Origin: Lachnospiraceae bacterium
GTDB taxonomy: Bacteria; Bacillota; Clostridia; Lachnospirales; Lachnospiraceae
Length of the DNA: 38,982 nt
Reading direction: 5' to 3'
NCBI GenBank assembly: GCA_011959925.1
Contig: BLMD01000400.1
Span: 1-38,982, forward strand
Part shown: positions 1 through 38,982 of the stretch, piece by piece
How the letters are laid out: the number at the start of each line of letters is the position of its first letter
Position numbering within the stretch: position 1 is the stretch's first letter
Program-made: the position numbers and the translations under genes
Notes under the pieces: generated by a model
What the model was told of the DNA's origin: nothing
Seen by the model: the letters and a program-made list of their open reading frames with translations, nothing else
Databases searched by the model: none

Positions 1-581
1 GGTTAGAGAGCAGCGTAGAAGCGACAAAGGGTGTTGCCATGGTATATGACGCAGAGTACATTCGTGCCGATTTTTACAGAAGCAGCGCCGGGTATACCAG
101 GAATGCGGCTGATTTTTACGGAAATGAGGAGTATCCGTATTTAAAAAGTACGGACTGCCGGATGGATCTTCCGTCGGAAGATTTTTTGAAAGTTGTGTTT
201 TATACGCCGGAAAAATTTATCGAGCAGGGGGGAGATTTGTTTTCGGAGGAAACGAGACAGGCGGCGGCGGAAAAAACGGCGGCGGAGCTGCTTTCTGTCA
301 TCGAAATTACCAAGCGTGAGGATGCGGGATATGTAACGGAACTTTCCGTTGAGGGAAATCTGCATTCCGGCGAGGAGGTGCGTTTGGCGTATGACTGGAA
401 TTCTTCTGCATTTTCGTTTCAGGAAGTAGACGGAGAGATTCGGGTCATGACAAAAGGGCTGGGACATGGGCTGGGATTAAGTCTGTATGGAGCCAATGAA
501 CTGGCAAAAGAAGGGTTTTCCTATAAAGATATCTTAAAATATTTTTATTCTGAAATCGAATTTGTCACGCAGTATGATTGA
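1..581 (+). CDS. spoIID: Stage II sporulation protein D (SpoIID/LytB domain), 5' end missing
   Basis: The frame is open from the left edge, so the gene begins outside the window and only its C-terminal ~193 residues are seen. The visible part starts with a segment of the type SVEATKGVAMVYD followed by FYRSSAGYT, the usual SpoIID/LytB pattern in which a Thr/Ser-rich motif follows an 'A-T-x-G' turn, and near the end has GLGHGLGLSLYGANELA, matching the family's conserved 'GHGVGMSQYGA' block with the last part of the domain. SpoIID is a lytic transglycosylase that, with SpoIIM and SpoIIP, removes septal peptidoglycan to drive engulfment during sporulation. The following gene is a SpoIIQ-like protein, which supports the assignment over the related LytB amidase enhancer. 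Fairly sure of the family and reasonably sure of the name. Confidence 0.85.
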   Translation, partial: LESSVEATKGVAMVYDAEYIRADFYRSSAGYTRNAADFYGNEEYPYLKSTDCRMDLPSEDFLKVVFYTPEKFIEQGGDLFSEETRQAAAEKTAAELLSVIEITKREDAGYVTELSVEGNLHSGEEVRLAYDWNSSAFSFQEVDGEIRVMTKGLGHGLGLSLYGANELAKEGFSYKDILKYFYSEIEFVTQYD

Positions 582-669
582 ATAAAACTTCAAAATACGC
601 ACAAACTATAGTCAGCAGCGTTATCAAACGTAACGTGAAACAGCAAATATGACTATGGATGGTGATGAT

Positions 670-1491
670 ATGAGAAGAGGAAATAATTTTTTTCGGCGCA
701 ACCAATATAAAATAGCGGCTGTTTGTCTGGCGGCGGCTATTTTAGGACTGACAGGAGCTTATGTATATACCGCCAGGGGAACCGGAGAAGAAGAAAACCA
801 GCAGGTAGCCGTAAAAGAGACGGAAAAGGCAGAGAGAAAGACGGTTGCAAAAAAGGAAACGGAACCGAAACAGGAAACGGAACAGGACAGCAGAAAGACG
901 GCGATCGCTTCGACCGTGGTAAAGCCCAAGAAAGAGATACCAACAAGAACAAAAACAGTTGCAGAGCCGGAAAATGCGGCGGATACGGCGAAAGCAGAAG
1001 ATAACGAAACGGGACAGACTGCGGAAGATGAAACGGCAGAAACGGCAGCCGTTTTGGAGCCGGCGGCAGACCTTCACTTTGACGCGCAGGCAGGACTCGT
1101 CTGGCCGGTAGAGGGCGCAGTGATTTTAGACTACAATATGGAACAGACGGTATATTTTTCGACCCTGGACCAGTATAAATATAATCCGGCGGTGATCATT
1201 TCGGGAAATGTCAACGATAAAGTAAAAGCGGCGGCAAACGGCAAGATCACCGATATCTCGACAAATGAAGTGACCGGATGCACGGTAACGATGGACCTTG
1301 GAGACGGATATACGGCTGTTTACGGACAGTTAAAAGAAGTTCCGTATGAAGCAGGGGCGTATTTGGAGGCCGGAAATACGATCGGTTTTGTCAGCGAACC
1401 TACAAAGTATTATTCGCTGGAAGGAAGCAATGTATATTTTGCATTGGAAAAAGACGGAGAACCGGTAGATCCGGTTGAATTTTTCCAATAA
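670..1491 (+). CDS. spoIIQ: SpoIIQ-like M23/LytM-domain sporulation protein, metal ligands missing
   Basis: The protein has a short basic N-terminus, one membrane segment (about residues 13-33), a long Glu/Lys/Thr-rich linker (~35-125), and a C-terminal LytM/M23 peptidase fold. The fold is recognisable from [21 protein letters not shown] and [15 protein letters not shown]. In active M23 enzymes these blocks carry HxxxD, YxHL and HxH. Here the positions read as Gly/Asn, Gln and Asn-Val-Tyr, so zinc binding and peptidase activity are probably lost. That fits SpoIIQ, the forespore half of the SpoIIQ-SpoIIIAH channel, whose LytM domain serves as a binding scaffold. Placement right after spoIID agrees. 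I place the start at 670 because GGTGAT lies just upstream; in-frame ATGs at 649 and 655 lack a better site. Confidence 0.8.
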
Positions 1492-1503
1492 AAGATTTTT
1501 TCC

Positions 1504-1532
1504 TTGAATTTTTAAGGAAGCACAAGTATAAT
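1504..1532 (+). promoter_or_regulatory. Predicted sigma-A promoter for the GIY-YIG/helicase pair
   Basis: TTGAAT, a 17-base spacer and TATAAT, starting 13 bases after the spoIIQ stop. Transcription would start near 1539, just ahead of the terminator-like hairpin at 1553-1592. Confidence 0.55.
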
Positions 1533-1552
1533 GTGTGTAGTGTTTTACAGGT

Positions 1553-1600
1553 GAGTCGTTCTATGCAGATATATGACGGCATAGAGCGGCTCTTTTGTTG
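1553..1600 (+). terminator. Rho-independent terminator (spoIIQ end, or attenuator of the next operon)
   Basis: A 14-bp stem (1553-1566 with 1579-1592, two G-T wobbles) and a 12-base loop, followed by TTTTGTTG. It can end spoIIQ transcription. Because a good promoter lies between spoIIQ and this hairpin, it would also sit in the leader of the GIY-YIG/helicase transcript. Confidence 0.7.
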
Positions 1601-1661
1601 CGCGGTGTGCCCGGTACAGATTCGGGCATATCCCAGAAGACGGCGGCAGGGCGGGATACTT

Positions 1662-1949
1662 ATGGAACAGAAGGAAAATGTCAGTTATACATATATTGTG
1701 GAATGCAGCGACGGTACGCTTTATACCGGGTGGACCAATAATATAAAAAAACGGATTTTAGCCCATAATGCGAAAAAAGGAGCGAAATACACGCGTTCCC
1801 GTACGCCGGTGAAACTGGTATATTTGGAACAGGCAGATTCAAAAGAACAGGCGATGCGGCGGGAGGCGCAGATTAAACAGCTAAGAAAAAGCGAAAAAGA
1901 ACAGTTAATCAAAAACAGAAAGGAATTATATGGACACAATCAGATTTGA
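1662..1949 (+). CDS. GIY-YIG nuclease superfamily protein (YhbQ/UPF0213 type)
   Basis: A 95-residue single-domain GIY-YIG protein. The N-terminal strand pair reads [17 protein letters not shown] (family: [17 protein letters not shown]), followed by the helix with the conserved Arg ([11 protein letters not shown]), then [16 protein letters not shown] and a Glu/Ala-rich helix with [11 protein letters not shown]. Members are small predicted structure-specific or RNA/DNA nucleases whose cellular role is poorly defined. The frame is open further upstream, but the ATG at 1662 is preceded by a G-rich stretch and begins exactly where family members begin. The 3' end overlaps the helicase start by 20 bases, so the two are translationally linked. 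Confidence 0.85.
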
Positions 1950-3525
1950 CGAGTTGGGGCTTATGCCGCAGATTTTACGCGGGATAGAAGAGATGGGATT
2001 TGAGGAGACGACGCCGATTCAGGCGAAGGCAATTCCCGTCGTAATGGAAGGGAAAGACGTCATCGGGCAGGCACAGACAGGAACGGGAAAGACGGCGGCA
2101 TTTGGGATTCCGATGCTGCAGAATGTAGATCCTTCGTTGAAAAAGACACAGGTTCTGATTCTTTCTCCTACCAGGGAACTTGCGATCCAGGTGGCGGAAG
2201 AGCTTCGGAATCTGGGCAGATATATGCACGGCATTAAGATCCTGCCGGTGTACGGCGGGCAGGATATTTCAAAGCAGATCCGCTCGTTAAAAGGAGGCAT
2301 TCAGATTATCGTGGGTACGCCGGGACGTGTGATGGACCATCTCCGCAGAAAAACAATCCGCTGCGATGAAGTGCATATGATCGTTCTCGATGAGGCGGAC
2401 GAAATGTTAAATATGGGTTTTCGGGAAGATATTGAGACGATTTTGGAATATATTCCCGAAGAACGCCAGACGGTTTTATTTTCCGCTACGATGCCCAAAC
2501 CCATTTTGGAGATAACAAGAAAATACCAGACGGATGCGGTTACCATCAAAGTGGTGAAAAAAGAATTGACGGTATCCAATATCGAACAGTATTATTATGA
2601 CGTCAAGCGGAAAGATAAGGTGGAAGTGCTGACCCGCCTGCTCGATTATTACAATCCGAAAGGATCGATTGTTTTCTGCAATACGAAGCGGATGGTAGAC
2701 GAACTTTCCCATGAACTGACGCTGCGTGGATATTTTGCGGAAGGCCTGCACGGCGATATGAAGCAGGCGCAGAGAGACCGTGTGATGTCGAATTTCAGGA
2801 AGGGAAAAACCGATATTTTGATCGCTACGGATGTTGCGGCGAGAGGACTGGATATCGACGATGTGGAAGCGGTTTTTAATTTTGATATTCCGCAGGACGA
2901 CGAATATTATGTACACCGGATCGGGCGGACCGGACGCGCCGGAAGGATGGGCAAGGCGTTTAGTTTCGTCAAAGGAAAAGAAGTCTATAAATTAAAAGAC
3001 ATCATGCGTTACTGTAAAACGAAAATCTATGCGCAGCCCATTCCTTCTTCCGAGGACGTTGCCCAGATGAAAGCGGAAAAGATCATGGACAAGATCACAG
3101 CGATTGTCGAAGAAGAAGATCTGCGGGAGATGATTAATTTTATTGAGAAACAGGTCAATGAGTCCGATCTGACGGCAATGGATATCGCCGCTGCGTTTTT
3201 GAAGCGTGAACTGAGCGGAGCGGATACGGTACCGGACAATTACAGCGCGGGCGGGTTTGACTTTGGCAATACGGGCGCGGAAGACGGCATGGTCCGCCTG
3301 TTTATCAATATCGGCAAGAAACAGAAAGTAAGGCCGGGCGATATCTTAGGAGCGGTTGCCGGAGAAAGCGGTATACCGGGCGATGTGGTCGGAGCGATCG
3401 ATATGTATGATAAATATACGTTTGTAGAAGTTCCGCAGGAGCACGGAAAAAAAGTGCTTGCGGCGATGAAAAATGCCAGGATCAAAGGACATGACATTCA
3501 TGTGGAACCTGCCAACAGCAGATAA
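1930..3525 (+). CDS. DEAD-box ATP-dependent RNA helicase with DbpA-type RNA-binding domain
   Basis: A 531-residue helicase with every DEAD-box motif in order: Q motif (GFEETTPIQ, ~24-31), AQTGTGKT (48-55), PTREL, TPGR, DEAD (154-157), [22 protein letters not shown] and [11 protein letters not shown]. The C-terminal ~78 residues (from [20 protein letters not shown] to HDIHVE) form a DbpA/CsdA-type RNA-recognition domain. This architecture belongs to the DeaD/CshA/DbpA group, which unwinds RNA in ribosome assembly, mRNA decay and cold adaptation. I do not choose between those names. The gene overlaps the upstream GIY-YIG gene and ends just before a strong terminator. Confidence 0.95.
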
Positions 3526-3530
3526 TAAAA

Positions 3531-3572
3531 AATACTTAGCCAGACAGTATGTAGGGCTAAGTATTTTTTTTT
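3531..3572 (+). terminator. Rho-independent terminator after the helicase gene
   Basis: Perfect 11-bp stem (AATACTTAGCC at 3531-3541 with GGCTAAGTATT at 3555-3565) followed by a run of T. Confidence 0.9.
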
Positions 3573-3646
3573 GAAACCATATGGACATCCCGTGCATCTA
3601 ATGAACAGAAAGCGAGATAGCCATGGTACCGCAGAAAGGAGGACAC

Positions 3647-4171
3647 ATGAAAACACTTGTAATAAAAGCCCAGCGCGGCGATACGGACGCATTTGCCCGG
3701 TTGATCGAACGGATGACAATGGATCTGTACAAAGTCGCAAGAGGGATATTAAACAATAAAGAGGATATTGCGGACGCAATCCAAAATACCGTCTTAATCT
3801 GTTTTGAAAAACTAACAACGTTACGGCAGCCTGCTTATTTCAAAACCTGGATGATACGTATTTTAATCAATGAATGCAACCAGATCATCCGCAGTTATGG
3901 AAAGGAGAGGCAGATGGAGGAGTTTTGGGAGCCTGCAGATGAAAATGCTTCCATGGAACAGGTCGAGTTTTGTCAGCTGCTGGAGGCGTTGGATGAAAAA
4001 TACCGGCTGATTTTTATCTTATATTATGCCGAAGGATTTAGGGTTTCCGAAATTGCACAGGTTCTGGATTTGAAAGAGGGAACCGTCAAAACAAGGCTCT
4101 CAAGAGGCAGAGAAGCGCTGGCAAAAGAATATGGGATAGAGAGAAAAAAATCAGGAGTTCTTTCAATGTAA
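3647..4171 (+). CDS. ECF-type RNA polymerase sigma factor
   Basis: A 174-residue sigma-70 family protein with only regions 2 and 4. Region 2 spans about residues 10-75 (FARLIERMTMDLYKVARGIL, EDIADAIQNTVLICFEKL, KTWMIRILINECNQIIR). Region 4 spans ~110-165 (LEALDEKYRLIFILYYAEGF, VSEIAQVLDLKEGTVKTRLS). The start at 3647 is set by an AAAGGAGG site six bases upstream; an ATG at 3623 has no such site. The following gene, 20 bases downstream, encodes a membrane protein with an N-terminal segment typical of anti-sigma factors. The pair therefore looks like a classic ECF/anti-sigma unit responding to an envelope signal. The regulon cannot be deduced here. Confidence 0.92.
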   Translation: MKTLVIKAQRGDTDAFARLIERMTMDLYKVARGILNNKEDIADAIQNTVLICFEKLTTLRQPAYFKTWMIRILINECNQIIRSYGKERQMEEFWEPADENASMEQVEFCQLLEALDEKYRLIFILYYAEGFRVSEIAQVLDLKEGTVKTRLSRGREALAKEYGIERKKSGVLSM

Positions 4172-4191
4172 AAGATAGGAGGTTTTATCAT

Positions 4192-5277
4192 ATGCAGTAC
4201 AGCGAAAAAAAAATAATGCGGATTTTAAAGGGTGAGGCAGACGTGCCGAAAGAAGTGACGGCACGCATAGATCAGACGATTCGTCAAATCAAAGAAAACA
4301 GCGGGGACAGGAACATGAGAAAAAGAGGATTCCGCTGCCATGCCGCGGCGGCAGTGGCTGTGATTATACTGTTTGGCACGGTAACAGCGGGGGCGGCAGG
4401 TTTTTTCCTCTGGAATCAGGATGTGGCAGAGATGTTTGGCGCAGACGAAGCGCAGCAGAGGGAACTGGTACAAAAGAAGGTGACAGGTCCGGTGGAGGCA
4501 GATGCAGAGGATCAGGGAGTCACGATTTCCCTGGAACAGTCTCTGGCGACGGAAAAGTATATGTATCTGTATTTTAAAATTACTGCGCCCAAAGGCATGA
4601 AATTGTCGGAACGGACATTTTTTGAGGAACAGGAACTTCTGGTAGACGGAGAGAGACTGAAGCTGAATTATTCCGGGGGCATACAGGAGGGGACAAAAGA
4701 TCCGGAGGAACATGTCATTTATTGGGAGTATTTTGTGCAGTGTTCGGAAAGAGACTATATGAACGGAAAAGAACTGACGGCGCATTTTCAGAATATGATT
4801 CAATTTCAGGAGGACAGAACGCTGGAACCGGAGCTTGTGCAGGAAGGAAGCTGGGATGTGAGCTGGACGGTGGAATATGCATCGACGGAACAGATGTTTG
4901 AAATAAATCAGCCGCTTCAGGGATCGGATACGGTTGTGAAAAACATTGTGATTTCTCCGATTTCAATGGAAGTGACCTATGACCTGCCGAGGAAAAAAGT
5001 GCCGATTCAGGCGTATACAGAGGACGGGGAGACAGAAGAACGTTTTGAATGGGCAGAACCGGATGTGATTCCTTCGCAGTACCGTATGAAAGACGGGACT
5101 CTGGAAGATATTGTAACCGGAGTGATCGGATCGGCAGGATATCTCAATACGGATGAGAGCGATACGACATATGTGACAAGCTTTGGCTGCAGGAAAGTAT
5201 ATTCGACGGATGAGATCTGCGGTGTTGTCTTTGTCAATCAAAATACAAATCAGACATATGAACTTACATTAAGATAA
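4192..5277 (+). CDS. Probable anti-sigma factor, DUF4179-type membrane protein
   Basis: 361 residues: a short cytoplasmic N-terminal region (1-50) with amphipathic helices, one membrane segment (about 50-73, HAAAAVAVIILFGTVTAGAA) and a large extracytoplasmic beta-rich part. The stretch FFLWNQDVAEMFGADEAQQ, immediately after the membrane, followed by EDQGVTISLEQSLATEKYMY, is the signature I associate with DUF4179. Such proteins sit beside ECF sigma factors and are thought to hold the sigma at the membrane. An excellent AGGAGG site precedes the ATG, and a bidirectional terminator follows. The anti-sigma role is inferred from context; no zinc-binding anti-sigma motif (HxxxCxxC) is present. Confidence 0.75.
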   Translation: MQYSEKKIMRILKGEADVPKEVTARIDQTIRQIKENSGDRNMRKRGFRCHAAAAVAVIILFGTVTAGAAGFFLWNQDVAEMFGADEAQQRELVQKKVTGPVEADAEDQGVTISLEQSLATEKYMYLYFKITAPKGMKLSERTFFEEQELLVDGERLKLNYSGGIQEGTKDPEEHVIYWEYFVQCSERDYMNGKELTAHFQNMIQFQEDRTLEPELVQEGSWDVSWTVEYASTEQMFEINQPLQGSDTVVKNIVISPISMEVTYDLPRKKVPIQAYTEDGETEERFEWAEPDVIPSQYRMKDGTLEDIVTGVIGSAGYLNTDESDTTYVTSFGCRKVYSTDEICGVVFVNQNTNQTYELTLR

Positions 5278-5285
5278 AAGAATAA

Positions 5286-5328
5286 ACCGGTCATGCTCCG
5301 AGGGGGAGTATGACCGGTGTGTGTTTTT
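5286..5328. terminator. Bidirectional terminator between anti-sigma gene and queT
   Basis: 14-bp stem ACCGGTCATGCTCC (5286-5299) with GGAGTATGACCGGT (5305-5318), one wobble. It is flanked by GTGTGTTTTT on the plus strand and a T-rich run on the minus strand, so it can serve both convergent genes. Confidence 0.8.
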
Positions 5329-5370
5329 ACCATTGTTTAGCCGGCAGTTTGGTCTTGCAGAAAGAGGGAT

Positions 5371-5910
5371 TCAGGAGAGCCTGTCCGTCTTTTTAGCCGG
5401 CAGAGTTTTTTTATCGGAAACGCCTGCCTGAAAAATGACATTGCGGTATTTCATTAAAATGCCAAGAAGAACCATTCCCAATACGCCGCAGGATAGGAGT
5501 TCGCCGATGCCTACGGTCAGCATAAAATAAGGAATAGATCCGTCAAACTGATAAACGTAAGCAAGGATAAAAGGTACGATCAGTGTGTTTGCAAGGATCG
5601 GCGGAATCGGCGCGGCCCAGAGAAATCTGCGGAGCGCATAGGTTCCGATTGCACCGAGCAGGGTTGCAAGGCTTCCGAACAGGATGTCAAGCGGCATACA
5701 GCCTGTCAGCAGATTGCTGAGCAGACAGCCGATGGTCAGTCCCGGAATGGCTGCCGGAGTAAAAAACGGCAGAATCGTCAACGCTTCGGAAAAACGGATC
5801 TGGATGGCATAATTTGCCAGGCCAAGCGCGTTTGCAAGAAGCGTCAGCACGACGTACAATGCGGCGATCATAGACGCCTGGGTGATAAACAGTACTTTTT
5901 TGTCTCTCAT
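5371..5910 (-). CDS. queT: QueT family transporter (substrate-binding S component for a queuosine precursor)
   Basis: A 179-residue, strongly hydrophobic protein with about five or six membrane segments. The N-terminal ITQASMIAALYVVLTLLANAL, the IQIRFSEALTILPFFTPAAIPGL block and the GCLLSNLLTG/DILFGSLATLLGA segments are characteristic of the QueT family (COG4708). These are energy-coupling-factor S components thought to import preQ0/preQ1 or queuine for tRNA queuosine synthesis. The shared EcfA/EcfT module is not in this window. The ATG is preceded by AAAGGAG. A sigma-A promoter and a possible preQ1 riboswitch lie upstream, which would agree with the substrate. Confidence 0.85.
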   Translation of the reverse strand: MRDKKVLFITQASMIAALYVVLTLLANALGLANYAIQIRFSEALTILPFFTPAAIPGLTIGCLLSNLLTGCMPLDILFGSLATLLGAIGTYALRRFLWAAPIPPILANTLIVPFILAYVYQFDGSIPYFMLTVGIGELLSCGVLGMVLLGILMKYRNVIFQAGVSDKKTLPAKKTDRLS

Positions 5911-5920
5911 ATGTTGTTTT

Positions 5921-5963
5921 CTCCTTTAGTTTTGTTTTTCGTCAGGAAGGTCTCGAACTGACG
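5921..5963 (-). promoter_or_regulatory. Candidate preQ1-I riboswitch aptamer in the queT leader
   Basis: Read on the minus strand, a CGTCAG stem arm (5958-5963) and its partner CTGACG (5940-5945) enclose a short loop TTCGAGACC. An A-rich tail (GAAAAACAAAACTAAAGG) follows and runs into the Shine-Dalgarno sequence. A short P1 stem, small loop and A-rich tail folding back over the ribosome site is the preQ1-I layout; the tail resembles the ACAAAACAAGG of the well-known Thermoanaerobacter aptamer. The exact specificity cytosine and P2 pairing were not proven by eye, so this is a candidate. The gene controlled (queT) is a known preQ1 riboswitch target. Confidence 0.45.
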
Positions 5964-6010
5964 TTAGTATTTTGGAAATGCCTGGGGTTGACAGACGTTT
6001 CCGAACATTT

Positions 6011-6038
6011 ATTATACATGGGTTTTGGAAAAAGTCAA
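6011..6038 (-). promoter_or_regulatory. Predicted sigma-A promoter of queT
   Basis: On the minus strand: TTGACT, 16 bases, TATAAT. It gives a leader of roughly 90 bases containing the candidate preQ1 element. Confidence 0.6.
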
Positions 6039-6059
6039 GGCAGAGATTAAAAACAGGAA

Positions 6060-6088
6060 TTGACACAGTGTATGGTTTTTGTTATGAT
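6060..6088 (+). promoter_or_regulatory. Strong predicted sigma-A promoter upstream of the 40-codon ORF and rtcB
   Basis: TTGACA (6060-6065), 17-base spacer, TATGAT (6083-6088): near consensus. It lies about 95 bases before a small ORF with an AAAGGAGG site and about 340 bases before the rtcB start. Confidence 0.7.
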
Positions 6089-6182
6089 GCAACAGAACAA
6101 AGCTTTGCCGTTTTACAGCGGTTTGCTTCGGTTCCTGGTTACTATGGAAGAAGCGATTGGCACGAACGAAAGGAGGACAATG

Positions 6183-6305
6183 ATGAAACAGATAGATCAA
6201 AACCAACAACAGCACACAGGAATGTTCGCGGAGAGCGGATTGTCCGATTTTCGGGTTCGGAGCGTATCACAGGTATTTCAGGTCGAAAGACTTCGGTTAT
6301 ATTGA
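6183..6305 (+). CDS. Small 40-aa ORF, possible leader peptide ahead of rtcB
   Basis: This short frame begins at an ATG six bases after a perfect AAAGGAGG (6169-6176); another ATG at 6180 is too close to the site. It is positioned ideally behind the consensus promoter at 6060-6088. The peptide is hydrophilic, with a Gln-rich start (KQIDQNQQQH) and a C-terminus ending in ERLRLY, and resembles nothing I recognise. A terminator-like hairpin follows 46 bases after its stop and precedes rtcB. Such a layout suggests either a translated leader controlling attenuation or an independently transcribed small-protein gene. I see no membrane segment or signal peptide. Coding is supported by the ribosome site only. 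Confidence 0.4.
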   Translation: MKQIDQNQQQHTGMFAESGLSDFRVRSVSQVFQVERLRLY

Positions 6306-6351
6306 TTCTGCATCCAGTTTGCGTTTTCGAAGACTGATTTGGGCAGTCCGG

Positions 6352-6382
6352 CATCTCTGGCGTGAGACAGAGGTGTTTTTTT
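6352..6382 (+). terminator. Terminator-like hairpin between the small ORF and rtcB
   Basis: 8-bp stem CATCTCTG (6352-6359) with CAGAGGTG (6368-6375, one wobble) followed by seven T. It lies 45 bases before the rtcB start, so it may terminate or attenuate transcripts from the 6060 promoter. A competing small hairpin GACTG/CAGTC sits at 6332-6348. Confidence 0.6.
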
Positions 6383-6426
6383 GCGCTCATTTTGCGGAAA
6401 AACACCGGACAGGAGAGCAAAATACA

Positions 6427-7557
6427 ATGAAAACAATACATGGAGTCTATGCATTTGCAAAAATATTCACAGATACAATAGAAGACTATGCGTTATCGCA
6501 GATACAGCTGCTCTGCGACAATCCGGCGTTTGAGGGATGCCGGATCAGGGTAATGCCGGACGTGCATCCGGGAAAGGTGGGAACGATCGGATTTACATCT
6601 ACGGTGAGCCGCCGGATTCTTCCGCAGGTGGTCGGCATTGATCTTGGCTGCGGCGTAACGCTCGTAAAATTGAAACAGAAAAAGGCGGAATTTCAAAAAC
6701 TGGACAAAGTCATCCGGGAGCGTGTTCCGTCCGGTTTCTGCGTTCGCAGCAAACCGCATAGATATGTTCGGGAGTTTGACTTACTGCAATTAAACTGCAT
6801 CGAGCATATTTCTGTAGAAAAGGCAGAGGTAAGCCTGGGAACCCTTGGCGGAGGCAATCATTTTATCGAGCTGGACCGGGACGAAGCGGGAACGCTTTAT
6901 GCGGCGGTTCATTCGGGCAGCCGCAGCCTGGGAAAGACAGTGACGGAATTCTATCTTGCAGAAGGACAGAAAGCATTGAAAAAGCAAAACCTCTCGGTTC
7001 CTTATGAAATGACATATCTGGAAGGAAATTTAATGGAACAATATCTGCACGATGTGCAGATTGTGCAGGAATATGCAAAATGGAATAGAATTGCCATTTT
7101 GGATGAACTGATCAAAGGGATGAAGTGGAAAACAGAAGAGATGATTTCCTGCGTGCATAATTATATTGAAGATACCGGAGGGAAGCGGATGCTCCGAAAA
7201 GGCGCGATTTCTGCAAAAAAAGGCGAGCCTGTGATGATTCCCGTCAATATGCGCGACGGAATACTTCTGGGCGTGGGAAAGGGAACGGAAGACTGGAATG
7301 TTTCTGCGCCGCACGGCGCGGGACGGATTTTGAAACGGGACGAAGTCAAAGAACGTTATACCGTATCCAGGTTTCGATCTGAGATGAAAGGCATTTACAG
7401 TTCCTGTATCGGTGAAGATACATTAGATGAAGCGCCGTTTGCCTATCGGACACTGGATGAAATAAAAGGGCAGATTGGCGATACCGTAGAGATAAAAAAG
7501 AGAATCCGCCCGGTCTATAATTTTAAGGCAGGGAGATCACAGACGAAAAGAAGATAG
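6427..7557 (+). CDS. rtcB: RtcB-family RNA ligase (3'-phosphate/5'-OH, GTP and Mn dependent)
   Basis: 376 residues from the ATG at 6427, set by AGGAG at 6411; the frame is open further upstream, but that extension runs through the terminator hairpin. RtcB signature blocks are all present: MPDVHPGKVGTIG (Asp45, His47), GIDLGCGV (Cys75, Mn ligand), GTLGGGNHF (Asn144, His145), HSGSRSLG (His162), CVHNY (His244) and SAPHGAGR (His296, the guanylylated histidine). RtcB seals RNA ends carrying a 2',3'-cyclic or 3'-phosphate and a 5'-hydroxyl and acts in tRNA or rRNA repair. It is shorter than E. coli RtcB (~408 aa), as are many Firmicute members. No archease or RtcA lies nearby; the next gene is a small Cys-rich protein 17 bases downstream. 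Confidence 0.92.
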   Translation: MKTIHGVYAFAKIFTDTIEDYALSQIQLLCDNPAFEGCRIRVMPDVHPGKVGTIGFTSTVSRRILPQVVGIDLGCGVTLVKLKQKKAEFQKLDKVIRERVPSGFCVRSKPHRYVREFDLLQLNCIEHISVEKAEVSLGTLGGGNHFIELDRDEAGTLYAAVHSGSRSLGKTVTEFYLAEGQKALKKQNLSVPYEMTYLEGNLMEQYLHDVQIVQEYAKWNRIAILDELIKGMKWKTEEMISCVHNYIEDTGGKRMLRKGAISAKKGEPVMIPVNMRDGILLGVGKGTEDWNVSAPHGAGRILKRDEVKERYTVSRFRSEMKGIYSSCIGEDTLDEAPFAYRTLDEIKGQIGDTVEIKKRIRPVYNFKAGRSQTKRR

Positions 7558-7574
7558 AAAAAGGAGCAGATCAT

Positions 7575-7754
7575 ATGGCGAAATACAGAGAAATACCGTG
7601 TAAATATTACGTTGCGCTTGGCGTTTGTACCAAAGGAAGAGAAGCAGAGCATAAAAAATATTGCCAGCACTGCGGCAAATATTGTCCGCGGGCGAAAGTA
7701 AGATGCATAAACCGGAAGAAACAGTACAATGAAAAAATGAGGGGGAATTTGTAG
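7575..7754 (+). CDS. Small Cys-rich (zinc-ribbon-like) protein downstream of rtcB
   Basis: A 59-residue frame starting at an ATG behind AAAGGAGCAG, 17 bases after the rtcB stop. It is basic and carries Cys at 9, 17, 30, 33, 37 and 43. The core CQHCGKYCPRAKVRC (residues 30-44) looks like a compact metal-binding knuckle, and the tail is Lys/Arg rich. Operon position suggests transcription with rtcB, and a basic zinc knuckle could bind RNA, but function is inference. It is not a family I can name. Codon use and the ribosome site support it being real. Confidence 0.65.
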   Translation: MAKYREIPCKYYVALGVCTKGREAEHKKYCQHCGKYCPRAKVRCINRKKQYNEKMRGNL

Positions 7755-7871
7755 AAATAAAGAAAAAATTATTGTATACTGGAAAATATCCAAAAAGTCT
7801 TTTCTATAGATTATGAAATAAACGAAATAAATAGTATTTTAGCCAGATGAACAAAGTGGCAGAAAGGAAGA

Positions 7872-9179
7872 ATGATGGGAGAGAAGAACCATAAAATTGA
7901 TATTTTTAAAGATAAAAATCAAAAGAAAGAATATCTCGGCTCATTAAGAAATAAAAAATTAGATGAGAGGTATTATAAGTCTGAGAAGCCTAGAGAAAGA
8001 ACAGACGGAGAGTTTCACAGGGATTATTCCAGGATCATGTACGCGTCTTCTTTTCGGCGTTTGCAGGGGAAAATGCAGTTATTGGGAATTAAATCAGATC
8101 AGTTTTTTCGCAATCGCTTGACTCATAGCTTGGAAGTGGCGCAGATTGCCGGTTCGATTGCACTTACTGCCGGGTATAAAAAGAAAGAAGCGTTTGTTGT
8201 ACAGGCAGGGGCGTTGGCGCATGATATTGGCAATCCTCCGTTTGGACATTCCGGAGAGCGGAAACTCCATGAATTGTTTCAGGGGATTGGGGGATTCGAG
8301 GGCAATGCGCAGACATTGCGTATTTTAACTTCTTTGGAAAAAAAGAAAGAAGATTTTCCGGGATTAAATCTGACTTATAGAACACTGCTTAGTGTGGTAA
8401 AATATTTTCATAGGCATAAAGATGGAAATGCAGTCATTCATAGTAAATTTATATATGATGACGATTATGAAATGCTTCGCCTGTTTGTGGAAGAAAATGG
8501 GATCAAAATTCGGACGTTGGACGTTCAGATTGTAGATATCGCGGATGAAATTGCCTATGCGGCGCATGATCTGGAAGATGGACTGCGGCAGAAATGTTTT
8601 ACGATGGATGAAATTTTGCATGATTTTTATCGAAAATATGGAAACGGATCTTCTTATGTCAAATTGGAAGAATTGGTAAATCAGAGTAAAAAAGACAGCG
8701 GATTTTCCTGTAGTAATTTGGATTCTTCTGTTCATTCAAAATTATTCCGCCAGGAGATTTCTTCCCAGATAATACATTGCCTGATCAATGATCTCGGCAT
8801 TTGTCATGTGGATGAAAAGGAACAGGAGAAACGGGGATCGCAGTATACGGAAGAATTAGGATTTCAAACCTATGCAGACTTGGCTCATGGGCTTAAAAAT
8901 ATTACATTTCGGTGCATCAACCATAACGATGCAGTATTTACTTATGAGACAAAAGGAAATAAAATTTTAGAAACGTTAACGGAATTTTTCAGAAAGGAAG
9001 AAGAATTTCTGCCACCGGAATATCGGGTGGATAATTATAAATGTAAAAATTATGAGAATGAGAATATGATTCAGGAACGGCTGATCTGCGATTATCTTGC
9101 AGGAATGATGGATTCTTATGCGATCAATTGTTATCAGAAAATTACCGGAGAATCTTTTGAACAAATGGTGATACGATAA
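7872..9179 (+). CDS. dgt: HD-domain dNTP triphosphohydrolase (dGTPase family)
   Basis: 435 residues. The family's N-terminal signature RTDGEFHRDYSRIMYASSFRRLQGKMQL is followed by the HD metal site: RNRLTHSLEVAQIAG (His85) and ALAHDIGNPPFGHSGE (His117-Asp118). The downstream DIADEIAYAAHDLEDGL helix supplies the remaining HD ligand. These enzymes hydrolyse dNTPs to the nucleoside and triphosphate, controlling dNTP pools. Some are antiviral, starving phage of dNTPs. The pair of genes 7872-9785 is moderately AT-richer than its neighbours by eye. A 198-aa unknown protein follows after 9 bases, so the two are almost certainly co-transcribed. Housekeeping and defence roles cannot be separated from sequence alone. 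Confidence 0.9.
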   Translation: MMGEKNHKIDIFKDKNQKKEYLGSLRNKKLDERYYKSEKPRERTDGEFHRDYSRIMYASSFRRLQGKMQLLGIKSDQFFRNRLTHSLEVAQIAGSIALTAGYKKKEAFVVQAGALAHDIGNPPFGHSGERKLHELFQGIGGFEGNAQTLRILTSLEKKKEDFPGLNLTYRTLLSVVKYFHRHKDGNAVIHSKFIYDDDYEMLRLFVEENGIKIRTLDVQIVDIADEIAYAAHDLEDGLRQKCFTMDEILHDFYRKYGNGSSYVKLEELVNQSKKDSGFSCSNLDSSVHSKLFRQEISSQIIHCLINDLGICHVDEKEQEKRGSQYTEELGFQTYADLAHGLKNITFRCINHNDAVFTYETKGNKILETLTEFFRKEEEFLPPEYRVDNYKCKNYENENMIQERLICDYLAGMMDSYAINCYQKITGESFEQMVIR

Positions 9180-9188
9180 GGAGTTATA

Positions 9189-9785
9189 ATGAACAAATTA
9201 ATGGGACTTTTGGAATTGAAGGAGATGCGTCTGCCGTCTATACCGTGGAGGCAGTATACGGGCAAAGAGGAATTAAACGATCAATTGTTATGGACGATTA
9301 GGTGTGCCGTATACAGGGGGGATGATTTAAACCTGCCTCGTTCTGTCGGCAAAAATTCAGCTGAATCAAAACGATTTGCAGATGCATTGCTTAGAAAAAT
9401 AAACGATAACGGAATAGTGATTTATTATCCTTATTTTATTGCAAAAAAAAGCGGCACACTGGAAGTGAGGAATAGTTCTGTTGTGATAGAAGCAGTGAAA
9501 GAAGATTTATGGAATCTGGTGACTTATTCTGACCGTGAAGTAACTGTGATCTGCCGCAATGGAAGTGAAAAGGAATTTGTCGGGAACCGTGAATTTTTAA
9601 CGGAGAGCGAGCAGGAAGAAATTTTAAAATATGTTCCTGAGATTAAAAAATTATTTCGGGATGATCTTCTGGAGGGTAGAGCGGCTCTTTTGGAGTGGAG
9701 TTATGCGGTCTCCTGTGACAGGGATAAAAATTTGGCGAGCGAGGATTATCTGGTATTTTATGAGGCTAGAACGGTAAATGCCTGA
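9189..9785 (+). CDS. Unknown 198-aa protein paired with the dNTPase
   Basis: Starts 9 bases after the dNTPase stop, with GGAGT as ribosome site. It is soluble and mixed alpha/beta, without signal peptide or membrane segment. Recognisable surface features are RSVGKNSAESKRFADALLRKI (about 55-75), IVIYYPYFIAKKSGTLEV, and an acidic helix ESEQEEILKYVPEIKKLF near 140-157, ending with an EWSYAVSCDRD segment. I do not recognise a domain. Its only clue is tight linkage to the dNTPase: it may be a regulatory or accessory subunit. A bidirectional terminator follows. Confidence 0.75.
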   Translation: MNKLMGLLELKEMRLPSIPWRQYTGKEELNDQLLWTIRCAVYRGDDLNLPRSVGKNSAESKRFADALLRKINDNGIVIYYPYFIAKKSGTLEVRNSSVVIEAVKEDLWNLVTYSDREVTVICRNGSEKEFVGNREFLTESEQEEILKYVPEIKKLFRDDLLEGRAALLEWSYAVSCDRDKNLASEDYLVFYEARTVNA

Positions 9786-9829
9786 TATTCGTAATTGTGG
9801 ATGTAGCAGAATATTACAGAAAAATCAAA

Positions 9830-9880
9830 CAGGCTGGGCGTTTTCACAGGAAGAATAACGCCGCAGCCTGTTTATTTATT
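9830..9880. terminator. Bidirectional terminator between the dNTPase pair and the ABC exporter
   Basis: CAGGCTG-GGCGTT (from 9830) pairs with AACGCC-GCAGCCTG (to 9870) around a loop of about a dozen bases. TTTATTTATT follows on the plus strand, and TTTGATTTTT follows on the minus strand. Confidence 0.8.
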
Positions 9881-10703
9881 TGATGTCTTTTTTTAAAAAT
9901 CCCCATAAGCCCAAACCGGTGGATGCCGTGATGATACATAGGTCATAGATTACCATTCTTTCAATGGGCGCTTCTGCGGAAATGATCATAAGATCCTGCC
10001 CGGAGGGAAGAAATTCCATCAAAAATTCATACACTTCCCGTTTGGCGCCTCTGACGTAATGTGTGTTTGGAACCGGTTCCGACTGGGTTACTTCCCCGGA
10101 TTCATTCATAATATAATCCGTGTACATTTCAGGCTGCGACAGGGATGCGTAGATGTAAGAGGCGGTCATCAGCAGCATAAATGCGGATATGACGGTAACA
10201 ATGGACAAAATTGCCTTGTTGTGGATCAGCATGGACGCGAGCGTAAAAAGAGCGGTATAGGTTGTCGTGATGACTATACTGCATAACATCAGGATCACTG
10301 CCGCTTTTGTGCCCATCTGAAACGAGCCGATCAGCGGAAGACCGGCAATCAGGCATGCCGTCATATAGGAAATCGAAATAGCGGCGCCTGCTGCAGTACA
10401 CAAAATCAGGTTGGAAAGATAAATGGATTTCCGGGAATGCCCGACAATCAATTTGTTTCGGATCGTGCCGTCGCTGTATTCTGTTCCGATAAACAGACTG
10501 CAGAAGACTGCGGTCAGAATTCCCATAAACATAACGTGTGAAAAAAACGGGGAATCTAACGTTCCGGAGGTATTGTATTTTTGCATGGAATTGTATTGTG
10601 AGACAGGAAAAAAGATTCCCAATGCAAACATCATAACCATAAGGAGCCAGAAAATTTTGCTCTTTTTTAAGCGGGTAAAGCCCGCAGCCAGTAATCTGCT
10701 CAT
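9876..10703 (-). CDS. ABC-2 type exporter, membrane permease subunit
   Basis: 275 residues with about six membrane segments in the ABC-2 pattern: an N-terminal helix after RLKKSKIFWLLMVMMF, a loop, then FFSHVMFMGILTAVFCSLFIGTEYSDGTIRNKL. The GTEYSDGTIRNKL stretch is the family hallmark (consensus 'E...GTir..l'). The last helix ends in WGFLKKDIK. It pairs with the ATPase encoded immediately upstream, whose stop codon overlaps this ATG. Together they should form a small exporter of the kind used for lantibiotic or peptide-antibiotic immunity or lipid flipping. The substrate is unknown. The response regulator upstream presumably controls it. Confidence 0.88.
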   Translation of the reverse strand: MSRLLAAGFTRLKKSKIFWLLMVMMFALGIFFPVSQYNSMQKYNTSGTLDSPFFSHVMFMGILTAVFCSLFIGTEYSDGTIRNKLIVGHSRKSIYLSNLILCTAAGAAISISYMTACLIAGLPLIGSFQMGTKAAVILMLCSIVITTTYTALFTLASMLIHNKAILSIVTVISAFMLLMTASYIYASLSQPEMYTDYIMNESGEVTQSEPVPNTHYVRGAKREVYEFLMEFLPSGQDLMIISAEAPIERMVIYDLCIITASTGLGLWGFLKKDIK

Positions 10704-11611
10704 TCCTTTGCACCTCCCACCAAATTTACATAATAGCTTTCCAGTGTTTCGTCATGTTCATGCATGGATAAGATTTCACATCCTTCTTTGGCAAGAGACA
10801 GCGTCAGCTGTGTGATGTTGATTTTTGCATAAATATCTGCCTGTACATCCGATAGTATGTGGTATTCCAGTTTCAGATCGTCTAATACGCGGGAGAGAAC
10901 TTTAATATTGCTGACTTCTACGCGGACGCATTTTCGGCAGGCGGCTTCTAAATCTTCGGCGCTGATTTCTTTTACCATGTGTCCCTGGTCGATAAAACCG
11001 TAATGCGTTGCCAGTCTTGCGAGTTCATCTAAAATATGGCTGGAAATCAGCACGGTGATCTGATGTTTTCGGTTCAGTTTTAAGATCAGTTCCCGCATTT
11101 CAATGATTCCCTGCGGATCCAATCCGTTGATCGGTTCGTCCAGAACAAGAAAATCCGGGTCTCCGGCAAGTGCAATGGCAATGCCTAGTCTCTGCCGCAT
11201 GCCGAGAGAAAAATGTTTGGCTTTTTTCTTTCCGGTATCGGACAGGCCGACCAGCTGCAATACATCCGATATTCCGGAATAGGAGGGGAGTCCCAGAATT
11301 CGATACTGTTCTTTTAGATTTTCTTCTGCCGTCATATCCAGATAAATAGACGGCGTTTCAATCACTGCCCCCATTCTGCGCCTGGATGCTGCGATTTCCG
11401 AAGAATTGTTTCGGATTCCGTACACAGTGTAATCTCCGGACGTGGGTTTCTGCAGTCCGCAGATCAGGCGAATCAAAGTGGTTTTTCCTGCTCCGTTTTT
11501 TCCGACAAATCCATAAATAGAACCTTTGGGAACGTGCATGGATAGATTGTGCAAAGCCTTAAAATGCCTGTAATGTTTGCTTAATGCATTTACAGTTAAT
11601 ACATATTCCAT
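10700..11611 (-). CDS. ABC transporter ATP-binding subunit (BcrA/CcmA-like exporter)
   Basis: 303 residues from the ATG at 11611, which has AAAGGAG ahead of it; the longer frame to 11674 lacks a site. Motifs are Walker A GKNGAGKTT, Q-loop region, signature FSLGMRQRLGIAIAL, Walker B FLVLDEPINGLDP and H-loop SSHIL. The C-terminal ~90 residues are the regulatory extension common in BcrA/YxlF-type ATPases. The stop overlaps the permease start (ATGA-type junction), indicating translational coupling. Direct repeats and a promoter lie in the 136-base gap from the response regulator gene, suggesting direct control by that regulator. Confidence 0.92.
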   Translation of the reverse strand: MEYVLTVNALSKHYRHFKALHNLSMHVPKGSIYGFVGKNGAGKTTLIRLICGLQKPTSGDYTVYGIRNNSSEIAASRRRMGAVIETPSIYLDMTAEENLKEQYRILGLPSYSGISDVLQLVGLSDTGKKKAKHFSLGMRQRLGIAIALAGDPDFLVLDEPINGLDPQGIIEMRELILKLNRKHQITVLISSHILDELARLATHYGFIDQGHMVKEISAEDLEAACRKCVRVEVSNIKVLSRVLDDLKLEYHILSDVQADIYAKINITQLTLSLAKEGCEILSMHEHDETLESYYVNLVGGAKE

Positions 11612-11697
11612 AAATGAAATCTCCTTTCCGTTTTCTTTCAGATATATTTTCTCATATTTGAGAAATTCGTTCACACGTGCGTGCGTGTTTTGGTTGA

Positions 11698-11727
11698 TTT
11701 ATAAAAAGCATACCGGATAAAAGTTAA
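11698..11727 (-). promoter_or_regulatory. Predicted promoter of the ABC exporter genes
   Basis: On the minus strand: TTAACT (11722-11727), 18-base spacer, TATAAA (11698-11703). The -35 box overlaps the nearest of the three direct repeats at 11723-11754. Confidence 0.4.
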
Positions 11728-11754
11728 GAAAGCGGTAAAGGAAACGGTTAAGAA
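11723..11754 (-). promoter_or_regulatory. Candidate response-regulator binding site: three direct repeats
   Basis: In plus-strand coordinates: GTTAAGAA at 11723, GTAAAGGAA at 11735 and GTTAAGAA at 11747, each 12 bases apart, about one helical turn. Tandem direct repeats adjoining a weak -35 box are the usual binding pattern of activated OmpR/PhoB-family regulators. The third repeat overlaps the end of the regulator gene. Confidence 0.5.
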
Positions 11755-12419
11755 TTCGTAACGTTCAGTTTAAAACCGATGCCCCAGACGGATTCGATAT
11801 AATCTTTTCCCCCGGCGTCCAACAGTTTCTTCCTTAAATGGCTGATGTGAACCTTCAGCGAACTTTCGGTACAATCCGGAGTATCTTCGCTGATCCGGTC
11901 TAATATGACGGATTTTGCGATTACCTGAGAAGAATTTTGCATCAAAAGCTTTAAAATGGCAAATTCTGTACGGGTCAGTTTTACGGTCTGGCCGCAGAGA
12001 GTGGCCAAACGGGTAGAAGTGTCCAATTCCAGATCGTCAAAGCGCAGGATAGACGAAGCGCTGACAGCAGCCGCATTCCGCAGTTGGACGGCAATCCTTG
12101 CGAGCAGTTCTTTTGTCTCAAACGGTTTTGTCACATAGTCGGCGGCTCCGTTTAAGAGAAGGTCGACTTTATTGTCGATATCTGTTTTGGCGCTGAGTAC
12201 AATGACGGGAATATCCGGAATCTGCGGCAAGATCTCTTCGCCGGTTTGCCCCGGGAGCATCAGATCCAGGAGGATCAGGTCGGGTCTGTGTATCGACAGC
12301 ATCAGAAGTCCCTCCGTACCCGAATAGGCGCGGGAAACATGATAGCCTTCTTTGGAGAGCAGTTCTTCTAACATATTTCCGATGCTGGTATCGTCGTCAA
12401 TGATCATAATGGATTTCAT
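11748..12419 (-). CDS. OmpR/PhoB-family response regulator, orphan (no kinase beside it)
   Basis: 223 residues from the ATG at 12419, with a GGCAGGTG site upstream. The receiver domain has Asp8-Asp9-Asp10, the phosphoacceptor Asp52 (LILLDLMLPG), a Ser/Thr switch in VLSAKTD and Lys96-Pro97. A winged-helix DNA-binding domain (about 130-223) ends with SSLKVHISHLRKKL and DYIESVWGIGFKL. The normal partner histidine kinase is missing on both sides: the next genes are an ABC exporter (downstream) and an unrelated small ORF (upstream). In comparable loci the kinase lies between regulator and transporter, so it was lost, lies elsewhere, or the regulator is cross-activated. Confidence 0.92.
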   Translation of the reverse strand: MKSIMIIDDDTSIGNMLEELLSKEGYHVSRAYSGTEGLLMLSIHRPDLILLDLMLPGQTGEEILPQIPDIPVIVLSAKTDIDNKVDLLLNGAADYVTKPFETKELLARIAVQLRNAAAVSASSILRFDDLELDTSTRLATLCGQTVKLTRTEFAILKLLMQNSSQVIAKSVILDRISEDTPDCTESSLKVHISHLRKKLLDAGGKDYIESVWGIGFKLNVTNS

Positions 12420-12456
12420 TTTAGTATTCACCTGCCTGGGTTGTAGTTTTATTCTC

Positions 12457-12485
12457 AGTATATCGGATTGTCGGGATTTTATCAA
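12457..12485 (-). promoter_or_regulatory. Predicted sigma-A promoter of the response regulator
   Basis: On the minus strand: TTGATA, 17-base spacer, TATACT, about 38 bases before the start codon. Confidence 0.55.
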
Positions 12486-12573
12486 ATCGGACGGAATTGA
12501 CGAAAGAAATTCTGATATTGCAATGCGTTTTGCGGTGCAGGTATTTTCAAAATGAATTGAACAGATACGGAAA

Positions 12574-12888
12574 ATGTATGAGCAGCAGGAAGAGTATCTG
12601 GTGGTGGTTAAGTATGATGTGAAATTATTTTTGGATTTGGTTCATTTGAAATTTCGCTTACAACGGGTGGACGAGGAACTATGTAAAGTCAAAAAGAAAT
12701 GTATCGAGAGAGGGCTTCTCGGAAAAGGTTCTGCAAAACTGCGGAAGAATTTGAAATTATTTGAGGCTTCAGCAGATGGTTATCGGGAACGGTTGGAGCA
12801 GATAAAGCTTCAAAAGAAGGACAATCTAAAGAAAATGAAGGCTGTGGAGCAATGCCTTGAAAGGGATGGAAGTACGCAATGCTGCTGA
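12574..12888 (+). CDS. Hypothetical 104-aa helical protein
   Basis: A highly charged, Lys/Glu-rich frame predicted to be almost wholly alpha-helical, with heptad-like spacing in LFLDLVHLKFRLQRVDEEL and RERLEQIKLQKKDNLKKM, so a coiled coil is likely. It ends in CLERDGSTQCC. The ribosome site is weak (ACGGAA only) and no promoter is obvious, so it may be a remnant. It sits at the left shoulder of the AT-rich defence island, where remnants of earlier insertions would be expected. I do not recognise a family. Confidence 0.45.
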   Translation: MYEQQEEYLVVVKYDVKLFLDLVHLKFRLQRVDEELCKVKKKCIERGLLGKGSAKLRKNLKLFEASADGYRERLEQIKLQKKDNLKKMKAVEQCLERDGSTQCC

Positions 12889-13009
12889 TATAAAGTTACC
12901 CTGCAAAGCTTTTGGCAGATTACTATGAGAAGAAAAAAGCTGAAGGATATTATCTTATATCAGTTTGAAGGTTTCTGATAATTTTAGAATACTCTTGTCA
13001 TTTTTATGC

Positions 13010-13034
13010 TATAATAATGCCATATCATTGATAT
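13010..13034 (+). promoter_or_regulatory. TATAAT -10 box and palindromic operator of the XRE-hsd operon
   Basis: TATAAT at 13010-13015 has only a weak -35. A perfect interrupted palindrome ATATCA-T-TGATAT follows at 13022-13034, around the expected start point. This is where a small XRE dimer would sit to repress or tune its own operon. Confidence 0.5.
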
Positions 13035-13057
13035 AGACAATAAAGGAGAACAAAAGT

Positions 13058-13285
13058 ATGGTTTATTCAGAAGAAATAAAGAAGATTCGTCAGAAATGTT
13101 TTTTGTCACAGGAGTCCTTTGGCAGAGAACTTGGTGTTTCGTTTTCATCCATTAACCGCTGGGAAGGTGGAAAAAGTAAACCTAATATGTCTGCTATGAA
13201 AAAGATTAAGGATTTTTGTGATGCCCATAATCTTGATTTTGATACCTTAGAAGAACAGTGGACACAGATGGGAAAGGATGAATAG
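13058..13285 (+). CDS. Small XRE-family HTH regulator (candidate controller of the restriction locus)
   Basis: 75 residues, essentially one helix-turn-helix of the Cro/CI type: IKKIRQKCFLSQESFGREL, VSFSSINRWEGGKSKPN and MSAMKKIKDFCDAHNL. AAAGGAG precedes the ATG. Its end lies within 5 bases of the hsdM start (or overlaps an alternative start), so it leads the operon. Small XRE proteins preceding methylase genes in restriction-modification operons act as controller proteins that delay nuclease expression. That is mostly known from type II systems, so the role here is inferred. A palindrome at its promoter fits autoregulation. Confidence 0.85.
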   Translation: MVYSEEIKKIRQKCFLSQESFGRELGVSFSSINRWEGGKSKPNMSAMKKIKDFCDAHNLDFDTLEEQWTQMGKDE

Positions 13286-13289
13286 TAGC

Positions 13290-14897
13290 ATGGCGAAAAA
13301 GATAACTGCTGAAAAAGCACTGAATATAGATAATATTTTATTTAATTGTAGAGATATTTTGCGTGCGGCACGTAACGCGGGTTCTTTCTTTGAGAAGCGC
13401 GACATGATGCTTACGCTTGTATTTTTACGTTTTATTGGTGAGAAATACGAAGACGGAATTGAAAGGCTTCGTCAGACTTTAATTAAACAAGGGCTTGATC
13501 CGGAAGATGAAAATATTAGAGCAGCATTCTTTGATGATGCAACTTTTACAGATGGAACATACAATTTGCCTCTTGAAGCAAGGTGGTCAACTATCATCAA
13601 TACTCCTGCACCGGGGCTAAATGTTGCACTTGATACAGCGCTTCACAGTATTGCAACTGCTTCAAAGGATTTAAAAGGCTGTTTTATCGAAGGGACGTTT
13701 ACTACTCGTAATCTTGGCGCAAATGATATTAAGAAACTTGTTGATGAAGTAAATAAAATCAGCCATAAGGCATTTGGTGAAGAAAAAGACCTTATCGGTC
13801 GAGTTTACGAATATTTCCTTAAAGAATTCGCGGTAAATGCTACAAAGGAAGAGGGAGAATTTTATACGCCTCATGATGTTGTGCAATTGATTGCGGCAAT
13901 GATAGAACCTTATGACGGCACTTTATATGATCCTTGCTGTGGTTCGGGTGGCATGTTTATTCAGAGCGCTGCTCTTGTAAAATCAAAACAAGGCGATATC
14001 AACAAAATCAATATTTATGGACAGGAAAAGGACGCGGCTACTTATCGTCTTGCAAAAATGAATCTTGCACTTCGCGGAATCAGCCATAACCTTGGTGAAA
14101 CAAATGATTCGTCCTTTACACACGATTTACATAAAGGATTATACTTTAACTATATTATGGCAAATCCACCTTTCAATCTGAAAGGCTGGTATGATGAAAA
14201 TTTAAAGAGTGATGTACGTTGGTCAGACTATGTAACACCGCCTGAAAGCAATGCGAACTATGCATGGATTTTGCATATGCTTTCCCACTTGAAGAAAACG
14301 GATGGAGTTGCGGGATTCCTTCTTGCTAATGGTGCATTGAATGATAGTGATACTTTAGAAATTCGTAAGAGGTTGATTCAGAATGATAAGGTTGAAGCAA
14401 TTATTGTTCTTCCAAGAGAACTGTTTATCACGACAGATATCAGTGTTACATTATGGGTTTTGAACCAGAATAAAAAGGGTGGTAACTATCACGGAAGAAC
14501 ATTGCGTAATCGTGAGAATGAAATGCTCTTTATGGATTTGCGTACATGGACAGAAAATCCGGTTAAGGGAGAAAACAAAAAGAAGGTACGTTTGACAACG
14601 GAACAGATTGAAAAAGCAGCAGATATTTACCATACATGGCAGAGCGAAGGAACTGACGGAACAAAATACGAGGCGCCCGAACTCTATAGAAGTGTAGGCA
14701 TTTCGGAAATCGAAGAAAAGAACTGGGCACTTACTCCAAGTAAGTATATTGAGTTTATTGATCACGATTTAGAAATTGACTATGAAAAGGAAATGGCTCG
14801 TATTCAGGCAGAAATGAAAAAAATCATGAAGGCTGAAAAGAAATCCCAGCAGATGCTGGAAGATGCATTTAGGGGGATTGGTTATGGGATTGACTAA
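13290..14897 (+). CDS. hsdM: Type I restriction-modification DNA methyltransferase subunit HsdM
   Basis: 535 residues from ATG 13290 (AAAGG lies 12 bases upstream; ATG 13278 is in frame but abuts that site). The N-terminal HsdM_N helical domain covers about 10-135. The N6-adenine methylase core follows with KEEGEFYTPHDVV, the SAM-binding motif DPCCGSGGM (214-222) and the catalytic NPPF (292-295). The C-terminal helices contact HsdS. HsdM methylates adenine within the bipartite site chosen by HsdS, marking self DNA. The gene overlaps hsdS by 14 bases. Its sequence is clearly AT-richer than genes before 12.5 kb. Confidence 0.96.
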   Translation: MAKKITAEKALNIDNILFNCRDILRAARNAGSFFEKRDMMLTLVFLRFIGEKYEDGIERLRQTLIKQGLDPEDENIRAAFFDDATFTDGTYNLPLEARWSTIINTPAPGLNVALDTALHSIATASKDLKGCFIEGTFTTRNLGANDIKKLVDEVNKISHKAFGEEKDLIGRVYEYFLKEFAVNATKEEGEFYTPHDVVQLIAAMIEPYDGTLYDPCCGSGGMFIQSAALVKSKQGDINKINIYGQEKDAATYRLAKMNLALRGISHNLGETNDSSFTHDLHKGLYFNYIMANPPFNLKGWYDENLKSDVRWSDYVTPPESNANYAWILHMLSHLKKTDGVAGFLLANGALNDSDTLEIRKRLIQNDKVEAIIVLPRELFITTDISVTLWVLNQNKKGGNYHGRTLRNRENEMLFMDLRTWTENPVKGENKKKVRLTTEQIEKAADIYHTWQSEGTDGTKYEAPELYRSVGISEIEEKNWALTPSKYIEFIDHDLEIDYEKEMARIQAEMKKIMKAEKKSQQMLEDAFRGIGYGID

Positions 14898-16020
14898 AAT
14901 TCGTTTAGGTGATTATATTGAACGCTCAACAGTAAATAATAGTGATTTAAAGTATGGAATTGATTTCATTGCAGGAGTAAACAATCAGGGAATTTTTACT
15001 GTACCAAAGGGAAATACAGAAGGTGTGAACTTAAAGCCTTATAAAATAGTAAATAACGGTGCATTTGTATATAATCCTACACGACTTGACTTAGGGTCTA
15101 TTGCATATCGTATGAAGGATTTGTGTATTGTTTCGCATTTGTATATGGTGTTTTATCTTACTGAAGAAGGAAAGAAAATCATTGACCCTTTATGGTTATT
15201 TATCTATTTTAGACGATCAGAATTTTGTAGAGAAGTAACATTTAGAAATTTTGGAAGTCAAAGACCCGAATTTAACTTTAATGATATGAGTGATATTATT
15301 ATACATCTGCCAGATATAGATATTCAGCGTAAATTTGTTGTGGTTTACAATGCTATGCTTGAGAATCAACAAAGTTATGAGCGTGGATTGAACGATTTGA
15401 AGCTTGTATGTGATGCCTACATTGAAGATTTAAGACGTGGAATTCTTTGTGAGAAGATTGGACCATTTATAACAAGGCAAGATATAAGAAATGGGGTAAA
15501 TGGTACAAAAAATGTTATGGGTGTAAGCACATCAAAAGAGTTTCGTGAACCTACATCAAAAGTTAATAGGAACGAATTGCAAAATTATAAAGTGGTAAAA
15601 CCACGTCAAATAAGTTTTGTGCAAACCACACATAATGAAAAAGTTTTTTGCAATGCATTTAATAATACGAACGATGATATTGTTGTTACATCAGTCAATG
15701 AAGTTTTTTCTACTGACGAAGAATATCTGTTGCCAGAATATCTAGTGATGTTTTTCAACAGAACTGAATTTGACAGATATGCAAGATTCCATTCGTGGGG
15801 CTCTGCAAGAGAAACATTTTCTTGGGACGACTTGATAAAGGTAGAAATACCTATTGCAAGCATGGAAATCCAAAGATCTATTGTTGATATTTACACAGTT
15901 TACAAAGAAAGAAAAAATATCAATGAAAAACTTAAAGTACAGATAAAAGATATCTGCCCTATTTTAATAAAAGGCTCTATCGAAGAAGCACGAAAACGAG
16001 GAGGCATAATCAATGGCTAA
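14884..16020 (+). CDS. hsdS: Type I restriction-modification specificity subunit HsdS
   Basis: 378 residues from the ATG at 14884, with GGGGGATT upstream and overlap with hsdM. Two target-recognition domains are separated by helical conserved regions: TRD1 about 1-148, helix 149-185 (FVVVYNAMLENQQSYERGL), TRD2 about 186-345, helix 346-378. The two halves share an internal repeat: FRNFGSQRPEFNFNDM in the first and FHSWGSARETFSWDDL in the second, each followed by a hydrophobic P(x)n(I/M)(D/E)IQR element. Each TRD reads one half of the split target. No second, inverted hsdS fragment lies in the window, so switching by inversion is not evident. The end overlaps hsdR by 8 bases. Confidence 0.95.
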   Translation: MGLTKIRLGDYIERSTVNNSDLKYGIDFIAGVNNQGIFTVPKGNTEGVNLKPYKIVNNGAFVYNPTRLDLGSIAYRMKDLCIVSHLYMVFYLTEEGKKIIDPLWLFIYFRRSEFCREVTFRNFGSQRPEFNFNDMSDIIIHLPDIDIQRKFVVVYNAMLENQQSYERGLNDLKLVCDAYIEDLRRGILCEKIGPFITRQDIRNGVNGTKNVMGVSTSKEFREPTSKVNRNELQNYKVVKPRQISFVQTTHNEKVFCNAFNNTNDDIVVTSVNEVFSTDEEYLLPEYLVMFFNRTEFDRYARFHSWGSARETFSWDDLIKVEIPIASMEIQRSIVDIYTVYKERKNINEKLKVQIKDICPILIKGSIEEARKRGGIING

Positions 16021-19000
16021 GTTAAAAGAATATAATGGTTACTATTGTGAATCAGAATATGAATATGCCTTTATTGGATTTTTGGAGGCTGAAGGCTGGA
16101 TTTATTCTTCTGGTAACAATATTTCTCGTGTAACCAAAAGGAATGTGCTGATTGCTGATGATTTCAAAAAGTTTATAGCCGATACAAATCCAGACTTAAT
16201 GGAAGATGAAGTTACTCAGATTTTTGATAATGTCCGCCTTGTTGGCAGTGAAAGTGATTTTGCGACTTTGCATAAAGTATATAGTTGGATGGTTGATGGC
16301 GTTCAGCTTACGCCGCAATATGGACTGGTAAAAATGATACCACTTATTGATTTTGAAAATTGGAACAAGAACATATTCCGTGTGGTAAATCAGTTCACAG
16401 TAGAATATACAAATAATGGTCAAAAACAAAATCGAAGACCGGACGTGCTTTTGTTTGTAAATGGTATACCGTTATGCGTAATTGAATTGAAAAATCCTGC
16501 TGATGCGAATGCAACCATTTATGATGCTTGGGAGCAAATTAATATTCGTTATTGGAGAGATATTCCACACCTTTTGCATTACTGTCCCCTGGCTTGCATT
16601 TCAGACGGTGTGAAAACAAGACTTGGGACAGTTCGTACTCCTTATGAGCATTTTTATGCATGGAGACGTGTGAATGATGGAGATAAAGTATCTACTCTGC
16701 CTTTTGCAGAAACAGAAACTATGATAAAGGGCGTATATGCTCCTGAGCGATTTTTAGAAATTTTTAGAGATTACATTTATTTTCAGGATAGCATTTATGA
16801 TAGTTCGGAAGAGGAAATTGTATGTCGTTATCCACAATTCTTTGCGGCTAGATTACTAAAACAAAGTATAGTAAATTCTGTTGCCACCAAAAGCGGTAAA
16901 GGTGGAACATACTTTGGTGCAACCGGATGCGGGAAAACATACACAATGGCTTTTCTTGCCCGACAGCTAGCACTCCGTTGTACCGATATACCGGAAATCG
17001 GTTCGCCGACAATTATTCTAATTGTTGACCGTGATGAATTGCAAAAGCAGGGGGCGAAGCTTTTTACAAAGAGCAAAGAATTTTTGAACCTCGGTGAAGT
17101 AGCTGTTGTTAAAAATAGAGCACAGTTAAGACAGGAGCTTGGTGCAAGACAAAGTGGGGGTTTTTATATTTGCACCATTCAGAAATTCTGTGACAGGGAA
17201 GATGACAAAATCGGGATTATCAATGATAGACAGAATATTATATGTTTTTCCGATGAGGCTCATAGAACACAACTTGAACATTCTAAGAAAATTCAGTTCA
17301 GTAAAGATGCTGATGAAAATATGAAAGCGATGGTTTCAAAGCCATATGCAAAAGTATTGAAAGAAGCATTTCCACAGGCTACGTTTGTTGGATTTACCGG
17401 TACGCCTATTGCAGAAACATATCAAACATTTGGAGATGAAATTGACCGATATACAATGGATCAGGCAGTTGCAGACGGTTTGACGGTTTCGATCAAGTAT
17501 CACCCTCGTATTGCTAAGGTATTGCTTGATAATAACAAGGTGAAAGAAATTGAAAATTATTATAAAAAATGTGCTGATGATGGTGCAACCTATGAGGATA
17601 TCGAAGCAAGTAAGAAAGCAATGAGCTCTATGGAAGTGATTCTTGGTGAGCCTTCCAGACTTGAGCGTCTGGCAACAGATATTCATGACCATTATGTTTC
17701 AGCATGCGCAGGTGATCCAGATAGAATACAAAAAGCAATGGTGGTATGTTCTAATAGAAAAATTGCTTATGCATTACTACAGAAGTTTAAGAATAAATAC
17801 CCTGAATGGCTTGAAGAGAAGAAAACACAGGATGGTGTTTCTGTAACGGAAGAAGAATTAAAAGAATTGAAACCAATGCCATTTATTGCAATGGTATCGA
17901 GTGTCGGCAGCAACGATGAAAAAGGCATGTATAATTATTTAGGAGGGGTTAAGAATGATAAGCGTTCGGAAGAACTGGATATTGCTTTTAAACAGGAAAA
18001 ATCGAACCTCCATATAGTTATTGTTGTAGATATGTGGATTACGGGTTTTGATGTTCCGTGTCTTACATATTTGTATAACGACAAACCTCTGAAAAAGCAT
18101 ATGTTGATACAGACCATTAGTCGTGTAAACAGAAAATATCCGGGCAAAGAATTTGGTATGGTTATTGATTATATTGGAATTCGCGATAATATGCGTGAAG
18201 CAATGAAGATTTATGGTGGTGATACTTCCGTTGCGCCTACGTCTGATGATGTTGAGCAGGCTACATCTGTGTTTAGAGAAGAGTTAGAAATCTTAAAAAC
18301 TCTGTTTACGGATTATGATTTAGCCCCTTTCTTAAATCTGGATTGTGACCCCGTCGCACGTTATAGACTTCTTGCAAAAGCTGCAGAATATGTATTTGTT
18401 TCAACACAGGAATTGAAAACAGAAGGAAATAAAGGTTCTCAAAAGGTTTCATTTAAAACTTACTTTCTAAAAACTGTAAAAAGAATGAGAGCTGCTTTTG
18501 ATATTTGTCAGCCTTCCGGCTATCTTGGTGAAGAAGAATCTGCACTTGCACAATGCTTTATGGCTATAGCTGGTTTTGTTCGTAAAATGAGTGGAACGAG
18601 TGAAGTGGATACAGATACCATGAATCGCGCAGTTTCAAAGATGGTTGAGGAAGCGTTGAAATATAATCAGGTGGAAAGTGTTCTCGAAAGCGGTGAGGAA
18701 GAAGATATCTTTTCACCGGAATATTTTGAAAAATTATCTGATGTTAAAATGCCTGCAACGAAGCTGGAACTTCTTGTGAAAATGCTTCGCAAGCAGATTA
18801 AGGAATATGGAAAAGTGAACCAGTTGGCTGCAAAGTCATTTCAGGAAATGTTAGAAAAGACGATTGCAGAGTATCATGAAAGACGCAAACATCTTACTGC
18901 TGAAGAAGCCGGGGAAGCACAGGAACAGGCATCTGAAGATATTATTAGAATTGCTACAGAACAGGCTTTAGCTATTCTTCGTCAGATGAACGAGAACAGA

Positions 19001-19447
19001 GAAAGTTTTCGTAAGATTGGTTTAACATTTGAAGAAAAAGCATTCTATGATATTTTGATTTCTCTGCGTGACCAATATAACTTTGAATATGGAACAGATC
19101 AAGAAGTTGATGGTGTTGTAATCAATGATAAGTGCAAAAGCTTAGCCAAAAAAGTAAAGGAAATCATTGATACAAAATCTTCGTTTGCAGACTGGCTTAA
19201 TAATCAGAATATAAGAAATCAATTAAAGCTGGATATTAAAATATGCTTGGTTAAGAATGGATACCCACCTCAGTATAGCCCGGAAGTATTCAATAAGGTT
19301 ATGGAGCAGGTAGAAAACTTTGAGGAGTATTCAGGAGCAGAAGATTTAAAAAATGAGTCATCTGCTTCGGCAAAGATTTATCAATATGAGACAGAGAGCA
19401 ATATGATGATGGTTGCTGAAGCCCCAATACCTTATGGCAAATCATAA
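16013..19447 (+). CDS. hsdR: Type I restriction endonuclease subunit HsdR
   Basis: 1144 residues, the usual size. The N-terminal PD-(D/E)xK nuclease has RRPDVLLF (Asp144) and CVIELKNP (Glu158, Lys160). The SF2 translocase follows: Walker A GATGCGKT (302-309), DEAH box FSDEAH (414-417), FTGTP, WITGFDVPCL and QTISRVNR. The C-terminal ~300 residues are helical and dock on HsdM. HsdR pumps unmethylated DNA through the complex and cuts at a distance. All catalytic residues are present, so the system looks intact. A DUF3800-like gene begins 29 bases downstream on the same strand. Confidence 0.96.
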   Translation: MAKLKEYNGYYCESEYEYAFIGFLEAEGWIYSSGNNISRVTKRNVLIADDFKKFIADTNPDLMEDEVTQIFDNVRLVGSESDFATLHKVYSWMVDGVQLTPQYGLVKMIPLIDFENWNKNIFRVVNQFTVEYTNNGQKQNRRPDVLLFVNGIPLCVIELKNPADANATIYDAWEQINIRYWRDIPHLLHYCPLACISDGVKTRLGTVRTPYEHFYAWRRVNDGDKVSTLPFAETETMIKGVYAPERFLEIFRDYIYFQDSIYDSSEEEIVCRYPQFFAARLLKQSIVNSVATKSGKGGTYFGATGCGKTYTMAFLARQLALRCTDIPEIGSPTIILIVDRDELQKQGAKLFTKSKEFLNLGEVAVVKNRAQLRQELGARQSGGFYICTIQKFCDREDDKIGIINDRQNIICFSDEAHRTQLEHSKKIQFSKDADENMKAMVSKPYAKVLKEAFPQATFVGFTGTPIAETYQTFGDEIDRYTMDQAVADGLTVSIKYHPRIAKVLLDNNKVKEIENYYKKCADDGATYEDIEASKKAMSSMEVILGEPSRLERLATDIHDHYVSACAGDPDRIQKAMVVCSNRKIAYALLQKFKNKYPEWLEEKKTQDGVSVTEEELKELKPMPFIAMVSSVGSNDEKGMYNYLGGVKNDKRSEELDIAFKQEKSNLHIVIVVDMWITGFDVPCLTYLYNDKPLKKHMLIQTISRVNRKYPGKEFGMVIDYIGIRDNMREAMKIYGGDTSVAPTSDDVEQATSVFREELEILKTLFTDYDLAPFLNLDCDPVARYRLLAKAAEYVFVSTQELKTEGNKGSQKVSFKTYFLKTVKRMRAAFDICQPSGYLGEEESALAQCFMAIAGFVRKMSGTSEVDTDTMNRAVSKMVEEALKYNQVESVLESGEEEDIFSPEYFEKLSDVKMPATKLELLVKMLRKQIKEYGKVNQLAAKSFQEMLEKTIAEYHERRKHLTAEEAGEAQEQASEDIIRIATEQALAILRQMNENRESFRKIGLTFEEKAFYDILISLRDQYNFEYGTDQEVDGVVINDKCKSLAKKVKEIIDTKSSFADWLNNQNIRNQLKLDIKICLVKNGYPPQYSPEVFNKVMEQVENFEEYSGAEDLKNESSASAKIYQYETESNMMMVAEAPIPYGKS

Positions 19448-19476
19448 GATAATTAATCAGTAGAGAGGCGATGAAT

Positions 19477-20973
19477 ATGAAGTATGTTTTTTTCTATGAT
19501 GAAACAGAGCATAGCAGAAAGATTAATTATAAGACTGTTACCGCCAATAATTACTGTGATAATTTCATGACTGGAATTGTGGGTTGGAAAGCAGAAGAAA
19601 ATGATTGTGTTTCTGACAGATACCTTGCTTTTGAATCGAAGTATGCATACAGAAAAAAAGACGGAGAATTAAAGAGCCAGACTATGAAAACAAAAGATTT
19701 TAGTCTTGGGTTTGCTTCTCTTAATAATCATACTATTGAATTTTATGAAGACCTTGTATCACTGTTTGATGAGAAAATAATTATATATTTCTCTGTGTTC
19801 AGCAAAATAGAATATGTTATTAGCCAATTGTTTGTAAATTATCATAATTCTATGTTTGTTGATGTTGATTACATGAAATATTCAATTATTAAGGCTATAA
19901 ATGTATATCAACCACAAAATGTGATAGAAACAATTTATAAAGAACCACAAATATTTGTTAATGAACTACGGTCTTTTTTAGAAGATAGGATTATTAAAAA
20001 TCAGGCTAATAGTATTTTGAAAGAACATGAGAATAAAGCATTTGAAGAAATACTTGTATTACTTGACGACACAGAGACATCGGAGACATTAGATTGGGCA
20101 TATTTTGCGTCGTTTGCTGGATTTAAGAAACTGTTGATAGAGATGAATATTGTTAATTATAGGCTGATGCTTGATCGAGAAGGAGAAGAAGCGCATACAT
20201 TGAATGCTGCAATAAATGAAGGACTTCAAAATGTTACCGAGGAAGACTCCAGGGAATATGTGGGACTTAGAATGGCAGACATGCTTGTAGGATTAATATC
20301 TCGATTGATGCAGTCATTGAAGATATCATTAAATGGAGATTATAAAGACGGGAAAATAAAGAAGACTCTTTTGGATTCTGGTTGGTTTGCATTGAATCAA
20401 AAGCAACTTGGTTTGTACAAAAAATTGTATCAAGTAATTTGTAGGAATAATGATTATTGGTACAAATCTTATGCTGGTATTTATTCAGATGATTTGGTGG
20501 CTTTTGTAGCACTTCTTCAATTTATGAATCATTTTTCTGATGCGGAAGAAATTTGCAGCAGTAAGCTTGAAATGCAACCAGAGTATTATAATGCCTTTGT
20601 CTGCGAAAGACTGAGCGAGCGTTATAAAATTATGAGAAACAAATTACCGATTGATCCTATTGCAAATGATGACAAAGATTGTTTTTATAATCAAAGAGGC
20701 GCAAAGGTTTATAAGGATATTAATAGGCAGTCCATGTTGCCATTACATAGTGGACAGAATGAATTTTATGTGCTTTCGGTGGGATTTTCAAGGAATGGAA
20801 TCCCATTGGTGACAATTTCGGAGAATGAACAGCCGAAGTGTTATAGACTACCGGATGAGTACGGCGATTGGACTATGACTGTTGTAGGATTTGCCAATAT
20901 GGGTGAAAGATTGTTTCCAGCGAAAGTGTTATTTTCACTAATTGATGGAAGATATTTGGTTGATATTTTATAA
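19477..20973 (+). CDS. DUF3800-like protein (predicted RNase H-fold) between hsdR and the Argonaute gene
   Basis: 498 residues from ATG 19477 (GAGAGG eight bases upstream; ATG 19471 is too close). The N-terminus MKYVFFYDETEHSRKI resembles the first strand of DUF3800, where an 'iDEsG/D-E' pair forms part of a predicted metal site (Asp8, Glu9). Around 258-280, REYVGLRMADMLVGLISRL matches the late 'lQlADlla' helix with Asp268. The ~220-residue C-terminal part is not in ordinary DUF3800 proteins. It holds a helical stretch with aromatic repeats (YKSYAGIYSDDLV), then a beta-rich end (FYVLSVGFSRNGIPLVTI). DUF3800 genes often occur in defence islands; the nuclease activity is predicted, not demonstrated. 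The operon position suggests a helper or second effector. Confidence 0.65.
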   Translation: MKYVFFYDETEHSRKINYKTVTANNYCDNFMTGIVGWKAEENDCVSDRYLAFESKYAYRKKDGELKSQTMKTKDFSLGFASLNNHTIEFYEDLVSLFDEKIIIYFSVFSKIEYVISQLFVNYHNSMFVDVDYMKYSIIKAINVYQPQNVIETIYKEPQIFVNELRSFLEDRIIKNQANSILKEHENKAFEEILVLLDDTETSETLDWAYFASFAGFKKLLIEMNIVNYRLMLDREGEEAHTLNAAINEGLQNVTEEDSREYVGLRMADMLVGLISRLMQSLKISLNGDYKDGKIKKTLLDSGWFALNQKQLGLYKKLYQVICRNNDYWYKSYAGIYSDDLVAFVALLQFMNHFSDAEEICSSKLEMQPEYYNAFVCERLSERYKIMRNKLPIDPIANDDKDCFYNQRGAKVYKDINRQSMLPLHSGQNEFYVLSVGFSRNGIPLVTISENEQPKCYRLPDEYGDWTMTVVGFANMGERLFPAKVLFSLIDGRYLVDIL

Positions 20974-21084
20974 CTCATAGGAATGACTGTCCTAGATTAA
21001 GATTGATAGAAAGCATGGTAATAGGTTAGGTACATATCCATATCAAAGAGTTTTTATTATTTGAAGCAAGAACGGGAGGAAAGT

Positions 21085-24000
21085 ATGAAAACAATAGATA
21101 CTAATACATTTGTAAATAGTTTTAAAGTTAAGCCGGATAAAAGCATGTCTTTCCTCTTGGGAGCAGGAGCATCCATATCATCGAACATTCCATCTGGTGG
21201 GCAAATGGTATGGGATTTTAAGAGAACATTGTATTGTACAGCAAATAATATACGGACAAGTTTGTATGGTGATTTGTCTAAGGAGAATGTACAGAAGGAG
21301 ATTCAATCATATTTTGATGGACAAGGGGGATATCCGGAATTATGGTCAACAGAAGAATATTCATTTTATTTTGAAAAGTGCTATCCATCAAGAAAAGATC
21401 GAGAGTATTATATTCAAAATAAAGTACGAGATATAAAACCATCATTGGGATACTTATGTATGGGTGAAATGATAATCAATGGGAAAGTAGATTTAGTTTC
21501 AACTACTAATTTTGATGATTTGGTGCAAGCTGGTGTTCATTCAATTGATTCAAGTATTTCAATTAAAACAATATCATCTGCCGTTAGCAATAGTGTTGGA
21601 TTTTCGTTGAATGAAGGATTTCCTAATATAATAAAATTACATGGAGATTATTTATTCGATAAATTAAAAAACACAGAGTTAGAATTGCAAAAATTAGAGG
21701 ATGAAATAGCTGATATTTGGAAAACATCTATAAAAGAAAATGGATTAATAGTTATAGGATATGCTGGCAATGATAGTTCTGTTATGTCTGTTCTGGAAGA
21801 ATTAATCAGTGAAGATGGTATAAAGAAAGGTGTATATTGGTGCAAACCAAAGGGCAGTCATCTTAGTATAAGGGCATGCAAGTTTATGGAGACCGCTTGC
21901 AATGTTAATGAACAGTCGGCAGTAGTTGAAATTGAGGCTTTTGATGATCTTATGTATAGTTTGTACTTGGCTATGAATTTGGAAAATTCCAGCATTGATG
22001 AGCTATGGAAAGGTCATGATAAAAAACAGGATATTTTATATGATGCGATAGGAAAGCATACAGCAACAGTAATAACGAATGCATTGCCAGCAATGCAGTT
22101 TCCAAGCAAATGTTATGTATTTAGTTCGAGCATTACTACTTGGAAAGAATTGCGGGCAACAACAAATAATTGTTGTGTTGCAATTTTATATAAAGGAAAA
22201 GTATGGACATTGGGGAGCAAAAGCGGTATTTTAGAGGCTTTTGCTGATAAAAATATTAGTAATATTGAGGAAATGGATATTCCAATATATATGATGAAAC
22301 TGGAACATTCAGATGTCATAGGCATGTTTTATGAGATTATAGAAAATAATTTATTAAGCATGGGTTTATCTTCATTTGGAAAAAATAAGTACTTTGACAA
22401 AAGTAGCCGGCGTTTAAAAAACGGTTGTTTTGTTTATGATGCAATTAAAATAGCTCTATCGTTTGTTGATAGTAATGTAGTTATGAATTTATTGCCTACA
22501 GTTCATGTATTAAAAAATGATGAATCCCAATTAGAACGATTTGCGTATCAGAATATTGTAAACAGTGAAATGTCAATACTCTATAACAAACAGATGAATG
22601 ATAAGATAGAAATATGGATTCAGAAATTATCAAAGAAAGGGAAAATAATTTTTGAATTAGGAAATGCTGTGTTGGAGTTTAATACACAACGAATACAATT
22701 TTCTGGAACAGGCAGTATCAATAAATGTTATCAAGCGAAGGAAACGGAACTTGCTTTTGATTATGAAAATGGTAGTTGTATCGCAGTTAATCAATTAAAA
22801 GGGTTAGTTAATTATGGACCCTTAGAATCATATGCAAATCGAAGTGTTCGGTTAGCAGTGCTGTCACCTAGAGAATGTGCAGCAGATATATGGAGGCACT
22901 TAAATGAACTGAATAAGCATCATGCAACAACTTTAAAGCAGGATAAAGCATTTTTACCAGAATATATAGGATTTCAAGATGTTTTTAGATGTGGGTTGAA
23001 TATTCCAAATGGAGATGATACCAAAAGATTTAGGGGTTATCCTTTAGGCGGGGCTTTAAAGGCAAGTACGGAAGATTTCTTTAACGGGATTTGTCAATAT
23101 ATTGATGTGATGGAAAGGGAAAAACATGAATTTGATGTTTTGGTAATTTATATTCCAAACCAGTTAAGTAAAATGAGAGAACTGAAAAATGAAAATGTTT
23201 ATTTTGATTTGCATGATTCACTAAAAATATATTGCGCTGGTAAAGGTATTGTTACACAGATAATAGAAGAAAAATCGGTTCATACCAATAGTGATATGGC
23301 AAAAATTATGTGGGGACTTTCCACCGCTATATATGCAAAGGCTATTGGAAAATTATGGAAACCAAAGCTGACAAGATATAATACGGCGTATATTGGTTTA
23401 AGTTATGTACAATCAATAAAGAATAATGAAAAAATATCAATTGGTTGTAGTCAGTTATTTGATTCAGAAGGAAATGGCATGGAATTGTACTTGCGTCCGC
23501 TAAAAGATCCACAGATTATACAGAAAAATCCTTATATGAGAAGTGGAGATGCTTGTCGCCTTATGAATAATTTGAAAAGAATTTATGACGAATCGGTTCC
23601 TTTGCATAAATTAAATCGAATTGTAATACATAAGACAACACACTTTACAAAGGAAGAAATGGAGGGAATAACAAATGGGCTTGCAGGTGTGGATAATATT
23701 GAATTGTTGCAAATTCAAGAATTTTCTGCATGGAGAACTATAAGATTTCAGAATGATACTGCAACACCATTTCCCGTTCAAAGGGGAACTGTTATTCCAC
23801 TTGACAAGGACACATTTTTAATTTGGACGCATGGAAGTGTTCAGCATGATGAATTGGCAGGAAAAAACTTGAACTATTATAAAAATGGTAGAGGAATACC
23901 AGCTCCATTATTGATAAAACGATTTATGGGGAAATCATCGGCGCAGGAATTGGTCAATGAAATTTTAATGCTTACTAAAATGAATTGGAATAGTGGGGAC

Positions 24001-24114
24001 GGATTATACAAAATATTGCCTGTAACGCTGGATTTTGCAAAGGCATTATCCCGTGTTGCTAAGCAAGACTTAGTGGTCTATGATAGACCGTATGATTTTA
24101 GATATTTTATGTAA
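21085..24114 (+). CDS. Single-chain SIR2-(APAZ)-MID-PIWI short prokaryotic Argonaute (SPARSA-like)
   Basis: 1009 residues from ATG 21085 behind GGGAGG. The N-terminal SIR2 domain has FLLGAGASIS (26-30 core), STTNFDD with Asn142, IKLHGDY with His186 and VIGYAGND (225-230), so the NAD-hydrolysing site looks intact. About 290-600 is a linker region in the APAZ position. A MID-like region follows with FDVLVIYIPNQL and a 5'-phosphate pocket motif SLKIYCAGKGIVTQ (~712-725). The PIWI-like end has YIGLSYVQ, RIVIHKTTHF, LIWTHGSV, NWNSGDGLYKILPVTLDFAKAL and a C-terminus YDFRYFM, as expected for Argonautes. Catalytic Asp positions read Ser773 and Thr851, so slicing is probably lost. Family knowledge: guide-RNA recognition of invading DNA triggers SIR2 NAD+ depletion. 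Most relatives split SIR2-APAZ and Argonaute in two genes. Confidence 0.85.
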   Translation: MKTIDTNTFVNSFKVKPDKSMSFLLGAGASISSNIPSGGQMVWDFKRTLYCTANNIRTSLYGDLSKENVQKEIQSYFDGQGGYPELWSTEEYSFYFEKCYPSRKDREYYIQNKVRDIKPSLGYLCMGEMIINGKVDLVSTTNFDDLVQAGVHSIDSSISIKTISSAVSNSVGFSLNEGFPNIIKLHGDYLFDKLKNTELELQKLEDEIADIWKTSIKENGLIVIGYAGNDSSVMSVLEELISEDGIKKGVYWCKPKGSHLSIRACKFMETACNVNEQSAVVEIEAFDDLMYSLYLAMNLENSSIDELWKGHDKKQDILYDAIGKHTATVITNALPAMQFPSKCYVFSSSITTWKELRATTNNCCVAILYKGKVWTLGSKSGILEAFADKNISNIEEMDIPIYMMKLEHSDVIGMFYEIIENNLLSMGLSSFGKNKYFDKSSRRLKNGCFVYDAIKIALSFVDSNVVMNLLPTVHVLKNDESQLERFAYQNIVNSEMSILYNKQMNDKIEIWIQKLSKKGKIIFELGNAVLEFNTQRIQFSGTGSINKCYQAKETELAFDYENGSCIAVNQLKGLVNYGPLESYANRSVRLAVLSPRECAADIWRHLNELNKHHATTLKQDKAFLPEYIGFQDVFRCGLNIPNGDDTKRFRGYPLGGALKASTEDFFNGICQYIDVMEREKHEFDVLVIYIPNQLSKMRELKNENVYFDLHDSLKIYCAGKGIVTQIIEEKSVHTNSDMAKIMWGLSTAIYAKAIGKLWKPKLTRYNTAYIGLSYVQSIKNNEKISIGCSQLFDSEGNGMELYLRPLKDPQIIQKNPYMRSGDACRLMNNLKRIYDESVPLHKLNRIVIHKTTHFTKEEMEGITNGLAGVDNIELLQIQEFSAWRTIRFQNDTATPFPVQRGTVIPLDKDTFLIWTHGSVQHDELAGKNLNYYKNGRGIPAPLLIKRFMGKSSAQELVNEILMLTKMNWNSGDGLYKILPVTLDFAKALSRVAKQDLVVYDRPYDFRYFM

Positions 24115-24270
24115 GGATTATCAATTATCGATAATGAAATCTGTTTAAAAGATTGGTGCCGAATGCTATTTACAGAAAAAGATTCAAAAGATTGGATACT
24201 TCAAAATGACTTGTATTTCAATTTGAATACAGGTAATGAAGAACTGCTCCAAAATGAAATAAGTAAATAA
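24115..24270 (+). other. Open frame continuing 51 codons after the Argonaute stop
   Basis: After the TAA at 24112-24114 the same frame stays open to 24270. It encodes a plausible, hydrophilic 51-codon stretch (with LKDWCRMLF and KDWILQNDLYFNLNTG), and an internal ATG at 24163 could start a 35-residue peptide without a clear ribosome site. It may be a chance open frame, a degraded neighbour's end, or a short accessory ORF. The Argonaute itself ends at a normal C-terminus (YFM), so a lost tail is unlikely. Confidence 0.25.
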
Positions 24271-24314
24271 TAAGATTACCATGAATAATTCATACCAGAA
24301 AGAGAGGCGTTTGA

Positions 24315-25835
24315 ATGATACCATTAAAGATAGAGACTTTGCTGGAGGGGCGTGTCGTTGAACATGACCGTGTAGAGTATAAAACAGGCTGGAACCCTAA
24401 TGATATTATTCATTCTATTTGTGCGTTTGCAAATGACTATGATAACACGAATGGAGGATATATCGTCATAGGGGTAAAAGAGAGCAATGGTATGCCGGTA
24501 TTTCCGTTAGAAGGTGTTCCGAAGGAAAAGTTAGATTCCATCCAGCAGGAAATATTTCAGTACTGTAATCAGATTATTCCAAGGTACATTCCAAGAATGG
24601 AAGTGGTTGATTATAAGAATGAAGGAATTTATTTGATATATCTATGGTGTTCAGCAGGTGACAGCGGTCCTTATCAGGCACCGAAATCAGTGTATGTGGA
24701 AAATGGTGAAAAAGCTGACAAAAGCTTGAAATATTGGATTAGACCGGCATCGCTTACAACAGATGCGAAACAGGACGAAATATCTGAACTATTTGATAAA
24801 TTTAATTCTGTGCCGTTTGATGACCGTGTTAATAGAAAGGCAAAAATTGATGATATCATGAGAGGCTATCTTGAAGATTTTATCAGGAAGAGCAATAGTA
24901 GTCTGGTGATGGAGCTGAATAGCAGTTCATTAGAGGAACTGCTGCTTGCACAGGAAGTTGCAAATGAGACAGATACGGAATTAGATATCAGAAATATTGG
25001 TGTATTGATGTTTGCGGAACATCCGGAAAAGCTGATTCCGGGGGCATATATTGAGCTGATTCGATTTTATTCAGAAGAAGCCGAGGCATCGGATGATTTT
25101 ACTGAAAAAATATTTACAGGACCAATATGGAGACAAGTTCAGGATGCTTTGAATTATATAAAGACAACTGTGATTGAGCAAAAAGTTGTGAAGGTTCAAG
25201 GTCAGGCAGAAGCAGAACGATATTTTAACTATCCATATAATGCATTGGAAGAAACATTGGTAAATGCAGTATTTCACAAGTCGTATCGCGAGCCGGAGCC
25301 AGTGGAAATCCGTATATATGTGGATAGCATTCAGATACTTAATTATCCCGGACTTGCGAAATGGATTAATCTTGAACGTTTTGTATCAGGTAAAGTGAAA
25401 GGAAGGAAATATCGTAACAGAAGAATTGGGGAATTATTTAAGGAGATTGATTTATCTGAAAAAAAGGGAACGGGTATTCCCAAAATATTAAGAGAACTGA
25501 AACAAAATGGTTCACCAGAGCCTGAGTTTGATATGGATGAGGAAAGAACTTATTTGAATGCGATTATTCGCATAAGGGACGGTTTTGAAAGAAAAGAGAA
25601 AATGTCCGAATCAATGTCTGAATCAATGTCCGAATCAATGTCTGAATTGGAAAGAGCAAGAATGCAGATTATTTTGATTTATTTGGAAACCAATAAAGAA
25701 ATAAATAGTTCTGTTGCAGCAAAATTGCTGGAGGTTGAAATAAAGACGGCAAGCCGTTTGCTGTTGAAAGCGGAAAAGCTGGATATCCTTAAAGGTACTG
25801 GTAAAACAAAAAATAAGGTATATTTTAGAGAATAA
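24315..25835 (+). CDS. AlbA_2 (Schlafen-like) domain ATP-binding regulator with C-terminal winged helix
   Basis: 506 residues, start behind AGAGAGG. The N-terminal AlbA_2 domain covers about 10-135: VEYKTGWNPNDIIHSICAFAND then NGGYIVIGV is the diagnostic 'E.K......i.k.i.AfaN..GG.i.iGv'. A GHKL-type ATPase region (about 310-410) has ALEETLVNAVFHKSY, IQILNYPG and KKGTGIPKI. A winged-helix/HTH tail (440-506) follows a serine-rich linker with repeated SESM. This is the COG2865-type architecture: predicted DNA-binding regulators, sometimes defence-linked. The linker is encoded by a 12-base tandem repeat at 25602-25649. It ends the island's plus-strand gene run. Confidence 0.85.
   Translation: MIPLKIETLLEGRVVEHDRVEYKTGWNPNDIIHSICAFANDYDNTNGGYIVIGVKESNGMPVFPLEGVPKEKLDSIQQEIFQYCNQIIPRYIPRMEVVDYKNEGIYLIYLWCSAGDSGPYQAPKSVYVENGEKADKSLKYWIRPASLTTDAKQDEISELFDKFNSVPFDDRVNRKAKIDDIMRGYLEDFIRKSNSSLVMELNSSSLEELLLAQEVANETDTELDIRNIGVLMFAEHPEKLIPGAYIELIRFYSEEAEASDDFTEKIFTGPIWRQVQDALNYIKTTVIEQKVVKVQGQAEAERYFNYPYNALEETLVNAVFHKSYREPEPVEIRIYVDSIQILNYPGLAKWINLERFVSGKVKGRKYRNRRIGELFKEIDLSEKKGTGIPKILRELKQNGSPEPEFDMDEERTYLNAIIRIRDGFERKEKMSESMSESMSESMSELERARMQIILIYLETNKEINSSVAAKLLEVEIKTASRLLLKAEKLDILKGTGKTKNKVYFRE
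25602..25649 (+). repeat. Four 12-bp tandem repeats coding for MSES in the AlbA_2 protein linker
   Basis: ATGTCCGAATCA and ATGTCTGAATCA alternate in four units, the last ending in TTG. The unit is a multiple of three, so length changes would alter linker length without a frameshift. Confidence 0.9.
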
Positions 25836-26514
25836 TGTATATGAATGTCATAAGAATCGAATTTTCGCCAGTATTCACAATAATTTTGTTGTCTGATGGT
25901 TTACAGGTGGCAGAATGATTTGCAAGAGGTTTGAATGACTGAAATAAATCCATATTAGAAACGCCCTTAGCTGTGGGGAGCAAGGAACACAAGGAAATAC
26001 TTTACTGGTGCGGAACCTGACAAGAAAATGATAAGAGAGAAAATTCGGCACAAAGATAAGCGGCATCAAAAATTCTTTTTCGATGCCGCTTCTAAACTAT
26101 GCTGTCCATGGGACCTTACCTCCGTTTTTATTTTCCATTACCAAATCCGTGAAATGAAACTCTGTCTGGATTTATTCCTCGAACCTGTTCTCTGGAAGAG
26201 TACCTTTTTTTGAAAGGATTTTTTAACGTATTACAAAACTATTTTGGTGGACTGTACCTCCTTTTCTTAAGATTTTTTGTTGCTTTGTTTTTTGATAGGT
26301 TTATTATATCTGACAAAAGATAAATAGTCAAGAAAAAAAACGAATTTTATTATTAGTATATTTTATAAATAGAATTTTATTGATAATTTTATGAAAATTC
26401 AATCAATTAAAGGGGCTGGGAAAGCAGGAGAGGAGAAAAGGAAAAGGCGGCAGAGTTCTTTTTTAGATCCGGCGGGTAACGTATTGTCACCTGCCGGATC
26501 TTTAGACATGGCGG
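25836..26514. other. Gene-free AT-rich stretch with one hairpin at 26058-26091
   Basis: No convincing gene on either strand; the short frames here lack ribosome sites. It contains a perfect 10-bp stem AAGCGGCATC (26058-26067) with GATGCCGCTT (26082-26091), not followed by a T run, and a very AT-rich section around 26270-26390. A G/A-rich segment at 26410-26450 precedes the inverted repeat at 26465-26501. It probably forms the island's right shoulder and may hold recombination or regulatory sites. Confidence 0.5.
26465..26501. repeat. 13-bp inverted repeat beside the tyrosine recombinase gene
   Basis: Left arm 26465-26477 (AGATCCGGCGGGT) and right arm 26489-26501 (ACCTGCCGGATCT), one wobble, spaced by 11 bases. 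It lies 14 bases past the recombinase stop but has no T run on the minus strand (A6 follows there) and only TTT on the plus strand. It is therefore a poor terminator; a recombinase core site is an alternative. Confidence 0.6.
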
Positions 26515-27438
26515 TTATCGAACCAGAAAATCTTTCCGCGGATGTTTCGTTGTGAGAATGTCCCGCTGCTTTGACATGGCGACATGCGTATAAATTTCCG
26601 TGATATGAATAGAACTGTGTCCGAGCATTTCCTGGATATAGCGGATATCCACATCGGCTTCCAAAAGGCTGGTAGCGAACGTATGGCGGAACATATGCGG
26701 CGTGATATGCAGCTCTATGGCGGCTAGAGAAGTATATTTGTTAATCATCCGCCGGACGGATTGATCGGAGAGGGCGCCGCCGGACGAATTGACAAAAAAA
26801 TTCCGGCAGTTTTGAATCTCTGTCAAAAATGCATGTTTATATTCGTTTAAAATACGCAGGACGTCATCGTTTCCGATTTGAATCCGCCGTTCCTTTGCGC
26901 CTTTTCCGTAAATTAAAATATTTTTATCCTGCAGGTTGATGTCATTGTTTTTCAGGGAACACAGTTCGGAAATCCGCATTCCCGTAGCAAATAAAAGCTC
27001 GATGACTGCAGCGTCGCGGATCGTAATTTTTTTCTGGTATTCGCTCTTGGCGGCAGAGTTCTGCTGATAGATGGCAGAAAGGAGGCGCTCTACGGTATGG
27101 AGCGGAATTGTTTTAGGCAGGATCACCGGTTCCCGAAATTTAATCTGTAATTTATTAAAAGGATTCTGGTCGAGGAGTTCTCTATATTCAAAATAATGAA
27201 AAAGTGCTTTTAAAGAGGCGATTTTGCGTTTGACTGTTTTCGGTTTATATTTCTGATGGAGCGTCCCGATAAACTGTTCCAGTTCCTTGGGCGTAATTTC
27301 TGAAATATCCGTAACGGTTATTTTTTTCAAAAACTGCGTTAAGTCAATGCGGTACGCTTTGAGAGTTTTTTCATCCAGCCGTTTTTGCCGGCGGCAGTAA
27401 TCCAGGTAACTTTGGGTGAGTACGTTTAAATTGCTCAT
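26515..27438 (-). CDS. Tyrosine recombinase/integrase (XerC/D-like)
   Basis: 307 residues with an AAGGAG ribosome site. The N-terminal SAM-like core-binding domain (about 5-90) is followed by the catalytic domain with the complete active site: Arg155 (ATGMRISEL), Lys in YGKGAKERR, His248-x-x-Arg251 (ITPHMFRHTFA), His274 (MLGHSSI) and Tyr283 (EIYTHVAM). It resembles XerC/XerD in size and architecture. Position at the right edge of the AT-rich defence island suggests island integration or excision, but its base composition follows the chromosome, so it could be resident. Such recombinases also shuffle hsdS genes, though no invertible hsdS partner is visible. Confidence 0.92.
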   Translation of the reverse strand: MSNLNVLTQSYLDYCRRQKRLDEKTLKAYRIDLTQFLKKITVTDISEITPKELEQFIGTLHQKYKPKTVKRKIASLKALFHYFEYRELLDQNPFNKLQIKFREPVILPKTIPLHTVERLLSAIYQQNSAAKSEYQKKITIRDAAVIELLFATGMRISELCSLKNNDINLQDKNILIYGKGAKERRIQIGNDDVLRILNEYKHAFLTEIQNCRNFFVNSSGGALSDQSVRRMINKYTSLAAIELHITPHMFRHTFATSLLEADVDIRYIQEMLGHSSIHITEIYTHVAMSKQRDILTTKHPRKDFLVR

Positions 27439-27553
27439 GATAAAATCTCCTTTTCTTTTGTAATCAAGCGCGTTTGGAACATAAAAAAGAGAACCTCTTT
27501 TCTAGTTGTTTTAGTATATCTTATTCGCGGTTCCCGTTACAACCTCAATTGCA

Positions 27554-27596
27554 ACGGAAAGGATCGTAAGCGGCGGATGCGCTGCGATCTTTCCGT
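27554..27596. other. Hairpin between the recombinase and GNAT genes
   Basis: ACGGAAAGGATCG (27554-27566) pairs with CGATCTTTCCGT (27585-27596) with one bulged base, plus an inner AGCG/GCGCT pairing. No T run follows on either strand. Purpose unclear; lies in the divergent region between the two start codons. Confidence 0.4.
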
Positions 27597-27613
27597 AAAA
27601 GGAGTTTTGGAAA

Positions 27614-27642
27614 TTGATAAATCTCATGCGTTTTTGTATAAT
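27614..27642 (+). promoter_or_regulatory. Predicted sigma-A promoter of the GNAT gene at 27686
   Basis: TTGATA (27614-27619), 17-base spacer, TATAAT (27637-27642); GGGAGGAA and the ATG follow. Confidence 0.65.
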
Positions 27643-27685
27643 GAAAAGATAAAAAGGATCGGATTTCGCGGATGGGAGGAACGGT

Positions 27686-28150
27686 ATGAACTATGCAGCG
27701 GCAGCTTCTGACATGGCAGATGAAATTTACAATGTTTTACATACGGTAATTAAAACAATTTATCCAAAGTATTATCCGAAAGAAGTCGTTGATTTCTTTT
27801 GCAGGCATCATAGTAAAGAACATATTTTAGAGGGTGTGGCGTCCGGAAATCTGGGGGTATGGCTGGACGGCAATGGAATCGTCGGAACTGGCTGTTTTGA
27901 ACGAAACCATATTACAGGCGTGTATGTGCTGCCTTCTTATCAAAAACAGGGCTGCGGATCGCAGATTATGAATTATCTGGAAACCGAAATTGCCAAAAAA
28001 TACGAGGCCGCGGTCTTAGAAGCCTCTCTTCCTGCGGTTTGTTTCTATGAGAACAGGGGTTATCAAACTGTGGGACATGGAATGATTGAACTGGAACATG
28101 ATGTAAAACTGGTGTATGAAAGAATGGAGAAAACGTGGAAGGTTCTTTAA
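27686..28150 (+). CDS. GNAT-family N-acetyltransferase
   Basis: 154 residues with a GGGAGG site. The GNAT core is seen in GVYVLPSYQKQGCGSQIMNYLE (motif A, the Q/R-x-x-G-x-G/A acetyl-CoA loop), followed by AVLEASLPAVCFYENRGYQTVG (motif B, with the YENRGY hallmark). The N-terminal part (about 10-50) is the variable acceptor side, including IYPKYYPKEVVDFF, a pattern common in the group of GNATs annotated for small-molecule or unknown substrates. The acceptor cannot be assigned. It stands alone under its own promoter with a terminator behind it. Confidence 0.88.
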   Translation: MNYAAAASDMADEIYNVLHTVIKTIYPKYYPKEVVDFFCRHHSKEHILEGVASGNLGVWLDGNGIVGTGCFERNHITGVYVLPSYQKQGCGSQIMNYLETEIAKKYEAAVLEASLPAVCFYENRGYQTVGHGMIELEHDVKLVYERMEKTWKVL

Positions 28151-28197
28151 ATCTGAGGATTTGATAGGAATAATTAGGAATGCAGGTAACAGAATGC

Positions 28198-28245
28198 GCC
28201 CTGATCTTTGCATGAATTGTGAAAGATCAGGGCTTGCTGTTTGCT
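28198..28245 (+). terminator. Terminator after the GNAT gene
   Basis: 12-bp perfect stem GCCCTGATCTTT (28198-28209) with AAAGATCAGGGC (28222-28233) followed by TTGCTGTTT; the T run is imperfect. Confidence 0.6.
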
Positions 28246-28262
28246 GCGATTGGAATGGTTTG

Positions 28263-28946
28263 TCACCTTGCCGGCATTTGAAAATTCACAAGCGCCCGGT
28301 TCAAGTAATCGTTAAACGGTTTCATAATGCGAAACAGACCGGCTGCCTTTGTGAGAAACGCTTCGGCATCGTAGAGTTCTTCATCTTCGATCGGATATTC
28401 CAGATACCAGCTTTTAAACTTTAAGTATTCCGCCTGCGGGTGGCTCTTGTCATATCCGGCAGGGACATTTTTAAGCGCCGATCCCTGTATCGTAAAATAG
28501 TTTTGGAAGGCAGGCTCTTTGAGAATAGCTTCCAGTTCGCTGCCGTTTTGGACAATATAGTCCCGCACCATCGTTGTTGCGTCTTTGAACATATCCGCAA
28601 AAAGACCGCCGCCTAAAAAGGACTGGCCGCCGGGCTTTATCATAAGATAATAGCCAACGGGAACTGGCTGCTTTCCCTGTGCGGCAATATGTGCGCGGAA
28701 CGCCGGGTTATAGGGCGATTTATCATGGCTGAACCGGGTATCTCTTACCAGTTTAAAGGTAAGGCGTTTCGGCTCATTGTGCAGTACGCTGGCGTCAAAT
28801 TCGCCGATACGAAGGATCAGGGCTTTGATCAGGGCCTCAAATTCTGTGTTTGCCGCTTTGTTCTCCGCTTTATGTGCGTGATACCATTCCCGGTCATTGT
28901 GTTCACTTAAATTTGTAAGATAGTTTAAGATCAGTTGTGTATGCAT
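28263..28946 (-). CDS. DUF2461 family protein
   Basis: 227 residues behind AAGGAGG. Typical DUF2461/TIGR02453 features: an N-terminal LNYLTNLSEHNDREWYHAHK (family 'FL..L..NN.r.WF...k'), LVRDTRFSHDKSPYNPAFRAH (family 'RD.RFs.DKsPyk'), and GYYLMIKPGGQSFLGGGLF (family 'GyYl.i.p......gGG'). These proteins occur widely in bacteria and fungi and have no established biochemical function. The gene starts 11 bases after the stop of the extended ECF sigma factor, so the two are almost certainly an operon. That makes DUF2461 a candidate target or sensor of that sigma. Confidence 0.9.
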   Translation of the reverse strand: MHTQLILNYLTNLSEHNDREWYHAHKAENKAANTEFEALIKALILRIGEFDASVLHNEPKRLTFKLVRDTRFSHDKSPYNPAFRAHIAAQGKQPVPVGYYLMIKPGGQSFLGGGLFADMFKDATTMVRDYIVQNGSELEAILKEPAFQNYFTIQGSALKNVPAGYDKSHPQAEYLKFKSWYLEYPIEDEELYDAEAFLTKAAGLFRIMKPFNDYLNRALVNFQMPAR

Positions 28947-28957
28947 TGCAAACCTCC

Positions 28958-29803
28958 TTATGCGTTTCTGACAACGGAAAAAGAAGCGCCGTTTAAAAAA
29001 TTCTGAATGAATGCTTTCAGGCGTTCCGGAGACTGGTAGGCTTTGCAGAATGAGAACGTCTGTGAAAGATCGTCAATGTCCTCCATTGCCTCTTTTACTT
29101 CCGCCATGGTTTCCATAGGGACAGCCGTTGTAAAGGATAACTGTGAGGGGTTGATTCTGTGATTTTGGAGGGCATAATTGATTCGGTCTGCACAGTGGCA
29201 TGTCCCGTTTCCGTATTCTCCGCAGTATTCCGTTAAGAAATCCGCCATCCTGCTGCGGATTCTGGAAAGCCGTTTGCGATAGGCTTCCGGCGTGATGCCT
29301 AAAATATCGCCTGCAATCCGGCTGTCCACCCGAAACATGGTTCCTAAAATAAAGATACATCTGCTTTCTGTATCCAGACACTGCAACATAACATTCGTGC
29401 AGGAGAGCTTGAGTTCTTCTGCCAGAATGGACGCTTCTACATTTTGCGTCAGATCCGGAATATCGTCTTTGTTTCCGTTTTTGATGTCATCCCCGTAAAA
29501 TTCAAAGCTGAGGGGGAATTTTGCAAACATATGCTTCTGATAGTTTTTCAGATGGTTTACCGCAATGCGGAACACCCAGGTGGAAAAGGCGCTTTCTCCT
29601 TTAAATGAAGACAGATGCGTGATGACCTTCAGCAGAATGTCCTGTGCGGCGTCCTCTGCGTCAGGGAAAGATCCAAGCATACGCAAAGACAGATTAAATA
29701 CGAAATCCTGTACGCTTAGAAGAACAGTTTCCAAAGATTCTTTCTCTCCGGCGGTGGCTTTTTCAATCAAAGATAAGAGCTCTTCGTTTGGTATCTTTTT
29801 CAT
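28958..29803 (-). CDS. ECF-type sigma factor with a ~100-residue C-terminal extension
   Basis: 281 residues, starting behind AGGAGG. Region 2 is clear (VFNLSLRMLGSFPDAEDAAQ, then STWVFRIAVNHLKNY), as is region 4 (SRIAGDILGITPEAYRKRLSRIR, about 160-185). After region 4 comes an extra ~95 residues with a Cys cluster (GNGTCHCADRI) and a helical end (MAEVKEAMEDIDDLSQTFSF). Normal ECF sigmas stop near 170-190 residues. Extended ECF groups use the tail as a built-in regulator in place of an anti-sigma, and no anti-sigma gene is next to it. A TGTCACA on its strand at 29848-29854 resembles the -35 used by some extended ECFs. It leads the DUF2461 gene. Confidence 0.85.
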   Translation of the reverse strand: MKKIPNEELLSLIEKATAGEKESLETVLLSVQDFVFNLSLRMLGSFPDAEDAAQDILLKVITHLSSFKGESAFSTWVFRIAVNHLKNYQKHMFAKFPLSFEFYGDDIKNGNKDDIPDLTQNVEASILAEELKLSCTNVMLQCLDTESRCIFILGTMFRVDSRIAGDILGITPEAYRKRLSRIRSRMADFLTEYCGEYGNGTCHCADRINYALQNHRINPSQLSFTTAVPMETMAEVKEAMEDIDDLSQTFSFCKAYQSPERLKAFIQNFLNGASFSVVRNA

Positions 29804-29854
29804 GGTGTTTACCTCCTATATAGTATTAGACAACGGAAAGACAGCTGTGTGACA

Positions 29855-29894
29855 GGAAAAATAAGGGTATGTCAGATTGCTCTAACATACCCTT
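29855..29894 (-). terminator. Terminator of the perR-rubrerythrin operon
   Basis: On the minus strand: a perfect 10-bp stem (AAGGGTATGT with ACATACCCTT; plus-strand arms 29863-29872 and 29885-29894) followed by ATTTTTCC. Confidence 0.8.
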
Positions 29895-29930
29895 ACATCC
29901 TTAAAAATATTAATTTTGCGGCATTTCTTC

Positions 29931-30473
29931 TTAGCCGAAATATCTCTTCAACAGACCTTCGAATGCTTTTCCGTGTCTTGCCTCATCCCTTGCCATTTCA
30001 TGAACGGTATCATGGATTGCATCCAGGTTTGCAGCTTTCGCACGTTTTGCAAGATCCATTTTGCCTGCGGTAGCGCCGTTTTCTGCGTCTACTCTCATTT
30101 CCAGATTCTTCTTTGTGCTGTCCGTTACAACTTCGCCTAATAATTCAGCGAATTTTGCAGCGTGCTCTGCTTCTTCCCATGCGGCTTTCTCCCAGTATAA
30201 GCCGATTTCCGGATAGCCTTCTCTGTGTGCAACTCTAGCCATTGCAAGGTACATGCCGACTTCGGAGCATTCTCCTTCAAAGTTTGCGCGCAGATCTGCA
30301 ACGATGTCTTCGCTCACGCCTTTTGCTACGCCTACAACGTGCTCAGCCGCCCAGGTTTTTTCGCCGTCCTGTTTGTTGAATTTTTCTGCCGGTGCTTTAC
30401 AGATCGGGCAGGACTCCGGAGCCTGATCTCCCTCGTGAACGTAACCGCATACGGAACATACAAATTTTGCCAT
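29931..30473 (-). CDS. Reverse rubrerythrin (N-terminal rubredoxin, C-terminal ferritin-like di-iron domain)
   Basis: 180 residues behind AAAGGAG. A rubredoxin domain comes first: [12 protein letters not shown] (Cys6, Cys9) and SCPICKAP (Cys22, Cys25). The four-helix di-iron domain follows with Glu-rich motifs [25 protein letters not shown] and [16 protein letters not shown]. The order is reversed relative to classical rubrerythrin, in which rubredoxin is C-terminal. The reversed form is the NADH-linked peroxide and oxygen reductase of anaerobic Clostridia. It lies 23 bases behind perR on the same strand, so it is expected to be derepressed by peroxide. Very confident. Confidence 0.94.
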
Positions 30474-30496
30474 AATAATAATCTCCTTTTCTTTTT

Positions 30497-30883
30497 TTAA
30501 AATTTTTTATGGTAACATTTCGGACAAAGTCCGAGAAAATGTGTCACATGACTGGTGACGGTTCCTTCAAACCGTTTCCCTGCTATCTCATTAAGATGCA
30601 TCTGAGGTTCCATATCCATATCCAGAACCGTCTGGCATTGCGTGCAGATAAAATGGTAATGCGGTGTGATCTTTCCGTCGAAACGGTCAGGACCAATGCC
30701 GGAGGAGATGCGTAAAATTTCTCCCAGATCCGCTAACAGATTCAGATTCCGATACACCGTTCCAAGGCTGATATTAGGAAATTCCTGTCGGAGATCCTGA
30801 TATACGGTTTCTGCGGTCGGATGCGTCCGGTGGGTGTCCAGATACTTCTTAATGGATTCGCGCTGTCTGCTGTATTTAAGCAT
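30497..30883 (-). CDS. perR: Fur-family peroxide-responsive repressor PerR
   Basis: 128 residues. The N-terminal winged helix ([17 protein letters not shown], 41-57) contacts DNA. The structural zinc site is Cys80-x-x-Cys83 and Cys120-x-x-Cys123. The regulatory metal site is suggested by RFDG (Asp69) and PHYHF (His75, His77), with Asp88 or Asp90 nearby. The location directly upstream of reverse rubrerythrin argues for PerR over Fur or Zur. A palindrome at 30909-30921 in its own promoter supports autoregulation. GGAGGGAG precedes the ATG. Confidence 0.88.
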
Positions 30884-30908
30884 TTGTGTGCAGCTCCCTC
30901 CAAAAAAC

Positions 30909-30921
30909 AGTAATCATTACT
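30909..30921. promoter_or_regulatory. PerR-box-like operator
   Basis: AGTAAT-C-ATTACT, a perfect interrupted palindrome similar in form to the PerR consensus (TTATAAT-n-ATTATAA). It lies between the perR promoter and start codon, where a bound repressor would block transcription of perR and rubrerythrin. Confidence 0.65.
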
Positions 30922-30932
30922 ATTTTTATAGA

Positions 30933-30961
30933 AGTATAATATACGAAGCTCTGCTTGTCAA
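30933..30961 (-). promoter_or_regulatory. Predicted sigma-A promoter of perR-rubrerythrin
   Basis: On the minus strand: TTGACA (30956-30961), 17-base spacer, TATACT (30933-30938). Near consensus. Confidence 0.75.
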
Positions 30962-31048
30962 TCTTTTTTTTGTTTTTTTGATGATAATTTTCGGTATATT
31001 TCAAACCGGAGCGCATACAATGCTATAAAAAAGAAGATCAGGGGCAGT

Positions 31049-32098
31049 ATGGCAGGATTACAACGTTTTATTTCCTATATTTATAAATATGAAAATGATA
31101 TAAAAATGCAGAATGCCGGATTTGCCAAAGTTGAAATCCGGGGCGGCATATGCAGGATGGAAGTCCATATCCGCAATATCAGCATGGAACCGGCGGAAAT
31201 AACGGTATATTTATTTGCAAGAAAGGCGGAAATTATGCAGGGCGTCCCGGTTGGAAATATAGCGGTCTCCAGAGGATGCGGAGATGTCCGGTTTGCATTT
31301 GATATAAAAGACCTCGAAAGGTTCGGCTTGTCCATGAACGATATGGAAGGGATCTTTCTTCCGTTTCAGGATTCTGTCTGTCTTGCGAGCCAATGGAAAG
31401 AAGGAACGATTACCCGCAGACAGTTTCGGATTCTGGATCAGCCGCAAAACCGGGAAGAAGAAAAAAAAGATGAGATAACGCAGACGCAAGATCACGATCG
31501 GGCGCAGGATGCTCCGCAGGCAAAGGCGGTATCCGGCGGCGTTCGCCAGACGAAGGATTCTGCAGAGCCGGATGGCAGAGAGGACGCTGCCGCGCAGCCT
31601 TCACAGGTTCAAAACAGCACAGAATCCGATGAAAATGCAAAATCCGATGAAAACGCAAAATCCGATGAAAATAAACAAGAGTCGGAACAAAAAGAACCGA
31701 TTCGGGCGACCGAGCTGCCGATGGAGGAATTTTTTGAGGAAAATGGATGGGAAGGCATATTTCAGAAGCTGAGGTTGAAATTTCAGGTCTTTTTTCCGTT
31801 TGAAGGAAAACAGATTGAGTGTATCCGTCTGCAGTTAAACGATCTGCAGGAGTTTCCCAAAAAATACTGGTATTTGGGCAATAACAGTTTTCTCTTACAT
31901 GGATTTTTCAACTACAGGCATATTATATTTGGGATGACAGAAGAAGAGGAAAAGAAAGAATTTTTTGTCGGCGTTCCGGGCGTTTTTCTGAACCAGGAAC
32001 GTATTATGGCGACTATGTTCGGATTTCCGGAGTTTCGTACGGCAAAATCGGCGAAATATAAAACGGGAAATTTTGGGTACTGGTACAGGATTATTTAA
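31049..32098 (+). CDS. Lachnospiral protein of unknown function (DUF6128-like C-terminal domain)
   Basis: 349 residues. The N-terminal ~125 residues form a beta-rich domain (RFISYIYKYENDIKMQNAGF, IRGGICRMEVHIRNI, YLFARKAEIMQGVPVG). Next is a low-complexity acidic linker (about 130-225) with three SDENAK-type repeats. The C-terminal domain has EEFFEENGWEGIFQKL, FQVFFPFEGKQIECIRLQL and KYWYLGNNSFLLHGFFNYRHIIFG. I recall this layout from Lachnospiraceae proteins carrying DUF6128, but the function is unknown and the name is from memory. Start behind AGGGGC. It overlaps the convergent GNAT gene by 8 bases at the 3' end. Confidence 0.7.
   Translation: MAGLQRFISYIYKYENDIKMQNAGFAKVEIRGGICRMEVHIRNISMEPAEITVYLFARKAEIMQGVPVGNIAVSRGCGDVRFAFDIKDLERFGLSMNDMEGIFLPFQDSVCLASQWKEGTITRRQFRILDQPQNREEEKKDEITQTQDHDRAQDAPQAKAVSGGVRQTKDSAEPDGREDAAAQPSQVQNSTESDENAKSDENAKSDENKQESEQKEPIRATELPMEEFFEENGWEGIFQKLRLKFQVFFPFEGKQIECIRLQLNDLQEFPKKYWYLGNNSFLLHGFFNYRHIIFGMTEEEEKKEFFVGVPGVFLNQERIMATMFGFPEFRTAKSAKYKTGNFGYWYRII
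31625..31678 (+). repeat. Three 18-bp tandem repeats in the linker of the unknown protein
   Basis: Units beginning TCCGATGAAAA at 31625, 31643 and 31661, coding for SDENAK twice and a diverged SDENKQ. In frame; probably slipped-strand variable in length. Confidence 0.85.
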
Positions 32099-32639
32099 TG
32101 CGGGCAAACCGCATATGGTCTTCCCATCTGCCGCGGACGCGGATCGCTTTGCGGCAGATGCCTTCCGAATGAAAATCCAGTGCAAGAAGAAGCCGGATGG
32201 AAGATATGTTTTCTTCCATAACATACGCTTCGATGCGGTGCAGGTTCAAATCGTCAAACATCAGAGAAATGCCAAACGCCATAGCTTCTCTGGCGTATCC
32301 TTTATGCCAGAATGCAGGATCGAATTTGTAGCCGGTTTCGCAGCGCTCATAAACGGATTGCATAATATTGTAAAAGCAGATCGTTCCGATCGTAAGGAAA
32401 GGATTCTGTTTTTCATACACCCAGAATCGAAAGCTTAATTTCTGCAGGGCGAGATTGTATTCATGTTCCAAAATCGATTTCTGATAATGCAGCGTATAAA
32501 AATCAGCAGGCCGCGCCGCTTCGTAACGTTCGAAGAGGGAGCGGTTTTTATTATAAAAATCAAGCGTCTGCCGCGCGGACGCCAGAGAAGGTTTCGGAAG
32601 TTTCAACAATAAACGGTCGGTTTCGTACTCAAATTTCAT
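32091..32639 (-). CDS. GNAT acetyltransferase, RimJ/RimL-like
   Basis: 182 residues behind AAAGGA. The opening FEYETDRLLLKLPKPS is the typical 'l.TeRLlLR.l' of RimJ/RimL-type GNATs. Motif A is GYKFDPAFWHKGYAREAMAFGISLMF, and motif B is HRIEAYVMEENISSIRLLLALDFHSEG. The family acetylates ribosomal-protein N-termini or small amines; a substrate cannot be chosen from sequence alone. The gene is convergent with and slightly overlaps the preceding one, and lies back-to-back with tadA. Confidence 0.88.
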   Translation of the reverse strand: MKFEYETDRLLLKLPKPSLASARQTLDFYNKNRSLFERYEAARPADFYTLHYQKSILEHEYNLALQKLSFRFWVYEKQNPFLTIGTICFYNIMQSVYERCETGYKFDPAFWHKGYAREAMAFGISLMFDDLNLHRIEAYVMEENISSIRLLLALDFHSEGICRKAIRVRGRWEDHMRFARIK

Positions 32640-32652
32640 TGAGAATCCTTTC

Positions 32653-32682
32653 TTGAACTGTAAGTATGTGGTATGATATGAT
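32653..32682 (+). promoter_or_regulatory. Possible promoter of tadA
   Basis: TTGAAC, 18-base spacer, TATGAT, 63 bases before the tadA ATG. Alternative AT-rich -10 boxes exist in the same stretch, so the exact start is uncertain. Confidence 0.35.
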
Positions 32683-32744
32683 TTGGTCCAAACGTATAAT
32701 ACTATCAGTATACTATATTAGAAAACAATAGAAAAGGGAAAGTT

Positions 32745-33218
32745 ATGACAAAAGAGAGCGAGAAGTATATGCGCGCGGCGATCCGGGAAGCGAAAAAGGC
32801 GTATGCTTTAAACGAGGTTCCGATCGGCTGCGTCATTGTCCGCGATGACCGTATTATCGCCAGAGGGTATAACAGAAGAAATACGGATAAAAACGCGCTT
32901 GCGCATGCAGAACTTGCGGCGATCCGAAAAGCCAGCAAAAAGTGCGGAGACTGGAGGCTAGAGGATTGTACCATGTACGTGACGTTAGAACCCTGCCAGA
33001 TGTGCGCCGGAGCAATCGTACAGGCAAGGATGCATAAAGTTGTAATCGCCGCAAGGAACCCGAAAGCGGGCTGCGCCGGGTCTGTCATCAATTTGCTGCA
33101 GATGGAGGGGTTCAACCATCAAGTAGAAATTGAGACGGGACTCTTAGAAGAAGAATGTTCCGCCATGCTGAGCTGTTTTTTTCAGGAACTGCGCGAAAAA
33201 AAGAAGAAAGATTTATAA
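32745..33218 (+). CDS. tadA: tRNA-specific adenosine deaminase TadA
   Basis: 157 residues behind AAAGGGAAAG. The deaminase zinc site is complete: HAELAAI (His54, Glu56) and LEPCQMCAGA (Cys84, Cys87). Other family features are VPIGCVIV, ARGYNRRN, and the conserved ARNPKAGCAGSVINLL region with a Cys-containing loop. TadA converts A34 to inosine in the tRNA-Arg(ACG) anticodon and is essential in most bacteria. In many Firmicutes an SRP RNA or dnaX follows tadA; neither is present here, and a C39-type protease gene follows. Confidence 0.94.
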   Translation: MTKESEKYMRAAIREAKKAYALNEVPIGCVIVRDDRIIARGYNRRNTDKNALAHAELAAIRKASKKCGDWRLEDCTMYVTLEPCQMCAGAIVQARMHKVVIAARNPKAGCAGSVINLLQMEGFNHQVEIETGLLEEECSAMLSCFFQELREKKKKDL

Positions 33219-33306
33219 AATCTTAACAAAAAGCAAATAAAAAACAAAGATAAGAAAACCGCTTCGCCTGTATAATAAGAGTATTCCAGGAAAGGCGGTT
33301 TTACTT

Positions 33307-34215
33307 ATGTATGCAAAAAAGAGTGATCTTCAGATCATATCCGTGGAACGGGAGGCTGCATTTTTACCGGCGCAAAGAAGTTCTTTTCAAAGGCATCCCG
33401 CCGCAAAAGCGTCGATCAAAAGACGCAGAAAAAGAAAACGGCAGATGCGCAGGCGGATCATAACCGGCGCAATCGTATCCGCGGCGGCTGTTTTTCTGTT
33501 CATGTGTTATCGTGCCGATTTGTTCGGCGGATTATCAGAATCCGAAACAAGGCACGTAAAAGCAGAACGGCTTCAGAAAAAAATAGAAACATCCGGACAG
33601 AGAGAGTATCCGGAAGAATTAAAAGAGCTGCTTGAACAGAATGAAGAAGCTTATGATTTTGTAAAAGACTATCCCAACCGGGATTCTTATAAAGGAAAAG
33701 ACATTGATATTTCCGGCGACTGTAAAGAAGGAAGCGTACCCTTGCTGATGCAGTGGGATAAACGCTGGGGTTATGATCTGTATGGGGATGCAATGATCGG
33801 AATCGCAGGCTGCGGACCGACCTGCATGACAATGGCGTATGTATATCATACCGGCGATACGCAGATGAATCCGCGCAGTATGGCGGAGTTTGCCCAGGAG
33901 AACGGGTTTCATACCGCGGATGGGACAAGCTGGGATTTCTGGACGCTGGGAGCCTCGGCGCTTGGACTCTACGGCGAGGTCATCTCTTTAAGCGAGAACG
34001 CAATGAAAGGCGTGCTGGACGCCGGAGGTGTGATCGTATGCAGTATGGCACCGGGAGATTTTACGACGACGGGACATTTTATCTTATTAAGAGGATACGA
34101 CGAAAACGGATTTTTTGTCAATGATCCGAACCGCGAGAAAAACAGCGGAAAACAATGGGATTATGATACGCTGGCCTCACAGATCAAAAATCTTTGGGGA
34201 ATCTATCCGTCCTGA
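33307..34215 (+). CDS. Membrane-anchored C39-like cysteine peptidase
   Basis: 302 residues: an extremely basic cytoplasmic segment (about 30-50, Lys/Arg rich), one membrane helix (51-67), a Glu/Lys coiled linker (80-125), then a Peptidase_C39_2 domain. The active-site residues are Cys169 in IAGCGPTCMTMAY, His257 in TTGHFILLRGY and Asp273 in FVNDPNR. The domain faces outside the membrane and probably processes or degrades an extracellular or periplasmic peptide. A classic C39 role in bacteriocin export would need a fused ABC transporter, absent here. AGGAAAGG precedes the start. Confidence 0.85.
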   Translation: MYAKKSDLQIISVEREAAFLPAQRSSFQRHPAAKASIKRRRKRKRQMRRRIITGAIVSAAAVFLFMCYRADLFGGLSESETRHVKAERLQKKIETSGQREYPEELKELLEQNEEAYDFVKDYPNRDSYKGKDIDISGDCKEGSVPLLMQWDKRWGYDLYGDAMIGIAGCGPTCMTMAYVYHTGDTQMNPRSMAEFAQENGFHTADGTSWDFWTLGASALGLYGEVISLSENAMKGVLDAGGVIVCSMAPGDFTTTGHFILLRGYDENGFFVNDPNREKNSGKQWDYDTLASQIKNLWGIYPS

Positions 34216-34287
34216 CAGAAGCAATTTCTTCCGGAAAGCCGTTGTATCACAGAATGGCGGCGGGATTTTTACAAGTTTACAGATGAT

Positions 34288-34340
34288 AAAAACACCGTGT
34301 ATCTGCCGGATTTTATTGCCGGAAGATACACGGTGTTTTT
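34288..34340. terminator. Strong bidirectional terminator between the C39 peptidase and pilT
   Basis: AAAAACACCGTGTATCT...CCGG pairs with CCGG...AGATACACGGTGTTTTT, an almost perfect stem of over 20 bp around ATTTTATT. T runs lie on both strands. Confidence 0.9.
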
Positions 34341-34342
34341 GG

Positions 34343-35407
34343 TCAGATCAGCCTTTTTTTGAGCATTTCCGGATTTGTCGCAAATTCAAGCGCGGTTTCG
34401 GCGGTGATCTGTTTACTCTTATACAGCTGCAGCAGGCTGGTATCCATGGAAACCATATCTTCTCCTGCAGAAGAGTACAAAAGACCTTCGATCTGCGGAA
34501 TTTTATGGTCACGGATCATATTTCGGATGGCGGGCGTCATGGTCATAATTTCAAATGCCGGAACCATGTTGCCTTCTACGGATGGTACCAGCTGCTGTGA
34601 AACGACATCCTGCAGTACCATGGACAGCTGAACGGCAATCTGACGCTGCTGGCTGGGTGGAAATACGTCGATAATCCGGTCGATCGTATTGGCAGCTCCG
34701 ATGGTATGCAGCGTAGAAAATACCAGGTGGCCGGTTTCGGCGGCTGTCATGGCGACCTGAATCGTTTCGTAGTCGCGCATCTCGCCAAGCAGAATGACAT
34801 TGGGGCTCTGGCGCAGAGCGGCGCGCAGAGCGGTAACATAGCTTTCCGTATCTACGTTGATCTCACGCTGGCTTACGATACTTTTATCATGGCGGTGCAG
34901 AAATTCCACCGGATCTTCCAGCGTAATGATATGTTTGCTGTAATTTCGGTTGATATAGTCGATGATGCAGGCAAGGGATGTGGATTTTCCGCTTCCCGCA
35001 GCCCCGGTGATCAAAACCATTCCTTTCGGAAATTTGGCAAAATCGATGATCTTATCCGGAATGCCGAGATCGGACGGGTTTGGCAGTGTGAACGTGATGA
35101 TTCGTACTACGACGGACAATGTATTTCTCTGTTTGTAAGCGCTGACACGGAAACGGGAAAGCCCCGGCACGGCAAAGGAAAAATCATCGTCGCCTTCGTT
35201 GTTTAAAACGGACATAGAACGTCTGTCTGCCAGTTCATAGATCTGGGAAATTACAGACTGGGTATCGTCCGGCAGCAGGCGGTCGGTTCCGATGCGCAGG
35301 ATGTTTCCCTGCCGGCGCATGGAAACGGGAAGCCCTGCCACGATAAACAAATCCGAAGCCCCTTCGGTAACAGCCTGTTTGAGCAAATCAATCGCATTTA
35401 TAGTCAT
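34343..35407 (-). CDS. pilT: Type IV pilus twitching/retraction ATPase PilT
   Basis: 354 residues from the ATG at 35407, chosen because AAAGGAGG lies eight bases upstream; the frame extends further but without a ribosome site. Features include the N-terminal PAS-like ASDLFIVAGLPVSMRRQG, Walker A GAAGSGKS (135-142), an Asp box LEDPVEFLH, Walker B VILLGEMRD and the His box GHLVFSTLHT. This is PilT (retraction) and not the PilB or GspE extension ATPase, which must lie outside the window. The gene is the last of the pilus operon on this strand. Confidence 0.93.
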   Translation of the reverse strand: MTINAIDLLKQAVTEGASDLFIVAGLPVSMRRQGNILRIGTDRLLPDDTQSVISQIYELADRRSMSVLNNEGDDDFSFAVPGLSRFRVSAYKQRNTLSVVVRIITFTLPNPSDLGIPDKIIDFAKFPKGMVLITGAAGSGKSTSLACIIDYINRNYSKHIITLEDPVEFLHRHDKSIVSQREINVDTESYVTALRAALRQSPNVILLGEMRDYETIQVAMTAAETGHLVFSTLHTIGAANTIDRIIDVFPPSQQRQIAVQLSMVLQDVVSQQLVPSVEGNMVPAFEIMTMTPAIRNMIRDHKIPQIEGLLYSSAGEDMVSMDTSLLQLYKSKQITAETALEFATNPEMLKKRLI

Positions 35408-35471
35408 AAACGCAGCCTCCTTTATATTCATAATGGGATACCGTTTGGGTATCCGGTAATCGTACGGTGAG

Positions 35472-35966
35472 TTATTGTATCAACTGCAAAGTATTATCGC
35501 TTTCCCAGGCTTTTGTACGGATGACCTGCCAGGAAAGGATTCTGTAAAAAGATTCGGCGTTTGTCTGTCTGACCTGCTGTAACGGCAGCACGTCGAGCAG
35601 TACGGACAGCGCCTGTGAATCATTGATCGGAACCTGAATGGCAACGTCAAGCGTTTCTCCTGTCCATACGGATTTCATAGGAGACAGCAGCAGATCTTTG
35701 TTGATCAGGCGGTAATATTCTTTTGCATCGGAAGCCTTTGCGTATGCCTGCTGAAACGTTTCGTCCGCAGACGCAAGCAGAGCTTCCGCTTCGTTAGAAG
35801 CTTCATAATATTCCGTCAGATGCTGAACCGCCTGCCTGTTAAGCTTTGCGTCGCGGGAAGCGGACGAAAGGGAGAGTGCGGCAAGCGTAATCATGCACAG
35901 TACGATAAAGACCATAAGCAGCGTTACCGTTCCGATATTTGTAATAGGAAATTTCATTTTTTTCAT
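35472..35966 (-). CDS. Small membrane-anchored pilus-locus protein (164 aa)
   Basis: One N-terminal membrane segment (about 10-33, IGTVTLLMVFIVLCMITLAA) leads into an exported helical then beta region. The first part reads as a helix with Ala/Glu repeats (EYYEASNEAEALLASADETF), and the end is beta-rich. There is no G/A-x-x-x-E prepilin cleavage site, so it resembles PilX/PilW-type assembly components more than a processed pilin. Its slot between the pseudopilin and pilT suggests a role in pilus assembly. Overlaps none of its neighbours; weak ribosome site GAGG. Confidence 0.7.
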   Translation of the reverse strand: MKKMKFPITNIGTVTLLMVFIVLCMITLAALSLSSASRDAKLNRQAVQHLTEYYEASNEAEALLASADETFQQAYAKASDAKEYYRLINKDLLLSPMKSVWTGETLDVAIQVPINDSQALSVLLDVLPLQQVRQTNAESFYRILSWQVIRTKAWESDNTLQLIQ

Positions 35967-35987
35967 AATACAGATGCCTCGCTTAGA

Positions 35988-36458
35988 TCATTGTGGACGA
36001 TTTGGAACATGCAGCTTTAAATCTAAGGAATATATATTATCGCCGCCGTCTGTTTTTATAACAGAAAAATTACAGCAGAACAGTCCGGTCTCTTTCGTCC
36101 GCGACGGCGTAATCTCCATGCAAAAAAAGCCTTCTTCTCTGCCGCATGAGTTCCAATCCCGATCAAAATAGACAGAAAAACCGGAATCCGTTTCGTCGGC
36201 GTTTGGGTATGCTTCTGACATACATTCAGAAAAAAACGTGTCCTTGCTTTTTTCGGTATCCGAAACGGCGGCGTGTTTTAAGCGTTCGGCAGCATTTCGG
36301 ACCTGATCGGACGCCATGGAAAGATGGAAGGCGTCTTCGCTCATCTGACGGGATTTGGCAAACATATTCAGGGAGAGCGCGCCTGCAATGGAGAAAAATA
36401 AAATGGCGAGCATGATCTCCATTAAAAACAGGCCGGAGCGGCTGTTCGTACGGGTCAT
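35988..36458 (-). CDS. Type IV prepilin-like (pseudopilin) protein
   Basis: 156 residues behind AAAGGAG. The N-terminus shows a class III signal: SRSG|LFLMEIMLAILFFS, with cleavage expected after Gly9 and Glu at the fifth mature residue, followed by a hydrophobic helix (about 10-30). The rest is a helical spine (DAFHLSMASDQVRNAAERL) and a beta domain with paired Cys (CGREEGFFCME, GLFCCNF). Such proteins are minor or major pilins. It overlaps the upstream gene by four bases, so it is translationally coupled to it. Confidence 0.85.
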   Translation of the reverse strand: MTRTNSRSGLFLMEIMLAILFFSIAGALSLNMFAKSRQMSEDAFHLSMASDQVRNAAERLKHAAVSDTEKSKDTFFSECMSEAYPNADETDSGFSVYFDRDWNSCGREEGFFCMEITPSRTKETGLFCCNFSVIKTDGGDNIYSLDLKLHVPNRPQ

Positions 36459-36940
36459 GGCATACTCCTTTCTGATGCGATCAGCTCCGATACGGTTCCG
36501 TTTTCATCTGCGGAAGTAAAGCGGAACAGATCGCTGCCGATTTCCTCCATGGTAAAGTCGTTCACTTCCATAATGGCGGTTCCGTCTTTTAAATGCAGCG
36601 CGGCGTCGTTTCGGATCAGCAGTTCGCAGAGCATTCCGTTCTTGGCATAGATATACGTCGTATAGCCGATCCCGTCCTGGCTGCTTTCTAATGCCAGGCA
36701 TTTTCTGTCTTCGATGGTCCGGATTGAGATTCCTCCGTCCTTATCGTTCTGACGGATTTTTTCACCTACATAGGCAAGAGAAGTACGCGTCATATAGTGA
36801 GATTCTGCTTTTGCCGTCTGAGAACGGTACAGGCTTGCCGAAAGGGTTAAGACGGCAAGCGCGGATGCCGTAAATACGAAAAAGACGGCAATCGGAAAGA
36901 TCAGATCGATCATATGTCTGTTGGATGCAGCCGGTTTCAA
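36455..36940 (-). CDS. DUF4860-like pilus-locus membrane protein, TTG start
   Basis: 161 residues. The best start is TTG at 36940, since AGGAGGG lies seven bases upstream; the first ATG at 36911 has no site. A membrane segment (about 12-35, DLIFPIAVFFVFTASALAVL) is followed by a small globular domain: YLYRSQTAK, TRTSLAYVGEKIRQND and GIGYTTYIYAKNGMLCELLIR. I associate it with DUF4860, found in type II/IV loci of Clostridia. It sits between two pilin-like genes, consistent with a pilus scaffold or minor component. Four-base overlap with the pseudopilin gene downstream. Confidence 0.7.
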   Translation of the reverse strand: MKPAASNRHMIDLIFPIAVFFVFTASALAVLTLSASLYRSQTAKAESHYMTRTSLAYVGEKIRQNDKDGGISIRTIEDRKCLALESSQDGIGYTTYIYAKNGMLCELLIRNDAALHLKDGTAIMEVNDFTMEEIGSDLFRFTSADENGTVSELIASERSMP

Positions 36941-36951
36941 TAAAATCCCTC

Positions 36952-37284
36952 CTAGTTCTTTCTGCGGATAATGGTAACGTCTGGCATAATATTGGCGCCT
37001 AAGGGCTGGTAATCGATACGGTATTTTTCTTCGTCATAAAACAGTCCGTAATGTTCCTTCAAATCGTTAAGGCTTGCCGGATAGCTGCCTTCTGCCGCAT
37101 AACAGTAGGTAATGCCGCGCATAACGGCCTGTTCTAACGTCTGTAGTTCCGCTTCGTTCGTTTTGTCGGAAACAGAAGAAATTCCAAACCAAAACGCGCC
37201 GAATACGGCGGCGGACAGGCAGGCGGAAAGGATCCGGTTTCTGCCTGCGGTTTGTTTGTTTTGCCGGATAAAACGGTTCTTCAT
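36952..37284 (-). CDS. Small pseudopilin-like protein (110 aa)
   Basis: One membrane segment near the N-terminus (about 19-37, LSACLSAAVFGAFWFGIS) and a C-terminal part with ELQTLEQAVMRGITYCYAAEGSYPASLNDL. That last segment resembles the pilin and GspG-type pattern in which a helix is followed by 'YPpsLedL'. The expected Gly/Ala-x-x-x-x-Glu cleavage site is not visible and the membrane segment lacks a Glu at +5. It is therefore an unusual component or an unprocessed homologue. It is flanked by the GspF and DUF4860-like genes. Confidence 0.7.
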   Translation of the reverse strand: MKNRFIRQNKQTAGRNRILSACLSAAVFGAFWFGISSVSDKTNEAELQTLEQAVMRGITYCYAAEGSYPASLNDLKEHYGLFYDEEKYRIDYQPLGANIMPDVTIIRRKN

Positions 37285-37318
37285 GCAGCATTCTCCCTTC
37301 TTTGCATAAAATGCGCCC

Positions 37319-38368
37319 CTACAGCGAGGACAGGATCCCCATCAGCGGAAGCATCACGGATAAGAGGATCCCTCCGACGATCAGGGAAAGCGCAATGACG
37401 AGGGCGGGCTCTACTTTGGCAATCATGCCGGAAAAATTTTCGTCGATATCCGTTTCGTAGCGCATGGAGATCGTATGCATGACTTCGTCGAGAACCCCGG
37501 TTTTAGAACCGATCACAGCCATTCTTGCATAGATATCGGTAAAAATCTTCTGCTCTAAGAGCGCATGGCAGAGCTCTTCTCCTTCGGAGACTAAGCGCAG
37601 GCAGGTATCCAGCCTGTGCCGAAACGGGCCTGGTTCGGTTAAAAGAAGCGTCTGCTGCAAACATTCGTCGGGCGTTAATCCGCTGCTTAAAGTAAGCGCC
37701 ATACCGTTGGAAAAACGGTATGCCGAAATCTGGTCGGAAAGTTCTCTTGTTTTGGAAAATCGGTAGAAGAACGCACGGGTAACGGTCTGCCCTTTTGCCG
37801 ATTTTGTAAGAAAAACCAAAAACAGTACAAGTGCGGCGAGGATGCCGAGAAATAGGACAACATGCCTGTTTAAAAATTCTCCGGTGAGTAAGAGCATACG
37901 GGAAAATCCTGTCATTTCACTGCCCAGCTGCTGAAAAACCTGATAAAAAACGGGCATGACTTTGGTAATCAGTACCAGGATGACAAACGCCATCATCACA
38001 GCCATGATAAGCGGATAAGATACGGCATGCCGGATCGTCTGCGCCAGATTTGCTTCCCGTTCATAATAATCGGCAAGCGATTCCATGACTTCATCAAGTT
38101 TTCCGGTCTGTTCGCCGATTTTTACCATCTGCAGAAGATAATCGGGAAAAACTTTGGCTGCGGTCAGGGATTCATGAAAATTTCCGGTCCGTATCATGGT
38201 TTCATAAATCTGGGTAAGCAGTTTCTTTTCGTTCAGTTCGTTTGTATCCTCCAGCATAATGGAAATTCCTTCGAGAGAAGAAATTCCGGATTTCAAAATC
38301 AGAGCCATCTGGGAGCAAAACGAAGCTGCCTCTGCATGAGAGAGAGTGGGTAATGATTTGCTGCTCAT
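37319..38368 (-). CDS. Type II secretion/type IV pilus inner-membrane platform protein GspF/PilC
   Basis: 349 residues behind AAAGGAG. Two homologous halves of the T2SSF domain can be seen: FCSQMALILKSGISSLEGI and RFSNGMALTLSSGLTPDEC, each followed by a helical segment. Each half then has a G..tG.L.evm-type motif: MVKIGEQTGKLDEVMESLADYYE and MAVIGSKTGVLDEVMHTISMRYE. Three hydrophobic segments are present, the last near the C-terminus (ALVIALSLIVGGILLSVMLPLM). It is the membrane platform linking the ATPases to the pilin subunits. It belongs to the same minus-strand operon. Confidence 0.93.
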   Translation of the reverse strand: MSSKSLPTLSHAEAASFCSQMALILKSGISSLEGISIMLEDTNELNEKKLLTQIYETMIRTGNFHESLTAAKVFPDYLLQMVKIGEQTGKLDEVMESLADYYEREANLAQTIRHAVSYPLIMAVMMAFVILVLITKVMPVFYQVFQQLGSEMTGFSRMLLLTGEFLNRHVVLFLGILAALVLFLVFLTKSAKGQTVTRAFFYRFSKTRELSDQISAYRFSNGMALTLSSGLTPDECLQQTLLLTEPGPFRHRLDTCLRLVSEGEELCHALLEQKIFTDIYARMAVIGSKTGVLDEVMHTISMRYETDIDENFSGMIAKVEPALVIALSLIVGGILLSVMLPLMGILSSL

Positions 38369-38400
38369 ATAATCTCCTTTCCGAACGTTATCTTTAAATT

Positions 38401-38982
38401 TTAATAGGAATATTTTACAACATAATTAGATCCGTCTCCGATATATTTTTTGACGGAAGAAGCACTGTTGCCCGCCGCAAGCGTCGGATCCATCAGCGTC
38501 CATGTATCTCCGTCAAATTGGATGACGCCGTCGATCCACCCGGATTCCTTTGTATATGAGCTGATCCAGGCATGGTAAGCGTCTCCGGAATAACCCACTT
38601 CCAGTTTGGTCGGAATCCCCTGGGAACGGAGCATTGCGCCCATAAGCGCGGCATAGTCGAAACAGATGCCTTTTTTTGACTTGAGCGTATCGTCTACGAC
38701 GGGAAGATAGCCGTAGGCAACCGACGCCGCTTTTTCTTCGTCATAGGATATTTCACCCGTTACAAAACGGTAAATCCGTTCGATGGCCTCTAAGTCGGAA
38801 TAGGTATCCTTTACCAGTTCGCTTCCTTTTGCGACGGTTAAACTTTCGGCGGAAAAATTGACATATTGGTTCGGGCGCAGAAACGGAGAAAATTCGTCCT
38901 GAATGGATGCCGATATGTCGGCGGAATAAGCCACGGCATACATATCGTTTCCGGTATGTTCCAACACCTGCGCCTGATAACT
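38401..38982 (-). CDS. Transglutaminase-like domain protein, N-terminus cut by the window edge
   Basis: The frame is open to the right edge, so the start lies outside. The visible ~193 residues contain a transglutaminase-like core: the catalytic Cys in SKKGICFDYAALMGAMLRSQ, His in DAYHAWISSY and Asp in WTLMDPTLAAG. The Cys-His-Asp triad is complete. Upstream is a mostly helical and beta-rich region (YSDLEAIERIYRFVTGEISYD, a feature of this family). Related proteins process or bind peptidoglycan or peptide substrates and are commonly exported. Whether it belongs to the pilus operon or is a separate gene cannot be judged from the visible part, but it is only 32 bases from the GspF gene. Confidence 0.85.
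   Translation of the reverse strand, partial: SYQAQVLEHTGNDMYAVAYSADISASIQDEFSPFLRPNQYVNFSAESLTVAKGSELVKDTYSDLEAIERIYRFVTGEISYDEEKAASVAYGYLPVVDDTLKSKKGICFDYAALMGAMLRSQGIPTKLEVGYSGDAYHAWISSYTKESGWIDGVIQFDGDTWTLMDPTLAAGNSASSVKKYIGDGSNYVVKYSY

Follow-up and report, generated by a model that had tools for sequence, protein, structure and literature searches.

A single-chain SIR2-APAZ-MID-PIWI short Argonaute of the fused clade S1A beside a type I restriction locus in a Lachnospiraceae bacterium

The window, i.e. the whole stretch of DNA that was analysed (38,982 nucleotides from a Lachnospiraceae bacterium), contains the SIR2-Argonaute gene of a gut bacterium within the same-strand run hsdM-hsdS-hsdR-DUF3800-SIR2Ago-AlbA_2/HATPase, after which an integrase lies on the opposite strand; the flanking genes are ordinary ones, with a DEAD-box helicase, an HD phosphohydrolase, an ABC transporter and a response regulator in one group, and a sigma factor together with genes for type II secretion in the other. 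The features of the run, and the domains of the SIR2-Argonaute, are the following:

13278..14897, + strand: type I restriction-modification HsdM (Pfam N6_Mtase, 4.1e-90)
14863..16020, + strand: type I restriction-modification HsdS (Pfam Methylase_S, 4.5e-12)
16013..19447, + strand: type I restriction-modification HsdR (PADLOC REase_I, 2e-239)
19471..20973, + strand: DUF3800 protein, 500 aa, separating HsdR from the SIR2-Argonaute (Pfam DUF3800, 1.5e-06)
21085..24114, + strand: single-chain SIR2-APAZ-MID-PIWI protein of 1009 aa, a short prokaryotic Argonaute of the fused clade S1A (PADLOC, tree, AF2 model)
21085..22014, + strand: SIR2 NADase domain, about residues 1-310 (Pfam SIR2_2, match to PDB 8in8_B, residue map)
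22015..22752, + strand: APAZ domain (N-L1-L2-like) by predicted fold, about residues 311-556 (AF2 of the segment, Foldseek)
22753..23373, + strand: MID domain, about residues 557-763 (aligned to GsAgo; boundary from GsAgo 218/219)
23374..24111, + strand: PIWI domain, apparently slicer-dead, about residues 764-1009 (match to GsAgo 8in8_C, Ser773/Thr851)
24315..25835, + strand: Schlafen AlbA_2 / HATPase_c_4 protein of 506 aa, downstream (SLFN_AlbA_2, 4.3e-14; HATPase_c_4, 1.6e-15)
26515..27438, - strand: tyrosine integrase, on the island's 3' side (Pfam Phage_integrase, 7.4e-42)

The SIR2-Argonaute gene runs from an ATG at 21085 to a stop codon ending at 24114 and encodes 1009 residues with zero internal stops; this ATG is preferred over the listed TTG start at 21061 because a ribosome-site-like GGGAGGA stands immediately 5' of it. 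The original prediction of a single 1009-residue frame is borne out by the open ATG-to-stop reading and by the PADLOC fused model PDLC02420 (‘Aga_SIR2-PNTD1-PNTD2’), which covers residues 1-1009 on model positions 1-1010 with 1220 bits. The NCBIfam search at E 0.01 returned no family for the SIR2-Argonaute or its two neighbours. The motifs and residue positions named in that prediction all recur in the translated frame: GAGAS begins at residue 26, STTNFDD at 139 (Asn142), LHGD at 185 (His186) and GYAGND at 225 in the first part of the protein; FDLHDSLK begins at 707, TQII at 724, YIGLSY at 769 (Ser773) and IHKTTHF at 848 (Thr851) in the last.

Scanning 84,980 species genomes with a pattern-based method that reaches close relatives recovered 40 distinct loci. 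The fused frame is near full length in 22 of these (21 open throughout, and L024 with one internal stop). The relatives belong to Lachnospiraceae, Oscillospiraceae, other Clostridia, Gastranaerophilales and Bacteroidales, and a Treponema genome has an incomplete copy where its contig ends. Full-length matches occur in 3 of 391 sampled genomes of the window's class, the window counted, and among the 61 nearest sampled genomes (its own included) the window's genome is the only one with an intact copy; a member of the genus (G008) retains a C-terminal remnant and two other genomes match in the N-terminal part only. The 21 aligned sequences are the window's and those of 20 full-length relatives, the other two of the 22, L009 (a near copy) and L024, being left out; PDLC02420 matches all 21. 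Residue counts were taken over 26 fused rows, i.e. the window, the 22 relatives, L049, L050 and L067, with near copies counted; truncated loci (e.g. L013, L016, L026-L028, L033, L035, L037-L039, L041-L044, L046 and L047) were excluded from the alignment, the tree and the residue counts, and L067, whose N-terminus is cut by the locus end, was included in the tree and the counts. Whole-gene dN/dS of the window's gene is 0.096 against L009, 0.099 against L010 and 0.071 against L011; the gene is under purifying selection (dN/dS 0.07-0.10). A chance frame is ruled out by the existence of near-full-length fused relatives together with the low dN/dS, and a pseudogene by the same conservation and selection.

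The N-terminal third of the protein is a SIR2 domain. Pfam SIR2_2 covers residues 137-258 (E 3.5e-10) and is the sole Pfam match above the cut-off in the protein; in a sequence search residues 7-401 match the Geobacter SIR2-APAZ chain 8in8_B (E 6.4e-42), and the profile of the 21 sequences widens this match to profile positions 3-438. N142 and H186 align with N142 and H186 of GsSir2, the catalytic Asn-His pair; F143, D144, Y226 and D230 are kept as well, and GsSir2 F287 corresponds to F286. In Geobacter, single substitution of N142, H186, F143, D144, Y226 or F287 abolishes the NADase activity (PMC10781750), and N142, F143, D144, H186, Y226 and D230 are present in 26/26 fused rows. GsSir2 R30, S38, R190, S227 and E262, none of which is kept in the window protein, are positions where single substitutions leave NADase activity (PMC10781750); the double mutant Y89A/R190A of GsSir2 loses its activity (PMC10781750), and in the window Y89 is kept (Y92) and R190 is replaced by Leu. 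The claim of an intact SIR2 site, which had been staked on the alignment of its active-site residues, agrees with this comparison to Geobacter SPARSA.

The middle of the protein (about residues 290-600) had been described as divergent and possibly a variant APAZ. Its sequence is indeed divergent, as residues 311-556 searched against solved structures gave one match only, to KmAgo at E 0.065; the term ‘variant’ is unnecessary because the predicted fold fits known APAZ domains. AF2 modeling of residues 311-556 alone gave a pLDDT of 85.9 and a pTM of 0.81, and the best Foldseek match of this model is the SPARSA SIR2-APAZ chain 8jl0_A (E 7.1e-11, TM on query 0.67, rmsd 6.8), followed by SPARTA TIR-APAZ chains; AfAgo-N, an N-L1-L2 protein, is matched at 8.4e-08. 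The segment matches PDLC02420 in 21/21 members, and in the junction alignment the split relatives are cut at about residues 517-552 of the window protein. On its modeled fold, residues 311-556 are an APAZ domain with a diverged sequence; the APAZ fold match and the coverage by the PADLOC fused model rule out that a novel domain occupies the place of APAZ.

The C-terminal half corresponds to the Argonaute subunit of split systems. Residues 569-1009 match the Geobacter Ago chain 8in8_C in a sequence search (E 9.9e-58), and the 21-sequence profile widens this match to profile positions 555-1016; sequence, profile and structure searches all find MID and PIWI in this C-terminal part, where a MID-like pocket and a PIWI-like end had been expected; the absence of the fold after residue 600 had been named beforehand as counting against the prediction. 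The 5'-phosphate pocket is formed by His710, Lys714 and Gln725, equivalent to GsAgo H166, K170 and Q181, and is nearly invariant in the fused rows (H in 26/26, K in 25/26, Q in 26/26); the Parablautia intestinalis copy carries Ile in place of the pocket lysine. Ser773 and Thr851 are equivalent to S228 and T308 of the inactive GsAgo, in line with their earlier placement at catalytic Asp positions; by the YIG-D / RDG motif pattern we take them to be the two catalytic Asp positions of DEDX. Ser is found at 773 in 23/26 and Thr at 851 in 24/26 fused rows, and the PIWI domain is apparently slicer-dead, a call made from these two Asp positions of DEDX. The AF2 model of the whole chain has a mean pLDDT of 81.2 and a pTM of 0.67; it matches GsAgo 8jkz_B with E 2.6e-36 (TM on target 0.87) and the SPARSA SIR2-APAZ chain 8jl0_A with E 4.9e-31, the latter with poor overall superposition (rmsd 10.9, TM on target 0.51), and its alignment to RsAgo, a long Argonaute, spans 789 columns. 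The N-L1-L2-MID-PIWI channel fold is overall retained in the model of the fused protein.

The MID-PIWI tree, built from 33 rows, groups 25 fused proteins in a single clade with branch support of 98/92; outside this branch are three split SIR2-APAZ/Ago operons, which adjoin it, and five S2-labelled rows, which stand apart. The split operons (L070-L072) are plasmid-borne with two frames each; the S2-type label is given to L073 and L074 for their DUF4365 neighbors and to L045, L048 and L068 from similarity alone. The tree has a small outgroup with neither Geobacter nor any SPARTA protein, flagged long branches (among them L067 and L071-L074) and odd composition in L070 and L072; L069 is omitted for having no match to the fused profile, and L050 for its zero-length branch to L034. 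According to two papers, the fused SIR2-APAZ-pAgo clade is S1A and the operon clade is S1B (PMC12205087, PMC11156904), so the label S1B that had earlier been attached to the fused clade is wrong on that assignment. That fused members are little studied is a fair statement; yet they have been catalogued since at least 2018, when Ryazansky et al. placed 106 APAZ-bearing short pAgos in one branch, 102 of them with SIR2 (PMC6299218). The open literature, from which most subscription papers are missing, yielded no biochemical work with a fused S1A protein as its main subject.

The protein belongs to an already known kind of anti-virus system and adds no new system. With the fused clade S1A (PDLC02420) it shares the one-chain domain order, the full-length profile match, the tree clade and the Ser/Thr at the PIWI Asp positions, and no feature was found that distinguishes it from that clade. 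The split SPARSA of S1B, typified by GsSir2/Ago of Geobacter sulfurreducens (8in8, 8jkz, 8jl0, 8y7z, 8y80), has the same SIR2 site, APAZ fold, MID 5'-phosphate pocket and dead PIWI; however, it is encoded by two adjacent genes (SIR2-APAZ and pAgo), whereas the window has one uninterrupted 1009-residue frame, and its guide contacts N184/R190/N195 are E728/N735/K740 in the window. The single frame and the tree rule out identity with split SPARSA. SPARTA (TIR-APAZ/Ago, S2A) and SPARDA/SPARHA have the APAZ and MID-PIWI chassis in common with the window protein but use TIR, DREN or HNH effectors in place of SIR2; the Pfam scan of the window protein gave no TIR N-terminal to APAZ, which is the mark of SPARTA. 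The N-L1-L2-MID-PIWI-like arrangement is also common to RsAgo, presumably a Long-B pAgo; long pAgos have a PAZ domain, whereas the window protein has no PAZ match in Pfam and carries its own NADase effector in the chain.

From the fold, the residues and the clade established here, the protein is very probably an intact single-chain SIR2-APAZ-MID-PIWI short pAgo (S1A), the fused sister of two-gene SPARSA, that would act in abortive infection through NAD+ loss triggered by a guide RNA and a target DNA; the guide, the target, the NAD+ loss and the defence role are taken by analogy from Geobacter SPARSA. The APAZ-MID-PIWI channel would load a small 5'-phosphorylated guide RNA, and this guide would pair with plasmid or phage DNA in single-stranded form, leaving that target uncut. 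Pairing of guide and target would open the attached SIR2 pocket, and SIR2 would then hydrolyse NAD+, killing the infected cell or halting its growth before the invader spreads. On oligomers in SPARSA activation, Geobacter included, the sources differ: one paper reports none (PMC10474274), and the title of the PDB entry 8y80 describes a tetrameric SPARSA gRNA-ssDNA complex.

The contacts at the guide and target ends are where the window protein departs from Geobacter SPARSA. In Geobacter SPARSA, guide bases 1-2 are read by the MID residues N184, R190 and N195 of GsAgo, which align with E728, N735 and K740, the R190 position adjoining a gap; the target-contacting residues Y84 and Y359 align with L624 and F896. 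Geobacter activity is abolished by N184A alone, by the R190A/N195A double mutation and by the Y84/Y359 double mutation (PMC10781750), and because the positions whose mutation abolishes activity are replaced here, guide and target handling may differ. E728 is found in 25/26 fused rows and K740 in 24/26; the three split relatives have E, R and N at the 728 position and S, N and S at the 740 position. These replacements, and the conservation of their substitutes in the fused rows, could also be read as the same chassis, with the NADase of SIR2 remaining the effector, answering to another trigger such as a phage protein, a DNA guide or an RNA target. This reading is considered unlikely, since the 5'-phosphate pocket of H710, K714 and Q725 and the channel fold are kept, the position of N184 varies among the split relatives too, and in a separate paper Geobacter activity was little affected by mutation of F158 or H166 (guide end) or of the 2'dA pocket (target end).

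The surroundings resemble a defence island more than an operon of constant make-up. DUF3800 stands beside close relatives only (L009, L010, L016 and the window), as does AlbA_2/HATPase (L009, L010, L013, L042 and the window, with a weak match in L044); the Argonaute of L011, 87% identical to the window's, lies directly after hsdR, and the retrieved L011 stretch lacks both DUF3800 and AlbA. DUF3800 and AlbA were rejected as obligate partners, since they are seen only beside close relatives. Sixteen full-length loci, the window among them, have at least 3 kb of upstream sequence, and in 7 of these (window, L011, L025, L031, L034, L036 and L040) that sequence holds a type I restriction-like gene, recognised by its similarity to seeds taken from the window, L031 and L040; L025 has an HsdR-like match only and L036 two short HsdM-like frames only, and the seven are not independent events because L031, L034 and L040 are close kin. 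A system that depends on partners, needing DUF3800 and AlbA_2/HATPase or sensing DNA fragments supplied by the type I restriction system, would fit the same-strand run, the restriction count and the report of AlbA_2 and HsdS among the orthogroups of pAgo operons, but is very improbable given the restriction of DUF3800 and AlbA to close relatives, the close kin within the count and the different defence genes that flank other loci, e.g. a HamA match in L017.

Under the preferred reading of a guide-RNA/target-DNA-triggered fused SPARSA, the guide- and target-end contacts are, as judged from aligned residues, the one place where the fused clade may truly work differently. It is tentatively proposed, as a possibility held with some doubt, that the fused clade reads the guide 5' end in its own way, drawing on another RNA pool, preferring first bases that differ from the 5'-AU of Geobacter, and acting as a one-chain sensor without subunit matching. 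The proposed readers would be Lys740 and Glu728, which occupy the places of Geobacter Asn195 and Asn184; Lys740 is considered the better marker because Glu at 728 also occurs in one of the three split relatives. A changed reader of the guide 5' end is thus predicted at the level of single residues. Close relatives of the protein occur in the named strains Eubacterium ramulus strain 21 and Parablautia intestinalis D8-82, so the little-characterised fused S1A branch is open to study in existing strains.

The gene for the SIR2-Argonaute appears to have been lost through internal deletion. In four genomes it is reduced to C-terminal pieces, and searches of these same genomes at an E-value of 0.001 did not find the N-terminal part of the protein elsewhere.

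C-terminal remnants of the SIR2-Argonaute (residues of the window protein)
L042: residues 864-1009, 98% identity
L044: residues 943-1009, 96% identity
L047: residues 918-1009, 80% identity
L046: two pieces, residues 734-788 and 936-1009, with a stop

Judged from coordinates, L046 is the same site as L004/L008 in the same-genus genome G008. At L042 a shortened paralogue of AlbA, the AlbA_2/HATPase_c_4 protein encoded downstream of the SIR2-Argonaute in the window, lies before the remnant, as if a single deletion had removed the intervening stretch.

Three genomes from the window's class (L051, L052, L053) carry short frames of 336-464 aa whose high-scoring match to the fused SIR2/Argonaute model is confined to its N-terminal portion, ending near position 322 in two and at 414 in one, and these are either SIR2-only forms or truncated genes. 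Two more proteins encoded in the window's own genome, 688 and 1385 aa long by their open frames, are 25-29% identical to the SIR2 part (L002 and L003, on contigs C322 and C371). An unverified 7.3-kb human-gut clone labelled 'bacteriophage' holds a match to the SIR2-APAZ part (residues 4-554) at 29% identity (MT837260.1; L075, 5461-7137).

The closest relative, the 98% identical copy from Parablautia intestinalis (L010), has isoleucine at residue 714 in place of the MID pocket lysine K714; the Geobacter counterpart, K170, is important for NADase activity (PMC10781750), and the Parablautia copy may be impaired.

Large serine-type recombinases, or frames resembling one, adjoin the 5' end of the fused gene at four loci.

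Recombinase or similar frames beside the fused gene
L086: 1306-3862, beside a full-length copy
L014: 8433-9854, beside a full-length copy
L039: 2293-3660, beside a 5'-truncated copy
L043: 1-738, opposite strand, beside a 5'-truncated copy

Large serine recombinase elements may carry the fused gene as cargo or be the cause of its disruption.
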